From positions 248,001 to 312,000 of the forward strand of contig NZ_BCSV01000001.1 in the NCBI RefSeq assembly GCF_001571045.1: DNA of 64,000 nucleotides. The letters are read 5' to 3'. The notes beneath the pieces are model-generated. The model was not told where the DNA came from, did not search any database, and saw only the letters and a list, made by a program, of their open reading frames with translations. Position numbers and translations under genes: made by a program. The DNA comes from Curtobacterium ammoniigenes NBRC 101786 (GTDB lineage Bacteria; Actinomycetota; Actinomycetes; Actinomycetales; Microbacteriaceae). The stretch's first letter is position 1; each line of letters starts with the position of its first letter. Positions 1 through 64,000 of the stretch are shown here, piece by piece.

Positions 1-23
1 GCCGTCGGAGCAGGATCGGAGGC

Positions 24-1049
24 ATGGACGAACAGGCGCTCGCTGATGTCGCCCGCGAACTCCTGCGGCAGGCGCCAGCCGCGTTCATCGCCGAGCGGAC
101 GAAGCGAGCCCGCGCTGCACGGAGCGCGGATCGCGAGCTCGCCGCGGCCATCGGCCGCGTGCGGAAGCCCGCGGTCGCCGCGTGGATCGTCAACCTGCTT
201 GCCGCAGACGGAGCGCTTGCGGACGCGGTCGAGCTTGGGCCGGCGCTCCGTGCCGCGCAGGCGAGCGCCGACGTCGACGCCATCAGGGACCTCCGGGTCC
301 AGCGCCGCACTGTGGTGGAGGCGCTCGCCGATCGCGGTGCGGCACTCGCGTCGGCCGCGGGCGTTGCGGTGTCGGCGTCGGTGCGCGAGGCCGTCGAAAC
401 GACCGTTGGTGCCGCAATGGCCGACGATCGAGCGGGTCGCGCCGTAGCCTCCGGGCTGCTGCTCCGACCCCTCGATGCCGTGGGATTCGAACCGGTGGAT
501 CTGACGGATGCGCTCGCCGCGCCGTCGACGGTTGATCTCGGCGCACCCGTCGTCGCGCTCCGGAGGCCGCGAGCGGCTGCGGCGCGAACCGATCCGCCAG
601 GGCGCGTCCGGCGACCCGCGCGCGCGTCGGGTGCGCGCGGAGACACGCCAGAGCACGCTGGGCGACCGCCGCGCAAGTCGGGCGCGCGCGGAGACGCGCC
701 AGCCCGTTCGGTCCAACCCGCCGACGGGTCCGGCGAGCGTCACGACGAATCGAGCAGCGTGGCGCTCCGTGCCGCGGAGACCGACGCGCGGCGCGCCTCC
801 CGTGCGGCGGACGAGACGCTGGACCGTGCGGACGCCGCGCTCGACGACGCCGATGATCGCACGCGCGACCTCGAAGCCCGGCGCGAAGAGCTCGCCGGTG
901 CGCTCGCATCCATCGACGATGCGCTCCGACAGATTGCCGTGGAGCGCGAAGAGCTCGAGCGACAGCGGGACGAGGCGGAGGAGCGGGCGCGCGCCGCGCG
1001 AAGCGCATTCGACCGTGCGCGGAGCGCCCGCCGTGCCGCGCGAGGATGA
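24..1049 (+). CDS. Coiled-coil hypothetical protein
   Basis: I do not recognise a function. The 341-residue product has an Ala/Arg/Asp-rich N-terminal half that looks helical, a low-complexity middle (about residues 195-245) with two copies of an RxSGARGDxP element, and a C-terminal third of heptad-like charged sequence rich in Glu, Arg and Ala, typical of a long coiled coil. The ATG at 24 lies only one base after a GGAGG, which is too close for good spacing, and the frame stays open to the left edge. The true start may therefore lie upstream, outside the window. It precedes rplY in the same direction across a 250-bp gap. Confidence 0.6.
   Translation: MDEQALADVARELLRQAPAAFIAERTKRARAARSADRELAAAIGRVRKPAVAAWIVNLLAADGALADAVELGPALRAAQASADVDAIRDLRVQRRTVVEALADRGAALASAAGVAVSASVREAVETTVGAAMADDRAGRAVASGLLLRPLDAVGFEPVDLTDALAAPSTVDLGAPVVALRRPRAAAARTDPPGRVRRPARASGARGDTPEHAGRPPRKSGARGDAPARSVQPADGSGERHDESSSVALRAAETDARRASRAADETLDRADAALDDADDRTRDLEARREELAGALASIDDALRQIAVEREELERQRDEAEERARAARSAFDRARSARRAARG
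610..702 (+). repeat. Two 42-bp direct repeats at 51-bp period
   Basis: Positions 610-651 and 661-702 are near-identical GC-only-biased copies inside the coiled-coil gene. The 51-bp period is a whole number of codons, so the duplication keeps the frame. It creates the repeated SGARGD peptide motif in the linker before the coiled coil. Confidence 0.6.
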
Positions 1050-1128
1050 TCGCGCTGAGCCGGCCGGTCCGACGGTCAGTGTGCCGGAACGGCGGGCGCG
1101 CGGATCGGTCTGCGCGGTGTTCGCGGTT

Positions 1129-1144
1129 TGCTAGACTCATCGAC
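1129..1144 (+). promoter_or_regulatory. Extended -10 promoter for rplY
   Basis: TGcTAGACT at 1129-1137 is an extended -10 element. Initiation near 1144 would give an untranslated leader of about 155 nt in front of rplY. A consensus TTGACA also occurs at 1244-1249, but no -10 follows it at the right distance. Confidence 0.45.
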
Positions 1145-1262
1145 TGACTTCGGCGAGGGCTGCGAACTGCGTTCGTGGCCGTGATCGACGCAGTGGCGAG
1201 ACCCGGCCAACGGGAGCGTTCCTCGCGCTGTCATGCGCTCGAGTTGACACACCAGACATCCC

Positions 1263-1296
1263 GACGACCGTCGCCTCGGTCGTCCTGACCAGGAGG
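1263..1296 (+). promoter_or_regulatory. Leader hairpin and ribosome binding site of rplY
   Basis: GACGACCG (1263-1270) pairs perfectly with CGGTCGTC (1277-1284) around a 6-nt loop. The strong AGGAGG at 1291-1296 follows six bases later and is well spaced from the ATG at 1301. A stable hairpin abutting the Shine-Dalgarno of a ribosomal protein gene could modulate translation, but this is inference. Confidence 0.45.
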
Positions 1297-1300
1297 CACC

Positions 1301-1915
1301 ATGGCCGACAACTTCAAGCTCTCCGCTGAGCTCCGCACCAAGTTCGGGAAGGGCGCTGCACGCAAGCTGCGCGCCGCCGACAAGATTCCCGCTGTCCTCT
1401 ATGGCCACGGCACGGAGCCGCAGCACGTCTCGCTGCCGGGCCACGAGACGATGCTGATCGTGCGGCACGCGAACGCCATCATCGACCTCGCGATCGAGGG
1501 CGGCTCGCAGCTCGCCCTCGTGAAGGACGTTCAGCGCGACCCGGTGCGCCAGATCATCGAGCACATCGACCTCGTCGTCGTGCGCCGCGGCGAGAAGGTC
1601 ACGGTGGACGTCCCGGTCGTGGTCGAGGGCGAGTCGTTCTCGGGCACCATCCACGTGCAGGAGGAGAGCTCGCTGTCCCTCCTCGTCGAGGCCACCGCGA
1701 TCCCCGAGCACATCGTTGTGAGTGTCGAAGGCCTCGAAGACGGCGCGCAGGTGCACGCGAAGGACATCGCGCTGCCGGCCGGTGCTGAGCTCGAGACCGA
1801 CCCCGAGGCGCTCGTCGTCACGATCACGACCCCCCGCGGCAACGTCGAGGACGAGACCGCTGCGGACACCGCCGAGGGTGGCGCCGCGGCCGCCGACGAG
1901 GCTGCGGCCGAGTAG
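1301..1915 (+). CDS. rplY: 50S ribosomal protein L25 / general stress protein Ctc
   Basis: L25 binds 5S rRNA in the central protuberance of the large ribosomal subunit. The 204-residue product is the long Ctc type. The N-terminal L25 domain (about residues 5-95) has the family pattern of a start like KLSAELRTKFGKGAARKLR and an AVLYGHG turn. It is followed by the C-terminal beta domain (about 100-185) and an acidic, Ala-rich tail after residue 185. The start is fixed by AGGAGG at 1291-1296. pth follows 18 bp downstream, the usual actinobacterial pairing of two translation functions. Identification is firm. How much of the tail contacts the ribosome is not visible from sequence. Confidence 0.95.
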   Translation: MADNFKLSAELRTKFGKGAARKLRAADKIPAVLYGHGTEPQHVSLPGHETMLIVRHANAIIDLAIEGGSQLALVKDVQRDPVRQIIEHIDLVVVRRGEKVTVDVPVVVEGESFSGTIHVQEESSLSLLVEATAIPEHIVVSVEGLEDGAQVHAKDIALPAGAELETDPEALVVTITTPRGNVEDETAADTAEGGAAAADEAAAE

Positions 1916-1933
1916 TCGGCGCGAGCCGCTCTC

Positions 1934-2518
1934 ATGCCTGAGCCGTTGTTCGTCGTGGTCGGGCTCGGAAACCCCGGGCCCGACTACGCGGGCAACCGAC
2001 ACAACGTCGGGCAGATGGTGCTCGACGAACTGGCCCGTCGAATGGGCTCGTCGTTCCGTCGGCACAAAACCCCGACCGAGGTCGCCGAAGGGCGGACCTC
2101 GCCCGGAGGGCCACGACTCGTGCTCGCGAAGCCGCGATCGTTCATGAACACGTCCGGCGGTCCGGTCTCGGCCGTGCTCCGCTTCTACGACGTCGCACCC
2201 GACAGGCTGATCGTCGTCCACGATGAACTCGACATTCCGTTCGACGTAGTGCGCCTGAAGTCCGGCGGCGGCCACGGTGGTCACAACGGTCTCCGCGACA
2301 TCATCAAAGCCGTCGGCACGCCGGACTTCACGCGCGTTCGCGTCGGCGTCGGCCGGCCCCCCGGCCGTCAAGACCCGGCCGACTTCGTCCTCCACGATTT
2401 CAGCAGCACGGAACGCCGCGCGCTTCCGCTGCTCGTCGATCGCGCAGCAGATGCCGTCGGATCGATCGTCGCGGACGGACTCGTATCCGCACAGCAGCGC
2501 TTCCACGCACCCGAGTAG
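1934..2518 (+). CDS. pth: Peptidyl-tRNA hydrolase
   Basis: This cytoplasmic enzyme cleaves the ester bond of peptidyl-tRNAs that drop off ribosomes, recycling the tRNA. All the core motifs are present: [17 protein letters not shown] near the N-terminus, with the catalytic His in [14 protein letters not shown]; and the HDELDIPF...[12 protein letters not shown] segment. The 194-residue length is standard. It starts 18 bp after rplY, so the two are probably co-transcribed. mfd follows about 110 bp later across a repeat-bearing spacer. Confidence 0.97.
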
Positions 2519-2525
2519 CTGCGCT

Positions 2526-2627
2526 GACCAGACCGTCGGAGCGGCCCGGTACCCGCCGCGCCCCGCCCAGTGTCCCGGACCGGCGCCGGTACCCGCCGCG
2601 ACCAGACCGTCGGACCGGCCCGGTACC
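2526..2627 (+). repeat. 28-bp direct repeat between pth and mfd
   Basis: Positions 2526-2553 and 2600-2627 are copies of a 28-bp sequence with one mismatch. A second shared element, GGTACCCGCCGCG, occurs at 2548-2560 and 2588-2600. The last copy ends immediately before the mfd ATG at 2628, so the repeat supplies its whole upstream translation-initiation context. Confidence 0.85.
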
Positions 2628-5600
2628 ATGGTCGGAGTGACGATCTCGGGCATCATTCCTGCACTTGCAAGCGCTGATGCGTTCGACCGTGCGCGCCGGG
2701 CCGCCTCCCGTGATGCTGACTTCTCCGTCGTCGACGGACTCCGAGTGCCGCTCATCGCCGCGCTCCTGCGCGAACGCCAGAACGCGCAGTGCGCCTTCGT
2801 CATCACCGCGACCGGCCGAGAAGCCGAGGCGGTCCGAGACGCGCTGCACTGCACGACCCCAGACGCGCAGATCCTCGAGTTTCCTGCGTGGGAGACACTG
2901 CCGCACGAGCGCCTGAGCCCCAGCCCGCAGACGGTGGGCACCCGGATCCGCACGCTGCGCGCCCTCGCCGACTGGGCGGCCTCCGACGACCCGAGCCGAG
3001 CCTCCCTCGTCGTGGTGGCGAGCGTTCGCGCCGCGCTGCAGCCGATCGCCGGCAATCTGACTGCGCTCGCGCCCCTGCGGCTGACCACGGAGAGCCGTGA
3101 CAACGACCTCGCGGAGATCGCCGGCCGGCTCGTCGACCTCGCCTACGTTCGGGTCGACCTGGTGAGCCGACGGGGCGAGTTCGCGGTGCGCGGCGGCATC
3201 CTCGACGTGTTTCCGCCCACCGCTGACCACCCTGTTCGCGTCGACTTCTTCGGCGACGAGATCGAGGGCATCAAGGAGTTCTCTGTCGCGGATCAGCGTT
3301 CTGCGGGCGACGATGTCGGCACCGTCGAGCTCACGGCCGCGCGCGAGCTCCTCCTCGACGAGCGCGTGCGTGCCCGCGCCCGCGAGATGGAGCACGAGTT
3401 CCCGGGGCTCTCGCAGATGCTGGCAAAGATCGCCGAGGGTATCCCGGTCGAGGGCATGGAGTCGCTTGCGCCGGCCCTCATCGACGACCTCGTTCCGATC
3501 ACCGCCTACCTGCCCGACGCAGCGACCATTGCGGTGCTGTCGCCCGAGCGCGTCTCGGCCCGAGCACACAGCCTGGCCGAGACGAACCAGGAGTTCCTGC
3601 AGGCCGCGTGGTCGGCGGCGGTGGCAGGCGCCGCCACCCCCATCGATCTCGACGCGGGCAACTTCTTGACGATCCCGCAACTCAAGCAATCCCGCGGGCG
3701 CCGAACATGGTGGACCGTCTCGCCGTTCGACTCCGGCGTCGACCTCGAGCAGCGCTCGGACTCCGAGGCCGTGGAGGACGCCGGCGAATACATCCGCATT
3801 CCCGCCGACACGGTGCCGACATTCGCGGGGAGCGCTGACGGCGCCGTCGAGTTCGTCCGCGAGCGCGTCGCCGACGGCTGGTCGGTCGTCATCGCCGCGC
3901 GCGGTACCGGGCTCGTCGACCGTGCCGTGCAGGTGCTCACCGAAGCCGGGGTGGCCGCGCGCGCCGGAGCGGTGGACGAGCCTCCGGCCCGCGGTGTCGC
4001 CGCGATCACGACGGGCAGTGTCGAGCACGGATTCCAATTCGCCGACGCGAAGCTCGTCGTGCTCTCCGAAGCCGAGTTCTACGGGCGCGCCACCCAGCAG
4101 GGCGCACGAACCGTGCGCAAGCTGGCGAGCCGACGCAAAAACGTCGTCGACCCGCTGCAGCTGAAAGCGGGCGACATCGTCGTGCATGCGACACACGGCA
4201 TCGGGAAATTCGTCGAGCTCGTCTCCCGAGAGGTCTCGACCGGCGGCCGGAACGCGGTGAAGTCCCAACGGGAGTACCTGGTGCTCGAGTACGCCCCGTC
4301 CAAACGCGGGTATCCGGGCGACAAGCTCTTCGTGCCGACCGATCAGCTCGACCAGCTCTCCCGCTACGTCGGCGGCGAGTCGCCGACGCTCTCCAAAATG
4401 GGAGGCTCGGACTGGGCGGCCGCGAAATCGAAGGCCCGGAAAGCGGTCCGCGACATCGCCGTCGATCTCGTGAAGCTGTATTCGGCGCGGATGGCATCGA
4501 AGGGGCATGCGTTCGGCCCGGACACACCGTGGCAGCGCGAGCTCGAGGAGGCGTTCCCGTTCGCGGAGACTCCCGACCAGCTCACCACGATCGACGAGAT
4601 CAAACGTGACATGGAGCGGCCGATCCCGATGGACCGGCTCCTTTCCGGCGACGTCGGCTACGGCAAGACCGAGGTCGCGATTCGCGCCGCATTCAAGGCG
4701 GTACAGGACGGCAAGCAGGTGGCGATGCTGGTGCCGACCACCCTGCTCGTCCGACAGCACATGGAGACGTTCCAGGAGCGATTCGCGGGCTTCCCCGTGC
4801 ACCTGCGTGCGCTGAGTCGCTTCCAGACCGAGAAGGAGTCGAAGGAGACCATCGCCGGGCTCGCCGAGGGAACCGTCGACATCGTCATCGGGACGCATCG
4901 GATCCTGTCGGAGAGCCTCCGGTTCAAAGATCTCGGGCTCGTCATCATCGACGAGGAGCAGCGGTTCGGCGTCGAACACAAGGATCAGCTCAAGAAGTTG
5001 AAGACGAACGTCGATGTGCTCGCCATGAGCGCCACGCCGATTCCGCGCTCCCTCGAGATGGCGGTCACGGGCATCCGAGAGATGTCCACGCTGGCGACGC
5101 CTCCAGAGGATCGGCACCCGATCCTCACGTTCGTCGGGCCGCGATCCGACATGCAGATCGCTGCCGCGATCCGGCGGGAGCTGCTGCGCGAAGGACAGGT
5201 CTTCTTCGTGCACAACCGTGTGAAGGACATCCAGGGTGTCGCGGCGCACCTCGCCGAGATCGTCCCGGATGCCCGCATCGCCGTCGCGCACGGGCAGATG
5301 TCCGAGAGCACGCTCGAGCAGGTGATGGTGGACTTCTGGGAGCGCCGGTTCGACGTTCTCGTCTCGACCACGATCATCGAGACGGGCCTGGACATCGCGA
5401 ACGCGAACACGCTCATCATCGATCGGGCGGACAAGTACGGGCTGTCGCAGCTGCACCAGCTTCGGGGTCGGGTCGGCCGAGGTCGCGAACGCGGCTACGC
5501 CTACTTCCTCTACGACGCGGATAAGCCGTTGTCGGAGACGGCTCAGGACCGTCTCGAGACCATCGCAGCGAACAACGAGCTCGGCGCGGGCATGCAGGTC

Positions 5601-6245
5601 GCGCTGAAAGACCTCGAGATCCGTGGGGCGGGCAACCTGCTCGGCGGCGAGCAGTCCGGCCACATCGCCGGGGTCGGGTTCGACCTCTACCTTCGGATGA
5701 TCGGCGAAGCCGTGTCCCAATTCCGGGGAGAGGTCGCCGAAGGCCAGACCGAGCTGCGCCTCGAGATCCCAGTCGACGCACACATCCCGGAGGAGTACGT
5801 CGAATCCGAGCGGCTCCGGCTCGAGGCCTACCAGAAGCTGTCAGCGGCTTCGGCACCGAGTGCACAGCCGAACGCGATCGACCTGGTGCTCGACGAGCTC
5901 ACCGACCGATACGGGGAGCCCCCACAGCCGGTGAGCACGCTGATCGCCGTGTCGCGGCTTCGGCGCATGGCGCAGCAGGTCGGGCTGTCCGACGTCGTCG
6001 TCATGGGTCAGAACCTGCGCGTGGCCGGCCGCGAGCTCGCCGACTCGCAGCAGGTGCGGCTCGCGCGCATGTTCACCGGTGCGCGCTGGTTCGCCCAGCA
6101 GAATGCGGCGAGCATCCCGCTGCCGAGACGGAACGGCGAGTTCCCGCCGGACGATGCGCTGATCGCATGGGTCGAGTCGATTCTCACTGCGGTGTACGGA
6201 GCTCCGGCGCCGGAAGCGGCTGCCGCCGCTGAGCCGCAGCCCTGA
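2628..6245 (+). CDS. mfd: Transcription-repair coupling factor
   Basis: Mfd removes RNA polymerase stalled at DNA lesions and recruits the nucleotide-excision repair proteins. The product is about 1205 residues, full length. The N-terminal part is UvrB-like (about 1-350). A CarD/RID-like polymerase-interaction domain lies near 490-560. The superfamily 2 motor follows, with Walker A in GDVGYGKTEV (about 677), the DEEQ box in IIDEEQRFGV (about 774), AMSATPIPRSL, and motif VI in QLRGRVGRGRERG. A C-terminal autoinhibitory TRCF domain ends the protein. The frame is open far upstream, overlapping pth. I chose the ATG at 2628; a GTG at 2637 is the alternative. Its last 62 bp overlap the end of nhaA on the other strand. 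Confidence 0.96.
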   Translation: MVGVTISGIIPALASADAFDRARRAASRDADFSVVDGLRVPLIAALLRERQNAQCAFVITATGREAEAVRDALHCTTPDAQILEFPAWETLPHERLSPSPQTVGTRIRTLRALADWAASDDPSRASLVVVASVRAALQPIAGNLTALAPLRLTTESRDNDLAEIAGRLVDLAYVRVDLVSRRGEFAVRGGILDVFPPTADHPVRVDFFGDEIEGIKEFSVADQRSAGDDVGTVELTAARELLLDERVRARAREMEHEFPGLSQMLAKIAEGIPVEGMESLAPALIDDLVPITAYLPDAATIAVLSPERVSARAHSLAETNQEFLQAAWSAAVAGAATPIDLDAGNFLTIPQLKQSRGRRTWWTVSPFDSGVDLEQRSDSEAVEDAGEYIRIPADTVPTFAGSADGAVEFVRERVADGWSVVIAARGTGLVDRAVQVLTEAGVAARAGAVDEPPARGVAAITTGSVEHGFQFADAKLVVLSEAEFYGRATQQGARTVRKLASRRKNVVDPLQLKAGDIVVHATHGIGKFVELVSREVSTGGRNAVKSQREYLVLEYAPSKRGYPGDKLFVPTDQLDQLSRYVGGESPTLSKMGGSDWAAAKSKARKAVRDIAVDLVKLYSARMASKGHAFGPDTPWQRELEEAFPFAETPDQLTTIDEIKRDMERPIPMDRLLSGDVGYGKTEVAIRAAFKAVQDGKQVAMLVPTTLLVRQHMETFQERFAGFPVHLRALSRFQTEKESKETIAGLAEGTVDIVIGTHRILSESLRFKDLGLVIIDEEQRFGVEHKDQLKKLKTNVDVLAMSATPIPRSLEMAVTGIREMSTLATPPEDRHPILTFVGPRSDMQIAAAIRRELLREGQVFFVHNRVKDIQGVAAHLAEIVPDARIAVAHGQMSESTLEQVMVDFWERRFDVLVSTTIIETGLDIANANTLIIDRADKYGLSQLHQLRGRVGRGRERGYAYFLYDADKPLSETAQDRLETIAANNELGAGMQVALKDLEIRGAGNLLGGEQSGHIAGVGFDLYLRMIGEAVSQFRGEVAEGQTELRLEIPVDAHIPEEYVESERLRLEAYQKLSAASAPSAQPNAIDLVLDELTDRYGEPPQPVSTLIAVSRLRRMAQQVGLSDVVVMGQNLRVAGRELADSQQVRLARMFTGARWFAQQNAASIPLPRRNGEFPPDDALIAWVESILTAVYGAPAPEAAAAAEPQP

Positions 6246-7365
6246 GCGCAACGGCCCCGGCCCCGGCGATCATGGACACGCCCGACCCGACGAGCACGGC
6301 GAGCGTCCCCTGATCCACGATCTCCGCGTTCGACGTGAACGCAAGCTCGTTCATCAGCAATGACACCGTGAATCCCACCCCGCCGAGGGTTCCCACCGTG
6401 ACCAACGACCAGAACGGGAGCCGAGAGCCCGCCGACCGGCCGAGGAATCGACCTGCGACGCCGCCGAACAGTGTGATGCCCAGGACTTTGCCGACGGGAA
6501 GGGCGACCACGATCGCCCAAAAGGCGGGCGACAGGTCGGGCAACCCCACCGACGGGATCGGAACAGTCGCAGCGGCGAAGGCGAAGACCGGCAGCACCAC
6601 GACGTTCGACCACGGGTCAAGACGCTCATAGACGCGGTGCCCCGCGTCGCGGGGGAGGAGGAGGCCGAGCGCGACCCCGGCAATCGTTGCGTGCACTCCG
6701 GACTGATAGACGAGCCACCAGGCACCCACACCGAGGACAATGAGCGCGGCGATGCGGATCGACCGTGCGAGACGGCGCGACACGGTCACGCGCGCAACGA
6801 CCCAGAATGCTGCGAGCGCGATCGCAGCGCCGCCGAGCGCGATGAAGTCGGTTCCGTGAGCGAACACGACCGCGATGATGATGATCGCGATCAGGTCGTC
6901 GAGGACCGCGAGCGCGAGGAGAAAGACTCGGAGGTTCTGCGGAAGCCCCCGGCCGAAGATGGCGAGGATGCCGAGCGCGAACGCGATGTCGGTGGCGGTC
7001 GGAACCGGCCAGCCCTGCTCGAGACCGCTGCCATTCGTCAGCGCCAGGTAGAGGGCAGCCGGAACGACGACGCCGCCGACGGCCGCGATGGCAGGCACGG
7101 CGGCGCGGTGCACATTCGCAAGCTCGCCGGCAACGAGCTCATGCTTGAGCTCGATCGCCACGAGCAGGAAGAAGATTGCGAGGAGGCCGTCGCTGACCCA
7201 GTGCGCGATCGAGAGATCGAGTCCGAGCGCCCCCAGCGGAGGGTGCCAGTGCAGGGCCGCGGCGAGTGCACTCGCGAGGGGGCTGTTCGCCGCAGCGAGC
7301 CCGAGGATGGCGGCGGTCAGCAGTGCGACTGCGCTGAAGCGCTCCGAGCGGACGATGGCGTTCAT
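6184..7365 (-). CDS. nhaA: Na+/H+ antiporter NhaA
   Basis: This is an inner-membrane antiporter that expels Na+ in exchange for protons for pH and salt homeostasis. The 393-residue protein has the NhaA array of about 11-12 membrane segments. It carries the ion-binding aspartates in ATDIAFALG and VLDDLIAI and the conserved Lys in LPVGKVLG near the C-terminus. It faces mazG across 119 bp. Its 3' end overlaps mfd tail-to-tail by 62 bp, so each transcript carries antisense to the other. The 5' leader contains a perfect 7-4-7 hairpin. Confidence 0.96.
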   Translation of the reverse strand: MNAIVRSERFSAVALLTAAILGLAAANSPLASALAAALHWHPPLGALGLDLSIAHWVSDGLLAIFFLLVAIELKHELVAGELANVHRAAVPAIAAVGGVVVPAALYLALTNGSGLEQGWPVPTATDIAFALGILAIFGRGLPQNLRVFLLALAVLDDLIAIIIIAVVFAHGTDFIALGGAAIALAAFWVVARVTVSRRLARSIRIAALIVLGVGAWWLVYQSGVHATIAGVALGLLLPRDAGHRVYERLDPWSNVVVLPVFAFAAATVPIPSVGLPDLSPAFWAIVVALPVGKVLGITLFGGVAGRFLGRSAGSRLPFWSLVTVGTLGGVGFTVSLLMNELAFTSNAEIVDQGTLAVLVGSGVSMIAGAGAVALRAAAQRRQPLPAPELRTPQ

Positions 7366-7387
7366 GGCGGCTCCGAATTGGGGTCAG

Positions 7388-7405
7388 CTGGTCGTTGTCG
7401 ACCAG
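7388..7405 (-). promoter_or_regulatory. Perfect 7-4-7 palindrome in the nhaA leader
   Basis: CTGGTCG-TTGT-CGACCAG lies 23 bp upstream of nhaA. A minus-strand -10 candidate (TATGCT, 7433-7428) would place it in the transcribed leader. It may act as an RNA hairpin or as an operator. Only the palindrome itself is certain. Confidence 0.4.
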
Positions 7406-7484
7406 GCTTCCCGACGCACCGGAATACAGCATACGCAGGAGCGCTGACGAATCCGATCGGCAACGCGGCGTGTGAGGATGAGGC

Positions 7485-8258
7485 ATGCCCGCATCAGAGG
7501 AAGCGCGCCGTTCCGGATCGGCTCTGGAATCGCTGGTGCGTGTCATCGACCGCCTGCTCGACCCAGTCGGCGGATGCGTGTGGAATCGAGCGCAGACCCA
7601 CCGCTCGCTCGCTCGGTACGTCGTGGAGGAGGCGTACGAGCTCGTCGACGCAATCGACGACGACGACCACGATGGAATGCAGGAGGAGCTCGCCGACATC
7701 CTCTACCAAGTGGTGCTGCACGCCGGAATCGCCGAGCGCGCCGGCGAGTTCGCGCTGACCGATGTCATCGAGACCGCGCGCGAGAAGATGACGCGGCGCC
7801 ATCCGCACGTGTTCGGGTCCGAGGTGGCGACGACGGAGGCTGAGGTCGTGCGTGTCTGGCTGGCCGCGAAGCAGGCGGAGAAAGCGCACCGCACGAGTCC
7901 GTTCGACGGCGTGCCACGCGCGATGGCGCCCCTCGAGCGGGCCGTCGCGCTGGCGGAACGAGCCCCTGACGCGGCAGCGGCGATCGACGGTGCGCGGACT
8001 CTCGTGTCGAGCGATGTCGAAGTGGATCGCGTTCCTGCCTCCGCGCGGACGGTTGACCGCGCCACGGCTGCCGATCGGCTCGGCGACGACGCCGCCACCG
8101 GGGGCACCGCGAAGCGCGTCGACCCGGCGTGGGGATTGGCGTTGATGGCGTCGGTCGTCGAAGCCGGAACCGACGGTATCGACGCTGTCGGGAGTGTTCG
8201 AGCGGCGCTCGCGGCCTTCGAGCAGGCAGCGAGTGCCGGGTCGAGACGAGCCGGCTGA
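7485..8258 (+). CDS. mazG: MazG-type nucleoside triphosphate pyrophosphohydrolase
   Basis: It hydrolyses NTPs to NMP and pyrophosphate and is thought to clear damaged or surplus nucleotides. The first 120 residues form one MazG domain with the metal-binding pattern EEAYE...EELAD and the preceding WNRAQTHRSL segment, equivalent to the usual WDREQTHxSL. The remainder is a variable Ala-rich tail; a second MazG copy is not seen, so this is the single-domain actinobacterial form. It starts opposite nhaA. The hexamer GAGGAT five bases before the ATG may be either a -10 or a Shine-Dalgarno. Confidence 0.9.
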   Translation: MPASEEARRSGSALESLVRVIDRLLDPVGGCVWNRAQTHRSLARYVVEEAYELVDAIDDDDHDGMQEELADILYQVVLHAGIAERAGEFALTDVIETAREKMTRRHPHVFGSEVATTEAEVVRVWLAAKQAEKAHRTSPFDGVPRAMAPLERAVALAERAPDAAAAIDGARTLVSSDVEVDRVPASARTVDRATAADRLGDDAATGGTAKRVDPAWGLALMASVVEAGTDGIDAVGSVRAALAAFEQAASAGSRRAG

Positions 8259-8297
8259 GCGGGCGCCCGCATCAACCCGAAAAGACGGGGCGCCCGC
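8259..8297 (+). terminator. Hairpin directly after mazG
   Basis: GCGGGCGCCC at 8259-8268 pairs perfectly with GGGCGCCCGC at 8288-8297, starting at the base after the mazG stop. There is no U-tract, as is common in this GC range. It would separate mazG from hisS. Confidence 0.5.
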
Positions 8298-8468
8298 GAG
8301 CAGGCAGGGGTGCCGCTCGCGAAACATGGACGAGCGGCGCCTACTCGGAACCGCGCGGGACCTTGCAGCACGTTCCCGCTCCGGCGGCAGTCAAGTGCTC
8401 ACCGGGGTTCTGGATGCAGAATATCAGAGGCCCAGCGCTCCAGCAACTCCTCTGCCAGGATGGCTGGC

Positions 8469-11112
<2,644 letters not shown>

Positions 11113-11120
11113 CGGTTCCC

Positions 11121-11161
11121 GGCCCCGCGTCTCCAGGACACGCTTCTGGAGGCGCGGGGCC
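11121..11161 (+). terminator. Strong 16-bp hairpin terminator after eno
   Basis: 11121-11136 pairs with 11146-11161 over 16 bp with a single G-T wobble around a 9-nt loop. It begins eight bases after the eno stop. No U-tract follows. Confidence 0.8.
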
Positions 11162-11254
11162 TGCTCCGTCATGGAGGTGCAGAGCAGGACATGCTCTCCC
11201 GCAGCAGTCGTCAGCTCCCGGCGGTTCGCGGACGAGCATCATGACCGGTCGGGT

Positions 11255-11266
11255 TAGCGTAGAACC
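11255..11266 (+). promoter_or_regulatory. Leaderless promoter of ftsB-like gene
   Basis: TAGCGT at 11255-11260 ends six bases before the ATG at 11267, so the transcript would begin at or next to the start codon. No Shine-Dalgarno is visible. Confidence 0.55.
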
Positions 11267-11896
11267 ATGACGAACGAGAAGCCGCGCGTTCGCCGGATCC
11301 CCGTAGCGATTCCGACCGCAGAGCGCGTCTCGCTGCCGTGGTTCCGGAACCTGCGTTTCTCCGGATTCAGCGCACTGATGCTCGGCATCATCGTGCTCTT
11401 CGTCGTCGTCCTCGCACCCTCGCTGCGGACGCTCATTCAGCAGCAGGAGCAGATCGCGCAGAAGCGTGAGCAGGTCGCCGCCGCGAAGGCGGATGTCGCG
11501 ACGAAGACGGCCGATGTTGCTCGATGGAGCGACCCCGCGTACATCGAGACGCAGGCGCGCGACCGACTGCTCTACGTCTACCCGGGCGAGGAGAGCTACC
11601 TGGTGATGGGCGCCTCCGGTTCGAGTGGCTCGGCCGCGCACGCGCCGGTCACCGACGCGGGCACACCGGTCAGCGCAACGGTGCAGACGCCACACGTCGA
11701 CTGGGTCTCCGGGATGCTCTCGAGCGTTCTGACGGCGGGCCTGTCCACCAAGACCGCGAACCAGTTGCAGAGCCCCGCAAGCGGCACCGGGGCGACCCAG
11801 GGCAAGACCGTTCCCGGCACCGCGCCGAGCGCCGGCACCGCGCCGAGCGCCGGCACCGTGCCGAGCGCCGGCAGCACCCCGAGCGCCGGCGGTTAG
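11267..11896 (+). CDS. ftsB: FtsB/DivIC-like septum formation initiator
   Basis: FtsB-type proteins join FtsL and FtsQ in the divisome. The 209-residue product has a cytoplasmic Arg-rich start, one transmembrane helix (about residues 37-55), then a coiled coil with Gln/Glu/Ala heptads (55-95) and the conserved RDRLLYVYPGEESY segment that defines the family. The C-terminal 100 residues are a Ser/Thr/Ala/Pro/Gly-rich extracytoplasmic tail ending in four PSAG repeats. Position between eno and DUF501 supports the call. Confidence 0.88.
   Translation: MTNEKPRVRRIPVAIPTAERVSLPWFRNLRFSGFSALMLGIIVLFVVVLAPSLRTLIQQQEQIAQKREQVAAAKADVATKTADVARWSDPAYIETQARDRLLYVYPGEESYLVMGASGSSGSAAHAPVTDAGTPVSATVQTPHVDWVSGMLSSVLTAGLSTKTANQLQSPASGTGATQGKTVPGTAPSAGTAPSAGTVPSAGSTPSAGG
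11817..11893 (+). repeat. Four tandem 15-18-bp units encoding PSAG(T/S)
   Basis: The 3' end of the ftsB-like gene contains four copies of a CCGAGCGCCGGC-containing unit. They encode PSAGTA, PSAGTV, PSAGST and PSAGG. Copy number could change without breaking the frame. Confidence 0.8.
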
Positions 11897-11987
11897 CGGT
11901 ACCTGAGGAGTGCCTGTGCGGGAGCGCAGCACAACCGGATCGGTGCCGGTGGGGCAAGGACAACGGCCCCGTTAGGATCGTCGACTG

Positions 11988-12515
11988 ATGACCACCCCGC
12001 CCTTCGAGCCCGCCAGCGACGCCGATATCGCCACTGTCTCCGAGCAGCTCGGTCGCCCCGCCCGCGACGTCATCGGCATTCCCGCGCGGTGCGCCTGCGG
12101 TGCGCCGACGGTCGTCGCAACGCAGCCACGACTCGGCAACGGGACTCCGTTCCCGACGCTGTACTACCTCACCCATCCCGCTGCGACCGCCGCCGTGTCG
12201 AGGCTGGAGGCGGACGGAACGATGGCGGGATACGCGTCACTGCTCGACGAGGACCCTGCGATTGCTTCCGCCTATCGTGCCGCGCACCTCGCTTATCTGT
12301 CGGACCGTGAGTCGATTGCATTCGTTCCCGAAATCCACGGTATCTCCGCGGGCGGAATGCCCAACCGCGTCAAATGTCTGCACGCGCTCGTCGGCCATGC
12401 GCTTGCTGCCGGACCCGGCGTGAACCCCATCGGCGACCGAGCACTCGCCGAAAGCGGATGGTCGCCCGAGCGCTGCGAATGCCGACCGGCAAGCGGAAGC
12501 ACGGCTGCCCACTGA
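11988..12515 (+). CDS. DUF501 domain protein
   Basis: This is the uncharacterised actinobacterial family found beside ftsB and eno. The 175-residue product shows the family features: an early IPARCACGAP segment, then GTPFPTLYYLTHP, LEADGTMAGY and a conserved GMPNRVKCLHALVGH near residue 125. The His and Cys residues could bind metal, but no function is established. TAGGAT at 11973-11978 lies nine bases before the ATG, so it probably has its own near-leaderless promoter. Confidence 0.88.
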   Translation: MTTPPFEPASDADIATVSEQLGRPARDVIGIPARCACGAPTVVATQPRLGNGTPFPTLYYLTHPAATAAVSRLEADGTMAGYASLLDEDPAIASAYRAAHLAYLSDRESIAFVPEIHGISAGGMPNRVKCLHALVGHALAAGPGVNPIGDRALAESGWSPERCECRPASGSTAAH

Positions 12516-12578
12516 GCCGGTGAAGCGGTCAGTACGTCATGTTCGGCCGACAATGAGTGGATCGGTCCGAGCCGACCC

Positions 12579-12584
12579 TAGAAT
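12579..12584 (+). promoter_or_regulatory. -10 element upstream of ndh
   Basis: TAGAAT matches the -10 consensus well. Initiation near 12591 gives a leader of about 78 nt. A second AT-rich hexamer, TAAGTT, lies at 12626-12631. Confidence 0.4.
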
Positions 12585-12668
12585 CACGATGGGACATCGA
12601 CGTCAGGGTCGGCGGTGGGAGCGAGTAAGTTATTTCGCGGCAACCCCACCCCAAGGAGACATTGACCC

Positions 12669-14303
12669 GTGCCAAAGATCCTGATCGTCGGCGGCGGTTA
12701 CGCCGGTTTTTACACCGCTTGGAAGCTCGAGAAATGGCTTCGTGACGGTGAAGCAGAAGTCGTCATGGTCGACCCGCTGCCGTACATGACCTACCAGCCG
12801 TTCCTGCCAGAGGTCGCAGCCGGATCGATCGAGCCGCGGCACGCAATCGTCGCCCACCGTCGCCACCTCAAGCGCACGACCGTGGTGACCGCCAAGGTGA
12901 CGGCCGTCAACCACGCGACGAAGACCGCGACGATCACACCCCCCGTCGGCGAGCCGTGGGAGGAAGAGTACGACACGATCGTGATGACGGCCGGGGCGGT
13001 CTCCCGGACCTTCCCGATCCCCGGCGTCGCCGACGAGGCGATCGGCCTGAAGACCATCGAGGAAGCTGCAGCGATTCGCGACCGGATGCTCGTGAACTTC
13101 GCCAAAGCCGCGAACGTCCCGGCGGGCCCCGAGCGCGACCGTCTGCTCACCGTCGTCGTCGTCGGCGGCGGATTCGCCGGCATCGAGATCTTCGCCGAGC
13201 TGCGCTCATTCGCGTCGGACCTCCTGCGCCGCTACCCGGAACTGTCCTTCGACGACACCCACTTCCACCTCGTTGAGGCAATGGGCCGGATCATGCCGGA
13301 GGTTTCACTCGAAACGAGCTACTGGGTGCTCAAGAACCTGGCGGAGCGCGGCGCAGAGGTGCACCTCGAAACGCAGCTCGCGTCCGCCGAGAACGGCGTC
13401 TGCGTGCTCAAGCCCAACGAGGGCGAGCAGCAGGTCATCGAATCCGACCTCATCATCTGGACTGCCGGTGTCATGGCGAACCCGATGGTCAAGGGCACGG
13501 ACTTCCCGCTCGAGCCGCGCGGGCGCATCCGCGTGCAGCCCGACCTCCGCATCGTCGACGACAACGGCGTGATCGACGGCGCGTGGGCCTGCGGCGACGT
13601 GGCAGCAGTCCCCGACCTCACCGGTGGCGGCGTCGGAGGCATGTGCGTGCCGAACGCGCAGCACGCGGTCCGGCAGGCGAAGCGTCTTGCGTCCAACATC
13701 GTGGCGCAGATTCGTGGCGAACAGCTCGTCGACTACAAGCACGAGAACCTCGGCGCTGTCGCCGGCCTCGGTATCGGGATCGGCGTGTTCCAATCGGGGA
13801 AGTTCGCGATGAAGGGCTTCCTCGCCTGGGGCGCGCACCGCGGCTATCACGGTCTCGCGATGCCATCGTGGGAGCGGAAGTGGCGCGTATTCGGCGACTG
13901 GATGGGCGGATTCTTCCTCGGCCGCGACATCGCCTCACTCGACCACCGCGAGACTCCACGCGCGGCGTTCGAGGAGTTCGCCTCCCGCCCGAAGCCAGCC
14001 GAGCCGGCCGCTGCACCGCAACCCGAGGTCGCGAAGCCAGCAGGCGCGGCAGGTCCCGCGTATGCGACCCCCGCCGACGACGTCTCGAAGGCTGACGCGC
14101 CGACGAGCGCGGCGACCCCTGCTCCGAAGCGAACGACGACTCGGAAGCCCGCAGCCAAGCGGCCCGCGCGCAGCACCGCGGCAACGGCGGACGCACCCGC
14201 GGCAAACGCCGACGCGGCGTCTGCTGGAGCAGCGCCGACCAGCCAGGCTGACACCGAAGCCCCGGAGGCCGTGAGCGCCACGGCGAGCACCACGGCTGAA
14301 TAG
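12669..14303 (+). CDS. ndh: Type II NADH dehydrogenase (NDH-2)
   Basis: It is a membrane-associated flavoenzyme that passes electrons from NADH to quinone without pumping protons. The FAD-binding Rossmann motif ILIVGGGYAGF opens the protein. The NAD-binding fold VVVVGGGFAGIE lies near residue 160. The conserved ACGDVAAVP ... VPNAQHAVRQ is near 305-340. Residues after about 440 form an unusual Ala/Pro/Thr/Lys-rich tail of roughly 100 residues with KRTTTRKPAAKRPAR. The GTG start has AAGGAG about ten bases upstream. A terminator hairpin and a tRNA gene follow. Confidence 0.93.
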   Translation: MPKILIVGGGYAGFYTAWKLEKWLRDGEAEVVMVDPLPYMTYQPFLPEVAAGSIEPRHAIVAHRRHLKRTTVVTAKVTAVNHATKTATITPPVGEPWEEEYDTIVMTAGAVSRTFPIPGVADEAIGLKTIEEAAAIRDRMLVNFAKAANVPAGPERDRLLTVVVVGGGFAGIEIFAELRSFASDLLRRYPELSFDDTHFHLVEAMGRIMPEVSLETSYWVLKNLAERGAEVHLETQLASAENGVCVLKPNEGEQQVIESDLIIWTAGVMANPMVKGTDFPLEPRGRIRVQPDLRIVDDNGVIDGAWACGDVAAVPDLTGGGVGGMCVPNAQHAVRQAKRLASNIVAQIRGEQLVDYKHENLGAVAGLGIGIGVFQSGKFAMKGFLAWGAHRGYHGLAMPSWERKWRVFGDWMGGFFLGRDIASLDHRETPRAAFEEFASRPKPAEPAAAPQPEVAKPAGAAGPAYATPADDVSKADAPTSAATPAPKRTTTRKPAAKRPARSTAATADAPAANADAASAGAAPTSQADTEAPEAVSATASTTAE

Positions 14304-14315
14304 GATCCCCCTGCA

Positions 14316-14352
14316 GGAGGCGACCGGTTGTCGACGACGACTGGTCGCCTCC
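14316..14352 (+). terminator. 13-bp hairpin after ndh
   Basis: GGAGGCGACCGGT (14316-14328) pairs with ACTGGTCGCCTCC (14340-14352) with one G-T wobble. It lies between ndh and the tRNA gene. Confidence 0.7.
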
Positions 14353-14367
14353 CGTGTTCCATGGCCC

Positions 14368-14441
14368 GCCCCCGTGGCCCAATCGGTAGAGGCATGCGAC
14401 TTAAAATCGCCGAGCTGAGGGTTCGAGTCCCTCCGGGGGCA
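14368..14441 (+). tRNA. tRNA with anticodon TAA (Leu by the code), short variable loop
   Basis: The acceptor stem GCCCCCG/CGGGGGC is a perfect 7 bp. The D-arm begins GCCC and its loop contains CGGTAGA. The anticodon loop CTTAAAA at 14400-14406 gives anticodon TAA. The T-arm GAGGG-TTCGAGT-CCCTC is perfect, the discriminator is A and no CCA is encoded. The variable region is only about five bases (14412-14416), a class I shape, whereas leucine tRNAs normally carry a long variable arm. The bottom anticodon pair is a T-C mismatch. It is clearly a tRNA; the amino acid is the uncertain part. Confidence 0.85.
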
Positions 14442-14522
14442 CACGCGTATGCAGTGCGGTGCGCAATCGGTGCGGCCGGGCACGCGAGTTTTCGTTCCGA
14501 CACTGTCTAGGGTGATACGGAA

Positions 14523-15914
14523 ATGAAGATCGACCGACGCAACACACGTCCGCTGTCCTGGATCGAGATCGCTGTGATGACCGCGGTCGCGGTCGGGCTG
14601 ACGATCGGCAGCATGCTGCACCACCTCCCGTGCACGGTGCTTCCGGGACCGGGGGTCGCACGCATCACGCAGTTGTCCCAGTGGGGATGCGCCAGCGACG
14701 TCGGCGGCATGTTCACCATCCATGACTACGCGGCCCATGTGTTCCCGTACGTCTCGCCGCACGCGGATGCGAGCGGCCTCCCGCTCGGGACACCGGAATA
14801 TCCGACACTGACGGCGATCTGGATCTGGCTCACCGGCCTCCCCGTCGTGTCCGCGCACGGCTTCGTGATCGTCACCGCGCTCACGTTCCTGCCGCTCGTC
14901 GCACTGGCGACCATCATGCTCGCGCGCGTCGCGGGCCGACGCGCCTGGATCTTCGCAGCGACGCCTCCGCTGTATCTCTATGCATTGCTCAACTGGGACG
15001 TCATCCCGGTGTTCTTCGTCTCGGCAGCGCTTTTTGTGGAGCTCGGGCTCCGCGACCGCATTCCACCGTGGGTCCGTGCGTTGATCGCGGGTGCGCTGCT
15101 TGGCATCGGAGGTGCGTTCAAGCTATATCCGGCGCTGTTCGTCTGTCCGCTCGTGCTCGCATACCTCATCGAGGCAGGCGTCCCGCTTGCTCGCCGCGTG
15201 CGCGACGCAGCCGTTGTCGCGGGCTCTGCCGTCGCCGTCTTGCTCGCTGCGAACGTTCCGTTCCTCGTCATCAACGCCGCGGGGTGGTGGAGCGTGATCC
15301 GATTCCAGGCGAGCCGCCCCATCGAGCCGGACACCCTGTCGGTCTGGTACTACGCACTCCTGCCGTGGTCGGCGCAGGCCACGCCGTCGGTCGAGCACAC
15401 GCTCAACCGGATGGCGCAGGTGGCGACCGCGCTGGGCCTCCTGACCGTCGTCGTGATCGGACTCGTGATTGGAATCCGACGCCGCCAAATGCCGTGGGTG
15501 CAGACTGCCGCGGCCATGATCTGCATCTACATGGTGTGCAACAAGGTGGACTCGCCGCAGTACACCCTGTGGCTGCTGCCGTTCTTCGTGGTGGTGCGGC
15601 TGCGGATTGGTTGGATCATCGCCTACCTGGGCGTCGACCTCGCGACATTCGTTGGCTACTTCCGGGACATCTACTACAACTCGATCGGTCACACGGAAGC
15701 GACGTGGGCGCACTTCCTGCTCTACGCGGGGATTGCAGGACACATCGTCCTCCTGCCGATCATTGCCGGCGTGTGCCTCGCGAGTGGCGTCGCCCGGCCG
15801 CGCGCCGTGACGGATAGGTCGGTCGACGATCCGGAGGCGCCCGCTCACCTCCCCGAGGCATCCGCCGACGTTCCTGAGCGTGCTCCCGGTGAACTGGCAG
15901 CACCATTGGCGTAA
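14523..15914 (+). CDS. GT-C type polyprenol-phosphate glycosyltransferase (DUF2029/GT87-like)
   Basis: This is an integral membrane protein of 463 residues with about ten hydrophobic segments. An early acidic motif after the first helix sits in a segment reading TIHDYAAHVFPY, and LGTPEYPTLTA follows. GGAFKLYPALF lies in the middle, typical of actinobacterial mannosyl- or arabinosyltransferases that use lipid-linked sugars outside the membrane. The exact sugar and acceptor cannot be told. The ATG at 14523 is preceded by TAGGGTGAT, which could serve as -10 or as ribosome binding site. Confidence 0.7.
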   Translation: MKIDRRNTRPLSWIEIAVMTAVAVGLTIGSMLHHLPCTVLPGPGVARITQLSQWGCASDVGGMFTIHDYAAHVFPYVSPHADASGLPLGTPEYPTLTAIWIWLTGLPVVSAHGFVIVTALTFLPLVALATIMLARVAGRRAWIFAATPPLYLYALLNWDVIPVFFVSAALFVELGLRDRIPPWVRALIAGALLGIGGAFKLYPALFVCPLVLAYLIEAGVPLARRVRDAAVVAGSAVAVLLAANVPFLVINAAGWWSVIRFQASRPIEPDTLSVWYYALLPWSAQATPSVEHTLNRMAQVATALGLLTVVVIGLVIGIRRRQMPWVQTAAAMICIYMVCNKVDSPQYTLWLLPFFVVVRLRIGWIIAYLGVDLATFVGYFRDIYYNSIGHTEATWAHFLLYAGIAGHIVLLPIIAGVCLASGVARPRAVTDRSVDDPEAPAHLPEASADVPERAPGELAAPLA

Positions 15915-15984
15915 ACCGTTGGCAATACTGCGGCGGTTCGACGCGAACGACCGCTGAGGACGGCGAGGCGGAGGTGATACGCCG

Positions 15985-16734
15985 ATGGATGCTGACCCGA
16001 CGGCTCACGATGAGCCGTGCATCCTCGTCGACGATGTTCCCGACTCGGGCGCATGGGTGACCGTCGCTGACGTGGGGGAGGAGATCGCGCTCCTCCCGAC
16101 GAATCGGCGCGCAACGCCCCATGCCCCGTCGCTCTCCGTCGACGAACGCGCGTTCCGCCAGGTCGCCCGCGAGCTGGTGGGCGACGCGCCGCTCGAACTC
16201 TCGGTGGAGCAGGCGCCGCGCGACGCACCCGCCGTGCGGTTCTGGCGGACATTCGCGAGCTATGTCCGAGCCTCCGACTCCGAGGACGGCCCGACGTTTG
16301 CCGTCCCCGTGGTTCAGCGCACTCGGTTCGATGCGTTCGTCGCCGCGGTGCTCGCAGTGTTCCCCGTCGTCGCGCTCCGCGAGGAGGGGGAGGACCCCGA
16401 CGGTGTCCTCCCGGCGGCGCTACGTCGTGCAATGCGGTTCATCGATGTGCACGCGCAGGACGGGGTGAACGTCGAGGCGATCGCCGAGGCATCCGGTCTC
16501 AGTGTTCGCGGCCTTCAGGCCGCCTTCCGACGAAGCCTCGACCGCACGCCCCTCGAACAGCTCCGCCTGGTGCGGTTGCAGCACGCGCACGACGATCTCG
16601 TCCGCGGCGACCCGATCGACGGAACGACGATCGAGGCGATCGCCGCCCGATGGGGATTCTCGTCGAGCGGCCGGTTCGCCGCCGCATACCGGCGAGAGTT
16701 CGGGGTCTTGCCGAGCGCGACGCTTCGGCGCTAG
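15985..16734 (+). CDS. AraC-family transcriptional regulator
   Basis: The 249-residue protein carries a C-terminal AraC/XylS DNA-binding domain (about 145-249). It has two helix-turn-helix units: VEAIAEASGLSVRGLQAAFRR, and IEAIAARWGFSSSGRFAAAYR followed by the REFG(V)LPS ending typical of the family. The N-terminal half has no ligand fold I recognise. The start is supported by GGAGGTGAT at 15970-15978, an almost full complement of the 16S tail, six bases before the ATG. It is convergent with the acyl-CoA synthetase gene. Its target is unknown. Confidence 0.85.
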   Translation: MDADPTAHDEPCILVDDVPDSGAWVTVADVGEEIALLPTNRRATPHAPSLSVDERAFRQVARELVGDAPLELSVEQAPRDAPAVRFWRTFASYVRASDSEDGPTFAVPVVQRTRFDAFVAAVLAVFPVVALREEGEDPDGVLPAALRRAMRFIDVHAQDGVNVEAIAEASGLSVRGLQAAFRRSLDRTPLEQLRLVRLQHAHDDLVRGDPIDGTTIEAIAARWGFSSSGRFAAAYRREFGVLPSATLRR

Positions 16735-16797
16735 GTGCCGGTTGCGAGCGAGAGTACCGCGCGACGGCTGCCCGCCCGTCTCGTGGCCTGCCCCCGA

Positions 16798-18540
16798 TCA
16801 GGGTGCGATGAAGCGACCCGTCTCGTGGTCGGAGGCTGCGCTCGCCTTGGCGAGATAGTGCACCTTCTTCCCCGTGGCGTTGTAGGGGATGCTGTCGACG
16901 AAGCGGTACAGCCTCGGCCGCTTGTAGCGGGCGAGCGCGGGGTGGGATCCGGCGAAGCGATCGAGCTCCGCAGCAGCGGCGGCATCATCCTCGGGAAGGG
17001 AGGTGCGACGGACGACGTAGGCGGCCACGATCTCGCCCCACCGATCGTCAGGAACGCCGACCACGATCGCATCAGCGACGCCGGCGTGTTCCGCGAGAAT
17101 CGCCTCGACCTGGACCGGGTGGACGTTCTCGCCGCCCGAGATGATCATGTCGTCCTTCCGGCCCACGATCGTCACCCGCTCCTGCTCGTCCCACGTTGCG
17201 AGGTCACCGGGGTAGAACCACCCGTCAGCGAACTTCTCGGCCTCGAGATCCGCGTTTCGGTAGGAGTAGCCCGATTTGATCGTGCGGACGGCGAACTCGC
17301 CGATCTCGGTGCCGTCCTTCGCCACGGTGTCGGTCGGATCCGCGAGCCGATCCGTGTAGACACGAACCACCGCGACGTCGTCGTCAGTGGATGCGCGCCC
17401 CGTCGAGCCGGCGCCGTCGGGGAAATCCTCCGGGCGGAGGAACGTGTTCCAGAACGTCTCCGTCGTGCCGTACCCGTTGAAGATGCGCTCCGTGAGCAGC
17501 CGCTGGAACCGCAGCGCGGCCGCCCGGTCGAGGGGCGCACCCATCGTCACGATCCCATGCAGCGACGACAGATCGCGGGGCCGGCGCTCTTGTGCGTCGG
17601 CGAGTTGTACAAGGTTCGTGGGGGCGCCGATGAGAAACGTCAGACGCTCGGACTCGACGAGGTCGAGCACCGTGTCGGCATCGAAGTGTCGGAGTGTCGT
17701 GAGTTCCGCGCCGACGTAGAACACCGGGTTCGGACCGCCCGAATACAGGCCGCCGCGGTGGAAGAGCGGTGACATGTTCAGGGTCTTGTCGAACGGCGTG
17801 AGCGGGAAGTGCATGATGACGTCGTGTGCGCTCAGCACCTCGACAAGGCTGGGCAGCGGCACCGGCTTCGGCCGCCCGGTCGTTCCCGACGTGTACAGGC
17901 GCGTCGTCTCGGCATAGGTCGTTCGCGGGGCGTCGGAGCGGCCCGCAGCAAGCTCGTCGCCGGAGACCGGAGCGGCAGCGAGCGCCTCGGAGAACAGGAC
18001 AGCGCGCTCGATGGTCCCGGCATCGGGTGTGTCTGCGGACGATGCGCTCGCGCCCTGGCTGGTGCCGGCTGCGGCTGGAACGCGCAGCACGTGCTCTGGA
18101 CGATGGTGGGCGATGGTGAGCGCTTCGGCCATGTCGTGTTCGCGGGCAGCGTCGAACACGAGCACCCGGGGCGACGAGTCGTCGATGATGTACGCGACCT
18201 CAGCGGGTGCGAGGCGGAAGTTCGTCGGTGAGAAGATCGCGCCGATCCGGTGACAGGCGAGATAGAGGATCGCGAACTCGGGGGAGTTGAACAGCTCCAC
18301 CATGACCACGCTGTTCTGCTCGACACCGTGACGGAGGAGCCAACCCGCGACGCGATCGACCACCTCGCCGAGTTCCGCATACGTCCAGGATCGGTCGGAC
18401 GCGGGATCGCGGAGCGCGGGGCGGTTCGCGAAGCGGTGGACGTTCCGAGCGAACCCGTTCGCGTAGGTGTACGTGCCTTCGAAGACGGAGCGCAGACGCG
18501 TCTCGTCGTACACGGTGGGGGTGGTCTGAACGTCGGTCAT
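16798..18540 (-). CDS. Acyl-CoA synthetase (AMP-dependent ligase)
   Basis: It activates a carboxylic acid with ATP to an acyl-adenylate and then to the CoA thioester. The 580-residue product has the adenylate-forming signature LYTSGTTGRPKP, YGTTETFWNTF, the hinge region WFYPGDLATWDEQ and GRKDDMIISGGENVHP. The C-terminal catalytic lysine lies in NATGKKVHY. The ATG at 18540 is chosen because the longer frame upstream lacks family similarity. The acid substrate cannot be read from the sequence; a medium- or long-chain fatty acid is the likeliest. Confidence 0.88.
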   Translation of the reverse strand: MTDVQTTPTVYDETRLRSVFEGTYTYANGFARNVHRFANRPALRDPASDRSWTYAELGEVVDRVAGWLLRHGVEQNSVVMVELFNSPEFAILYLACHRIGAIFSPTNFRLAPAEVAYIIDDSSPRVLVFDAAREHDMAEALTIAHHRPEHVLRVPAAAGTSQGASASSADTPDAGTIERAVLFSEALAAAPVSGDELAAGRSDAPRTTYAETTRLYTSGTTGRPKPVPLPSLVEVLSAHDVIMHFPLTPFDKTLNMSPLFHRGGLYSGGPNPVFYVGAELTTLRHFDADTVLDLVESERLTFLIGAPTNLVQLADAQERRPRDLSSLHGIVTMGAPLDRAAALRFQRLLTERIFNGYGTTETFWNTFLRPEDFPDGAGSTGRASTDDDVAVVRVYTDRLADPTDTVAKDGTEIGEFAVRTIKSGYSYRNADLEAEKFADGWFYPGDLATWDEQERVTIVGRKDDMIISGGENVHPVQVEAILAEHAGVADAIVVGVPDDRWGEIVAAYVVRRTSLPEDDAAAAAELDRFAGSHPALARYKRPRLYRFVDSIPYNATGKKVHYLAKASAASDHETGRFIAP

Positions 18541-18722
18541 GGCTGCTCTCGCTCGCGAATTCGGGTTCGATGGGCAGTAGCCGCCAGCGCGACCGTGCAC
18601 CGTCCGTCAGCGTAGCCCGATGGATCGGGTCCCGGGAAAGTCGGAGAGCGCAGCGGGACGCCGGATCGCGCAGGGTTTCGGTGGTTCGGCGACCTCAGGC
18701 CGGGCGTGCAGGGAGTCGCGGT

Positions 18723-18728
18723 TATAGT
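18723..18728 (+). promoter_or_regulatory. -10 element upstream of lemA
   Basis: TATAGT lies about 85 bp before lemA in the 272-bp gap to the divergent acyl-CoA synthetase. No clear -35 is seen. An AAGGAG at 18795-18800 is the ribosome binding site, 12 bases from the ATG. Confidence 0.4.
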
Positions 18729-18812
18729 CGATCCGGGCCTGTCCGCCCGCGCGACGTGGGGCTCACCCTATGTCGGCCCGACGCAAACGACGCAAAGGAG
18801 TACGCACCCGCT

Positions 18813-19391
18813 ATGGACACCGGATTCGTGGCTGCGGTCGTCGCCGGAGTGGTTGTCGCCATTCTCGTTGTCGTCGGGATCGTGTTCTGGATGACTTACC
18901 ACACGGTCGTCGGCCTCCAAGAGCGCGTGGACGCGTCGTGGCGCCAGATCGCCCAGGCGCTGCAGGAGCGGGCGGAGCTTGTGCCGACACTCGTCGACGC
19001 CGTCCAGCCATTCGCGAGTCACGAGAGCGCAGCGCTCCGCGGTATCGACGAGGCGCGCCAAGAGACGCTCACTGCGCCCGACGCCGCTGCCGCATCCGTC
19101 GCCGAAGACCACATGCAGCGCGCGCTGAAGACGGTGTTCACGCTGGCAGAGGGGTATCCGCAACTCCAGACGAGCCAGTCGTTCCTGCAATTGCAGTCCG
19201 AGCTCGCTTCGACCGAGGATCGCCTGCAGTCCGCTCGGCGCCAGTACAACGGCGGCGTGCGCGAACTCAACACTCGCATCAGACGGTTCCCCGGAACGAC
19301 GATCGCGCGGAGCCGCGGCGTCGGCGAAGCGGTGTTCTTCGAGTCGAACGAACGCGCGGCGATCGCCGAACCCCCTCGAGTGCAGTTCTGA
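18813..19391 (+). CDS. lemA: LemA family membrane protein
   Basis: LemA proteins have an N-terminal membrane anchor followed by a helical bundle outside or at the membrane; their role is not established. The 192-residue product shows one transmembrane helix (about residues 5-27). It has the family sequence TYHTVVGLQERVDASWRQIAQALQERAELVPTLV and the later SELASTEDRLQSARRQYN ... LNTRIRRFPG. It stands alone, convergent with the YcaQ-type gene 28 bp away. Confidence 0.9.
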   Translation: MDTGFVAAVVAGVVVAILVVVGIVFWMTYHTVVGLQERVDASWRQIAQALQERAELVPTLVDAVQPFASHESAALRGIDEARQETLTAPDAAAASVAEDHMQRALKTVFTLAEGYPQLQTSQSFLQLQSELASTEDRLQSARRQYNGGVRELNTRIRRFPGTTIARSRGVGEAVFFESNERAAIAEPPRVQF

Positions 19392-19419
19392 GCGCCTGCC
19401 GCCCGCGGACCGGCACCCG

Positions 19420-20658
19420 TCATCCCGCGCGCCGCTCGACGCGAGTGACCGCCGCGGCCAATTCTGCTGCCGCTGTGCCGTGGTCGCTCACCTCGATCGT
19501 GTCGAGGCCCTGCCACCTCGCAGCCATGCGGAGTGTCTCTGCAAGCCGGTCCGCATCGAACGGCGCATCGGGTTCACGCCAGGCGGCCCGCACCAGGAGT
19601 GCGCGTCGCTGACGATCGCTCTTCAGATCGACGCGCCCGACGATGTGCTCGTCCTGGAGGACCGGGAGCACGTAGTACCCATACACCCGCTTTGGGGCCG
19701 GTGTGTAGATTTCGATGCGGTAGCGGAAGTCCCAGAGGCGTTCCGCGCGCGGTCGGAACCAGACCACCGGATCGAACGGCGACAGGATCGCCGACGCGCT
19801 GATCCGGCGCGGAATTCGAGCGTCAACGTGCATCCACGCGGGTTGGCTCCACCCCTCGACGGCAACAGGGACGACGCTCCCTGCTGACTGCAGGTCGAGC
19901 AGTGCGCGCTTCGTGTCGTCGGTTCGGAGCCGAAAGTAGTCGGCGAGGTCCGCGACGGTGCCGACCCCGGAGGCTCGAACCGCATGCTCGACAAGCGACC
20001 GAATCCCATCCGCTCGCTCGGGCGCTGCGTCGAGGTACCCCGGTGGCAGCACGTGGTCCGGGAGCGCGTAGACGCGTTCGAAGCCTCGTCGGCCGGCGGA
20101 GACGACATCTCCCCATCGGAACAGGAACTCGAGCGACCGCTTCACGTCGCTCCACCCCCACCACGGGCCATGCCGGACATTCGACTCGTGTTCGATCTCG
20201 CTCGCGGCCATCGGACCGTTGGCGGCAAGGACGGCCAGGAGCTCACGCATGAGCGGTGCGCGATCCTCGACGAACGGGGTGCGCCCTGCCTCGTGATCCC
20301 GCGCACGCAACGCGTCCATCTTCCAGCGGAAGAGCGGCAGCATCGCTCGCGGGATGAACGCCGCCTCGTGGGCCCAGTACTCGACATGCCTCGCCCCGGC
20401 GTCCACCGTCGCTCGATCCAACACGGTGCGGTCGTACGGGCCGCGCCGGGCGAAGAGCGGCAGATAGTGGCTTCGCTCGAACACGTTCACGGAGTCGATC
20501 TGCAGCAGGCCAAGGGCGCCGATGCACGAGGTGAGCGAACGCGCCGAGCGGAGCGGCTCTGCCCCGGGCGCCATCCGCTCTGACTGACGCGCGAAGCCCT
20601 GGGCGCCGAGCACGAGGCGTCGCGCGTCGGCACGCGAGAGTGTCGAGTGTGAGGGCAC
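19420..20658 (-). CDS. YcaQ/AlkX-type DNA glycosylase (HTH_42 family)
   Basis: Proteins of this family unhook alkylated bases and interstrand crosslinks. The 412-residue product has the diagnostic catalytic segment LLQIDSVNVFERSHYLPLF (the QxD motif) at about residues 50-70. This is followed by HVEYWAHEAAFIP and winged-helix repeats in the remainder. TAGGGT on the minus strand (20671-20666) ends seven bases before the GTG start, so the mRNA is probably leaderless. It is divergent from the AI-2E transporter gene, 80 bp away. Confidence 0.85.
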   Translation of the reverse strand: MPSHSTLSRADARRLVLGAQGFARQSERMAPGAEPLRSARSLTSCIGALGLLQIDSVNVFERSHYLPLFARRGPYDRTVLDRATVDAGARHVEYWAHEAAFIPRAMLPLFRWKMDALRARDHEAGRTPFVEDRAPLMRELLAVLAANGPMAASEIEHESNVRHGPWWGWSDVKRSLEFLFRWGDVVSAGRRGFERVYALPDHVLPPGYLDAAPERADGIRSLVEHAVRASGVGTVADLADYFRLRTDDTKRALLDLQSAGSVVPVAVEGWSQPAWMHVDARIPRRISASAILSPFDPVVWFRPRAERLWDFRYRIEIYTPAPKRVYGYYVLPVLQDEHIVGRVDLKSDRQRRALLVRAAWREPDAPFDADRLAETLRMAARWQGLDTIEVSDHGTAAAELAAAVTRVERRAG

Positions 20659-20726
20659 GCTCCGGACCCTATCGGGGACGTGCGACGCTGTGATGGCACA
20701 CAGGATTTCCCCCGGCTTCTGCTCAA

Positions 20727-20738
20727 TAGAATCGCCGC
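20727..20738 (+). promoter_or_regulatory. Leaderless promoter of the AI-2E transporter gene
   Basis: TAGAAT at 20727-20732 ends six bases before the ATG at 20739. Its divergent partner, TAGGGT of the YcaQ-type gene, lies at 20666-20671 on the other strand. Confidence 0.6.
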
Positions 20739-21923
20739 ATGATCAGCCGTCGGCCCGAGCGCCCAGAAGGGCAGCAGCCACTCGTGCCGCCCGGCATGCA
20801 GATCGCCGGCGCGTGGTCATGGCGCATCCTCGCCATCCTCGCCGTGATCGCGGTCTTCATCTGGCTGGTCGTCACCCTCGAACGGATCGTCGTTCCGTTC
20901 TTGATCGGCATCGTCATCACAGCGCTTCTCGCACCGCTGTCCGCATGGCTCCAACATCACGGCGTGCCGAAGTGGGCCTCCGTGGTGGTGAGCATTCTCG
21001 CCGCTATCGCCGCGGTCGTCGGGTTGATCTGGCTGGTGGTCAATCAGATCTCTGCGGCGTACCCCTCGCTTGCGCGGCGAACGGTCGAGCAGTACGCGAA
21101 CATCAAGCAGTTGCTGCTCGACTCCGGCATCGGAATCTCTCAACGCGACTTCGTCACCTGGTCGAACGACATCGGGAAGTGGCTCCAAACCCACTCGGGC
21201 TCGGTGCTGTCCGGGGTCGCGACGGCGGGCTCGAGCGCCACTCGCGTGTTCGAGGGGCTCTTCATCGTCCTGTTCACCACGATCTTCCTGCTCGTCGACG
21301 GCAAGCGCGTCTGGCGCTGGATCGTCGTGCTGTTCCCGCGCGGCGCTCGATCCGCCATCGACGGTGCCGGTGTCGCGGGCTGGTCGACGCTGACAAGCTT
21401 CATCCGGGTGCAGATCTTCGTCGCGTTCGTCGACGCCGTGGGGATCGGCGCCGGAGTGTTCTTCAGTGGCGTCCCTCTCGCGATTCCGATTGCCGTCGTC
21501 GTCTTCCTCGGGTCCTTCGTGCCGGTCGTCGGCGCGATCGTCACCGGCGTGCTCGCCGTGTTCGTCGCCTTGCTCTTCAACGGGTGGGTGATCGCGCTCG
21601 TGGTGCTCGGGATCGTGCTTCTTGTCCAACAGATCGAGGGGCACCTGCTCCAGCCCCTTGTCATGGGCAGCGCTGTCCGCGTCCATCCGCTCGCCGTCGT
21701 GCTCGGGGTAGCCGCAGCATCCGGTCTGGCCGGTATCGCTGGCGCGTTCTTCGCCGTGCCGCTCATCGCGACGCTGAACACGATGGTCACGACCGTCGCA
21801 TCCGGTCGGTGGCGCCGTCTCGACTCCCAGCATGTCGAGGCGGGGATCCGGAGCGAACGCCAACGTCACAAGCACCACGACGAGGACGACCCGCTCTCCG
21901 ACGAGCCGGACTTCGCGATCTGA
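20739..21923 (+). CDS. AI-2E family transporter (PerM-like)
   Basis: This is a membrane protein of 394 residues with about eight transmembrane segments in the AI-2E/UPF0118 arrangement: two N-terminal helices (about 25-65), a large soluble loop, and a C-terminal block. It contains the conserved VQQIEGHLLQPLVMGSAV and VHPLAVVLGVAAASGLAGI. Members export signals or solutes or act in Na+/H+ exchange. The substrate here is unknown. The C-terminal 40 residues are charged and cytoplasmic. ilvA follows after 71 bp. Confidence 0.9.
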   Translation: MISRRPERPEGQQPLVPPGMQIAGAWSWRILAILAVIAVFIWLVVTLERIVVPFLIGIVITALLAPLSAWLQHHGVPKWASVVVSILAAIAAVVGLIWLVVNQISAAYPSLARRTVEQYANIKQLLLDSGIGISQRDFVTWSNDIGKWLQTHSGSVLSGVATAGSSATRVFEGLFIVLFTTIFLLVDGKRVWRWIVVLFPRGARSAIDGAGVAGWSTLTSFIRVQIFVAFVDAVGIGAGVFFSGVPLAIPIAVVVFLGSFVPVVGAIVTGVLAVFVALLFNGWVIALVVLGIVLLVQQIEGHLLQPLVMGSAVRVHPLAVVLGVAAASGLAGIAGAFFAVPLIATLNTMVTTVASGRWRRLDSQHVEAGIRSERQRHKHHDEDDPLSDEPDFAI

Positions 21924-21982
21924 CGGAGGGCCTGACGCCTGTCCTCCGACGTCATCTCACCGACGCCGCGGTGCGCAGGCGT

Positions 21983-21994
21983 CAGAATAGTCAG
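21983..21994 (+). promoter_or_regulatory. Leaderless promoter of ilvA
   Basis: CAGAAT at 21983-21988 ends six bases before the GTG at 21995, which helps fix the start in a frame that is open far upstream. Confidence 0.45.
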
Positions 21995-23248
21995 GTGAGT
22001 GTGCAGCAGGAAGCCGATACCCGAGTCACGGTGCCGTCGTTCGCCGATGTCGAGGGTGCGCGCTCGATCGTGGCGCGGGTCGCGCGGGTGACACCGATGG
22101 AGACGTCGCAGTTCCTCGCCGACATTCTCGGCTCGCCCGTGCATCTGAAGTGTGAGAATCTGCAGCGCACCGGCGCGTACAAGCTCCGCGGTGCCTACAA
22201 CCGGCTCTCCAAGCTCACCGCCGACGAGCGTCGCAGCGGCGTCGTCGCCGCGAGCGCAGGAAATCATGCGCAAGGCGTCGCACTTGCGGCGCGCGAGCTT
22301 GGCATTCCCGCCACCATCTTCATGCCGGTGGGTGTCGCACTGCCGAAGCTCCAGGCGACGAGGAACTACGGCGCGGAAACGGTGCTGCACGGACACAACG
22401 TCGAAGAGGCGCTCGCGGCAGCCAAGGAGTACGCGGCATCGACGGGCGCGGTCTTCATCCCGCCGTTCGATCATGCGGATGTCATCGCCGGCCAAGGAAC
22501 GGTCGGACTGGAGATCGTCGAGCAAGTCCCGGACGTCGACACGATCGTCGTCCCGGTCGGTGGCGGTGGGGTGATCTCGGGGATCGCGATCGCCGCGCGC
22601 GGACTATCGGAGCGGCTGGGCCGACCGATCCGTGTCGTCGGTGTCCAGGCGGAGACGGCTGCTGCCTACCCGCCGTCACTTGCGGCAGGGATGCCGCTCG
22701 CGGTTCGGACGGCACCGACGATCGCGGACGGAATCGCGGTCGCCCGCCCCGGCGAACTCAACTTCCCCATCGTCCGCGACCTCGTCGACGAGATCGTCAC
22801 GGTCGCGGACGACGACGTGGCACGCGCGATCCTCCTGCTGCTCGAACGAGGCAAGCTCGTCGTCGAGGCGGCGGGCGCCGTCGGCGTTGCCGCGATCATG
22901 ACGGGCGCGATCCGTGACACCGGTCGCACGGTGGTGCTGCTCTCCGGTGGCAACATCGATCCGCTCATGCTTGAACGTGTCATCACTCGCGGTCTTGTTG
23001 CAGCCTCCCGCTATGTGGGGATCCGCATCATGCTCCCGGACCGTCCGGGACAGCTCGCGCGTGTGTCACAGGTGATCTCCGATGCGGGAGCGAACGTCGT
23101 CGAGGTGCTGCACACCCGGCACGGACAGAACCTGCAGATCAGCGAGGTCGCGCTCGACCTGTCAATCGAGGCCCGTGGTCCGGAACACTCCGAGGAGGTC
23201 GTGCGACGCCTCCACGAGGCCGGGTTCCGACCCGAAGTGCGTCACTGA
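21995..23248 (+). CDS. ilvA: Threonine ammonia-lyase
   Basis: This PLP enzyme deaminates threonine to 2-oxobutyrate, the first step to isoleucine. The 417-residue product has the PLP lysine in RTGAYKLRGAYN, the phosphate-cradling VPVGGGGVISG and the LSGGNIDP loop. A C-terminal ACT-type regulatory domain (about residues 335-417) contains PDRPGQLARVSQVISDAGANV. One ACT domain points to the shorter actinobacterial/catabolic-like form. GTG 21995 is supported by the -10 six bases upstream; GTG 22001 is possible. Confidence 0.93.
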   Translation: MSVQQEADTRVTVPSFADVEGARSIVARVARVTPMETSQFLADILGSPVHLKCENLQRTGAYKLRGAYNRLSKLTADERRSGVVAASAGNHAQGVALAARELGIPATIFMPVGVALPKLQATRNYGAETVLHGHNVEEALAAAKEYAASTGAVFIPPFDHADVIAGQGTVGLEIVEQVPDVDTIVVPVGGGGVISGIAIAARGLSERLGRPIRVVGVQAETAAAYPPSLAAGMPLAVRTAPTIADGIAVARPGELNFPIVRDLVDEIVTVADDDVARAILLLLERGKLVVEAAGAVGVAAIMTGAIRDTGRTVVLLSGGNIDPLMLERVITRGLVAASRYVGIRIMLPDRPGQLARVSQVISDAGANVVEVLHTRHGQNLQISEVALDLSIEARGPEHSEEVVRRLHEAGFRPEVRH

Positions 23249-23297
23249 CGGATCACGTCGAGCACCTGAGCCGGGTGACGTCAGCGACGGCGGCGGG

Positions 23298-23786
23298 TCA
23301 TGGCTCGTAGCGCTCGACCTTGATCACGGAGACGGCGATGTCCTTGCCGTTCGGCGCGGTGTAGTGGGTGGCGTCACCCGGACGGAGGCCGAGGATTGCG
23401 GCGCCGATCGGGCTCGACTGGCTGTACACGGTGAGATCCGCCCCGTCGGCGACGATCTCGCGGTTGCCGACGAGGAACGTGGTCTCGTCACCGGCGATCG
23501 TCGCGGTCACGACCGTGCCGGGTTCGACCGTGCCGTCGAACTCCTGCTCGCCGACCGTCGCATGCTTCAGCAGGTCCGTCAGCTGGCGGATCCGGGCCTC
23601 GATCTTGCCCTGCTCGTCCTTGGCGGCGTGGTAGCCGCCGTTCTCTTTCAGGTCGCCTTCTTCGCGCGCCGCTTCGATGCGGCGGGCGATCTCGGCGCGG
23701 CCTTCGCTGCTCAGGTGGTCGAGCTCCGCCTGGAGGCGGTCATGGGCCTCCTGGGTCAGCCAGGTGACCTGGGTGTCGTTGCTCAT
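23298..23786 (-). CDS. greA: Transcription elongation factor GreA
   Basis: GreA stimulates RNA polymerase to cleave backtracked RNA and resume elongation. The 162-residue product has the N-terminal coiled coil with the acidic tip in EEGDLKENGGYHAAKDEQ (about 40-60) and the C-terminal FKBP-like domain ending SVIKVERYEP. The normal tip reads GDLKENAEY; here GG replaces AE. The ATG at 23786 is preceded by GGAAGGG. An intrinsic terminator with six U lies only 20 bases upstream, inside the space where its promoter or leader must be. Confidence 0.95.
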   Translation of the reverse strand: MSNDTQVTWLTQEAHDRLQAELDHLSSEGRAEIARRIEAAREEGDLKENGGYHAAKDEQGKIEARIRQLTDLLKHATVGEQEFDGTVEPGTVVTATIAGDETTFLVGNREIVADGADLTVYSQSSPIGAAILGLRPGDATHYTAPNGKDIAVSVIKVERYEP

Positions 23787-23806
23787 CCTTGGTTCCCTTC
23801 CGACGT

Positions 23807-23841
23807 AAAAAAGCGAGACCGGCCAGCGTCGGCCGGTCTCG
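23807..23841 (-). terminator. Intrinsic terminator with U6 in the greA leader
   Basis: On the minus strand CGAGACCGGCC (23841-23831) pairs perfectly with GGCCGGTCTCG (23824-23814) around a 6-nt loop. After one C it is followed by six T (23812-23807). It is 19 bases beyond the DUF4307 stop and 20 bases before greA. Confidence 0.85.
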
Positions 23842-23860
23842 AACGGGGAATCCGGACAGC

Positions 23861-24295
23861 CTACGGGACCCAGCAGTTGTTGATCAACCCGGTGACGCCC
23901 CGCTCGCTCGTCCGAACGTCGGTGCGGAAGTTCGTCTGCGACGCCGAGGTCGGTGGCACGGTCACGATCTTCCAGCCGACGATGGCGAACGACTTGTTCT
24001 CGACCTCGATGGCGCATCGAACCGTTGTGCCGGGGTTCACCTGCACTTGCGACGTGACGGTCGTCAGCTGGTCGGAGACGACGCTGTATCCCAGATCGTT
24101 CGTTTGGAGGTTGCCGGTCGGCACATCTCCGGGGCCCGCCCAAATGGCCCACGCGGCAAATGTGAGGCCGATCGCGACCGCGATCACCACGGCGAGGATG
24201 ACCTGAAAGCGCCGTCGGCCGGGCGTCCGACCGTACCGGTCATCGAGCCCCCTCCCGGACGGACGGGAGGCGCCTGAACGCGCCTGTGGATACAC
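23861..24295 (-). CDS. DUF4307 membrane protein
   Basis: This is an actinobacterial family of small membrane-anchored proteins of unknown role. The 144-residue product has an Arg-rich cytoplasmic start, one transmembrane helix (about residues 32-54) and an extracytoplasmic beta-rich domain with the Cys pair (VRCAIEV and NNCWVP). These could form a disulfide. The GTG start at 24295 is divergent from mca. It sits upstream of greA on the same strand, separated by the U-tract terminator. Confidence 0.82.
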   Translation of the reverse strand: MYPQARSGASRPSGRGLDDRYGRTPGRRRFQVILAVVIAVAIGLTFAAWAIWAGPGDVPTGNLQTNDLGYSVVSDQLTTVTSQVQVNPGTTVRCAIEVENKSFAIVGWKIVTVPPTSASQTNFRTDVRTSERGVTGLINNCWVP

Positions 24296-24328
24296 GACGC
24301 CTTGCGTAGGTGGTTGCGGTGCGGACAG

Positions 24329-24373
24329 CGTGAACTCCTGGGACGATTATCCTTGGATCAAGGGTAGTTCACG
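24329..24373 (+). repeat. Nested inverted repeats between DUF4307 and mca
   Basis: CGTGAACT (24329-24336) is the exact inverse of AGTTCACG (24366-24373). Within them CCTTG-GAT-CAAGG forms a second palindrome at 24351-24363. They lie in the divergent control region, 104 bp before mca, and could be an operator or a cruciform. Confidence 0.6.
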
Positions 24374-24476
24374 TTGCTGCGGAGGCTGTCCCAACTATCT
24401 TGCCGTCCCTGTGACGGTCCACACCGGTCCGCTCGACGATCACGACCACGGGCGACCACAGCTGTTGAGGAGCGTC

Positions 24477-25355
24477 GTGCCTTTGCGTCTCATCGCGGTT
24501 CACGCCCACCCGGACGACGAGTCGAGCAAGGGTGCCGCGACGTACGCCAAGTACGCGGCCGCTGGTGCGGAGGTGCTCGTCGTGTCCTGCACCGGGGGTG
24601 AGGCGGGCGACATTCTGAATGACCAACTGCCGGCCGTGGCGCAGTATCGAGCGCATCGGGATATGGCCGGGTATCGCCGCACCGAGATGGCCGCGGCCCA
24701 GTCGGCGATGGGTATCCAGCACGCCTGGCTCGGCTATCACGACTCCGGTCTCCCGGAGGAGGGCGAGTCGGTTCGCCCGGGCACCTTCGCCACGGTCCCC
24801 ATCGAGGTCAGTGCCGGTGTTCTCGTGCGGATCGTTCGCCGGTTCCGCCCGCACGTCATGATCGCGTACGACGAGAACGGCGGATATCCGCATCCGGACC
24901 ACATTCGCGCCCACGACATCGCGATGGCCGCGTGGCGCGCCTCCGGAGATCCGGCGATGTACCCGGAGGCCGGGGCACCGTGGTCCATCAGCAAGCTGTA
25001 CTACGAGCGGATCATGAATCCGTCGCGGTTCAAGGCGGTCTTCGCCGCGCTGCAGCAGCAGGATCCGAACTCGGAGGCCGTTGCCCGCCTGGGCGAGTTC
25101 ATGGAGCGGTTCGCCGATCGCCCTGACCTTGCCACCACGCATGTCGAGTGCGCCGAGTACTTCGATGTCCGCGACCGCGCGCTCCGCGCCCACGCCAGTC
25201 AGGTGCCGGCCGACAGCATGTTCTTCTTCTGGCCGAACAACCTCCTCGCATCCGTCTGGCCGACCGAGGACTACCAGCTCATCGAATCGAAGGTGCCGAC
25301 CGAATTGCCCGAAACCGATCTGTTCGCCGGAATCGATCCGGAGGCTGCCCAATGA
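24477..25355 (+). CDS. mca: Mycothiol S-conjugate amidase
   Basis: Mca hydrolyses mycothiol conjugates of toxins, releasing a mercapturic acid for export and recycling glucosaminyl-inositol. The 292-residue LmbE/PIG-L fold protein has the zinc motif HAHPDDES, the CTGGEAGDILN segment and the second metal ligand in YPHPDHIRAHDIA. The FFFWPNN stretch near the C-terminus favours Mca over the related deacetylase MshB. GTG at 24477 follows GAGGAG. The next gene overlaps its stop by ATGA. Confidence 0.92.
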   Translation: MPLRLIAVHAHPDDESSKGAATYAKYAAAGAEVLVVSCTGGEAGDILNDQLPAVAQYRAHRDMAGYRRTEMAAAQSAMGIQHAWLGYHDSGLPEEGESVRPGTFATVPIEVSAGVLVRIVRRFRPHVMIAYDENGGYPHPDHIRAHDIAMAAWRASGDPAMYPEAGAPWSISKLYYERIMNPSRFKAVFAALQQQDPNSEAVARLGEFMERFADRPDLATTHVECAEYFDVRDRALRAHASQVPADSMFFFWPNNLLASVWPTEDYQLIESKVPTELPETDLFAGIDPEAAQ

Positions 25356-25648
25356 CGGTCCTCGCCGTGAGCGGCCTGCAGGTGCTCGCCGCCGCAACCC
25401 CGACCCTCCCGCCGGACAAGGTCCCCGACGTCGACGTCACCCCCGGCGTCGTCGGATTCATCGCCATTGCGTGCGTCGCCGTCGCGACGATCTTTCTGAT
25501 CGTTGACATGGTCCGCCGCACCCGCCGGACGCGCTACCGCGCCGAGATCCGCGAGCAGCTCGAAGCGGAGGCGCGCATCGGCGCCGAGTCGGACCGACCG
25601 GATTCGCCGTTCACCGACTCGGACGAGCGTCCCACTCCGTTGGACTAA
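25352..25648 (+). CDS. Small single-pass membrane protein downstream of mca
   Basis: The 98-residue protein has a hydrophobic N-terminal stretch, a second clear transmembrane helix (about 32-53, GVVGFIAIACVAVATIFLIV), then a basic and acidic cytoplasmic tail. No function is recognised; small membrane proteins commonly sit beside mca in actinobacteria. Its ATG overlaps the mca stop (ATGA), indicating translational coupling. Its TAA stop doubles as the first three bases of the -10 of the next gene. Confidence 0.75.
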   Translation: MTVLAVSGLQVLAAATPTLPPDKVPDVDVTPGVVGFIAIACVAVATIFLIVDMVRRTRRTRYRAEIREQLEAEARIGAESDRPDSPFTDSDERPTPLD

Positions 25649-25657
25649 CCTCTGCCT
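25646..25657 (+). promoter_or_regulatory. Leaderless promoter of the isoprenyl synthase gene
   Basis: TAACCT at 25646-25651 ends six bases before the GTG at 25658. The TAA of this hexamer is also the stop codon of the preceding gene. Confidence 0.5.
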
Positions 25658-26443
25658 GTGCACGCGCGTTCGCCGAGGACCACTGGGGGGCTCCTCTACC
25701 GCGCATACCAGCGTCGGCTCCGCCGCAGCATCGTCGGTTCGACGATGCCGAAGCATGTCGCGATGATCGTCGACGGCAACCGGCGATGGGCACGGCAGCT
25801 CGGGCTGGAGACCGCGGCGCACGGGCATCGCGCTGGCGCGGCGAAGATCCCGGAGTTCCTGGGCTGGTGCGACGATCTTGGCGTTCAGGTCGTGACGCTC
25901 TACCTGCTCTCCTCGGACAATCTCTCAGGCCGCGGCTCCGATGAGCTCACCCAGCTGACCACGATCATCGCCGAGCTCGCGAAGGCGCTCTCCGACCACG
26001 GGTCATGGCGGGTGCAGCACGTCGGCTCGAACGAAGGGCTGCCGCCCGAACTCGTCGCCGCGCTCGAGGATGCCGAGCGAGCGACCGCCGCCAACACGGG
26101 TCTGCACGTCAATCTCGCGGTCGGATACGGCGGACGGCGTGAGATCGCGGACGCGATGCGCAGCATCGTTCGGGCACATGGCGCGGGTGGCGGCACACTC
26201 GACACGCTTGCCGACGTGCTCACTCCCGAGCTCATCGGCGATCACCTGTACACCCAAGGGCAGCCGGACCCCGACCTCGTGATTCGGACATCGGGCGAGC
26301 AGCGCCTCTCGGACTTCATGCTGTGGCAGAGCGCGCACAGCGAGTTCTACTTCGTCGAGGCGTTTTACCCGGATCTCCGGGAAGTGGACTTCTTGCGCGC
26401 CGTCCGCGACTACGGATTACGCTCCCGCCGGTTCGGTGGGTAA
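25658..26443 (+). CDS. uppS: Cis-isoprenyl diphosphate synthase
   Basis: It condenses isopentenyl diphosphate onto an allylic primer with Z geometry, feeding polyprenyl carriers for cell-wall synthesis. The 261-residue product has the P-loop MIVDGNRRWARQ with the catalytic Asp, YLLSSDNL in place of the FSTENW of long-chain enzymes, RTSGEQRLSDFMLWQ and the terminal YGLRSRRFGG. The SSDNL form resembles short-chain synthases of the mycobacterial Z-farnesyl type, so it may make the short intermediate rather than the final chain. A -10 hexamer ends six bases before the GTG. Confidence 0.88.
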   Translation: MHARSPRTTGGLLYRAYQRRLRRSIVGSTMPKHVAMIVDGNRRWARQLGLETAAHGHRAGAAKIPEFLGWCDDLGVQVVTLYLLSSDNLSGRGSDELTQLTTIIAELAKALSDHGSWRVQHVGSNEGLPPELVAALEDAERATAANTGLHVNLAVGYGGRREIADAMRSIVRAHGAGGGTLDTLADVLTPELIGDHLYTQGQPDPDLVIRTSGEQRLSDFMLWQSAHSEFYFVEAFYPDLREVDFLRAVRDYGLRSRRFGG

Positions 26444-26474
26444 CGCGTCGGACGCCGCGTCCGCCCCTCGACAA

Positions 26475-26528
26475 TTGGGGGGCATGGGGATCGTTCAGTA
26501 CACTCACAGTGTTCGCTTGCATTCGAAC
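26475..26528 (+). promoter_or_regulatory. Promoter with inverted repeat before aminotransferase gene
   Basis: TTGGGG (26475-26480) and TACACT (26499-26504) are 18 bp apart. The inverted repeat GTTCG (26511-26515)/CGAAC (26524-26528) covers the expected start region and could be an operator. Confidence 0.45.
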
Positions 26529-26580
26529 AGTTGCGCTCGGGGGGTCGCTGTGCACGCCGTCTCCTCCCGAAAGGCACCCT

Positions 26581-27690
26581 GTGACGACTATCGACGAATT
26601 CATCGCCGAGTTCGCTGAGGAGCCCGGCTACCTCGACCATGCGGCATTCGGCCCGGTCCTCACGCCGGTGCTCGAAGAGCAGCGCGTGCTCGGCACCATC
26701 CAGGAGCGCACTCGGTTCGGAGCGCTCGAGACCCTCGACGAACAAGATGCGCGCGTGCGATCCGTCGCATCCCGTCTGGTGCGGCGCCGCGACGATCAGA
26801 TCGTCTCGCAGACCGCGACGACCCCGGGGCTGCTCCATACCGCGTTTGCGCTGAGCGGCGATGTGCTCGTGGCGGCGGACGAGTTCCCGTCGCTCCCGTT
26901 GGCGCTCGCGAGCGCGGCGGCGACGGCGGGGCGCGTTCGCCCTGTGGTCATCGAAGCCGGCGTCGGACCCCTGACGCCCGACCTGATCGCTGCGCGACTC
27001 ACGGATGAGACGACCGCCGTCGCGCTGAGCCTCGTGGACTGGCAGAGCGGGTATCGGGTCGATTTGGCAGCCATCCGTGACGTCATCGGGGACCGACTCC
27101 TCATCGTGGATGCCATCCAAGGCTTCGGTGTCGTTGATGCTCCCTACGAGGTCGCCGATGTCGTGGCGACCGGGGGGCAGAAGTGGCTCCACGCAGGATG
27201 GGGCACGGGATTTCTGGCGCTCAGCGACCGGGCACTGGAGCGCATGGCGCCAGTGCTGTCCGGGCCGAACGGAACCGAGGGGTGGCCGGAGACCATTCCG
27301 TCGGTGCGTGCAGGAGCGGCCGCGTATCAGATGTCGCGGGTCGACCCGGTGTCGCAAGCCCGTCTCGCAGTCGCGCTCGAGCGCGTCTCGTCGGTCGGCA
27401 TCGCCGCGATCGAGGAGCGCGTCGCTGAGCGTGTGGAGCAGGTGCTCGCCATCGCGGACGAGTTCGGCATGCCGGTCGTGTCCCCCCGAGACCGCACCGA
27501 GCGCGCCGGCATCGTCGTGCTGCATCCGCAGCCGTCGCAGTTGACCGCGCTGTCTGCGGCGCTGCACAACCAGGGGATCACCGCGACCACACGAAACGGG
27601 ATGCTGCGGCTCTCACCGTTCGCTTCGACAGCAGACGCCACGCTGGACATGCTGCGCGACGCGTTCGTCGCGTTCTCGACGGTGAGCTGA
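26581..27690 (+). CDS. Class V PLP-dependent aminotransferase
   Basis: This is a fold-type I enzyme of 369 residues related to cysteine desulfurases and isopenicillin-epimerase-like proteins. The PLP lysine lies in VATGGQKWLHAGWGTGF (about residue 200). The phosphate-binding aspartate is in LLIVDAIQGFGVVD. The N-terminus reads GYLDHAAFGPV, the usual opening of the family. No Cys loop typical of sulfur-mobilising desulfurases is evident, so a transaminase, lyase or epimerase is more likely. The substrate is unknown. GTG 26581 has AAAGG six bases upstream and is about 135 bp after uppS. Confidence 0.82.
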   Translation: MTTIDEFIAEFAEEPGYLDHAAFGPVLTPVLEEQRVLGTIQERTRFGALETLDEQDARVRSVASRLVRRRDDQIVSQTATTPGLLHTAFALSGDVLVAADEFPSLPLALASAAATAGRVRPVVIEAGVGPLTPDLIAARLTDETTAVALSLVDWQSGYRVDLAAIRDVIGDRLLIVDAIQGFGVVDAPYEVADVVATGGQKWLHAGWGTGFLALSDRALERMAPVLSGPNGTEGWPETIPSVRAGAAAYQMSRVDPVSQARLAVALERVSSVGIAAIEERVAERVEQVLAIADEFGMPVVSPRDRTERAGIVVLHPQPSQLTALSAALHNQGITATTRNGMLRLSPFASTADATLDMLRDAFVAFSTVS

Positions 27691-27897
27691 GCTCCGCTGG
27701 GCGAACAACTCGTGTGAACGTGCGATTGCGTTCCGCGTGTCGATCGACCGTTGTCGGCGGCTCGCCGTATGTTCGCCGCATCGGGCACCGCGCCCGATCG
27801 AAGCGGCCACAGGTGGAGCTTCGCGACCAAGGATCTGCTCGCGCGGATCCAGTGCAGTGCTCATCCAGAGCACGAGTGGCCGTTCCGAGGACATGGA

Positions 27898-27917
27898 CCG
27901 GGCCGAGCACGGCCCGG
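27898..27917 (+). other. Hairpin beside the phoH ribosome binding site
   Basis: CCGGGCC (27898-27904) pairs with GGCCCGG (27911-27917), ending five bases before the GGAG of phoH. The rest of the 240-bp gap (27691-27930) shows no gene or clear promoter. Confidence 0.45.
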
Positions 27918-27930
27918 GGATGGAGTGGTC

Positions 27931-29304
27931 GTGACCTCTCAGAGCACCTCCCGCGGAACGTCATCCACGACGGCATCGTCGTCTCGACGGGCTGCGGCAT
28001 CGTCCGCCTCGACCACAGAGCGCACCTACGTGCTCGATACCTCGGTGCTTCTGAGCGACCCTCGGGCACTGTTCCGGTTCGCCGAGCACGACGTCGTCCT
28101 TCCGGTCGTCGTGATCAGCGAGCTCGAATCCAAGCGCAACGATCCGGAGATCGGCTATTTCGCCCGGCAGGCGCTCCGGATCCTCGACGAACTCCGCATC
28201 GAGCACGAGCGTCTGGACTTCCCTGTTGCTGTCGGCGACGGCGGTTCGCTGCGGGTTGAGCTCAACCACTCGAATCAGGCTGTCCTGCCGTCCGGACTGC
28301 AGCTCGGCGACAACGATTCCCGGATCCTCGCGGTCGCGTCGAACCTGAAGAACGACGGACTCGATGTCGTCGTGGTCTCGAAGGACCTTCCGCTTCGGGT
28401 CAAGGCCGCATCGATCGGCCTCGCGGCGGAGGAGTATCGCGCCGAACTCGCGGTCGACAGCGGCTACACCGGCGTCACGTCGCTTGAGGTCTCGGGCGAG
28501 CAGATGGCGTCGCTCTATGAGCGCGAGGAGATCAGCGCCGGATCGCTGGCCGGTGTCCCCATCAACACCGGTGTCGTCATCCACTCGGAGCGCGGCTCGG
28601 CGCTCGGTCGGGTGCACGCCCCCGGGGCCGTGGCGCTCGTCCGCGGCGACCGCGAGGTGTTCGGGCTCCGCGGTCGGTCGGCGGAGCAGCGCCTGGCCAT
28701 CGACGCGCTGCTCGATCCCGAGATCGGCATCGTGTCGCTCGGCGGGAGCGCCGGTACGGGCAAGTCGGCGCTGGCGCTGTGCGCCGGTCTGGAGGCTGTG
28801 CTCGAGCGTCAGCAGCACAAGAAGATCATGGTCTTCCGCCCCCTCTACGCGGTGGGCGGTCAGGAGCTTGGTTACTTGCCGGGCGATGCGAACGAGAAGA
28901 TGAACCCGTGGGCACAGGCAGTGTTCGACACGCTCGGCGCGCTCGTCTCGGACAATGTGCTGGAGGAGGTGCAGGAACGCGGGATCCTCGAGGTTCTGCC
29001 GCTGACGCACATCCGAGGCCGCTCACTGCACGATGCGTTCGTGATCGTCGATGAGGCGCAGTCGCTCGAACGGAATGTGCTTCTGACGATGCTGTCGCGG
29101 ATCGGGCAGAACTCGCGGGTTGTGCTCACGCACGATGTGGCGCAGCGCGACAACCTGCGGGTCGGTCGGCATGACGGTGTCGCCAGTGTGATCGAGCGTC
29201 TGAAGGGCCACCCGCTGTTCGCGCACGTCACACTGACGCGGTCTGAGCGGAGCGCGATCGCTGCGCTGGTCACCGAGATGCTGGACTCGCCCGAGCTGGT
29301 CTGA
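27931..29304 (+). CDS. phoH: PhoH2: PIN domain fused to PhoH ATPase
   Basis: PhoH2 proteins combine a PIN ribonuclease with an RNA-dependent ATPase/helicase module. The 457-residue product starts with a Ser/Thr/Ala-rich stretch. The PIN domain (about 35-165) has acidic residues in [22 protein letters not shown] and [10 protein letters not shown]. The ATPase half has Walker [14 protein letters not shown] (about 275), Walker [14 protein letters not shown] and the [10 protein letters not shown] sensor. GTG 27931 follows GGAG at good spacing; GTG 27925 is possible. A 17-bp terminator hairpin follows. Confidence 0.93.
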
Positions 29305-29327
29305 CGGTGTTGGTCTGACGGCCGGGG

Positions 29328-29369
29328 CTGGGAGGCGCGGTGCGCGTGATGCCGCACCGCGCCTCCCAG
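29328..29369 (+). terminator. Perfect 17-bp hairpin between phoH and fumC
   Basis: 29328-29344 is the exact inverse complement of 29353-29369, with an 8-nt loop. Both flanking genes converge on it, so it probably terminates both. There is no U-tract. Confidence 0.8.
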
Positions 29370-29380
29370 CGGACGCGTTT

Positions 29381-29465
29381 CAGGTCGGGCCGACCTCGGT
29401 TCGGGGCTGACGTCAGGCTAGAGCCGACCTCGGGCCAGGGCCGACCTCAGGCCAGGGCCGACGTC
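29381..29465 (+). repeat. Minisatellite of five 17-bp units
   Basis: Units begin at 29381, 29398, 29415, 29432 and 29449. Each ends in GAC(C/G)TC and matches a consensus like RGGCCAGGGCCGACCTC with one to five changes. A sixth partial unit follows at 29466. It lies between the phoH/fumC terminator hairpin and the fumC stop at 29483. Confidence 0.85.
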
Positions 29466-29482
29466 AAGCCGGGCGACGCGCC

Positions 29483-30892
29483 TCAGTTCGGGTGGGTCAT
29501 TGACAGGACGTCGAGGGCGGCGTCAAGTTGCGCCTCGGTCACTTCCCCGCGCTCCACGAAGCCGAGTGCGACGACTGCCTCGCGCACGGTGAGCGACTCG
29601 CTGACGGCGTACTTCGCGACCTTCGCCGCGGCCTCGTAGCCGATCACTCGGTTCAGTGGGGTCACGATCGACGGCGAGGACTCGGCGAAGGCGCGGGCGC
29701 GGTCGACGTTCGCCTCGAGCCCGTCGATCGCCTTGTCTGCGAGAACGCGGGTGCTGTTCGCGAGCAGTCGGATGGATTCGAGGAGGGCGGTGCCCATGAC
29801 GGGGATCGCGACGTTGAGTTCGAATGCGCCGGACGCCCCTGCCCAGGTGACGGTCGCGTCGTTTCCGATGACTCGGGCGGCGACCATCAGGGTCGCCTCG
29901 GGAATCACCGGGTTGACCTTGCCCGGCATGATCGACGACCCCGGCTGCAGGTCGGGGATGTGCAGTTCGCCGAGCCCGGTATTCGGTCCGGAACCCATCC
30001 AGCGGAGGTCGTTGTTGATCTTCGTCAGGCTGACGGCGATCACCTTGAGGGCTCCCGATGCTTCGACGAGCGCGTCGCGGGCGCCTTGCGCCTCGAAATG
30101 GTCCTTCGCCTCGGTGATGGGCAGTCCGGTGCTCTCCGCGAGTTCGGCGATGACCTGCTGCGGGAAGCCCTTCGGCGTGTTGATGCCGGTCCCGACGGCG
30201 GTGCCGCCGAGCGGGACCTCGGCGACGCGGGGGAGTGCGGCTTCGATGCGCTCGATACCGAGCCGGATCTGCCGCGCGTAGCCGCCGAATTCCTGACCGA
30301 GCGTCACGGGGGTGGCGTCCATGAGGTGCGTGCGACCGGACTTGACTACCTCTGCCCAGGCGGTCGCCTTTGCCTCGAACGCGGCGGCGAGGTGGTCGAG
30401 TGCGGGGATCAGTTGCCGGAGGAGCGCTTCGGTGACCGCGAGGTGCACCGACGTGGGGAAGACATCGTTCGACGACTGGGACGCGTTGACGTGGTCATTG
30501 GGGTGCACGGCGGTGCCGGACGCGGTGGACGCGAGCGTTGCGAGCACCTCGTTCATGTTCATGTTCGACGAGGTGCCGGAGCCCGTCTGGTAGGTGTCGA
30601 TCGGGAACTGGTCGAGGTGATCACCCCCGATGATCGTCTCGGCCGCGTCGACGATCGCTGTCGCGACGCCTTCGTCGAGAATGCCCAGCCGGTGATTGAC
30701 GATCGCTGCGGCGCGCTTGATCTGCGCGAGGGCGATGATCTGCGCTGGCTCGAGGCCGGTGCCCGAGATCGGGAAGTTCTCCACGGCACGCTGCGTCTGG
30801 GCGCGGTAGAGCGCCGAGACAGGCACGCGAACCTCGCCCATGGTGTCGTGTTCGATGCGGTAGTCGGTCTCGGCGTCGGTGTGTTCGGTCAC
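29483..30892 (-). CDS. fumC: Fumarate hydratase class II
   Basis: It interconverts fumarate and malate in the citric-acid cycle as a tetramer without an iron-sulfur cluster. The 469-residue product contains [41 protein letters not shown] with the active-site His, and the family signature [11 protein letters not shown] (about 320). The GTG start has AAGGA upstream. It is the last gene of a minus-strand series with carbonic anhydrase, DUF4245 and xseBA, a grouping common in actinobacteria. Confidence 0.97.
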
Positions 30893-30938
30893 GTCGTCGT
30901 GGTCCTTCCTCGGGGTGATGCGTCGGGGTGGTGTCGGA

Positions 30939-31550
30939 TCAGCGATCGCCGACCACGGTGTCGATCGTCAGCGATCCGCTGGCGAGGTCGTAGGTGGCAC
31001 CCGCGATGGCGAGTCGACCTGCCGCGAGCGCTTCGGCGACGACGTCGGACTGGTCGAGGATGGTCCGCAGTGTCGCTTCGAGGTGGGTGCGGCCGACGTG
31101 CTCAGCGTCGGCGGAGCCGCCGTCGGCAGGCACGGAGGACGAGATCGCCTCGATGACGGATCGGATGTGGCGTGCTGAGATCTCGCCGCCCGCAACTGCC
31201 GCACGAACCGCACCGCAGCCGGTGTGCCGGATGACGAGCACGAGCGGAACGCCGAGCTCTGCAACGGCGTACTCCAGCGAGCCGAGGGCCATCTCGTCGG
31301 CGATCTGTCCGGCGTTGCGGATGGTGAAGAGCTCGCCGAGCGAGGCGTTGAGAATGAGTTCCGGCGCGACTCGGCTGTCCGCGCACGCGAGGACCGCTGC
31401 GAACGGACTCTGACCCGTGGCGAGCGACTCGATGCGCTCGGGCTGCATCGGCGCGGTCACCCGGTCGTTCGCTGCGCCGGCGGCGAGAGCCGACCTATTG
31501 CCGTCGACGACACGCTTGAGGGCTTCGGATGGCGAGAGCGGGGTGGGCAT
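30939..31550 (-). CDS. Beta-class carbonic anhydrase
   Basis: It hydrates CO2 to bicarbonate using one zinc per subunit. The 203-residue product has the zinc site CADSR (CxDxR) near residue 55 and HTGCG (HxxC) near 110, plus the family segment [14 protein letters not shown] 31550 is chosen because AGGAGC precedes it at proper spacing; upstream in-frame codons look non-family. It sits between DUF4245 and fumC, with 46 bp to fumC, and may supply bicarbonate for carboxylations. Confidence 0.92.
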
Positions 31551-31587
31551 GATGCTCCTGTCGATCGAATGCGGGCAGAGGGAGGGG

Positions 31588-32229
31588 TTAGCTTCCGCCA
31601 AGCTGCGCAGCGACAGCCGAGGCGACCTGCGTGAACGAGTGGTCGTCGGCTGTGCCCGCGAGGATCACGGTACTGTCGCCGAACGGCGCAACGAGCGCGT
31701 AGGCGAGATTACCGGCGGCGGAGCCCTGCGATCGCTGGTCGTACACGGTCCATTTCGTCCCGGCGATTGTGCGGGTTCCTGTTCGGGTCGCCTGGTTCAA
31801 CTGCTGAGACACCCAACTCGGATTCGCGTGGAAGCCCTGATGGATTCCGATGTATTGGTTGTCCGGCGTGATCAGGCCGACCGTCCAGACGTTCACGCCG
31901 TCCGCGGTCTTGTCGGCGTAGTCGGCGCGATTCGACCAGTACGTGTTGGGAAGATCAGGCGCGGCGAGGGTGACACCCGGCAGGGCGGCTTGCGCAGCGA
32001 TCTTCCGGTAGTCCACGTGCTGCTGCGACGTGTTCATGGACGGGCGGCCGACGACGGCGACCAGTGCCAGTACGATCCCCAGCGAGGCGACGAGTGACAG
32101 GATCAGGTTGATCGCGGTCTGATGCTGGCGACGCAGCGCGCGCGCGCTCGATTTGCGCTCGAACGCCTCTTCGTCGGTTTCCGCGCGGCCGAGCTCGGCG
32201 ACGATCGGGCGGCCGTTCTGATCGGTCAT
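31588..32229 (-). CDS. DUF4245 membrane-anchored protein
   Basis: This is an actinobacterial family of unknown function, usually located beside xseA/xseB and fumC/glpX. The 213-residue product has a cytoplasmic acidic N-terminus, one transmembrane helix (about 40-60) and an extracytoplasmic domain with TYWSNRADY, KTADGVNVWTVGLITP and GTKWTVYDQR. The ATG overlaps the xseB stop by 4 bp, so the two are translationally coupled. Confidence 0.86.
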   Translation of the reverse strand: MTDQNGRPIVAELGRAETDEEAFERKSSARALRRQHQTAINLILSLVASLGIVLALVAVVGRPSMNTSQQHVDYRKIAAQAALPGVTLAAPDLPNTYWSNRADYADKTADGVNVWTVGLITPDNQYIGIHQGFHANPSWVSQQLNQATRTGTRTIAGTKWTVYDQRSQGSAAGNLAYALVAPFGDSTVILAGTADDHSFTQVASAVAAQLGGS

Positions 32230-32456
32230 TGGGCGGCCCCGTCCGGTGCGGAATTCCGTGCCGCGTCTAACCGGGCGCGGGCTCCGAGCAGCCACTGTTC
32301 GCAGCGATCGGCGAGTGCCTCGCCCCGTTCCCACAGCTCGAGCGAGCGCTCAAGGGTGGCCGACCCCTGTTCGAGCTCGGCGACCACCCGCACGAGCTGG
32401 TCGCGCGCGGCCTCGTAGCTGAGGTCAGCGATGTTCGCGGTTTCGTCGGTTGGCAC
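32226..32456 (-). CDS. xseB: Exonuclease VII small subunit
   Basis: XseB wraps around the large subunit XseA to form exonuclease VII, which degrades single-stranded DNA. The 76-residue product has the family core LSYEAARDQLVRVVAELEQG and LERSLELWERGEALADRCEQWL, two helices of a coiled coil. GTG 32456 is chosen because TAGAAT (32469-32464 on the minus strand) ends seven bases upstream. That hexamer begins with the TAG stop of xseA. This gene is too short to stand out in its frame. Confidence 0.92.
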   Translation of the reverse strand: MPTDETANIADLSYEAARDQLVRVVAELEQGSATLERSLELWERGEALADRCEQWLLGARARLDAARNSAPDGAAQ

Positions 32457-32469
32457 GGTCACGATTCTA
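32457..32469 (-). promoter_or_regulatory. Leaderless promoter of xseB overlapping the xseA stop
   Basis: TAGAAT on the minus strand (32469-32464) contains the TAG stop of xseA as its first three bases. Seven bases separate it from the xseB GTG. Confidence 0.5.
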
Positions 32470-33759
32470 CCGAGGGGTCGTCGGACGTTCGGGTGCTGGC
32501 TGAGCGTCCTGTGGAGACGCCGACGTGGTCGCGTCCGCTTCTGCCAACTCGGCCTCGATCGTGCCGCTGGCTGTCCCCTCGCCGAGGAAGACGCGCACCT
32601 CGGTTGGCACACGGACGTCCGCGGCGGCTCGCACGACGCGTCCATCGCCGCGCTGCACGATCGCGTAGCCGCGACGCAGTGTGTCCCGCGGTGAGAGGGC
32701 GCGGAGGCGACCCACGAGGTGTCCGGTCTCGGCATGGGCACGCTCGAGACGACGGTCGAGCAGCTCCCGCGACCGGCCGAGGTCGCGAGCGACCTCTTCT
32801 GCCCGGCTGTCCACCAACCAGCTCGACGAGGCAAGTGCCGGGCGCGACCGGAGCGCCGACAACCGGTCTGCCTCGACGCTGAGCGTGTGCGACAGCCGGA
32901 GGCCGATGCGGCCGCGCACCTGCTGCACCATCGCGAGCTCTTCCGCGACGTCCGGAACGACGCGTTTCGCCGCATCGGTCGGCGTCGACGCCCGGAGGTC
33001 CGCGACCTCGTCAAGCAGTGGGCGGTCGGCCTCGTGTCCGATCGCGGAGACAATGGGGGTCGTCGCGACTGCCGCCGCCCGGACGACCAACTCATCGCTG
33101 AATCCGAGCAGGTTCTGAAAATCGCCCCCTCCGCGAGCGACGATGATGACGTCGACCTCCGGGTCTGCGTCGAGCATGGCGATAGCCGCCGCGACTTCCG
33201 TAGGAGTCCGGTCACCCTGCACGGCTGTGTGCACCGTTCGGAACGCCACCTGCGGCCATCGCAGCTGCGCGTTTCGGTGGACGTCCTTTTCCGCGTCCGA
33301 ATCCTTGCCGGTGATCAGACCGATCCGGTTCGGCAGGAACGGGAGGGGTCGCTTTCGCGATGCGTCGAACAGGCCTTCGGCGGCGAGTGTTGCGCGCAGC
33401 CGCTCCAGGCGCTCGAGCAGGTCGCCCAGGCCGACGTGCTTCATCTCCACGACCTGCATGGTGAGCGTGCCGCCCTTGAGCCAATAATTCGGTTTCACGG
33501 CCGCGACGACCCGGTCGCCCTGCTTCAGATCGTTCGGCACGCGTGCACGCACGCTCGACCAGATCGAGAATGAAACTGTGGCGTCGACCTCGAGGTCTTT
33601 GAGCTTGCCGTACACGTTTCCCCCGGCGACGTTCCACTGGGTGATCTCGCCCTCGACCCAGGCCACGCCAAGGCGCTCGATCCAGTCGCGGAGCTTCTGG
33701 CCGAGCAGCGCGACCGGCCACGGGTTGTCGGCGGTCGGGGGTCCCTGGTCGATGGCCAT
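32467..33759 (-). CDS. xseA: Exonuclease VII large subunit
   Basis: This is the catalytic subunit of the single-strand DNA exonuclease. The 430-residue product has the N-terminal OB-fold ([10 protein letters not shown] ... VYGKLKD, about 30-110). The catalytic domain contains [18 protein letters not shown] and [22 protein letters not shown]-terminal coiled-coil stretch ends with the [15 protein letters not shown] segment. ATG 33759 has CAAGAT six bases upstream, consistent with a leaderless transcript divergent from ispH. Confidence 0.95.
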
Positions 33760-33839
33760 GCGTCCATCTTGACCTGCGCCTCCGACAGGTCCGCACGCGA
33801 CCGTCTCTGTGCGCCCAGACCGCACGGATGCCGCTCACC

Positions 33840-33851
33840 TATCATCGACGG
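33840..33851 (+). promoter_or_regulatory. Leaderless promoter of ispH
   Basis: TATCAT at 33840-33845 ends six bases before the GTG at 33852. No Shine-Dalgarno is visible. Confidence 0.6.
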
Positions 33852-34916
33852 GTGACGATCACCAACGGACGGACCGTGCAACTGGCGCCTCCGCGCACGC
33901 CGGCCCCTCGGGGACGGCTCCGTGACGAGCCTGTCGACGGGATGAAGCGGGTGTTGCTGGCCGCGCCGCGCGGCTACTGCGCGGGCGTGGACCGCGCAGT
34001 CGTCGCGGTTGAGAAGGCGCTTGAGCAGTACGGCGAGCCGGTCTACGTGCGGAAGCAGATCGTGCACAACGTGCATGTCGTTTCGACGCTCGAGCAGCGT
34101 GGCGCGGTGTTCGTCGACGATGTCGACGAAGTGCCGGAAGGTGCGCACGTGGTGTTCAGCGCCCACGGTGTCGCTCCCTCCGTCGTCGACGGCGCTGCCG
34201 CTCGTGGCTTGCACGCGATCGATGCGACATGTCCTCTGGTGACCAAAGTGCACCGCGAGGCGACCCGATTCGCGCGTGCCGATCGGACGATCATCCTCAT
34301 CGGCCACGCCGGTCATGAGGAGGTCGAGGGCACGATGGGCCATGCACCCGACCGTACGATCCTCGTCAACGGTCCGGAGGCTGTGGCCGACCTCCAAGTT
34401 CCCGACCCGGAGAACCTCGTCTGGCTCTCGCAGACCACGTTGAGCGTCGACGAGACGATGGAGACGGTCCGGCTGCTCCGGGAGAAGTTCCCGGCCATTG
34501 AAGATCCGCCATCCGACGACATCTGTTATGCGACCCAGAATCGTCAGGTCGCAGTCAAGAAGATCGCGCCGCAGAGCGATCTCGTGATCGTGGTCGGTTC
34601 AGCGAACTCCTCGAACAGCGTGCGGCTCGTCGAGGTTGCGTTGGAGCACGGGGCCAAGGCGGCGCACCGGGTGGACTACGCGTCGGAGATCGAGCAGTCG
34701 TGGTTCTCAGGGGTGACGACCGTCGGTGTGACGAGCGGTGCCTCCGTGCCTGAGGTGCTCGTCCGGGAGGTCCTCGAGCAGCTGGAGGACGCGGGATACG
34801 GCGCAGTCGACGAGGTCGTGACGGCGCACGAGGACCTCATGTTCTCGTTGCCGAAGGAGCTCCGCGTGGATGCTTCTGGCCAACCGACTCGCCCGCTCGG
34901 CGGTCGGAACCGGTGA
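33852..34916 (+). CDS. ispH: 4-hydroxy-3-methylbut-2-enyl diphosphate reductase
   Basis: It is the last enzyme of the MEP pathway, an iron-sulfur protein that makes IPP and DMAPP. The 354-residue product carries the three cluster cysteines in [15 protein letters not shown] and DDICYAT, and substrate-binding residues in [25 protein letters not shown] and ANSSNSVRL. The N-terminus has about 30 extra residues before the conserved start. It is divergent from xseA and translationally coupled (GTGA) to the next gene. Confidence 0.96.
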
Positions 34917-35698
34917 TCGAGCGCGCAGACGACACTGAGGATCGTCGCGGAGCCAGTTCGACGATTCCCGACGGTTGGGGCGCGGTTCCGTCGGTGGCGG
35001 CGCTCCATGCGGCCACCGATCGTCATCCCACGGACGAAGGGCCGACGTCGCCGGTGACGAGCGCAGTGCCGATGTCGGCGGACGGGCGACCGGTCGGTCG
35101 ACCGGCCCCGCAGTATGGCGAATACGCGCCCGAGGGATGGGTGAGTCCGTTTCTCGCCGACGAGGCGCCGTCTCTCCCGCAGGCATCCGCTGATCGATCG
35201 CAGCTGGACTCAGCGGGAGGCGCGCGGCCGCGTCCTCGGGGCTGGAATGCGTCCGATGAGACCTCCGGAAGCAAGGCTGGTCTTCCGAGTTCGGATGGTC
35301 GCGGGTCGCGAGGCGCCGTGGGGCGTCGCTCGTCGAGGGCGGACGTGCTCCTGACCGCGGTGCTGCTCGGAATCGGTCTTACGTCGGTCATCCAGCAACT
35401 CGCGGACGTCTCGGGCGCGGCCGCGAGTGTCGCGCAGACGCTCGCGGCGCAGTATGTGGCGCTCGCCCATCCCGAAGCCCTCGTGGTTGCCGCGGCTTGG
35501 TGCGGCGTCGGTCAGGCGGCCGTGTATGTTGTCGCGCTCTGGTGGTCGATCCGACGAATCCGCGCGCGTCGCCGCGCGATGTGGATCCCGCTTGCCGGGG
35601 GAGCGCTCGTCACGATCGCGTCGGGCATTGTCTACTTCGCGGTGGCTCTGCACGATCCGGCATTCGCGGCGTGGTTCGCCTCGCACAGCCCAAGCTGA
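34913..35698 (+). CDS. DUF6264-like membrane protein
   Basis: The 261-residue protein has a long polar, disordered N-terminal half including [14 protein letters not shown], a motif seen in a Microbacteriaceae family (DUF6264). It is followed by three to four membrane helices (about 143-165, 180-205, 222-245). Function is unknown. Its GTG overlaps the ispH stop by four bases, so it is co-translated with ispH. It converges with the M18 peptidase gene. Confidence 0.7.
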
Positions 35699-35727
35699 GC
35701 GAGGGTTGTTCGCCGTCCGATCCGAAG

Positions 35728-36981
35728 TCAGTCGAGGAACGCGCGGAGCGCGGCGTGCAGTGCCGCGAGGTCGTCAATGTGGACGAGTTCGCGGATCGAG
35801 TGCATCGAGAGCAGTCCGACGCCGACGTCGACCGTCGGGATGCCGAGACGTGTCGATGCCAGCGGACCGATTGTCGAGCCTCCGGGAACTCCGTTGTGGT
35901 TGACGAAGCTCTGGTACGCGATCCCTGCTCGACGGCAGACGCTCTCCCAGAGGGCAGCGCCGGGCGCGCCCGTCACGTATCGCTGGTTCGCGCTGATCTT
36001 CAGCAGTGGTCCGCCGCCGGGCCGTGGTTGATTCGTCGGGTCGTGCTTCTCTGCGTAGTTCGGATGAACCAGGTGCCCAGCGTCGCTCGACACCATCCAC
36101 GACGCGCGACGTGCCCGCGCCATGTCTGATGCGGACGCGCCGAGCCCGGACTGAATCCGCTGCAGAATCTCCTCGAGCATCGGGCCTTGCGCCCCGGACG
36201 GCGTGGCGGACCCGATCTCCTCGTGATCGAACGCGGCGAGGATCGGGATGTGCGACGTGGACGGCTCTGCATGGAGCAATGCGTGCAGCCCCGCGTGGAC
36301 GCTCGTCAGGTTGTCCATTCGAGTTGCGGCGAGGAACTCGTCATATGCGCCCACCCGGCACGGCCTCTGCGAGTCGGCGAGCGAGAGGTCCCAGGAGACG
36401 GCGGAACGGCCAACAATGTCTGCCAACCATGCTCCGGCCTCCCGCTCGCTGTTGTCCGTCGCCACGATCGGGATCAGGTGGCGTTGACGATCGATGCCGT
36501 TGCTGTCATTCGCACCGCGATCCAAGTGGATCGCGAGGTTCGCGATGCGGGCGACCGCGCCGGTGGCGACGAGGCGCTCGCCGCCATCGGCGTCGACGAC
36601 GCGACCGGCGATGCGGAGATCGCGGTCGAACCATGTCGAGAGGATCGGGCCCCCGTACACCTCCACTGAGAGCTGCTCCCACCCCACGCTGCGCATGGAC
36701 GGGTTCGGCTTCAACCGAAAGCCCGGCGAGTCCGTGTGAGCCCCGATGATCCGGAACGGAGTCGTTGACGAAGCGCCCTCCGGAATCCGCCAGGCGACGA
36801 CCGCGCCATCTCGGACCACCACGTACCGGCCCGGCTCGGTCGGCCAGTCGTCGAGCTCACTCAGCACGCGGAACCCGCTCGAGGCGAGCGTGTCGCGAAC
36901 CGCCGCGGCTGCGTGGAAGGCGGTCGGTGCCTCCAGAACGAAGTCGGAGAAGTCGGAAACGATCGTGTCAGTGCGGCTCAC
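35728..36981 (-). CDS. apeB: M18 family aminopeptidase
   Basis: This is a zinc aminopeptidase of the aspartyl-aminopeptidase family, probably cytoplasmic. The 417-residue product has the metal ligands in IIGAHTDSPGFRLKP, the DHEEIGS catalytic motif with the general-base Glu, SSDAGHLVHPNY and the late VGLLSMHSIRE histidine. Start GTG 36981. It is followed on the same strand by fbaA upstream, with a terminator between the two. Confidence 0.94.
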   Translation of the reverse strand: MSRTDTIVSDFSDFVLEAPTAFHAAAAVRDTLASSGFRVLSELDDWPTEPGRYVVVRDGAVVAWRIPEGASSTTPFRIIGAHTDSPGFRLKPNPSMRSVGWEQLSVEVYGGPILSTWFDRDLRIAGRVVDADGGERLVATGAVARIANLAIHLDRGANDSNGIDRQRHLIPIVATDNSEREAGAWLADIVGRSAVSWDLSLADSQRPCRVGAYDEFLAATRMDNLTSVHAGLHALLHAEPSTSHIPILAAFDHEEIGSATPSGAQGPMLEEILQRIQSGLGASASDMARARRASWMVSSDAGHLVHPNYAEKHDPTNQPRPGGGPLLKISANQRYVTGAPGAALWESVCRRAGIAYQSFVNHNGVPGGSTIGPLASTRLGIPTVDVGVGLLSMHSIRELVHIDDLAALHAALRAFLD

Positions 36982-37007
36982 CTGTCCATCGTGGCACGCA
37001 CATGCAG

Positions 37008-37043
37008 CGGCCCCGCCGTCCGGGAGCGGACTGTGCGGGGCCG
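37008..37043 (-). terminator. Hairpin terminator after fbaA
   Basis: CGGCCCCGC (37008-37016) pairs with GCGGGGCCG (37035-37043), and GTCCG (37018-37022) with CGGAC (37027-37031) inside it. It lies between the fbaA stop and the peptidase start. Confidence 0.7.
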
Positions 37044-37072
37044 AAGCAGGATCGTGCTGGTGGAGGAGCGGT

Positions 37073-38101
37073 TCAGCTCTGCGATTGACCGGCGGAGCCG
37101 AGCACCTTCGTGGCTTCGAGCACGCGCGCCGCCATCGCGGTCTCCGCGGTCTTGCCCCAGCTGCGCGGGTCGTACTGCTTCTTGTTGCCGACCTCTCCGT
37201 CGACCTTGAGCACGCCCTCGTAGTTCCGGAACATCCAATCGGCGATCGATCGCGTGAATGCGTACTGCGTGTCGGTGTCGATGTTCATCTTGATGACACC
37301 GTTGCGCACAGCCTCTTTGATCTCGTCGTCGGTCGATCCCGAACCGCCGTGGAACACGAGATCCAGCGGGTTCTCGCCGGTCCCGTGGTTCTTCGCAATC
37401 TCGGCCTGAATCTCGCCGAGCAGCTCAGGACGCAGCTTCACGTTGCCGGGCTTGTACACGCCGTGCACATTGCCGAACGTGAGTGCGGCGATCCACCGGC
37501 CACGGTCGCCGAGGCCGAGCGCAGCGACTGCTTTCTCCACATCGCCGGCCGTCGTGTAGAGCGCGTCATTGGTGCCCTCGTGCTTGACGCCGTCCTCTTC
37601 ACCGCCTACGACGCCGATCTCGACCTCGAGAATGGCGTTGATCGCACGGGTCTTGTCGATCATCGTCTTCGCGATCTCGATGTTCTCGTCGAGCGGGACA
37701 GCCGAGCCGTCCCACATGTGCGACTGGAAGATCGGGTTTCGGCCTTCGCGGACCTCGTCCTCGCTCGCTTCGATGAGCGGGAGGACGAACGACTCAAGGG
37801 CGTCCTTCGGGCAGTGGTCGGTGTGCAGCGCGACCGTCACCGGGTAGTTCTTGGCGACCTCGTGGGCGAACTTCGCCATAGCGAGCGCACCGCTCGCCCG
37901 GTTCTTCACCGTGTGTCCGGCGAAGTAGTCGGCCCCGCCGGTCGTGACCTGGATGATCCCGTCCGACCCGGCCTCGGTGAGGCCTTGGAGGACCGCGTTG
38001 ATCGTCTGCGACGACGAGACGTTGAACGCGGGGTAGGCGAACTTGCCCGCCTTCGCTCGGTCGATCATCTCGGCGTACTGCTCCGGCGTTGCGATGGGCA
38101 T
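37073..38101 (-). CDS. fbaA: Fructose-bisphosphate aldolase class II
   Basis: This zinc-dependent glycolytic and gluconeogenic enzyme cleaves fructose 1,6-bisphosphate. The 342-residue product has the zinc-binding VALHTDHCPKD, the LEVEIGVVGGEEDGV segment, the phosphate-binding LVFHGGSGS and KMNIDTDTQ. The ATG at 38101 has AAGGAG eight bases upstream. It is divergent from glpX, the opposing gluconeogenic phosphatase. The 222-bp gap between them carries overlapping inverted repeats. Confidence 0.97.
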   Translation of the reverse strand: MPIATPEQYAEMIDRAKAGKFAYPAFNVSSSQTINAVLQGLTEAGSDGIIQVTTGGADYFAGHTVKNRASGALAMAKFAHEVAKNYPVTVALHTDHCPKDALESFVLPLIEASEDEVREGRNPIFQSHMWDGSAVPLDENIEIAKTMIDKTRAINAILEVEIGVVGGEEDGVKHEGTNDALYTTAGDVEKAVAALGLGDRGRWIAALTFGNVHGVYKPGNVKLRPELLGEIQAEIAKNHGTGENPLDLVFHGGSGSTDDEIKEAVRNGVIKMNIDTDTQYAFTRSIADWMFRNYEGVLKVDGEVGNKKQYDPRSWGKTAETAMAARVLEATKVLGSAGQSQS

Positions 38102-38156
38102 CCTCGATCTCCTTCGACTGCGCGCGTGGTCGCGACGGTTGCGGTTGTCCGCCTCG

Positions 38157-38162
38157 ATCGTA
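38157..38162 (-). promoter_or_regulatory. -10 candidate of fbaA
   Basis: TACGAT on the minus strand would start a leader of about 48 nt to fbaA. No convincing -35 is seen. Confidence 0.35.
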
Positions 38163-38206
38163 GTCAGTGCGGGTGCACGCGACTTCCGGGTGGCGGATGC
38201 GGTCTC

Positions 38207-38271
38207 GCTCGGCGAGCGGGCGATATCCCCGGCGTGCCTCCGCGGCTCGCCGAGCATTTCGCCCGCTCGCC
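38207..38271 (+). repeat. Two overlapping inverted repeats in the fbaA-glpX control region
   Basis: GCTCGGCGAGC (38207-38217) pairs perfectly with GCTCGCCGAGC (38245-38255). GGCGAGCGGGCGA (38211-38223) pairs perfectly with TCGCCCGCTCGCC (38259-38271). They share the left arm 38211-38217, so only one stem can form at a time. Confidence 0.75.
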
Positions 38272-38311
38272 GGTGCGCACGGCGCCGCGACCCTGCTGCG
38301 ACGCGTCCCGA

Positions 38312-38323
38312 TAGTGTTCTGGC
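38312..38323 (+). promoter_or_regulatory. Leaderless promoter of glpX
   Basis: TAGTGT at 38312-38317 ends six bases before the GTG at 38324. Confidence 0.55.
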
Positions 38324-39313
38324 GTGAGCATCACGACCGAGACCGGCTCCTTGTTCCTGCAGCCCGACCGCAACCTCGCGCTCGAGCTCGTCCGCGCGAC
38401 CGAAGCCGCCGCGATCCGCGCGCAGCCATGGGTCGGCCGCGGCGAGAAGAACCTCGCCGATGGCGCGGCGGTGGATGCGATGCGGAAGTTCCTCGGCACG
38501 GTGAACTTCGACGGCGTGATCGTCATCGGTGAGGGCGAGAAGGACAACGCCCCGATGCTGTACAACGGCGAGCATGTCGGCAACGGTCAGGGGCCCTCGT
38601 GCGACATCGCCGTCGACCCGATCGACGGGACATCGCTGACCGCCGCCGGTCGACAGAACGCCATCAGCGTGATGGCGGTGTCGGACCGCGGCTCGATGTA
38701 CGACCCGTCGGCCGTCTTCTACATGAACAAGATCGCGGCGGGGCCCGAAGGGCGCGATGTGCTCGACCTGCACAAGCCGGTCGGTGAGAACATCCGCGCG
38801 CTCGCCAAAGCCAAGGGCAAAGACATCGAGGACATGCAGATCGCCGTCCTCGATCGTCCGCGGCACGAGCAGCTCATCCGCGAGATCCGCGCTGCCGGGG
38901 CGGGAACGCGTCTCCTCCTCGACGGTGATGTCGCCGGTGGGATCTCAGCGGCCCTGCCGAACTCGAAGATCGACATGTGTGTCGGAGTCGGTGGCACGCC
39001 GGAAGGCATCATCACCGCGTGTGCCATCAAGGCGCTCGGTGGTGTGATCCTCGGGCAACTGCGGCCGAAGGATGACGACGAGCGGCAGAAGGCGATCGAC
39101 GCCGGTCATGACCTCGACAAGGTGCTCGACCAGGATGACCTCGTCACCGGCGACAACACGTTCTTCGTCGCCACCGGCGTCACGGACGGCGTGCTGGTCG
39201 ACGGCGTTCGCCGGTCTCGCGGCGTCATCACCACGGACTCGATCGTTCTGCGCTCCCGATCGGGAACCGTTCGGCGGATCCAGGCGGACCACCGCGCCGA
39301 GAAGTGGTTCTGA
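38324..39313 (+). CDS. glpX: Fructose-1,6-bisphosphatase class II
   Basis: It removes the 1-phosphate from fructose 1,6-bisphosphate in gluconeogenesis. In actinobacteria the GlpX type is normally the only FBPase. The 329-residue product has [13 protein letters not shown], the metal-binding [10 protein letters not shown] (here SLTA as in the actinobacterial forms), and [16 protein letters not shown]. It is divergent from the aldolase gene. The GTG start is set by the -10 six bases upstream. Confidence 0.96.
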
Positions 39314-39326
39314 TCGCCCGCGAACG

Positions 39327-40589
39327 CTAGGACTCCTCCACGGCGCTGACGAGTTCCGGGGCGGTGACGAGCCGCGGTTCGTCGTCGATGGACGTCGGCT
39401 CCGCGATCACCTTCGACTCGTCGAGCAAGGACAGTCGGCGCGCCGAGGGGAGCACCTGCCGCTCCAAGGAGCCGACGAATCGGTTGTAGTCGACGACCGT
39501 GCCACGGATCGCGCGCCCGAGCTTGTCGACGTGTCCGGCCATCGTGCCGAGGCGCCCGTACAGCTCGCGGGCAACTCGGAAGAGGTCCCGTGCCTCCTGG
39601 GTGACGACGTCCTGCTGCCAACTGAAGGCGACGGTCTTCAGCACCGACCACAGGGTCACAGGAGAGGCGAGCGCGATTCGCCGACGGAACGCGTGATCGA
39701 GGAGCGCCGGGTCGGCGGCGAGCGCGCTCGAAATCAGCGACTCCGACGGAATGAACGCGATGGTGAGCTCCGGTGACCCGTCGTAGGCGGTCCAGTACTC
39801 GCGCGCCGCGAGCGCGTCGATGTGGGCGCGCAGCGCTTTGACGTGCGCAGCGACGAGCTGATCGCGCCTCGCGCCGTCAGCGCCGGTCGCGGACGGCGGA
39901 ATGGAGGCCGCCTCCAGATATGCGGCGAACGGCACCTTCGCATCGACGGCGATCGTCTTGCCGCCGGGCAGATGCACGATCATGTCCGGTCGTGCTGCGC
40001 CGTTCGCGGTCGTCACGGTCGTCTGCACATCGAAATCGACATGCTCGAGGAGACCGGCCGCCTCGACCACGTTGCGGAGTTGGGTCTCGCCCCACACGCC
40101 CCGCGTACTGTTCGCGGAGAGGGCGCTCGCGAGCGTCTCGGCGGTCGCGCGAAGGCGCTCCTCGGACGCCGCGGCGGCCTTCAACTGCTCGGACAGCGCG
40201 CCGTACTGAACCCCCCGCGAGCGTTCGAGATCGTCGATCTTCGCCCGCATGACATCGAGCGACTGGGCGACAGGGCTGAGTGCGGCGAGCACGGACGAGT
40301 CGTTCGTCGTCCGCGCGGTCTCGGCGGCGTGCATCCGCTCGACGATGTGCTCGAGTTCGCGGGATCGGGACTCGACAGAGTCGAGGTGCTGCCGGAATTG
40401 GGCGGCCTGCTCGGCAAGGCGATCGGCGGCATCGGCGCGCGCGTGCTCGAGTTCCGTCTGCAGCGCAGCGGCGGTGGCGGTGGCGGTGGCGGTTGCGGCA
40501 GCCGCCTTGGACCGTGCGAGCGACCACGCGACGACCGCGCCGACGGCGCCGCCGATGACGAGCCCGATGACCAGGGCGAGGATGTCCAT
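39327..40589 (-). CDS. rmuC: DNA recombination protein RmuC
   Basis: RmuC is a predicted nuclease that limits DNA inversions. The 420-residue product has an N-terminal membrane helix (about 2-23), an Ala/Thr repeat and a long coiled coil (25-160). The RmuC domain follows, with RGVWGETQLRNVVEAAGL and the nuclease-like RPDMIVHLPGGKTIAVDAKVP. ATG 40589 has CAGGCT six bases upstream, compatible with a leaderless start. It converges with glpX. Confidence 0.92.
   Translation of the reverse strand: MDILALVIGLVIGGAVGAVVAWSLARSKAAAATATATATAAALQTELEHARADAADRLAEQAAQFRQHLDSVESRSRELEHIVERMHAAETARTTNDSSVLAALSPVAQSLDVMRAKIDDLERSRGVQYGALSEQLKAAAASEERLRATAETLASALSANSTRGVWGETQLRNVVEAAGLLEHVDFDVQTTVTTANGAARPDMIVHLPGGKTIAVDAKVPFAAYLEAASIPPSATGADGARRDQLVAAHVKALRAHIDALAAREYWTAYDGSPELTIAFIPSESLISSALAADPALLDHAFRRRIALASPVTLWSVLKTVAFSWQQDVVTQEARDLFRVARELYGRLGTMAGHVDKLGRAIRGTVVDYNRFVGSLERQVLPSARRLSLLDESKVIAEPTSIDDEPRLVTAPELVSAVEES
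40470..40493 (-). repeat. Four perfect GGCGGT hexamers in rmuC
   Basis: The tandem hexamer encodes (Thr-Ala)x4 just after the membrane anchor. Copy changes would lengthen or shorten the linker in frame. Confidence 0.85.
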
Positions 40590-40644
40590 GCGGCGAGCCT
40601 GGCAGCGGCCACCGACATCAGGTGGCAGGCCTGCGGCGTGGCTC

Positions 40645-41259
40645 TCAGTCCGCGAAGACGACGGTGCGAGCGGGGCGAGGAGCCTCACGCCGAGCGCTCA
40701 GCGGGACGATCTGAACGGCGCTGCTGTCGCTGAGGCGGTCCATCGAATCGGCTTCGTGGAGCTTGGCGGCGTGCACGATGATGGCCGCGCACGCCTCTGC
40801 GTCGGCGAGGGCGTCGTGGTGGTGGAAACCGGTGAATCCGGCGGCTGATGCAGCCATCGGCAATCGGTATGACTCCAACGCATATGTCTTCCGGGCGACC
40901 TGGAGGCTGCACATGGAGCGGTGTGCGGCGAGCGGAACACCCGTGACCGCGCAGCCTCCGGCGATGACCCCCATGTCGAAGCGCGAATTATGCGCCGTCA
41001 GGATGTCGTCGCCGCAGAATGCGACGAGATCCGCGTACTGCTCCGCCCAGCCTTTCGCGCCGATCACGTCGGCGGCGACGATCCCATGGATGCGCGTGTT
41101 CCATTCCAGGAAGATGTCGTGTCCGGCGGGTGGCTGGATCAGCCAGGAGGCGCGGTCGACGACGCGACCGGATCGGACCTTCACAAGCCCTACGGAGCAC
41201 GCGCTCGCGCTCGAGTTGTTGGCCGTCTCGAAGTCGATCGCCGTGAAATCCAGTGACAC
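40645..41259 (-). CDS. DEDDh 3'-5' exonuclease (DnaQ-like)
   Basis: This is a stand-alone exonuclease of the DNA polymerase III epsilon family. The 204-residue product has the three Exo motifs: FTAIDFETAN (Exo I), AHNSRFDMGV (Exo II) and HHHDALADAEA (Exo III with the DEDDh His). The GTG at 41259 starts directly before the first strand of the fold; no family sequence precedes it. It is divergent from ychF, about 100 bp away. It may act in repair or RNA turnover rather than replication proofreading. Confidence 0.88.
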   Translation of the reverse strand: MSLDFTAIDFETANNSSASACSVGLVKVRSGRVVDRASWLIQPPAGHDIFLEWNTRIHGIVAADVIGAKGWAEQYADLVAFCGDDILTAHNSRFDMGVIAGGCAVTGVPLAAHRSMCSLQVARKTYALESYRLPMAASAAGFTGFHHHDALADAEACAAIIVHAAKLHEADSMDRLSDSSAVQIVPLSARREAPRPARTVVFAD

Positions 41260-41348
41260 GTCGTCATGCTTGCACGACGCTCCGACATCACCGCCGAGAC
41301 CACGCCGACGTCTCCGGAGGCGAGCGATGCTCTGAAGACAGGCCCGGT

Positions 41349-41362
41349 TAGGCTTGACCCTC
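41349..41362 (+). promoter_or_regulatory. Leaderless-type promoter of ychF
   Basis: TAGGCT at 41349-41354 ends eight bases before the GTG at 41363, which gives the family start MALTIAIVGLPNVGK. Confidence 0.5.
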
Positions 41363-42436
41363 GTGGCTCTCACCATCGCGATCGTCGGTCTCCCCAATGT
41401 CGGCAAGTCAACGCTGTTCAACGCGTTGACGAAGAACCAGGTGCTGGCGGCGAACTATCCGTTCGCGACCATCGAGCCGAACGTGGGCGTTGTGAACCTG
41501 CCCGACCCGCGCCTCCAGGTGTTGGCCGACCTCTTTCATTCCGAGAAGGTGATGCCCGCTCCGGTGTCATTCGTAGACATCGCCGGAATCGTGAGAGGCG
41601 CGAGCGAGGGAGAGGGGCTCGGAAACAAGTTCCTCGCGAACATCCGCGAGGCCGACGCGATCGCCCAGGTCGTGCGCGGGTTCACGGATGACGACGTCGT
41701 GCACGTTGCCGGCGCCGTTTCACCGAAAGACGATCTCGAGGTCATCAACACAGAACTGATCCTCGCCGACATCGAGACGATCGACCGGGCGCTCCCGCGC
41801 TACGAAAAGGGTGTCAAGCTCAAGCAGATCGAACCCGCTGTTCTCGATGCCGCTCGGGAGGCCCGTGCCGCCCTGGAACGCGGAACCCTCCTGTCCGCCA
41901 CGTCGATCGATCTGACACCGATCCGCGAACTCGGTCTGCTCACCGCGAAGCCGTTCATCTTCGTCTTCAACGTGGACGAATCGATCCTCACCGATGTCGC
42001 GCGAAAGCAGGCGCTCGCAGATCTCGTCGCGCCCGCGCAAGCCGTCTTCCTCGACGCGAAAATCGAGTCCGAGCTCATCGACCTCGCCCCGGAGGAAGCG
42101 CAGGAACTCCTCGAAGCAACCGGGCAGCCCGAATCGGGGCTCGACCAGCTGGCGCGGATCGGATTCGCGACCCTGGGCCTCCAGACATTCCTCACTGCGG
42201 GGCCAAAGGAATCGCGCGCCTGGACGATCCACCAGGGCTGGAAGGCGCCGCAGGCCGCGGGTGTCATCCACACCGACTTCGAAAAGGGCTTCATCAAGGC
42301 AGAGGTCATCTCGTTCGACGATCTCGTCGCCGCCGGGTCTGTCGCTGAAGCCCGTTCGCGCGGTGTAGCCCGTATCGAAGGCAAGGACTACGTGATGCAG
42401 GACGGCGACGTGGTGGAGTTCCGCTTCAACAACTGA
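41363..42436 (+). CDS. ychF: Redox-regulated ATPase YchF
   Basis: This universal Obg-family P-loop protein prefers ATP, binds ribosomes and is linked to oxidative stress. The 357-residue product has the P-loop GLPNVGKSTLFNAL, the G3 region FVDIAGIVRGASEGEGLGN, the non-canonical FNVDES in the place of NKxD, and a C-terminal TGS domain ending DVVEFRFNN. The final 30 bp (42407-42436) are repeated twice downstream, flanking two foreign-looking genes, as if this gene's 3' end were an insertion site. Confidence 0.97.
   Translation: MALTIAIVGLPNVGKSTLFNALTKNQVLAANYPFATIEPNVGVVNLPDPRLQVLADLFHSEKVMPAPVSFVDIAGIVRGASEGEGLGNKFLANIREADAIAQVVRGFTDDDVVHVAGAVSPKDDLEVINTELILADIETIDRALPRYEKGVKLKQIEPAVLDAAREARAALERGTLLSATSIDLTPIRELGLLTAKPFIFVFNVDESILTDVARKQALADLVAPAQAVFLDAKIESELIDLAPEEAQELLEATGQPESGLDQLARIGFATLGLQTFLTAGPKESRAWTIHQGWKAPQAAGVIHTDFEKGFIKAEVISFDDLVAAGSVAEARSRGVARIEGKDYVMQDGDVVEFRFNN
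42407..42436 (+). repeat. ychF 3'-end repeat, copy 1
   Basis: This is the native end of ychF, encoding DVVEFRFNN and the stop. 21 bp (42407-42427) recur in copy 2 at 42956, and 25 bp (42412-42436) recur in copy 3 at 43430. Confidence 0.95.
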
Positions 42437-42492
42437 CGTAGCGCTCCGAAGGGCCGGTGCGGTCAGCTCAGAACTCGTGCATGGTTGAGCGC

Positions 42493-42936
42493 GTGAGCGA
42501 TGAACCGGCAAGGCCGCTGCTGCATGCGTTGCTGAGCGACTACATAATTGCTGACGGTGATGTTGAGCAGCCGGTTGTCGGAGCGGTGCTGCATCGGCTG
42601 GCGCTTCGCGTGGACTCGCACGATCAAAGCCGGGGCTCGCAACGGACGCCCGAGCTCGTGACCGGCGTCGTTACGTGGGCGCGTTACAACCGGGCTAACA
42701 ACTTATTCGAAGCCGTGGTGGACGCCGGTGTCTATCGTGTTCTTACGGAAGTAAAAGGTCGTGGTCCGGGGTGGTCAGTCGGCTCAGTTGTCGATGTCCA
42801 GGGAGTGCTCGTGAGCGTGGGGCCTTACGAGTTCGAGGCGTTCGGGCTTCCGGACGTGCGGCAGGACTGGTTAGTTGTCTCTTCGCACCAAGAGGAACTG
42901 GGCGACGGCTACGAGTTGGAGATTCAGCCGTTGTAG
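42493..42936 (+). CDS. Cassette gene 1: unrecognised protein
   Basis: The 147-residue product resembles no family I know. It opens MSDEPARPLLHALLSDY, is acidic overall, and its second half is beta-rich (VVDAGVYRVLTEVKG, VVDVQGVLVSVGPYEF), suggesting an OB- or barrel-like fold. Three sampled 60-bp lines are 57-58 percent GC, clearly below neighbours. GTG 42493 is chosen because it lies 86 bp after repeat copy 1, exactly as the next cassette gene lies 86 bp after copy 2, in matching TTGAGnGCGTGAGCGA context. Its TAG stop starts the 42-bp cassette-end element. An in-frame ATG at 42481 is the alternative start. Confidence 0.7.
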   Translation: MSDEPARPLLHALLSDYIIADGDVEQPVVGAVLHRLALRVDSHDQSRGSQRTPELVTGVVTWARYNRANNLFEAVVDAGVYRVLTEVKGRGPGWSVGSVVDVQGVLVSVGPYEFEAFGLPDVRQDWLVVSSHQEELGDGYELEIQPL

Positions 42937-42985
42937 TCATGTCCGAATCCATCGGGACGTGGTGGAGTTCCGCTTCTCGCGTTGA
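42935..42985 (+). repeat. Cassette-end element with ychF 3'-end repeat, copy 2
   Basis: From the last two bases of the cassette gene 1 stop codon, 42935-42976 aligns to 43404-43445 at 35 of 42 bases. Its right part (42956-42976) is identical to the end of ychF. Read in the ychF frame it encodes DVVEFRFSR and a stop (42985). Confidence 0.9.
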
Positions 42986-43041
42986 CATGGCGTTCTCATA
43001 GGTTCCTTCTAGCGCACCGGGTTTCGGGCACAGTTGAGGGC

Positions 43042-43404
43042 GTGAGCGAAGAGAACCGGCAGGGCTTCGATGGCGAGGCTGAGTGGGCGTCGCGAGATTT
43101 GGAACTGCTACATGACGCGGTGCTCGACGAGTTGCGTGTGTGGAGCGAGGTTGGCGTATCCGAGGAAGCGCTAGCTAGGCTCGCGTGGGCGGTGACAACG
43201 CGCATTGATTACGCCTTCGACGTGCGTTGGTCGCCAGACTGGGTAAGGCCAGGCGACCCCCACTCCTGGCGAGACGCGCAAGGCTGGCACGCGCTATGCA
43301 ACGGATGCCTAGTCGAAAGCCCGCCCTGCGCGACCAGGGATGACGCCTTCAGATGGTTTGGGAGCCACCTGGACCAAGCGCATGCCGGAAGCGCGACGAC
43401 GTGA
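43042..43404 (+). CDS. Cassette gene 2: small Cys/His protein
   Basis: The 120-residue product is unrecognised. The N-terminal 60 residues are helical and acidic (MSEENRQGF, LELLHDAVLDELRVW). The C-terminal part contains WHALCNGCLVES with CxxC (residues 86 and 89), another Cys at 96, and H-x4-H at 109/114, a plausible zinc site. Sampled lines are 60-65 percent GC. GTG 43042 is chosen by the same 86-bp distance from repeat copy 2 and shared leader. The TGA stop lies at the start of the cassette-end element. Frame-open codons back to 42982 exist but lack support. Confidence 0.7.
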   Translation: MSEENRQGFDGEAEWASRDLELLHDAVLDELRVWSEVGVSEEALARLAWAVTTRIDYAFDVRWSPDWVRPGDPHSWRDAQGWHALCNGCLVESPPCATRDDAFRWFGSHLDQAHAGSATT

Positions 43405-43454
43405 GTCACGTCCGAATCTGTCGCAATGCGGTGGAGTTCCGCTTCAACAACTGA
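43404..43454 (+). repeat. Cassette-end element with ychF 3'-end repeat, copy 3
   Basis: 43430-43454 is identical to the last 25 bp of ychF, including the stop, and encodes VEFRFNN. The left part, 43404-43429, matches the element after cassette gene 1. Copies 2 and 3 are 469 bp apart, copies 1 and 2 are 549 bp apart. Confidence 0.92.
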
Positions 43455-43484
43455 ACGTGTGGCTTCGAGCGGCAGCTCACCGCC

Positions 43485-43991
43485 TCAGTCCCCGACGCTC
43501 CCGTCGATTGCTTCTCGGATCAAGTCGGCATGCCCGGCGTGGCGGGCCGTTTCTTCAATCAGATGGAGCAGCATCCAGCGGAGCGAGAAATGGGTGCCGT
43601 CGCGCAGGGGAACGACCGAGCGGTCGTCGAGCGATGCGTCGGCGGCAACTGCGCGCGACCGCTCGCAAGCAAGCCGATATCGATCGCGGAGCGCCTCCGG
43701 GTCGAGGTCGTGCGCTGCGTGGAACTCCCAGTCCGGATCCGACTCCCAGTCGACGTCGGCCCAAGGAATGCGACTCTCCAGACCCGCATACCGTTCCTCC
43801 GACCAGCTCTCTTCGACGAGCGCGAGGTGGTACAGCAGACCGCCGAGCGTCAGCGCCGACGGCTCGAGCCGCTGATTCAGTTGGGCGCTGTTCAGCCCGG
43901 CGGTCTTCGCCAGAACCGCATTCCGCTGGCTGTCGAGGAACTGGTCGAGCATGTTCCGCTCGGAAGCGAGCGCGTCTGCGTTCCGTGGCAT
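43485..43991 (-). CDS. DinB/DUF664 family protein (putative mycothiol-dependent)
   Basis: DinB-superfamily four-helix proteins bind a metal through three histidines, and several actinobacterial members act as thiol transferases. The 168-residue product has the metal ligands in LLYHLALVEESW and LIEETARHAGHADLIREAIDG, which match the DUF664 pattern. The ATG at 43991 is preceded by AACAAT at six bases on the minus strand. It is divergent from the AraC regulator by only 48 bp, so that regulator may control it. Confidence 0.85.
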   Translation of the reverse strand: MPRNADALASERNMLDQFLDSQRNAVLAKTAGLNSAQLNQRLEPSALTLGGLLYHLALVEESWSEERYAGLESRIPWADVDWESDPDWEFHAAHDLDPEALRDRYRLACERSRAVAADASLDDRSVVPLRDGTHFSLRWMLLHLIEETARHAGHADLIREAIDGSVGD

Positions 43992-44039
43992 GGCGCCATT
44001 GTTGCAGCGCTCACCGCCGGAGCGAGGACAATGCTCACC

Positions 44040-44465
44040 ATGACCGACAGGCCGGATCTCGACGAACTCCGTCGGCTCCGGCGTGCGCGTGATCGTATGG
44101 ATCGCGAGTACGCACAGCCGCTGGATGTCCCGGCGCTCGCGCGCGGTGCATTCATGTCGACGGCGCACTTCAGTCGACGATTCCGCGAGGCATATTCCGA
44201 GACTCCGTACGCATACCTGATGACACGACGTATCGAGCGTGCGCAGACGCTGTTCCGTGACACCGACGCGACGGTGACCGAAGTCTGCCTCGCCGTCGGA
44301 TGCGCGAGCCTTGGGTCGTTCTCTGCGCGATTCACGGAACTCACCGGCGAGACGCCGAGCGCGTACCGGGCGCGCGCTCACGATGAAGCGAGGGGCGTGC
44401 CCGCCTGTCGTGCCCTGACGATCGGCCGACCACGTCGTGGCGACCGAATCGCGCCCCACAGCTGA
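44040..44465 (+). CDS. Compact AraC-type regulator
   Basis: The 141-residue protein is almost only a DNA-binding domain. The first helix-turn-helix is PLDVPALARGAFMSTAHFSRRFRE (about 27-50). The second is ATVTEVCLAVGCASLGSFSARF, followed by TGETPSAYRAR. No sensing domain is present, so it probably acts with the adjacent VOC protein or is controlled by level. GACAAT ends seven bases before the ATG. It is divergent from the DinB gene and upstream of the VOC gene, a recurring actinobacterial pair. Confidence 0.87.
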   Translation: MTDRPDLDELRRLRRARDRMDREYAQPLDVPALARGAFMSTAHFSRRFREAYSETPYAYLMTRRIERAQTLFRDTDATVTEVCLAVGCASLGSFSARFTELTGETPSAYRARAHDEARGVPACRALTIGRPRRGDRIAPHS

Positions 44466-44577
44466 GATTCCGACGCCAGGTCGTCTCGACGCACAAACCA
44501 ACGTGCCACCGCTCGAGCCACGACGACGCCGTGCCGATCGAGCAGATTTCGAGAAGCGGCGGCAGAGCAAGCGCGTA

Positions 44578-44589
44578 TACCGTCGCCGC
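44578..44589 (+). promoter_or_regulatory. Leaderless promoter of the VOC gene
   Basis: TACCGT at 44578-44583 ends six bases before the ATG at 44590, within the AraC-VOC gap. Confidence 0.4.
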
Positions 44590-44994
44590 ATGACAATCGA
44601 ATTGAGTGGCGTCCACGTGCTCGTCGACGACCCGGACGCGGCACTCGCGTTTTACCGCGACACGCTCGGATTGGCGGTGCGAAACGAAGTGAGCCATGGC
44701 GGGTTCCGATGGATCACACTCGTGACCAGCACACAGCCGGAGATCGAAATCGTGCTCAGCCAACCGCATGCAGGCAGATCGCAAGCGGACGGCGATGCGC
44801 TCGCCGCGATGCTCGCGAAGGGCGAGCTGGGGACGTTGCAGCTTCGCTCCACCGACCTCGAAGCGACGTTCGAGAAGATCCAGGCTGAACCATCTGCCGA
44901 GGTCCTGCAGGAACCAGCCGACCAGTTCTGGGGAGTGCGCGACGCGGCGTTCCGCGACCCCGCCGGAAACACCATCCGCATTTCCCAGGCGTAG
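44590..44994 (+). CDS. VOC/glyoxalase superfamily protein
   Basis: This is a vicinal-oxygen-chelate fold protein of 134 residues: VHVLVDDPDAALAFYRDTLGLAV at the start, a second beta-alpha-beta-beta half with LQLRSTDLEATFEKIQ, and the closing FRDPAGNTIRISQ. Members are glyoxalases, antibiotic-binding proteins or dioxygenases. Metal ligands are only partly recognisable, so the activity is open. It follows the AraC gene and is probably its target. Confidence 0.82.
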   Translation: MTIELSGVHVLVDDPDAALAFYRDTLGLAVRNEVSHGGFRWITLVTSTQPEIEIVLSQPHAGRSQADGDALAAMLAKGELGTLQLRSTDLEATFEKIQAEPSAEVLQEPADQFWGVRDAAFRDPAGNTIRISQA

Positions 44995-45063
44995 CGGCCC
45001 AGAGGAGTCGTGACCGCGGCCCAGACCAGGCGCGACTCCACGCAGGGCAGGGCCGATCGTCCG

Positions 45064-45363
45064 TCAGAACGCCAGGTCCGGCCGCCCACCGTTCGTCAAC
45101 GCTCGCGTGCGTGACTCGATGTCGGCAACGAGTGGATCGATGTCCGGCTCGAGTTCGTCGGCGGGCGCCTCTCGCGAGAGCAGCGGAATTGATGGCCCGA
45201 GCAGCACGGCGGCGATCGTCGTGGACCCATCGAAATCGATGATCGGCAGGCGCACAACGTCGGACAGTCGACGGAGCGCCAACGCGAGCGCGTATTTCAT
45301 CACGGCGTCCGCGGCGAGATCACCCGCGAGCAGGTCGACCCCTGCATACGTGACGAATTTCAT
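45064..45363 (-). CDS. Small hypothetical protein
   Basis: The 99-residue product is unrecognised. It contains an Ala/Leu-rich helix (DAVMKYALALALRRLSDVVRLP), a beta segment (IIDFDGSTTIAAVLLGPSIPLLS) and an acidic C-terminus. The ATG at 45363 has AGCAGGG upstream at good spacing. It is divergent from the next gene. The pattern resembles small cytoplasmic proteins of toxin-antitoxin or cytoskeletal neighbourhoods, but nothing specific supports that. Confidence 0.6.
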   Translation of the reverse strand: MKFVTYAGVDLLAGDLAADAVMKYALALALRRLSDVVRLPIIDFDGSTTIAAVLLGPSIPLLSREAPADELEPDIDPLVADIESRTRALTNGGRPDLAF

Positions 45364-45490
45364 GGCGCCCTGCTTCCGGTCGGGTTGCCGCGGTAGCGGT
45401 GGCTGAACCCGCAACGGTAGACCTGCCAGCGCCCAACTGTTCAGGAAGCTGTCAAAATCGAGGGCCAGGCCCGACGACCTTTGGAGAATG

Positions 45491-45955
45491 ATGTCCTACA
45501 CCGTTGACTTCGTGACCGTCTCGACCGTCGGCCTCGAGTCGTCCCCGGTCGCTGACGCGCTTGCAGGCCTCCGCGCGAACGAGGCCCGGTACTTCAAGAA
45601 CAAGTACGGCCACGACTTCACCGTTCGGCCCGCAGCGGAGGCGGCGGACGAGATCGCGTATGTCACCCGAATTCTGCGTGACGAACGCGATCTGACGATC
45701 AGCTCACAGCCACTGGAAGCGACCTCGTTCGAGGTAGAGGGCGTTCGCTGGACCTACGTGTTCTACGAATCGGGTCTTTCGATCAACGTGCTCTACACGC
45801 TCGCCGACGCGGGAAAGCGAGCGGTCGGGTTCAAGCTTGCAGACGGAATGGAGGTCCCCGAGGAGCTTGCGAGCCGATTCAAGTTCGCACGGCAGCGCTC
45901 GAAGCTCGCGGGCACGATCCGCGGCTCATTCTTCGTCATCAAGGGCGAGTACTGA
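45491..45955 (+). CDS. Hypothetical protein
   Basis: The 154-residue product is unrecognised. It is soluble, mixed alpha/beta and moderately basic, with MSYTVDFVTVSTVGLE at the start and the segments RYFKNKYGHDFTVRP and GVRWTYVFYESGLSINVLYTLADAGKRAVGFKL. GGAG at 45483-45486 favours the second of two adjacent ATGs (45491 over 45488). It stands alone between a divergent small gene and the MalY-type lyase. Confidence 0.65.
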   Translation: MSYTVDFVTVSTVGLESSPVADALAGLRANEARYFKNKYGHDFTVRPAAEAADEIAYVTRILRDERDLTISSQPLEATSFEVEGVRWTYVFYESGLSINVLYTLADAGKRAVGFKLADGMEVPEELASRFKFARQRSKLAGTIRGSFFVIKGEY

Positions 45956-46036
45956 TCGATGCGTCCCGACGCGCGGGGCGTGGGATGTGCATGACGCACC
46001 GTTTCACGCTCGCTCGCGTTGCGCCTCCGAAGCGAT

Positions 46037-46048
46037 CATCATCGAACC
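46037..46048 (+). promoter_or_regulatory. Leaderless promoter of the malY-type gene
   Basis: CATCAT at 46037-46042 ends six bases before the ATG at 46049. Confidence 0.4.
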
Positions 46049-47260
46049 ATGAGCGCGACGGAATCTGACGACGACCCGGTCAGCGCGCTCCGCGGTGTCC
46101 GCACGTCGATCAAATGGACCCGATACGCGCCTGACGTTCTCCCATTGTTCGTCGCAGAGATGGACTTCGGCGTCGCTCCGCAGATCCAGGAGGCGCTCAT
46201 CGAGCGTGTGCGGATGTCCGATCTCGGCTATCTCGACGGCCCCGGTCCGCTCGCGCCGGCATTCGCCGGCTTCGCCGCCGATCGTTGGTCGTGGATCGTT
46301 CCGGAGGATCGCATCCACCTCGCGACGGATGTCAGCGTCGGCATCGTCGAGACGCTGCGCATTGCCCTTCCAGAGGGCGGGCGCGTTGCAATCACGCCTC
46401 CGGTGTATCCGCCTTTCTTCGAGCTGATCGATGAGGCCCGCTGCGAGGTCGCCGAGGTTCCGCTCGCCGAGCAGTGGGGCACGTATTCACTCGACCTCGA
46501 CGGCCTGGAACGCGCGTTTGCGGGCGGCGTCTCGGTCTTCCTGCTCTGCAATCCGCACAACCCGGTCGGGCTTGTCCACGACCGCGAAACGCTGGAGCGG
46601 CTCGCGGCGATTGCGGCGCGATACGACGTTCTTGTCATCAGCGACGAGATCCACGCTCCGCTGACGCACCCCGGTGTGGTGTTCACGCCGTTTGCGCGTG
46701 TAGCCGAGCCGGCTGGTGCCCGAAGCGTGTGCGTGACGTCCGCGAGCAAGGGATGGAATCTCGCCGGAGTGAAATGCTCCGTGATCGTCGCCGGTGACGC
46801 CAGAACAGCAGCCCTGCTCGACTCGCTGAACGAGGAGGTGGCGTGCCGGACAAGCATCCTCGGTCTGCATGCCAATCTCGCAGCGTATCGCTCGAGCCGT
46901 GAGTGGCTGGACGATGCGATCGACCGAATCGTGGCAAACGATCGTCTGCTCGCACGATTGCTGGCGGAGCATCTTCCGGGCGTGATCTACCACCGCCCTC
47001 GCGCGGGATATTTGGCCTGGCTCGATTTCCGTGGAATCGGGCTGGGAGACGATCCGGCCGTTCCGATTCGCGAGCACGCATACGTCGCGCTGAACTCCGG
47101 CCTGACGTTCGGTCGGGAGGGTCGTGGTTTCGCCCGCCTCAATCTCGCCTGCTCGCCCGAGACCCTTCGCGAAGCCGTGTTCCGGATTGCGTCGGCATAC
47201 CCCTCCAGCGCACAGGAGGCGCCGGTGTGGTGGAGCGCTGGGATACCTGCGCGAGGCTGA
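46049..47260 (+). CDS. MalY/PatB-type aminotransferase (C-S lyase)
   Basis: This is a class I/II PLP enzyme of the MalY/PatB branch, which usually cleaves cystathionine or other cysteine conjugates. The 403-residue product has PLFVAEMDFGVAP near the N-terminus, typical of this branch, NPHNPVGLV, the VISDEIHAPL aspartate region and the PLP lysine in TSASKGWNLAGVKC. The C-terminal LTFGREGRGFARLNLACSPE contains the carboxylate-binding Arg. Beta-lyase activity is likelier than transamination. Confidence 0.88.
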   Translation: MSATESDDDPVSALRGVRTSIKWTRYAPDVLPLFVAEMDFGVAPQIQEALIERVRMSDLGYLDGPGPLAPAFAGFAADRWSWIVPEDRIHLATDVSVGIVETLRIALPEGGRVAITPPVYPPFFELIDEARCEVAEVPLAEQWGTYSLDLDGLERAFAGGVSVFLLCNPHNPVGLVHDRETLERLAAIAARYDVLVISDEIHAPLTHPGVVFTPFARVAEPAGARSVCVTSASKGWNLAGVKCSVIVAGDARTAALLDSLNEEVACRTSILGLHANLAAYRSSREWLDDAIDRIVANDRLLARLLAEHLPGVIYHRPRAGYLAWLDFRGIGLGDDPAVPIREHAYVALNSGLTFGREGRGFARLNLACSPETLREAVFRIASAYPSSAQEAPVWWSAGIPARG

Positions 47261-47270
47261 GCGCGGCCGC

Positions 47271-47660
47271 TTAAAGGTCGACGACCTCGAACTCGAGAAG
47301 GTCAGCGCCGGTGGCGACTGGGCGGCGGTCGGCGGCCGCGGCGCCGTCGCTCGTATCGGCGTTGTGCGGGTGACCACCGTCGGCCGATTCGTGGGCGCCG
47401 TCGTGCGCCTCCGACGAATGCGCCGCGGCGGGCGCGTGTGCAGCCTTCGCGCCGTTCTCGGCCCACGCTTGGAATGCCTCCTCTGACGCCCAGGTGGTCA
47501 CGACGAAGTATCGGGATTCGCCCTGCACGGGCCGGAGCAACTGGAACCCTTCGAAGCCCGGCGCACCGTCGACCGTGTGCTTCCGGGCCGCGAATCGCCG
47601 CTCCAATTCGGGGCCGGCGTTCTCGGGAACGTGAATCGCATTGATCTTGACGACGGACAT
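47271..47660 (-). CDS. MhuD-like haem-degrading monooxygenase with His-rich insert
   Basis: This is a ferredoxin-like ABM-fold enzyme of 129 residues close to the mycobacterial haem oxygenase MhuD. The opening MSVVKINAIHVPENAGPELE, the GFEGFQLLRPVQGESRYFVVTTW core and the end PVATGADLLEFEVV all match. The MhuD catalytic residues Asn7, Trp66 and His75 fall at exactly the same numbers. An extra stretch of about 30 residues (77-110), rich in His, Ala and Asp, is inserted just after His75. It lies 11 bp from the next minus-strand gene. Confidence 0.87.
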   Translation of the reverse strand: MSVVKINAIHVPENAGPELERRFAARKHTVDGAPGFEGFQLLRPVQGESRYFVVTTWASEEAFQAWAENGAKAAHAPAAAHSSEAHDGAHESADGGHPHNADTSDGAAAADRRPVATGADLLEFEVVDL

Positions 47661-47671
47661 AGCGGATCCTT

Positions 47672-48154
47672 TCAGGCGGTCTTCATGACGTCGGTGATGA
47701 AGTTCTGCGCGCGCTCGAGCAGTTGTTGACCACGCGTGGCGATCGTCGACGGCGGGTTGAGGTGCGGAGGCGCCACGCGAATCAAGATCGAGCAGGCGAG
47801 GTCTTCGCAGATGTAGGAGCCGATGGTGTTCCCGTTCCGCCCAGCGTCACCCGCGCGAGCAGCAGAGAACAGCCGGACCTGCGTCGCGGGTTGCGGTGAA
47901 TGGCAGAAGGAGCACATCGCCGCGATTCCGGGCCGAAGCGATCCTCCGGCCGCGCGCAGCACGATGCCGACGGGCCGGTCGTCCATCCAGAGCACGATGT
48001 AGCCGCGGCGAGCGGCCTGGGGGTCGCGCCACCCGAGATATTCCCGGTCGTTCCAGATGGTCTCGTGCAGACCGGGGATCGTCATCTGTTCCAGTTCATC
48101 CGCCGTCGCGTTGATAAATGCTCCGCGGATATCGGTCTCGGTGAGCGGCTGCAC
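47672..48154 (-). CDS. FBP-domain zinc-finger protein (EF-G-binding, FusB-like)
   Basis: Family members bind elongation factor G through a treble-clef zinc finger, and some confer fusidic-acid tolerance. The 160-residue product has the family opening with IRGAFINATADE and YLGWRDPQA, the zinc ligands in AMCSFCHS and YICEDLACS, and GRNGNTIGSY between them. It sits upstream of the MhuD-like gene on the same strand, divergent from the gcv leader. Drug tolerance is not implied by sequence alone. Confidence 0.85.
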   Translation of the reverse strand: MQPLTETDIRGAFINATADELEQMTIPGLHETIWNDREYLGWRDPQAARRGYIVLWMDDRPVGIVLRAAGGSLRPGIAAMCSFCHSPQPATQVRLFSAARAGDAGRNGNTIGSYICEDLACSILIRVAPPHLNPPSTIATRGQQLLERAQNFITDVMKTA

Positions 48155-48200
48155 GGTTCCCCTTCGCAGGTTGCTGTCGATCCAGGGTAGCCCGCGGCCC

Positions 48201-48234
48201 CTGTCCGTCGGCGGTTGCCGTTATGATCCTGCTG
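48201..48234 (+). promoter_or_regulatory. Promoter of the gcv operon
   Basis: TATGAT at 48222-48227 is a near-consensus -10; the -35 (CTGTCC, 48201) is weak and slightly close. Initiation near 48234 gives a leader that starts shortly before the riboswitch. Confidence 0.55.
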
Positions 48235-48261
48235 ACACGTGAATATCGGGCCGTTCATCCC

Positions 48262-48442
48262 CCGCGGGAGAGTCCGTCGAACGCGACGGGCACCGAAGGA
48301 GCAATCCCCCCGACAATCTCTCAGGTCGAACGACCGCGAGGGCCAGGCCACTCTGAAAAGCAGGACGCCCAGACGTCCTCGCCCACGGTGAAAATCGCAC
48401 GCTCCATCCGCGGTGAAACTCTCAGGCCCATGACAGAGGGGG
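48262..48442 (+). promoter_or_regulatory. Tandem glycine riboswitch
   Basis: Aptamer 1 runs from about 48265 (GGGAGAGT) through CACCGAAGGAGCAA (48291-48304) to ATCTCTCAGG near 48325. Aptamer 2 begins near CCACTCTGAAAAGC (48348), has a shortened core CCCACGGTGAAAA, and ends with AACTCTCAGG followed by GACAGAGGGGG near 48442. The layout is that of the actinobacterial tandem glycine riboswitches that turn on the glycine cleavage genes. gcvT follows 55 bp later. Confidence 0.92.
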
Positions 48443-48497
48443 AGTCTCTCGCATCCGGCATCGCCGGACATCCGCGTTGCCTGAGGAGCACTCCGCT

Positions 48498-49622
48498 ATG
48501 ACCGATCCGACCGCGTCCGCGCGTACGTCGCCCCTGCATGAGGCGCATGTGCGCGCCGGTGCGTCCTTCACGGATTTCGCCGGCTGGCAGATGCCCGTGC
48601 GCTACACGTCTGATCTTGCCGAGCACCACGCGGTGCGGCAGGCCGCGGGCGTGTTCGATTTGTCGCACATGGCCGAGATCGGCGTGGAGGGGCCGCAGGC
48701 CGCGGAATACCTCACCGCGGCGCTCGCCGGCGCATTCAGTGCGATGCCGATCGGCCGGGCGAAGTACTCGCTGCTTCTGGCCGAGGATGGCGGAATCGTC
48801 GACGACCTCGTCGTCTATCGCACGGCCGAGCACGAATACCTTGTCGTCGCCAACGCCGCCAACCGCGCGGTCGTCGCCGATGCGTTGCAGCAGCGCGCGA
48901 CCGGCTTCGATGTTCACGTCACCGACGACTCCGACTCGGTCGCCCTCGTCGCGATTCAGGGGCCGGCGGCGGCTGGGACGCTCGATGCGCTGGTGGTCTC
49001 CGATCGCCTCCAACCCGAGGAATCGCTCGACGCGCTCCGCTACTACCGGGCGACCCACGCGCGGTTCGACGGAGCCGAGATCCTCATCGCTCGGACCGGA
49101 TACACCGGCGAGGACGGCTTCGAGCTCTACGCGGACCCGGCCGTGATCGAGTCGATCTGGGACGCGCTGCTCGATGCGGGAGCCGACCGTGGGGTCGTCC
49201 CGGCTGGTCTCGCAGCCCGCGACACGCTCCGGCTCGAGGCGGGCATGCCGCTCTACGGGCACGAGCTCGACCGCACCCGCCGTCCGGCTCAGGCGGGCCT
49301 CGGCCGCGTCGTCGCGATGGACACGGAATTCGTCGGGAGGCCCGGGGTTGTGCCCGCCGAAGAAGCTCCCGTACTCGTAGGCCTTCGCCTCGACGGGAAG
49401 CGGGCTGCTCGCGCCGGGTACGGCGTGTTCGACGGCGATCGCGAAGTCGGCGTTGTCACCTCCGGCGCGCTCTCGCCGACGCTCGGACATCCGATCGCGA
49501 TGGCCTATGTCGACCCGGCTTCTGCCGAGATCGGACACAACCTCCACATCGACGTTCGAGGCACTCGTCTCCCCAGCACCGTCACCGAACTCCCCTTCTA
49601 CCGCCGCCCCGCGAAAGGCTGA
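48498..49622 (+). CDS. gcvT: Glycine cleavage system aminomethyltransferase (T protein)
   Basis: It transfers the methylene group from the lipoyl-bound aminomethyl to tetrahydrofolate and releases ammonia. The 374-residue product has [53 protein letters not shown] and [22 protein letters not shown] 48498 follows GAGGAG at nine bases. It is the first gene of gcvT-gcvH-gcvP under glycine riboswitch control. Confidence 0.97.
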
Positions 49623-49626
49623 TCCC

Positions 49627-50007
49627 ATGACCGACCAGAGCGCACTGCTGTATACGCCGGACCACGAGTGGCTCCTCGTCGACGGCGACACCGTCGTCGT
49701 CGGGATCACCGACTACGCAGCCGATCAGCTCGGCGACATCGTCTACGTCGACCTGCCCGCGATTGGTCGCTCGGTCGATGCTGCCGAGCAGATCGGCGAG
49801 ATCGAATCGACGAAGAGCGTCGGCGAACTGTTCGCGCCGGTCAGTGGTGAGATCGTCGCGGTCAACGACGCCGTTTCCGACACGCCGGATACCGTCAACC
49901 ACGATGCGTTCGGCGACGGCTGGCTCGTGAAAATCCGCCTCGGCGACGCGGGTCTCCCGGACGGCCTGCTCGATGAGGCCTCCTACCGCGCCGGGCTCGG
50001 AGCGTGA
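49627..50007 (+). CDS. gcvH: Glycine cleavage system H protein
   Basis: This is the shuttle protein whose lipoyl-lysine carries the aminomethyl group between P, T and L proteins. The 126-residue product has [13 protein letters not shown], the lipoylated Lys in [14 protein letters not shown] and the C-terminal [10 protein letters not shown]. It starts 4 bp after gcvT and overlaps gcvP by GTGA. Confidence 0.97.
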
Positions 50008-52907
50008 CCATGGACGACCGCAACCTCCAGACCACGTTCGCCGACCGCCATATCGGTGCCGGCCCCGCCGATCAGGAGGCGATGCTCGCCGCCGTCGGCC
50101 AGCCGTCCCTCGACGCTCTCGTCCGCGCCGCCGTACCTGAGTCCATTCACGCCGCGCCGGTCGCGTTGAGCGTGATCCCTCCGGCCGTGAGCGAGACGAT
50201 CGCGCTCCAGGAACTCCGGGCGATCGCCTCCCGCAACCGCGTGCGTCGCCCGATGATCGGGCTCGGCTACTTCGGCACTATCACGCCGGCGGTCATTCAG
50301 CGGAACGTCCTCGAGAACCCGAGCTGGTACACCGCGTACACGCCCTACCAGCCGGAGATCTCGCAGGGCCGTCTGGAGGCGCTGATCAACTTCCAGACGA
50401 TGGTCGCCGATCTCACCGGGCTCGCCACGGCGAATGCATCGATGCTCGACGAGGGCACCGCGGTGGTCGAGGGCATGCTGCTCGCCCGCCGCGCGTCGAA
50501 GGTGCGGGGCAACGTGTTCCTCGCCGACGCTGATCTGCTGCCGCAGACGCGCGCCCTGCTCGATCACCGGGCCGAGGCCGTCGGCATCGAGCTTCGTACC
50601 TTCGACGCCGCGGCGTCGCTTGACGAATCGCTGCTGGACGGCGTCTTCGGTGCCGCGGTGCAGTACCCGGGCGCCTCCGGACGGATCGTCGACCTCAATC
50701 CCATCGTGGAGGCCGTGCACGCTGTCGGCGGACTCGTCGTCGCCGCAGCCGACCTCCTCGCCCTGACGCTGCTCGCGGCTCCGGGTGATCTCGGTGCGGA
50801 CATCGCCGTCGGCACGACGCAGCGATTCGGCGTTCCGCTCGGATTCGGCGGCCCGCATGCCGGCTACCTCGCCGTTCGCGCGGGGCTCGAACGGCAGCTG
50901 CCAGGCCGGCTCGTCGGAGTCTCGTTCGACGCCGACGGCTCGCTCGCCTACCGCCTCAGCCTGCAGACGCGCGAGCAGCACATTCGACGCGAGAAGGCGA
51001 CGAGCAACATCTGCACCGCGCAGGTGCTCCTCGCCGTCATGGCATCCATGTACGCCGTGTACCACGGCCCGCAGGGCCTCCGATTCATTGCCGATCGAGT
51101 CGCACGGACCGCCGCTGCGATCGCCGACGCGAGTCGGGCGCTCGGGATCGAGGTCGCGTACGACCGCTTCTTCGACACCGTGCAGCTTCGCGTGGCCGGA
51201 GGCGCGCACAGCGTGGTCGATGGCGCCGCCGAGCGCGGATACCTGCTGCGCCTCGTCGACGAGAACGTCGTCTCGATCGCTGTGGACGAGACCACGTCGG
51301 CGGACGACGTCCTCGCGATCCTGCAGGTGATCGCCGCGGCGCGCCCCACAAGCGAGGTGCCGGATATCCACGGCGTCGAGGCACGCATCGCCGGGGCGCA
51401 GCGCGCGATCCCTGCCGATCTCGCCCGAGAGAGCGACTACCTCACGCATCCGGTGTTCGCGTCGCATCGCTCTGAGACGCAGATGATGCGCTACCTGAAG
51501 CACCTTGCCGATAAGGACTACGCGCTCGACCGCGGCATGATCCCGCTCGGAAGCTGCACGATGAAGCTCAACGCGGCCACCGAGATGGCCGCCGTCACGT
51601 GGCCCGAGTTCGCGAACATTCACCCGTTCGCACCCCGAGACGACGTCGCGGGCTACCTGCAGCTCATCGCCGATGTCGAGGGCTGGCTCGCCGAGCTCAC
51701 CGGCTACGACACGGTGTCGGTGCAGCCCAACGCCGGCAGTCAGGGCGAGCTCGCCGGGCTCATGGCGATCCGCGGGTACCACATGGCGAACGGTGACGCG
51801 GACCGGACTGTCTGCCTCATCCCCTCGAGCGCGCACGGGACGAACGCGGCGTCAGCGGTGCTCGCCGGAATGCGCGTCGTCGTCGTGCAGTGCGACGAGA
51901 ACGGCAACGTCGACCTCGCGGATCTCCGCGCCAAGATCGAGCAGCACGCAGGTGCCATCGCCGCGCTGATGATCACGTACCCGTCCACGCACGGCGTCTA
52001 CGAGCACGACGTCCGAGACATCTGCGACGCCGTTCATGCCGCTGGCGGCCAGGTGTACGTCGACGGGGCCAACCTGAACGCGCTCCTCGGGCACGCGCGG
52101 TTCGGCGACTTCGGCGGGGACGTGTCCCATCTGAACCTGCATAAGACGTTCTGCATCCCTCACGGGGGTGGCGGCCCCGGCGTCGGTCCTGTCGCCGCGA
52201 AGGAGCACCTCGCGCCCTACCTGCCGGGCCACCCGCTCGCGCAAGATCCCTCGCTGGTCGGCCGTGCTCCGGTCTCGGCCGCACCCTACGGCAGCCCGAG
52301 CATCCTTCCGATCACGTGGGCCTACGTTCGGATGATGGGCGGCGAGGGCCTCCGCCGCGCCACCGAATCGGCCGTGCTCGCTGCCAACTACGTCGCCACA
52401 AAGCTCCGCGACTCGTACCCCGTGCTCTACGCGGGTGAGCAGAACCTCGTCGCACACGAGTGCATCCTGGACCTTCGCCCGCTTCGCGAGGCGACCGGAA
52501 TCACCGTCGACGACGTCGCCAAGCGGCTGATCGACTACGGGTTCCACGCCCCGACGATGTCGTTCCCGGTAGCGGGAACGCTCATGGTCGAACCGACCGA
52601 AAGCGAGGACCTCGCCGAACTCGATCGGTTCGTCGACGCGATGGTCGCCATCAAGGCCGAGGCCGACGAAGTGGCTGCCGGCACCTGGCCCGCGGACGAC
52701 AACCCACTGGTGGGTGCACCGCACACTGCGCATGCGGCCATCGCGGGGGAGTGGCAGCACGCCTACACCCGCGAACAGGCCGTGTACCCGCTTCCGGGCA
52801 TCGCCGCGGCCAAGTACTGGCCGCCGGTGCGCCGCATCGACCAGGCATACGGAGACCGAAATCTCGTCTGCGCCTGCCCGCCGATCGACGCCTTCGCGGA
52901 GGTCTGA
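50004..52907 (+). CDS. gcvP: Glycine dehydrogenase (decarboxylating), P protein
   Basis: This PLP enzyme decarboxylates glycine and loads the remaining aminomethyl on the H protein. The 967-residue protein is the fused single-chain form. The N-terminal half is the degenerate P1-like domain ([33 protein letters not shown]). The C-terminal half carries the PLP lysine in [21 protein letters not shown] (about residue 715). The GTG at 50004 is coupled to the gcvH stop. A second start, ATG 50010, lies two codons on. Confidence 0.97.
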
Positions 52908-52922
52908 CAAACGCGAACAGCC

Positions 52923-52953
52923 GCGGCGGGCGGGCGGGGGTGAAGCCCGCCGC
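52923..52953 (+). terminator. Hairpin after the gcv operon
   Basis: GCGGCGGGC (52923-52931) pairs with GCCCGCCGC (52945-52953). It lies 16 bases after the gcvP stop and faces the convergent S9 peptidase gene. Confidence 0.6.
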
Positions 52954-53016
52954 CGGCCGCGGTCCGCGCTCCGGAGTGCGTCGGCTGCGCCTGGTTCCGC
53001 AGCTCTGGATCCCTGA

Positions 53017-54996
53017 TCAGGACTGCGGCAGGTGCCGGCCCCACCACTCCAGGACGTGTTCGAAACGCTGGACGCGATGCCGTGGCCGGCCCGACCGCGA
53101 CAACTCATGCCCCTCGCCGGGGAACACCAGCAACTCCGCGGCAACGCCCGCCCGGCGGAGCGCGACGAACTGCCGTTGGCCCTGCTCGATCGGGCACCGC
53201 CAGTCGTGCTCAGAATGCGCGACCATGAACGGAATCCGAACCGAGTCCGCGTACGTCAGTGGACTCTTCGCGCGCTGCTCGTCCGGGTCCGTTCCGACAT
53301 AGGCCTCGGCGAAGAACCAGCCGATGTCCGAGCTCCCCGAGAACGAGTCCCACGCATTCACCGCGCGCTCGCTCCAGGCCGCACGGAAGCGCTCGCCGTG
53401 GTGCGCTGCGAGCCAACTCGTCATGAATCCGCCGTACGAGCCTCCCATGATGCCCACGCGGCTGCCATCGAGATCCGGCCGCTCAAGCGCTACATCAAGC
53501 AGCGCCAGCACGTCGTCCACGTCGACGGTGCCCATCGCGCCGATCACCGCGCGGCCGTGCTCCAGCCCATACCCCTCCGAGCCGCGAGGGTTCCCGAGCA
53601 CCACTGCGTAGCCCGCTGACGCATATACCTGCGCCTCGTCGAACAGCGCCCACTCTTGTTGGGTGAACGGACCACCGTGGACGACGCGGAGGACAGGATG
53701 CGGCCCGTCGCCCTCCGGGAGCACAAGCCAGCCGTGCACCGGATAGCCGTCCGGTGCGGAGCCCGTGAGCTCTTCCACCCGATGCAGCCCGGTCGCCCGA
53801 AGCGCGGCGCCGAAGTCGGAAAGCCGCTGCACCCGTCCCGACGCGTCAACGCGCACGACCTCGCCGAGCGAGGTCGCGTCTGCGACGGTTGCCAGAATCA
53901 CATCGTCGATCACCACGAACCCGCGAACCGCGACCTCCCCACCGAGAACGACGCGAAGCTCGGACAGCGCGACCGACGCGGCGGCGTCGGCGCCCTTCCA
54001 CGCGACCGCTCGAATCTCCACCGCGCCCCGATGGAGTACGGCGACGAGCACGTCGTCGCCGCGGAACTGCAACGCCGACCGATCCTGGAGAACATCCACG
54101 CTGGCACGCTCCGTGAGCCGCACCGCGCCATCGACATCGGCGCCGGTGGGCAGCGCCCACAGGCCACCCGGCTCGGCGACGACGCCCTCCTCATCCGACG
54201 CACCCAGCCAGAACAGCGTCCCATCCGGTCCGAAGCGCGCGGCTTCGACGCTCCCTGCACTCCGAGCGATGAGCGACGTCGCGCCCGTGTTCGGGTCGAA
54301 CCGGTAGAGATCCGAAGCGAGGGTCTCCACAGCGCCGAGATCCCTCGGCGCCGGAGCGACGATCGCGGCCCCGTCCGGCGTCCACGTGGGAGCGCCGATC
54401 GAGCAGGGCAGCGCCGTGACCGCGTGATCGGCTGGCGAGCCGTCCAGCGCCGCGGCGACATCGATGACCACAAGCTGCTTGGGCTGGTCGCCGACATAGC
54501 CGACACCGTCGCCGTGATAGTCGAGACGGCGGATGTGGCGTGGGGCCTCCGCGTCCGGGCTGACCTGCCGGTCGTCTGCGCCGCGGGTGCCGTATCGACC
54601 GCGCTCCGGAACCCGAGCGAGGCCAGCGATCCGCGCGCTGTCGGGTGACCAGGTGATGGCTTCGACACCGAGCGGGAGCGCGGACACCGCACGCGCCTCC
54701 CCGCCGTTCGACGGCATCACCATGACCTGGGCGTGCTTTCCGGAGTCGCCCTCGACTGCGCGAAGGAACGCGACCATGGTTCCGTCTGGCGAGATGACGG
54801 GAGCGCTGTCGAAGTCGCCGCCAGTCCAACGATCAGCGCGTCCGGTGGAGTCGATACGTCTGATCTCGGACCGGTAGGCGTCGAGGTCGAGGTCGGGCGT
54901 CGCGACGGCGACGAGCGTGAGGCCGCCGTGGAGCGGATCAGCGCTGGCAGTCGGTGTGGACAACGATCGGATGGCCGTGATGTCAGAAGGAAGCAC
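53017..54996 (-). CDS. S9 family serine peptidase (acylaminoacyl/dipeptidyl type)
   Basis: This is a prolyl-oligopeptidase family enzyme, probably cytoplasmic, of 659 residues. An N-terminal beta-propeller (about 1-400, with DSAPVISPDGTMVAFLR and AITWSPDSARIAG blades) precedes the alpha/beta-hydrolase domain. The catalytic Ser is in GIMGGSYGGFM (about 516), the Asp in HSEHDWRCPIEQG (about 595) and the His in FPGEGHELSRSGRP (about 627). TAGCGT ends six bases before the GTG, so it is probably leaderless. It is divergent from the peptide ABC importer and could degrade imported peptides. Confidence 0.92.
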   Translation of the reverse strand: MLPSDITAIRSLSTPTASADPLHGGLTLVAVATPDLDLDAYRSEIRRIDSTGRADRWTGGDFDSAPVISPDGTMVAFLRAVEGDSGKHAQVMVMPSNGGEARAVSALPLGVEAITWSPDSARIAGLARVPERGRYGTRGADDRQVSPDAEAPRHIRRLDYHGDGVGYVGDQPKQLVVIDVAAALDGSPADHAVTALPCSIGAPTWTPDGAAIVAPAPRDLGAVETLASDLYRFDPNTGATSLIARSAGSVEAARFGPDGTLFWLGASDEEGVVAEPGGLWALPTGADVDGAVRLTERASVDVLQDRSALQFRGDDVLVAVLHRGAVEIRAVAWKGADAAASVALSELRVVLGGEVAVRGFVVIDDVILATVADATSLGEVVRVDASGRVQRLSDFGAALRATGLHRVEELTGSAPDGYPVHGWLVLPEGDGPHPVLRVVHGGPFTQQEWALFDEAQVYASAGYAVVLGNPRGSEGYGLEHGRAVIGAMGTVDVDDVLALLDVALERPDLDGSRVGIMGGSYGGFMTSWLAAHHGERFRAAWSERAVNAWDSFSGSSDIGWFFAEAYVGTDPDEQRAKSPLTYADSVRIPFMVAHSEHDWRCPIEQGQRQFVALRRAGVAAELLVFPGEGHELSRSGRPRHRVQRFEHVLEWWGRHLPQS

Positions 54997-55008
54997 AGCC
55001 CCACGCTA
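54997..55008 (-). promoter_or_regulatory. Leaderless promoter of the S9 peptidase gene
   Basis: TAGCGT on the minus strand (55008-55003) ends six bases before the GTG at 54996. Confidence 0.55.
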
Positions 55009-55068
55009 GGACGCCCGTTCATCCGCCGTTCGTTCGCCGGACGGCTGGCGTTGTGCATCCGGAAAAGC

Positions 55069-55139
55069 GTTGCAGCGTCAAGGAGAATCGTTGCAAAATC
55101 TCGGCCTCAAATGCAATCAATCGGCTGTATTTGCAATCA
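55069..55139 (+). promoter_or_regulatory. Phased array of four TTGCAA-like sites before the ABC importer
   Basis: TTGCAG (55070), TTGCAA (55091), ATGCAA (55111) and TTGCAA (55131) recur at spacings of 21, 20 and 20 bp in an AT-richer stretch. Two are exact TTGCAA palindromes. The fourth could also serve as a -35, 18 bp before TCCGAT (55155-55160). The arrangement looks like an operator array on one DNA face. Confidence 0.6.
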
Positions 55140-55280
55140 TCGTGCGTGCCCGTTTCCGATGTGTAACAACTTCGGTGAGGATTTTGAGCCCGTCCCAAGC
55201 CACACCTATCGTTCTCTCGAACGGGCCGAGCACCTCGTCTCCGCGCGTTCGATCACATTCCATCCCAGGAGGATCACAGA

Positions 55281-57092
55281 GTGAACATCACCAAGAGGCG
55301 GTGGCGCACGGCAATCGGCGCGATCGCGATCGCAGGCTCGGCAGCTGTCGTGCTTGCCGGTTGCTCCGCACCCAAGGCGAGCACCATCAGCGAGAAGACG
55401 TCGCTCTCGATCGCGCAGAACTCGGCCGTCACGTCGCTGAACCCGCTCGTGTCGAACCAGTACAGCACGTACAACTCGAACGTTGCGTACCTGACGAGCG
55501 CGCTCGGCTTCAACTACTACGACAACACCCCCAAGCTGGTGAAGAACACCGACTTCGGCACCTACACCAAGGAGTCGTCGAACCCGCTGAAGATCAAGTA
55601 CACCCTGTCGAGCAACGCGCAATGGAGCGACGGCGACCCGGTGAACGCGGCGGACATCCTGCTGCAGTGGGCGTCGAGCATCTCGAAGTACAACAACGCC
55701 AAGGGCGGCATCAACTTCAACTCGGTGAACGCGGGCTCCGGCCTCGACGGCATCACCAAGGTGCCGACCGTCTCGAACAACGGCAAGACCGTCGTCACGA
55801 CGTTCGACAAGCCGTACGTCGACTGGGAGCAGTCGCTCCTCGCGCCGACCCTCCCGGCGCACATCGTCTACCAGGAGGCCTTCCCGAACAAGAAGGTCTC
55901 GAATGCTGACGCCGACAAGGCCGTCATCAAGGCGATCCAGGACAACGACACCGCCACCATCGGTGCGATGGCCAAGGTGTGGTCGACCAAGTGGAACGTG
56001 ACGAGCATGCCGAGCGACAAGAAGCTCCTCGTCACCGACGGCCCTTACCAGGTGACCGGGTTCGTGAAGAACCAGTACATCACCCTCGCGAAGAACCCGA
56101 ACTACAAGGGTGGCCCGACCCCGCAGGTCGACAACCTCACGGTTCGATTCATCGCTGACCCGACCGCGCAGGTGCAGGCCCTCCAGAACGGTGAGGTCGA
56201 CATCATCTCCGGTCAGGCGACGACCGACACGCTTGCCGCGATCAAGAAGCTGAACACGGTGAACTACTCGAACTCGGCCGAGGCCTCGTACGAGCACGTC
56301 GACCTGACCTTCAACAACGGCGGTCCGTTCGACCCGAAGACCTACGGTGGCGACGCCACCAAGGCGCAGGAGGTCCGCGAGGCCTTCCTGAAGGTCATCC
56401 CGCGTCAGGAGATCCTCGACAAGCTCATCAAGCCGCTCAACCCGAGCGCGAAGCTTGACGACTCGACGCAGTTCCTCCCCGGTTCGACCGGCTACGACCA
56501 GACGGTCCAGCAGAACGGCATGAGCCAGCTGTACGACTCGGTCGACATCGCGGGTGCCAAGGCGCTCCTCGCCAAGGCCGGCGTGAGCAACCTCACGGTC
56601 AAGTTCGCGTACCCGAACGACAACCCGCGCCGTGCGAGCGAGTTCTCGCTCATCCAGCAGTCGGCTGCGCAGGCCGGTATCACGGTGAAGGACGTTGGCA
56701 GCCCGGGCGCTGACTTCTTCCAGAACCTCGGCAACGGTTCCTACGACGCGTGCATCTTCGCGTGGCAGTACACCAGCCTCGCCTACACGGGCAGCCAGAC
56801 CGAGTTCCAGACCGGAGGCTCGTCGAACTACCAGGGCTACTCCAACCCGTCCGTCGACGCGCTCTGGAACAAGCTCGAGTACTCGACCGGGACCGCCGCG
56901 CAGAACCGCGACCTCCAGATGCAGATCGACAAGAAGGTCGTCGGCGATGCCGCGACCGTGACGATCTTCCAGTTCCCCGACGTCACCGCCTGGTCCAAGC
57001 AGGTTGCGAACGTCAAGGACAACCCGATCGGTGTGACGGTGTTCTGGAACTACTGGCAGTGGACCTCGCAGCACAAGAAGTCCTCCAAGTAA
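55281..57092 (+). CDS. Peptide ABC transporter substrate-binding lipoprotein
   Basis: This is a family 5 (OppA/DppA) solute-binding protein of 603 residues. A lipoprotein signal ends in VVLAGC with the lipid-accepting Cys at 28. The mature part has the family features SLNPLVSNQYSTY, YTLSSNAQWSDGDPVNAADILLQW and FIADPTAQVQALQNGEVDII. GTG 55281 follows a full AGGAGG at eight bases, an unusually good initiation site. It is the first gene of an importer with two permeases and a fused ATPase; a large hairpin separates it from the permeases. Peptides are the likely ligand. Confidence 0.92.
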   Translation: MNITKRRWRTAIGAIAIAGSAAVVLAGCSAPKASTISEKTSLSIAQNSAVTSLNPLVSNQYSTYNSNVAYLTSALGFNYYDNTPKLVKNTDFGTYTKESSNPLKIKYTLSSNAQWSDGDPVNAADILLQWASSISKYNNAKGGINFNSVNAGSGLDGITKVPTVSNNGKTVVTTFDKPYVDWEQSLLAPTLPAHIVYQEAFPNKKVSNADADKAVIKAIQDNDTATIGAMAKVWSTKWNVTSMPSDKKLLVTDGPYQVTGFVKNQYITLAKNPNYKGGPTPQVDNLTVRFIADPTAQVQALQNGEVDIISGQATTDTLAAIKKLNTVNYSNSAEASYEHVDLTFNNGGPFDPKTYGGDATKAQEVREAFLKVIPRQEILDKLIKPLNPSAKLDDSTQFLPGSTGYDQTVQQNGMSQLYDSVDIAGAKALLAKAGVSNLTVKFAYPNDNPRRASEFSLIQQSAAQAGITVKDVGSPGADFFQNLGNGSYDACIFAWQYTSLAYTGSQTEFQTGGSSNYQGYSNPSVDALWNKLEYSTGTAAQNRDLQMQIDKKVVGDAATVTIFQFPDVTAWSKQVANVKDNPIGVTVFWNYWQWTSQHKKSSK

Positions 57093-57137
57093 CAACTCCA
57101 ACCGCTGAGACCCGCATGGGTCGAAGCACCTGACGCA

Positions 57138-57178
57138 GGTGGGGCGTCGAGGCAGCAACACTGCTTCGGCGCCCCACC
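57138..57178 (+). terminator. 18-bp hairpin between binding protein and permease genes
   Basis: 57138-57155 pairs with 57161-57178 over 18 bp, with two G-T wobbles and a 5-nt loop. In a transporter operon such a structure usually stops part of the transcripts and protects the upstream mRNA. It is followed by about 155 bp without a gene. Confidence 0.75.
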
Positions 57179-57333
57179 CGCGCGACACCCGGCCGCTCGC
57201 CGCTTCAGCGAGAGTCCAGCACTCTCCGAGTGGATCACGGCGAAGACGTCGGGTACGTTTTGACGGTTGGCCAGACGATTCCGGACACGATCCGACTCGC
57301 TTCCGGCCAACCCGACCTGAGAAAGGCCCGTAC

Positions 57334-58866
57334 ATGGTCGCATTCCTCACCAGAAGGTTCCTCGCCTCGCTGGTCGTGCTGGCGGTCGCGTCGTACATCG
57401 TCTACGTGCTCACCTGCTACTCCGGCAACCCATTGCAGGATCTGCTCGAGTCCCACGCCCGCAACAAGGCGGAGCTGATCGCGCAGCGGACGCAACTGCT
57501 CCACCTCGACGTCACACCGTTCCTGCGGTACTTCATCTGGCTCGGCGGCATCCTCCAGGTGTTCATCGGACACTTCACCCTGGGTGACACCATTCAGGGG
57601 CAGGCGGTCACGACACAGCTGAGCAGTGCGATGTGGTCGACGCTCCAGCTCGTGACGACGGCGTCGCTCATCGCCATCATCTTCGGCGTGATCATCGGCG
57701 TGACCACTGCACTGCGGCAGTACACGTCGTACGACTACGGAGCGACCTTCCTGTCGTTCCTCTTCTTCTCGTTGCCGATCTTCTGGCTCGCCGTCATGCT
57801 CAAGCAGTACGTCGCGATCGGCTTCAACAACTTCCTCGCGAGTCCGACGATCGGCCCGATCACGGTGATCGTGCTCGCGCTGGTGTCCGGCATCGTCTGG
57901 CTCGGGATCATCGGCGGGAACGCCAGGCGGCGGCTCATCGTGTTCGTTGTCGCGGCAGTCGTGACGGGTGGCATCCTCGAGATCCTGTCGGTGACCGGCT
58001 GGTTCGACAATCCAGGCCTCGGCATCGGCATGGTGGGCATCATCGGCATCGGGTTCGCATTCCTGGTCACAGCGCTGTCGACCGGACTCGAGAACCGCAA
58101 GGCGCTCTACGCCTCCCTCGGCGCAGCCGTGCTCGGCATCATCCTCTACTACCCCCTCCAATACGTGCTCCCGTACATGAGCCTCTGGCTCGCGATCGTG
58201 CTGCTCCTCGCCGCGATCGGCGTCGGCGTGTTCATCGGCTGGGCCTTCGGCGGTCATGACCGCTGGATCTCCGGACGAACGGCAGGGATCACCGCGCTCC
58301 TGGTCGCGCTGACGATCGCCCTCGACCGCTACATGCAGGCATGGTCGGTCTACGCCAACAGCGCGTCCGCGAACGGTCGTCCCATCGCGACGATCGGCTC
58401 GGTGACCCCGGGTCTCAGCGGCGACTTCTGGATCACCGGCATCGACCACTTCACGCATCTGCTGCTCCCGACACTCGCGCTGATGCTCGCCTCGTTGGCG
58501 AGCTACAGCCGGTACGCCCGCGCGAGCATGCTCGACGTGATGAACCAGGACTATATCCGCACCGCGCGGTCGAAGGGTCTGACCGAGCGCACGGTGGTCG
58601 TTCGCCACGCATTCCGCAACGCACTCATCCCGATCGTCACGATCATCACGCTCGATTTCGGCGCGCTGATCGGTGGGGCGATCGTGACCGAGACCGTCTT
58701 CAACTGGCAGGGCATGGGGGCGCTCTTCCAGAACGCCATCAACGTGACCGATGTCAACACGGTCATGGGCGTGTTCCTCGTCACGGGTATCGCCGCGATC
58801 ATCTTCAATGCGGTCGCCGATGCCATCTACTCCGCTCTCGATCCACGAATCCGGGTTTCCGCATGA
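57334..58866 (+). CDS. ABC transporter permease (DppB/OppB type) with extra membrane domain
   Basis: At 510 residues it is about 170-200 longer than a normal DppB. The first part has the family N-terminus (TRRFLASLVVLAVASYIVYVL) and two to three helices ending FSLPIFWLAVMLKQY. The end holds the EAA loop (YIRTARSKGLTERTVVVRHAFRNALIPI) and the last helices. Between about residues 170 and 350 lies an inserted block with roughly six additional hydrophobic segments. The ATG at 57334 has GAAAGG upstream. It overlaps the next permease gene by ATGA. Confidence 0.9.
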   Translation: MVAFLTRRFLASLVVLAVASYIVYVLTCYSGNPLQDLLESHARNKAELIAQRTQLLHLDVTPFLRYFIWLGGILQVFIGHFTLGDTIQGQAVTTQLSSAMWSTLQLVTTASLIAIIFGVIIGVTTALRQYTSYDYGATFLSFLFFSLPIFWLAVMLKQYVAIGFNNFLASPTIGPITVIVLALVSGIVWLGIIGGNARRRLIVFVVAAVVTGGILEILSVTGWFDNPGLGIGMVGIIGIGFAFLVTALSTGLENRKALYASLGAAVLGIILYYPLQYVLPYMSLWLAIVLLLAAIGVGVFIGWAFGGHDRWISGRTAGITALLVALTIALDRYMQAWSVYANSASANGRPIATIGSVTPGLSGDFWITGIDHFTHLLLPTLALMLASLASYSRYARASMLDVMNQDYIRTARSKGLTERTVVVRHAFRNALIPIVTIITLDFGALIGGAIVTETVFNWQGMGALFQNAINVTDVNTVMGVFLVTGIAAIIFNAVADAIYSALDPRIRVSA

Positions 58867-59993
58867 CCGACGCTCAGAACCAGGACGCATTGCGGCAAGA
58901 GCCGCTGCCGCGCAACACCGCCACGATCCCCGGCGACCACGTCGACCAGGAGGTCGATCTCGAGGGCACCGCGCAGCTCGAGTCCGAGAACACCTCGATC
59001 GAGCTGAAAGAGGTCGAGGGCCTCAGCCAGGGACGGATCATCTTCCGCCGCTTCGTGCGGCACAAGGGCGCCATGATCTCGCTCGTGGTGCTCGTGTTCG
59101 TGATCGTTCTCGCCTTCAGCTCTGAGGGCATCGACGCGCTCGGCTTCCACCTCCATGGCTGGTGGCCCTACAACTACGACCAGATCCTGCCGATCGTCAA
59201 CGGCACGGCGCCGACGCTGCAGGTCTGGCCGTTCCACCTCGGCCAGCACCCCTTCGGGCAGGACGAGGTCGGGCGCGACGTGTTCGCGGAGGTCATGCGC
59301 GGTATTCAGCAGTCGATCATGATCGTCGTCGTCATCGGCATCGTCTCCACCGCGATCGGATCGATCATCGGCGCGGTGGCCGGATACTTCGGCGGCCGCA
59401 TCGACGCGCTCCTCATGCGATTCACGGACATGGTGATCATCGTCCCGCTGATCCTGCTCGCCGCGATCGTCGGCCACCTCGCCTCGGGCTCCGGATCATT
59501 CGTCCTGGCGCTGATCCTCGGCCTGCTGCTCTGGACGTCGCTCGCACGACTGGTGCGTGGCGAGGTGCTCGCGCTTCGCGAACGCGAGTTCGTGGACGCG
59601 GCGAAGGTCGCCGGCGCGTCGAGCATGCGGATCATGTTCAAGCACATCCTGCCGAACGCGGCCGGTGTGATCATCGTCTCGGCGACGCTGACGATGGCCG
59701 CCGCGATCCTCCTCGAAGCCGCGCTGAGCTACCTCGGACTCGGCGTGCAGCCGCCGGACGTCTCGCTCGGTTCGCTGATGAACCTCTACCAGAACGCCTT
59801 CCAGACGCGCCCGTGGCTCTTCTGGTGGACCGGTATCTTCATCATCGTCATCGCGCTCACCATCAACTTCATCGGCGATGGCCTCCGGGATGCGTTCGAC
59901 CCGCGGCAGCGGCGCATGCTGAACCGGAAGGCCAAGGCGGCGCAGTCGGCGGCCCGCGAGAAGCCGGCAACCGCAACCGAGCCCACCGCGTGA
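58863..59993 (+). CDS. ABC transporter permease (DppC/OppC type)
   Basis: The second permease subunit of the importer has 376 residues. A hydrophilic acidic N-terminal extension of about 65 residues precedes the first helix. The DppC pattern follows: HPFGQDEVGRDVFAEVMRG, the EAA loop LREREFVDAAKVAGASSMRIMFKHILPN, and SYLGLGVQPPDVSLGSLM. It is translationally coupled to the first permease. A PH-like gene on the opposite strand separates it from the ATPase gene. Confidence 0.93.
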   Translation: MTDAQNQDALRQEPLPRNTATIPGDHVDQEVDLEGTAQLESENTSIELKEVEGLSQGRIIFRRFVRHKGAMISLVVLVFVIVLAFSSEGIDALGFHLHGWWPYNYDQILPIVNGTAPTLQVWPFHLGQHPFGQDEVGRDVFAEVMRGIQQSIMIVVVIGIVSTAIGSIIGAVAGYFGGRIDALLMRFTDMVIIVPLILLAAIVGHLASGSGSFVLALILGLLLWTSLARLVRGEVLALREREFVDAAKVAGASSMRIMFKHILPNAAGVIIVSATLTMAAAILLEAALSYLGLGVQPPDVSLGSLMNLYQNAFQTRPWLFWWTGIFIIVIALTINFIGDGLRDAFDPRQRRMLNRKAKAAQSAAREKPATATEPTA

Positions 59994-60019
59994 TGTCTGC
60001 GACGAACGCCGGCACCGTG

Positions 60020-60634
60020 TCAGAGCAGGGCACCTGCCAGTGTGGCTGCGGCGAGGACCGCCAAGACGATCAGTCGCGTGCGGTACCAGGTCGTCTCGAC
60101 TCCGCTGCCTTCGACGGCGCCGGAGTCGAGATGCCCCGCGGCGCGGAGCTGCTCCCAGTACTGACGGACGCGGAGCGCGGCGAGGCCCGAGTCGGAACTC
60201 GGCAGGTCGCCGATGCCCACGCTGTTCCCGGGACCATAGGTGGTCTTGGGGAGGTTGCGGAGGTCCTGCCGGGTCGCGCGGAAGGTCGTGAGGCGGCTGG
60301 GGCCGGGAGCGGACCACGCTCCGAACCGACGACCTCCGACGGTTCGGATCGTGAGCGTGTACTTCGTGTCGACGCTCGCGACGGCAGGCCAGCTGATTCG
60401 GACGGCTCTGGCGATGTTCTGAAGCCGCACGCCGGTCGCGTCGATCTGCACTGCGGGTGCCCAGAAGAGCATCCAGCAGCCGAACGCCGCGAGCAGGAAC
60501 GCCGGGATGAACCGAACGGCGTTCAGAACGTCACCCTGTCCGATCAGGGAACCGATAGCTACGACAATGATCGCCCACACGATGAAGCACAGAACAAGGC
60601 CGAATCGTGGGCGGAGTACGACAGGCTCGCTCAC
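60020..60634 (-). CDS. PH-like domain membrane protein, copy 1
   Basis: The 204-residue protein has two N-terminal membrane helices (about 12-33, 40-60) and a bacterial PH-like beta domain with VQIDATGVRLQNIARAVRISWPAV. A variable loop and a C-terminal membrane helix (RLIVLAVLAAATLAGALL) follow. Function is unknown. It sits antisense within the ABC importer locus, and a related gene lies after the ATPase. The GTG at 60634 is 46 bp from the divergent ATPase gene. Confidence 0.72.
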   Translation of the reverse strand: MSEPVVLRPRFGLVLCFIVWAIIVVAIGSLIGQGDVLNAVRFIPAFLLAAFGCWMLFWAPAVQIDATGVRLQNIARAVRISWPAVASVDTKYTLTIRTVGGRRFGAWSAPGPSRLTTFRATRQDLRNLPKTTYGPGNSVGIGDLPSSDSGLAALRVRQYWEQLRAAGHLDSGAVEGSGVETTWYRTRLIVLAVLAAATLAGALL

Positions 60635-60679
60635 CGGTCAATGGTGGCATAAGGCCCTGGTGAAAGGATTCCAGACCCA

Positions 60680-62350
60680 ATGAGCATGACCACGATGGAG
60701 GCGGGCACTCCCGTCCTCAAGATCGACGGTCTCGGCGTCGACTTCTGGGTGGACGGCACCTGGTACCCGGCAGCCATCGACCTCAAGTACGACGTGATGC
60801 CCGGTGAAGTCCTGGCGATCGTCGGCGAGTCCGGCTCGGGCAAGAGCTCCAGCTCGATGGCGCTCCTCGGCCTGTTGCCGCCGAATGGCCGCGTGCACGG
60901 CACGATCGAGTTCGCCGGCCGCGACATCAGCAGCATCTCGGCGTCAGCGCTGCGGAAGCTCCGCGGCGAGGACATCGCCGTCATCTTCCAGGAGCCGATG
61001 ACCGCGCTGAACCCGGTGTACACGGTCGGGTTCCAGATCATCGAGATGCTGCGCGTCCACAAGGCGATGCCGCCGATGGATGCCCGCGAGCGCGCCATCG
61101 AGCTGCTTCGTCTCGTCGAGATGCCGTCGCCCGAGACGACCGTCGACAAGTACCCGCATCAGCTCTCCGGCGGCCAGCGTCAGCGCGGCATGATCGCGAT
61201 GGCGCTGGCCTGCGACCCGAAGCTGCTGATCGCCGACGAGCCGACGACCGCCCTCGACGTCACGGTGCAGGCCGAGATCCTCGACCTGCTGCGCGCGCTG
61301 CGCACCAAGGTCGATGCCGCGATCGTGCTCATCACCCACGACATGGGCGTCGTCGCGGACATCGCCGACAAGATCGTCGTGATGAAGGACGGCCGCATCG
61401 TCGAGTCGGGTGAGATCGTCGAGGTGTTCGAGGACGCGAAGCACCCCTACACGCGTCAACTGCTTGCGGCCGTGCCGCGGCCGAATCTCGACCCGCTGCC
61501 GGCCGGCGCTCCGATCGCCGAGCGCAAGAGCGGAGAGCCGGTCCTGAAGTTCGAGGACGTCGTCATCGAGTACCCGAAGCGCGGTCGGGTCCCCGCCTTC
61601 CGAGCGGTCGATGGCGTGACGTTCGACATTCTCCCCGGCGAAGTCGTCGGCCTCGTCGGCGAGTCCGGTTCCGGCAAGAGCACGATCGGGCGCGCCGCGG
61701 TCGGTCTGCTCCCCGTGCACTCAGGCCTGCTGTCGATCAACGGCGCCGACATGCGCGGCATGAACGCGAAGCGCCTGCGTGAGATGCGCCGTCACACCGG
61801 CATCGTCTTCCAGGACCCGGGATCCTCGCTGAACCCGCGTATCCCGATCGGTGAGAGCATCGGCGAGCCGATCCTCCTCGCCAAGGAGGCGAAGGGTCGC
61901 GATCTCGACCGCCGCGTCGAGACGCTCCTCGACGAGGTCGAGCTCCCGCGTTCGTTCCGGAACCGCTACCCGCACGAGCTGTCCGGCGGACAGCGGCAGC
62001 GCGTCGGCATCGCGCGCGCGCTCGCCCTCCGGCCGCCGCTCCTCATCGCCGACGAACCGACCTCGGCGCTCGATGTATCCGTGCAGGCGCGGTTCCTCGA
62101 GCTGCTGCAGGCACTCCAGCAGGAGCTGCAGTTCGCGTGCCTGTTCATCACCCACGACCTCGGCGTCGTGGACGTGCTCGCGCACCGAATCGTCGTGATG
62201 AACCACGGCAAGCTCGTCGAGCAGGGCACGACCGACGAAGTCCTCCGCAACCCGAAGGACCCGTACACGCAGCGCCTGATCTCGGCAGTCCCGCTCCCCG
62301 ACCCTCGTCTGCAGCGCGAACGTCGCGAACGTCGGGCGGCGCACGTCTAA
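60680..62350 (+). CDS. ABC transporter ATPase, fused DppD-DppF
   Basis: Both nucleotide-binding domains of the peptide importer are on one 556-residue chain. Domain 1 has Walker A GESGSGKSSSSM (about 52), signature LSGGQRQRG and Walker B LLIADEPTTALD. Domain 2 has GESGSGKSTIGR (about 325), LSGGQRQRVG and LLIADEPTSALD. Each domain ends with the oligopeptide-type HPYTRQLLAAVP / DPYTQRLISAVP tail. GAAAGG about ten bases before the ATG sets the start. It needs its own promoter, because a minus-strand gene separates it from the permeases. Confidence 0.95.
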   Translation: MSMTTMEAGTPVLKIDGLGVDFWVDGTWYPAAIDLKYDVMPGEVLAIVGESGSGKSSSSMALLGLLPPNGRVHGTIEFAGRDISSISASALRKLRGEDIAVIFQEPMTALNPVYTVGFQIIEMLRVHKAMPPMDARERAIELLRLVEMPSPETTVDKYPHQLSGGQRQRGMIAMALACDPKLLIADEPTTALDVTVQAEILDLLRALRTKVDAAIVLITHDMGVVADIADKIVVMKDGRIVESGEIVEVFEDAKHPYTRQLLAAVPRPNLDPLPAGAPIAERKSGEPVLKFEDVVIEYPKRGRVPAFRAVDGVTFDILPGEVVGLVGESGSGKSTIGRAAVGLLPVHSGLLSINGADMRGMNAKRLREMRRHTGIVFQDPGSSLNPRIPIGESIGEPILLAKEAKGRDLDRRVETLLDEVELPRSFRNRYPHELSGGQRQRVGIARALALRPPLLIADEPTSALDVSVQARFLELLQALQQELQFACLFITHDLGVVDVLAHRIVVMNHGKLVEQGTTDEVLRNPKDPYTQRLISAVPLPDPRLQRERRERRAAHV

Positions 62351-62386
62351 TCGCATCGCGCGCGAGCAGGCGCGTCGAACCGTCCC

Positions 62387-62428
62387 GAGTGCGTGCACCG
62401 GTCCACATGCGGCCCGGTGCACGCACTC
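62387..62428 (+). terminator. Perfect 15-bp hairpin after the ATPase gene
   Basis: 62387-62401 is the exact inverse complement of 62414-62428. It sits between two convergent genes and overlaps the stop codon of the second PH-like gene, so it may end both transcripts. Confidence 0.8.
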
Positions 62429-63008
62429 AGATCCGGGCGCCGAGCACCGATGCGAGCAGCCCGAGCACGACGAGCAGCGCGACGGTCCAACCATGCACGC
62501 GTGTGGTGATGGGCGCCGGAACCACCGTGGCCGGAGGTGGCCCGTCCTCCTCGATCACCGGTGGAATCCGGTCGCGGATACGCTCCGCCGCCTCCGCGAC
62601 CGTGAGTCGGCGTGCGCCGATCGCCAGGCGGGAGGAGCGCGCCGGCGCGACCCACGCGCGCCGCAGCCCCTCGGATGTCTCGATCTCGATGCCGTAGCGG
62701 TCACGCACACCCTGGACGCGCCTCCAGGCCATCGTCGTCGTCCGACGCACGTCGGCGATGACGAGTGCGTCGTCAGCGCACCGGATGTGGGGACGCCAGA
62801 GGACGAACCACGCGAACGCCGTGAGGAACGTGGACGGCCCGAGCGCGAACAGCACCGCCGCCGGTCCTCGGGTGAGCGCGGCGACCGGCAGCAGGAGGAT
62901 CGCTACCAGCCAGAGGAACCCGGCGAGCCTCCGCATCGACGGGGAGACGATGACCAGGTCGTCCGTGCGCTGCCGCTCGGAGTGCGGCGAAGAGTCGGGG
63001 ATCGTCAT
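62427..63008 (-). CDS. PH-like domain membrane protein, copy 2
   Basis: The 193-residue protein has two membrane helices (about 30-70), the PH-like stretch HIRCADDALVIADVRRTTTMAWRRVQGV, a long loop and a C-terminal helix (WTVALLVVLGLLASVLGARI). The architecture matches the gene at 60020-60634, so the two are probably paralogues. Its ATG overlaps the stop of the CPBP gene, so they form one operon. Confidence 0.7.
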   Translation of the reverse strand: MTIPDSSPHSERQRTDDLVIVSPSMRRLAGFLWLVAILLLPVAALTRGPAAVLFALGPSTFLTAFAWFVLWRPHIRCADDALVIADVRRTTTMAWRRVQGVRDRYGIEIETSEGLRRAWVAPARSSRLAIGARRLTVAEAAERIRDRIPPVIEEDGPPPATVVPAPITTRVHGWTVALLVVLGLLASVLGARI

Positions 63009-63829
63009 GCGAACAGGTGGGGGAACGCGTGGGCGACGACCGGATATCCGACGAAGACGACGGCATCGAGCAGGCAGTGCGTGATCACGAGGGGGAGGAG
63101 TCGACCCCACCGCGTGTAGATCCACCCGAAGGCGATGCCCATGACCGCGTTCCCGATGAAGGCGCCATACCCCTGGTACAGGTGGTAGCTTCCGCGGAGG
63201 ATCGCCGCTGACACGATGATCGTCCACCGGCTCCACCCGAGGCGCGCCAGCCGCTCATAGAGGTAGCCGACGACGATGAACTCCTCCTGCATGCCGGCGC
63301 GGACCGCGGAGAGCAGGAGCACGGGGATCGACCACCAGTAGGAGCCGAGCGCACTCGGATCGACGTTGACAGTGATGCCGATCGCGCGGCCGAGGAAATA
63401 CAGGCCGATGCCGGGGATTCCGATGCACGCCGCGATGAGGAGCGGTGCGCCGATGTCGGGCTTCGGCCGGAAGCGGTCGATCCCGAGACGCTGCAGGTGC
63501 GGTCGAGCCGGCGACCACAGCAGGTAGCAGACGAGTGCCACCGGTGCGAGATCGGTCGCGATCCCGAGCAACTGGTTGACGAGGTCGATGTACTCGAAGC
63601 GCGAGGTCGACGTGTTCAGCGCCGTCGACTGCTGCGAGAGCGGCGTGGTCTGCAGTGAGTCGCTGATGATCTGCACGATCGAGTAGAGCGCGCTCGCGCC
63701 GAGCGAGAGCAGCAGCACGATGACGACTTCCCAGCCGATGCGCACCCGAAGGCTGCGGCGCCGATCGACCGGCAGTGTCGGTGTCGATTCGGAGGCCCGT
63801 GGTCGCGTCGCACTCCCGCGTTGGCTCAT
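63005..63829 (-). CDS. CPBP family intramembrane protease homologue
   Basis: This membrane protein of the CAAX-protease/bacteriocin-processing family has 274 residues and about eight helices. Motif 1 is present as MQEEFIVVGYLYERL with the two metal-site glutamates, but the usual Arg of EExxxR is Val. Motif 2 (SYHLYQG) and motif 3 (ITHCLLDAVVF) keep their histidines. ATG 63829 is the start consistent with the family. It is divergent from typA and coupled to the PH-like gene. Confidence 0.85.
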   Translation of the reverse strand: MSQRGSATRPRASESTPTLPVDRRRSLRVRIGWEVVIVLLLSLGASALYSIVQIISDSLQTTPLSQQSTALNTSTSRFEYIDLVNQLLGIATDLAPVALVCYLLWSPARPHLQRLGIDRFRPKPDIGAPLLIAACIGIPGIGLYFLGRAIGITVNVDPSALGSYWWSIPVLLLSAVRAGMQEEFIVVGYLYERLARLGWSRWTIIVSAAILRGSYHLYQGYGAFIGNAVMGIAFGWIYTRWGRLLPLVITHCLLDAVVFVGYPVVAHAFPHLFA

Positions 63830-63856
63830 CGTTCCTTCCCGGTCACAGGGCACCGG

Positions 63857-63932
63857 TAGACTGGCGTGTCGGAATCGCCGGCCCATGCGCGCCGGTCTCG
63901 TCCGCAATCATCCCCTACCCCCCTCAAAGGAA
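63857..63932 (+). promoter_or_regulatory. typA promoter and ribosome binding site
   Basis: TAGACT at 63857-63862 is a good -10, giving a leader of about 70 nt. AAAGGAAG at 63925-63932 precedes the ATG by seven bases. Confidence 0.5.
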
Positions 63933-63939
63933 GTCCTGT

Positions 63940-64000
63940 ATGGCGCTCGCCACCCGGTCCGACCTGCGCAACGTCGCAATCGTGGCACACGTGGACCACG
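63940..64000 (+). CDS. typA: Ribosome-associated GTPase TypA/BipA (partial, 5' end)
   Basis: Only the first 20 codons lie in the window: MALATRSDLRNVAIVAHVDH, running into the G1 loop of a translational GTPase. RNVAIVAHVDH after a short leader is the usual beginning of TypA/BipA, which acts in 50S assembly and stress adaptation. LepA and other translational GTPases start differently before this motif but cannot be fully excluded from so short a piece. Confidence 0.85.
   Translation, partial: MALATRSDLRNVAIVAHVDH

Follow-up and report, generated by a model that had tools for sequence, protein, structure and literature searches.

A repeat array behind ychF

Downstream of ychF in the window (the whole 64-kb stretch of DNA analysed here), the 3' end of the gene recurs twice, each copy following a small gene. 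Are these units mobile single-gene cassettes that use the end of a coding gene as attachment site, as an earlier note on this sequence proposed, and if so, which kind of recombinase would move them? The host gene was identified by TIGR00092 (415.5 bits vs a cut-off of 279.2) and by PF06071. The core GTGGTGGAGTTCCGCTTC was found on the + strand at 42410, 42959 and 43428, the last copy with one mismatch, and no further copies were detected at up to three mismatches on both strands of the window. The features of the region are the following:

41354..42436, + strand: ychF (redox-regulated ATPase YchF), host gene of the attachment site (TIGR00092, PF06071)
42389..42438, + strand: ychF-proximal attachment site, core observed at 42410-42427, axis between 42413 and 42414
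42428..42976, + strand: cassette 1, 549-bp period, from the repeat spacing
42493..42936, + strand: cargo gene 1, 147 aa, GTG start, without family match in the family searches
42937..42976, + strand: second site, left arm 42937-42958, core 42959-42976 (arm p=0.00016 when the model excludes its genome; motif at position 19)
42977..43445, + strand: cassette 2, 469-bp period, from the repeat spacing
43042..43404, + strand: cargo gene 2, 120 aa, GTG start, with relatives in other genomes of the genus that form the C-terminal portion of a longer protein
43406..43445, + strand: third site, left arm 43406-43427, core 43428-43445 (arm p=0.00017 when the model excludes its genome; motif at position 19)

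The limits of the proximal site are predicted from proposed 25-bp half-sites, a length taken from PMC3783163. Most of the geometry described in the earlier note was reproduced: the same unit lengths were measured, the 42-bp element at 42935 aligned to that at 43404 with 35/42 identical bases, both small genes start with GTGAGCGA 86 bp past 42407 and 42956, respectively, and the three repeats read in the ychF frame as FRFNN, FRFSR and FRFNN, each followed by a stop codon. An alternative upstream start of cargo gene 1, at 42457, is also open. The GC content of the units (60.7% and 62.7%) is below that of the window (67.4%) and places them at the 1st and 5th percentile among stretches of 500 bp. 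One detail of the note was not reproduced: the GC content of gene 1 is 61.1% vs the 57-58% given there for sampled lines.

Gene 1 was present in one of the 129 genomes searched, the window's own, and the outcome that would have spoken against the cassette reading, the same two genes in all relatives, was thus absent. Eleven further genomes of the genus have a match to gene 2 (44-51%), and a single weak, partial one was found elsewhere; in the six of the eleven where the match is on the contig of ychF, it is located 186-204 kb from that gene. In the seven loci read, gene 2 corresponds to the C-terminal end of a longer reading frame, and in the alignment HxxCNxCL and HxxxxH are invariant, from which one might guess a metal-binding module. 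Neither cargo gene gave a PADLOC match, nor did the two proteins match phage and plasmid records in a protein search. The predicted structure of gene 1 was worthless (mean pLDDT 39.8), while a search with the structure model of gene 2 returned nothing at E<=0.001. Further along the window, at 48255-48443, there are two adjacent glycine riboswitch aptamers.

Inserts and empty sites in related genomes

For the genus, ychF and up to ~14 kb downstream (less at contig ends) were collected from 66 genomes, adding up to 897 kb. A search for the core of each respective genome, allowing up to three mismatches, gave 8 copies on the ychF strand and 0 on the opposite strand, and the reversed pattern gave 0 matches on either strand. 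Two of the eight copies are the window's, one (G043) lies in a more extensive duplication of ychF sequence, and that of G040 is doubtful. Extra core copies with more mismatches were seen in G024 and G025, and a decayed one in G060. Altogether, cassette-type or LSR (large serine recombinase) inserts were found at ychF in 9 of the 66 genomes (G000, G024, G025, G045, G048, G054, G057, G060 and G061). As the earlier note had suggested checking, the genes between copies of the same repeat differ from one genome to another. G057 has an Abi_2/AbiD gene, G045 a minus-strand gene of 465 aa, G061 a gene of 77 aa, and G024 and G025 share a LON substrate-binding gene. The unit of G054 measures 4.2 kb, and G048, which is Curtobacterium sp. 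ZW137, of the same genus as the window, carries a serine-integrase element.

Relatives without the unit also exist. The sequence beyond the distal repeat of G054 matches that of G055 (88%) and G041 (84%) from ~15-25 nt past the ychF end, so these two represent the site without the unit. In G025 an alignment of the empty-site type was not clean past ychF. A further case comes from another genus, where an 817-bp cassette follows ychF in G346 and G378 carries the same cassette (94%; its copy matches the MazE and PIN families), plus a 7-kb serine-integrase element located cleanly between ychF and the older cassette. Once this element is removed, G378 aligns to G346 at 96.9% over the join, the ychF flank being 95.8% identical. 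Taken together, the differing genes and the empty sites in these comparisons favour the cassette reading of the window's units. A different kind of repeat was observed in G043 (L031), where a second copy of the last 105-114 ychF codons, 83-91% identical, is located ~12.3 kb after ychF and closes an island that opens with a broken tyrosine-integrase frame beside ychF.

The coding frame of the host gene is kept by most of these repeats. The ychF frame was closed within four codons in 37/39 proximal and 69/84 distal repeats; at random positions, a stop follows within five codons in 8.5% of cases. Decay was noted in several of the distal repeats. Repeats that are now distant from ychF still read FRFNV or FRFNN followed by a stop, as if each cassette had once adjoined ychF. 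Beside the cassettes of three other loci (L153 and L178 in G392, L181 in G337) ychF ends in FRFGSTSTSKG and a stop, a longer C-terminus than usual.

Distribution and cargo of the units

At the family level, at least 22 of 398 genomes contain two or more same-strand core copies within ~8 kb, a lower bound obtained with the exact 16-base core and a degenerate pattern. Within the fetched stretches there are four units in G192 and three in each of G416, G085, G128 and G392; G261 probably has five, over two stretches, and the array of G434 appears to be split over two contigs. Four opposite-strand core-like matches were found in the fetched family stretches with the looser pattern (<=2 mismatches). 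A search extended to 386 genomes of the order added 14 in which same-strand pairs occur within 12 kb. One of these belongs to the window's family and the remaining 13 to seven other families (f6, f7, f9, f10, f12, f14 and f18). The gene ychF is present in nine of the 14 stretches and was not seen in the other five (L364, L369, L370, L371 and L373), which start some 1.5-1.8 kb ahead of the first core. Arms that score on the cassette model (see below) were found in 12 of the 14, the exceptions being G462 and G782, so the support comes from six of the seven other families.

The median length of 53 family units (leaving out G040, G024 and G346) was 1151 bp, and 39 of them are <=1.7 kb. We scanned against Pfam 50 cargo proteins chosen by eye and codon composition, and 19 had no match at E<=0.001. 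The others included Abi_2 (three), AAA_21 (two, once beside an HNH protein), PDDEXK_4, MazE and PIN, HTH_3 (four), AAA_33/zeta-toxin-like proteins (two), glyoxalase (two), NUDIX (two) and single others. PADLOC, run on 18 of the 50 in addition to the window's two, gave AbiD (three), AbiLi, PtuA/PDC-M01 A and B, PDC-S26, a TIR-type effector match and one marginal PDC-S32. A convincing gene is lacking in some units, with examples in G148, G128 and G210, and the permease in one G210 unit may be ordinary chromosome. The same cargo was found in different genera or families: a PIN-like pair (by eye) is common to G617 (f14) and G810 (f1), with 77% identity over 729 nt, and an AraC-like gene (by eye) to G688 (f7) and G510 (f9), with 78% over 964 nt. 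HTH_3 cassette genes recur in G416, G085, G261, G434 and G640, and the LON gene of G024/G025 is shared with G345 at 90%.

Architecture of the sites

Across 59 cassette-end copies, conservation extends 20 bases to the left of the core. A weight matrix was built from 54 cassette arms, excluding LSR elements and leaving out G040 (weak core and poor arm) as well as G024 and G346 (duplicates of the G025 and G378 units). With each genome left out in turn, 46/54 training arms scored at p<0.05 and 36/54 at p<0.001, 8/54 missing p<0.05; the window's two arms are at p=0.00016 and 0.00017. The arms of LSR elements scored on this cassette model in 12/12 cases at p<0.05 (10/12 at p<0.001), and out-of-family arms in 24/26 (23/26 at p<0.001), L367 and L374 not scoring. 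The left flank of ychF itself also scores (37/37 at p<0.05, 20/37 at p<0.001) and carries the motif described next, so the likeness among arms is partly a likeness to ychF.

This motif, [AG]AC.T, was picked post hoc, after the sites had been seen. At left position 19 from the axis it occurs in 40% of 82 cassette ends, 58% of 12 LSR ends and 54% of 37 ychF flanks, and at right position 14 in 59%, 67% and 57%, respectively, while at any other position it does not exceed 7%. Both distal sites of the window have it at left position 19. PMC3783163, on A118-family integration sites, describes a 5-bp shift between attP and attB half-sites, and by analogy the offset between left position 19 and right position 14 is a shift of this kind. 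The putative attP halves of the G048 element are palindromic in 16/20 bases, a value reached by 0 of the 19,641 other centres in the locus (maximum 14). This element has such a palindromic site of two half-sites, while in the cassettes the left half alone is attP-like. One unit with a single gene (G298), on a contig other than that of its ychF, has 19/20 bases in common with the right half of G048.

Large serine recombinases at the end of ychF

The earlier note had found no recombinase in view. For the window's array this holds; the relatives point to an LSR and not to an integron-type tyrosine integrase. The G048 element opens with an LSR frame 20 bp past ychF, and that of G378 ends with one beside its distal repeat. 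The LSRs of both, and that of the viral contig L129, contain PF00239 and PF07508; the cassettes have neither. Among 77 loci of named genomes with a related LSR, 15 besides G048, from Corynebacterium, Actinotignum, Varibaculum and Arcanobacterium, have the ychF end 36-42 bp ahead of the match. Two viral contigs as well as Sinomonas, Mycolicibacterium and Xylanimonas have a ychF-type site on the opposite strand, at 62-77 bp upstream of where the LSR match begins. Adjacency to ychF was assessed for all 139 LSR loci and the presence of the site for 53 of them. The LSRs beside ychF in L197-L207 are nearly identical across Corynebacterium, Actinotignum, Varibaculum and Arcanobacterium, which suggests a recently spread element. 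In L129 a ychF-type site was observed at 2582-2599, between a tyrosine integrase and the large serine recombinase.

In a tree of 101 LSRs the site was found on 25 rows, comprising 7/7 of one clade, 15/17 of another and three singles, and required 6 label changes vs 22.4 in shuffles, a figure that near-copies help. The three rows apart from the two clades (L227, L229 and L236) may be chance matches of the permissive pattern, which is also the only one under which the site was found in L328.

Within the family, an LSR match at E<=1e-40 (scoring up to four candidates per genome) was obtained in 70 of 398 genomes, and the site was located 39-63 bp from the LSR start in 6 of the 30 family LSR loci read, all six within the best nine. 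Among the 22 array-bearing genomes, seven have such a match and 15 do not; three of the seven were read, and the LSR is at ychF in G378 and elsewhere in G146 and G338. The window genome has one PF00239 protein and four PF00589 proteins, and no LSR of the ychF-site family at E<=1e-40 among the up to four candidates scored.

A model for the movement of the cassettes

We consider it probable, from the comparison of sequences, that the units are non-autonomous gene cassettes, that visiting LSRs recombine them at ychF, and that each insertion restores the YchF C-terminus. What was observed are the repeats, precise presence and absence, varied cargo, arrays, cassettes found across families, LSRs at the site and common half-sites. 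When circular, as we infer it to be at some stage, each cassette would consist of one gene and one joined recombination site with an attP-like left half and a right half that imitates the ychF end. An LSR of a ychF-specific clade, carried in by a phage or an island, would act in trans and recombine the joined site with the 3' end of ychF, with the crossover predicted inside GGTGGAGTTCCG. Because the right half imitates the end of the gene, insertion would rebuild both the C-terminus and a site beside ychF, presumably again a working attB, and cassettes could pile up. For the window genome and for the 15 array genomes without an LSR match the enzyme would always have to come from elsewhere. Other findings also count against the model: the likeness of the arms to ychF itself, the training arms that miss p<0.05, the presence of the post hoc motif in just 40% of the cassette left halves, the use of the same gene end by tyrosine elements, the decayed distal repeats and the units in which no gene is convincing.

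A wider reading, to which we would give slightly less than an even chance, is that of a serine-recombinase counterpart of the integron. The 3' end of ychF may be the chromosomal capture site across the actinobacterial order Micrococcales for a shared pool of small gene cassettes, with a hybrid attP/attB that rebuilds the site on entry, and these would be traded by roving LSRs of phages and islands with no resident integrase.

Alternative explanations

The units might instead be remnants of LSR phages or islands at ychF, reduced to a gene or two and spread by homologous recombination through the ychF flanks. Full LSR elements at the same site, the decay of some repeats and the lack of an LSR in most array genomes at the threshold used would all agree with this. 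We nevertheless regard it as unlikely, as the units are discrete, retain both ends in arrays and are mostly short (the 39 of 53 at <=1.7 kb), and the same unit appears in different families. A phage-type tyrosine integrase as the mover seems to us more doubtful still. A tyrosine integrase was matched after ychF in eight flanks of the genus (three of them partial), the inverted CGGAAC-8-GTTCCG arms would suit such an enzyme too, and in Mulchroom, a Streptomyces satellite phage, a 30-base match to the ychF end (L132, 7344-7373; 93%), likely its attP, is located in the gap beside a tyrosine integrase. However, the two readable repeats of tyrosine elements are AGTTCCGCTTCAACAACT without GTGGTGG, that is, the same gene end in another register than that of the cassettes, and it is the ends of the LSR elements that resemble the cassette ends.

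That these are true integron cassettes, of an integron not recognised as such, is very improbable, and membership of integrons was rejected. The arrays do consist of units with one gene, though not in every case, and a recombination site each, and their toxin-antitoxin-like and unknown cargo is as in integrons. Yet no integron integrase (IntI) is present in the window's array, and in the IntI profile test three tyrosine recombinases (two of the four PF00589 proteins of the window genome and one protein of a viral contig) reached at best 46.6 vs a cut-off of 265 bits. Five stretches of cassette end or ychF end had no unusual, attC-like single-strand fold (z from -0.90 to +1.05). Slippage can generate short direct repeats, and tandem duplication was accordingly considered; it was rejected and we give it next to no credence, given the clean strand controls, the arms conserved outside the ychF-derived core, the recurrence in many genera, the cassettes common to different families and the empty sites.

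Comparison with known systems and significance

Integrons are the textbook example of how single genes can be stored and shuffled. Their cassettes are small, mostly carry one gene, end in a recombination site and are lined up in arrays. The LSR-moved cassettes that we propose at ychF are similar in this respect, in a cargo rich in unknowns and toxin-antitoxin-like genes and, in one case (G378), in the arrival of new material beside a fixed site. Unlike in integrons, the attachment site is in the end of a coding gene, and neither IntI nor an attC-like fold was found. Elements of phages and islands with an LSR also integrate in gene ends, and resemble the inserts at ychF in site architecture and, as regards the LSR elements there, in the LSR at the element end, but the cassettes have no recombinase and their right half is ychF-like.

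The SCC and enterococcus cassette chromosome elements (CcrAB) are, according to PMC6222049, inserted by large serine recombinases at the 3' region of rlmH, a conserved housekeeping gene, with direct repeats and highly variable cargo. They share with the ychF units the 3' location in such a gene, the direct repeats and the variable cargo, and insertion by an LSR is what we propose for the latter; here, in contrast, the target is ychF and not the rlmH 3' end, the typical unit carries no recombinase and just one gene or a few, and several units often stand in an array. The LSRs of G048 and G378 were far below the cut-offs for CcrA, CcrB and CcrC (best 64.5 vs 900 bits). A pneumococcal prophage also integrates beside ychF, but upstream, at an unrelated 14-bp sequence, and the accessible parts of PMC6375853 and PMC8637289 report no cassettes. 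In titles and beginnings of abstracts of the open-access literature we found no ychF gene-cassette system, so the novelty is provisional.

If the proposed model is true, the hybrid site makes a testable claim on how serine recombinases choose sites and direction. Actinobacteria could then be searched for defence genes, toxin-antitoxin genes and unknowns at a predictable address behind ychF. With serine recombinases and the end of a coding gene, this would be a second cassette system, and the cassette array would be a solution that arose more than once.
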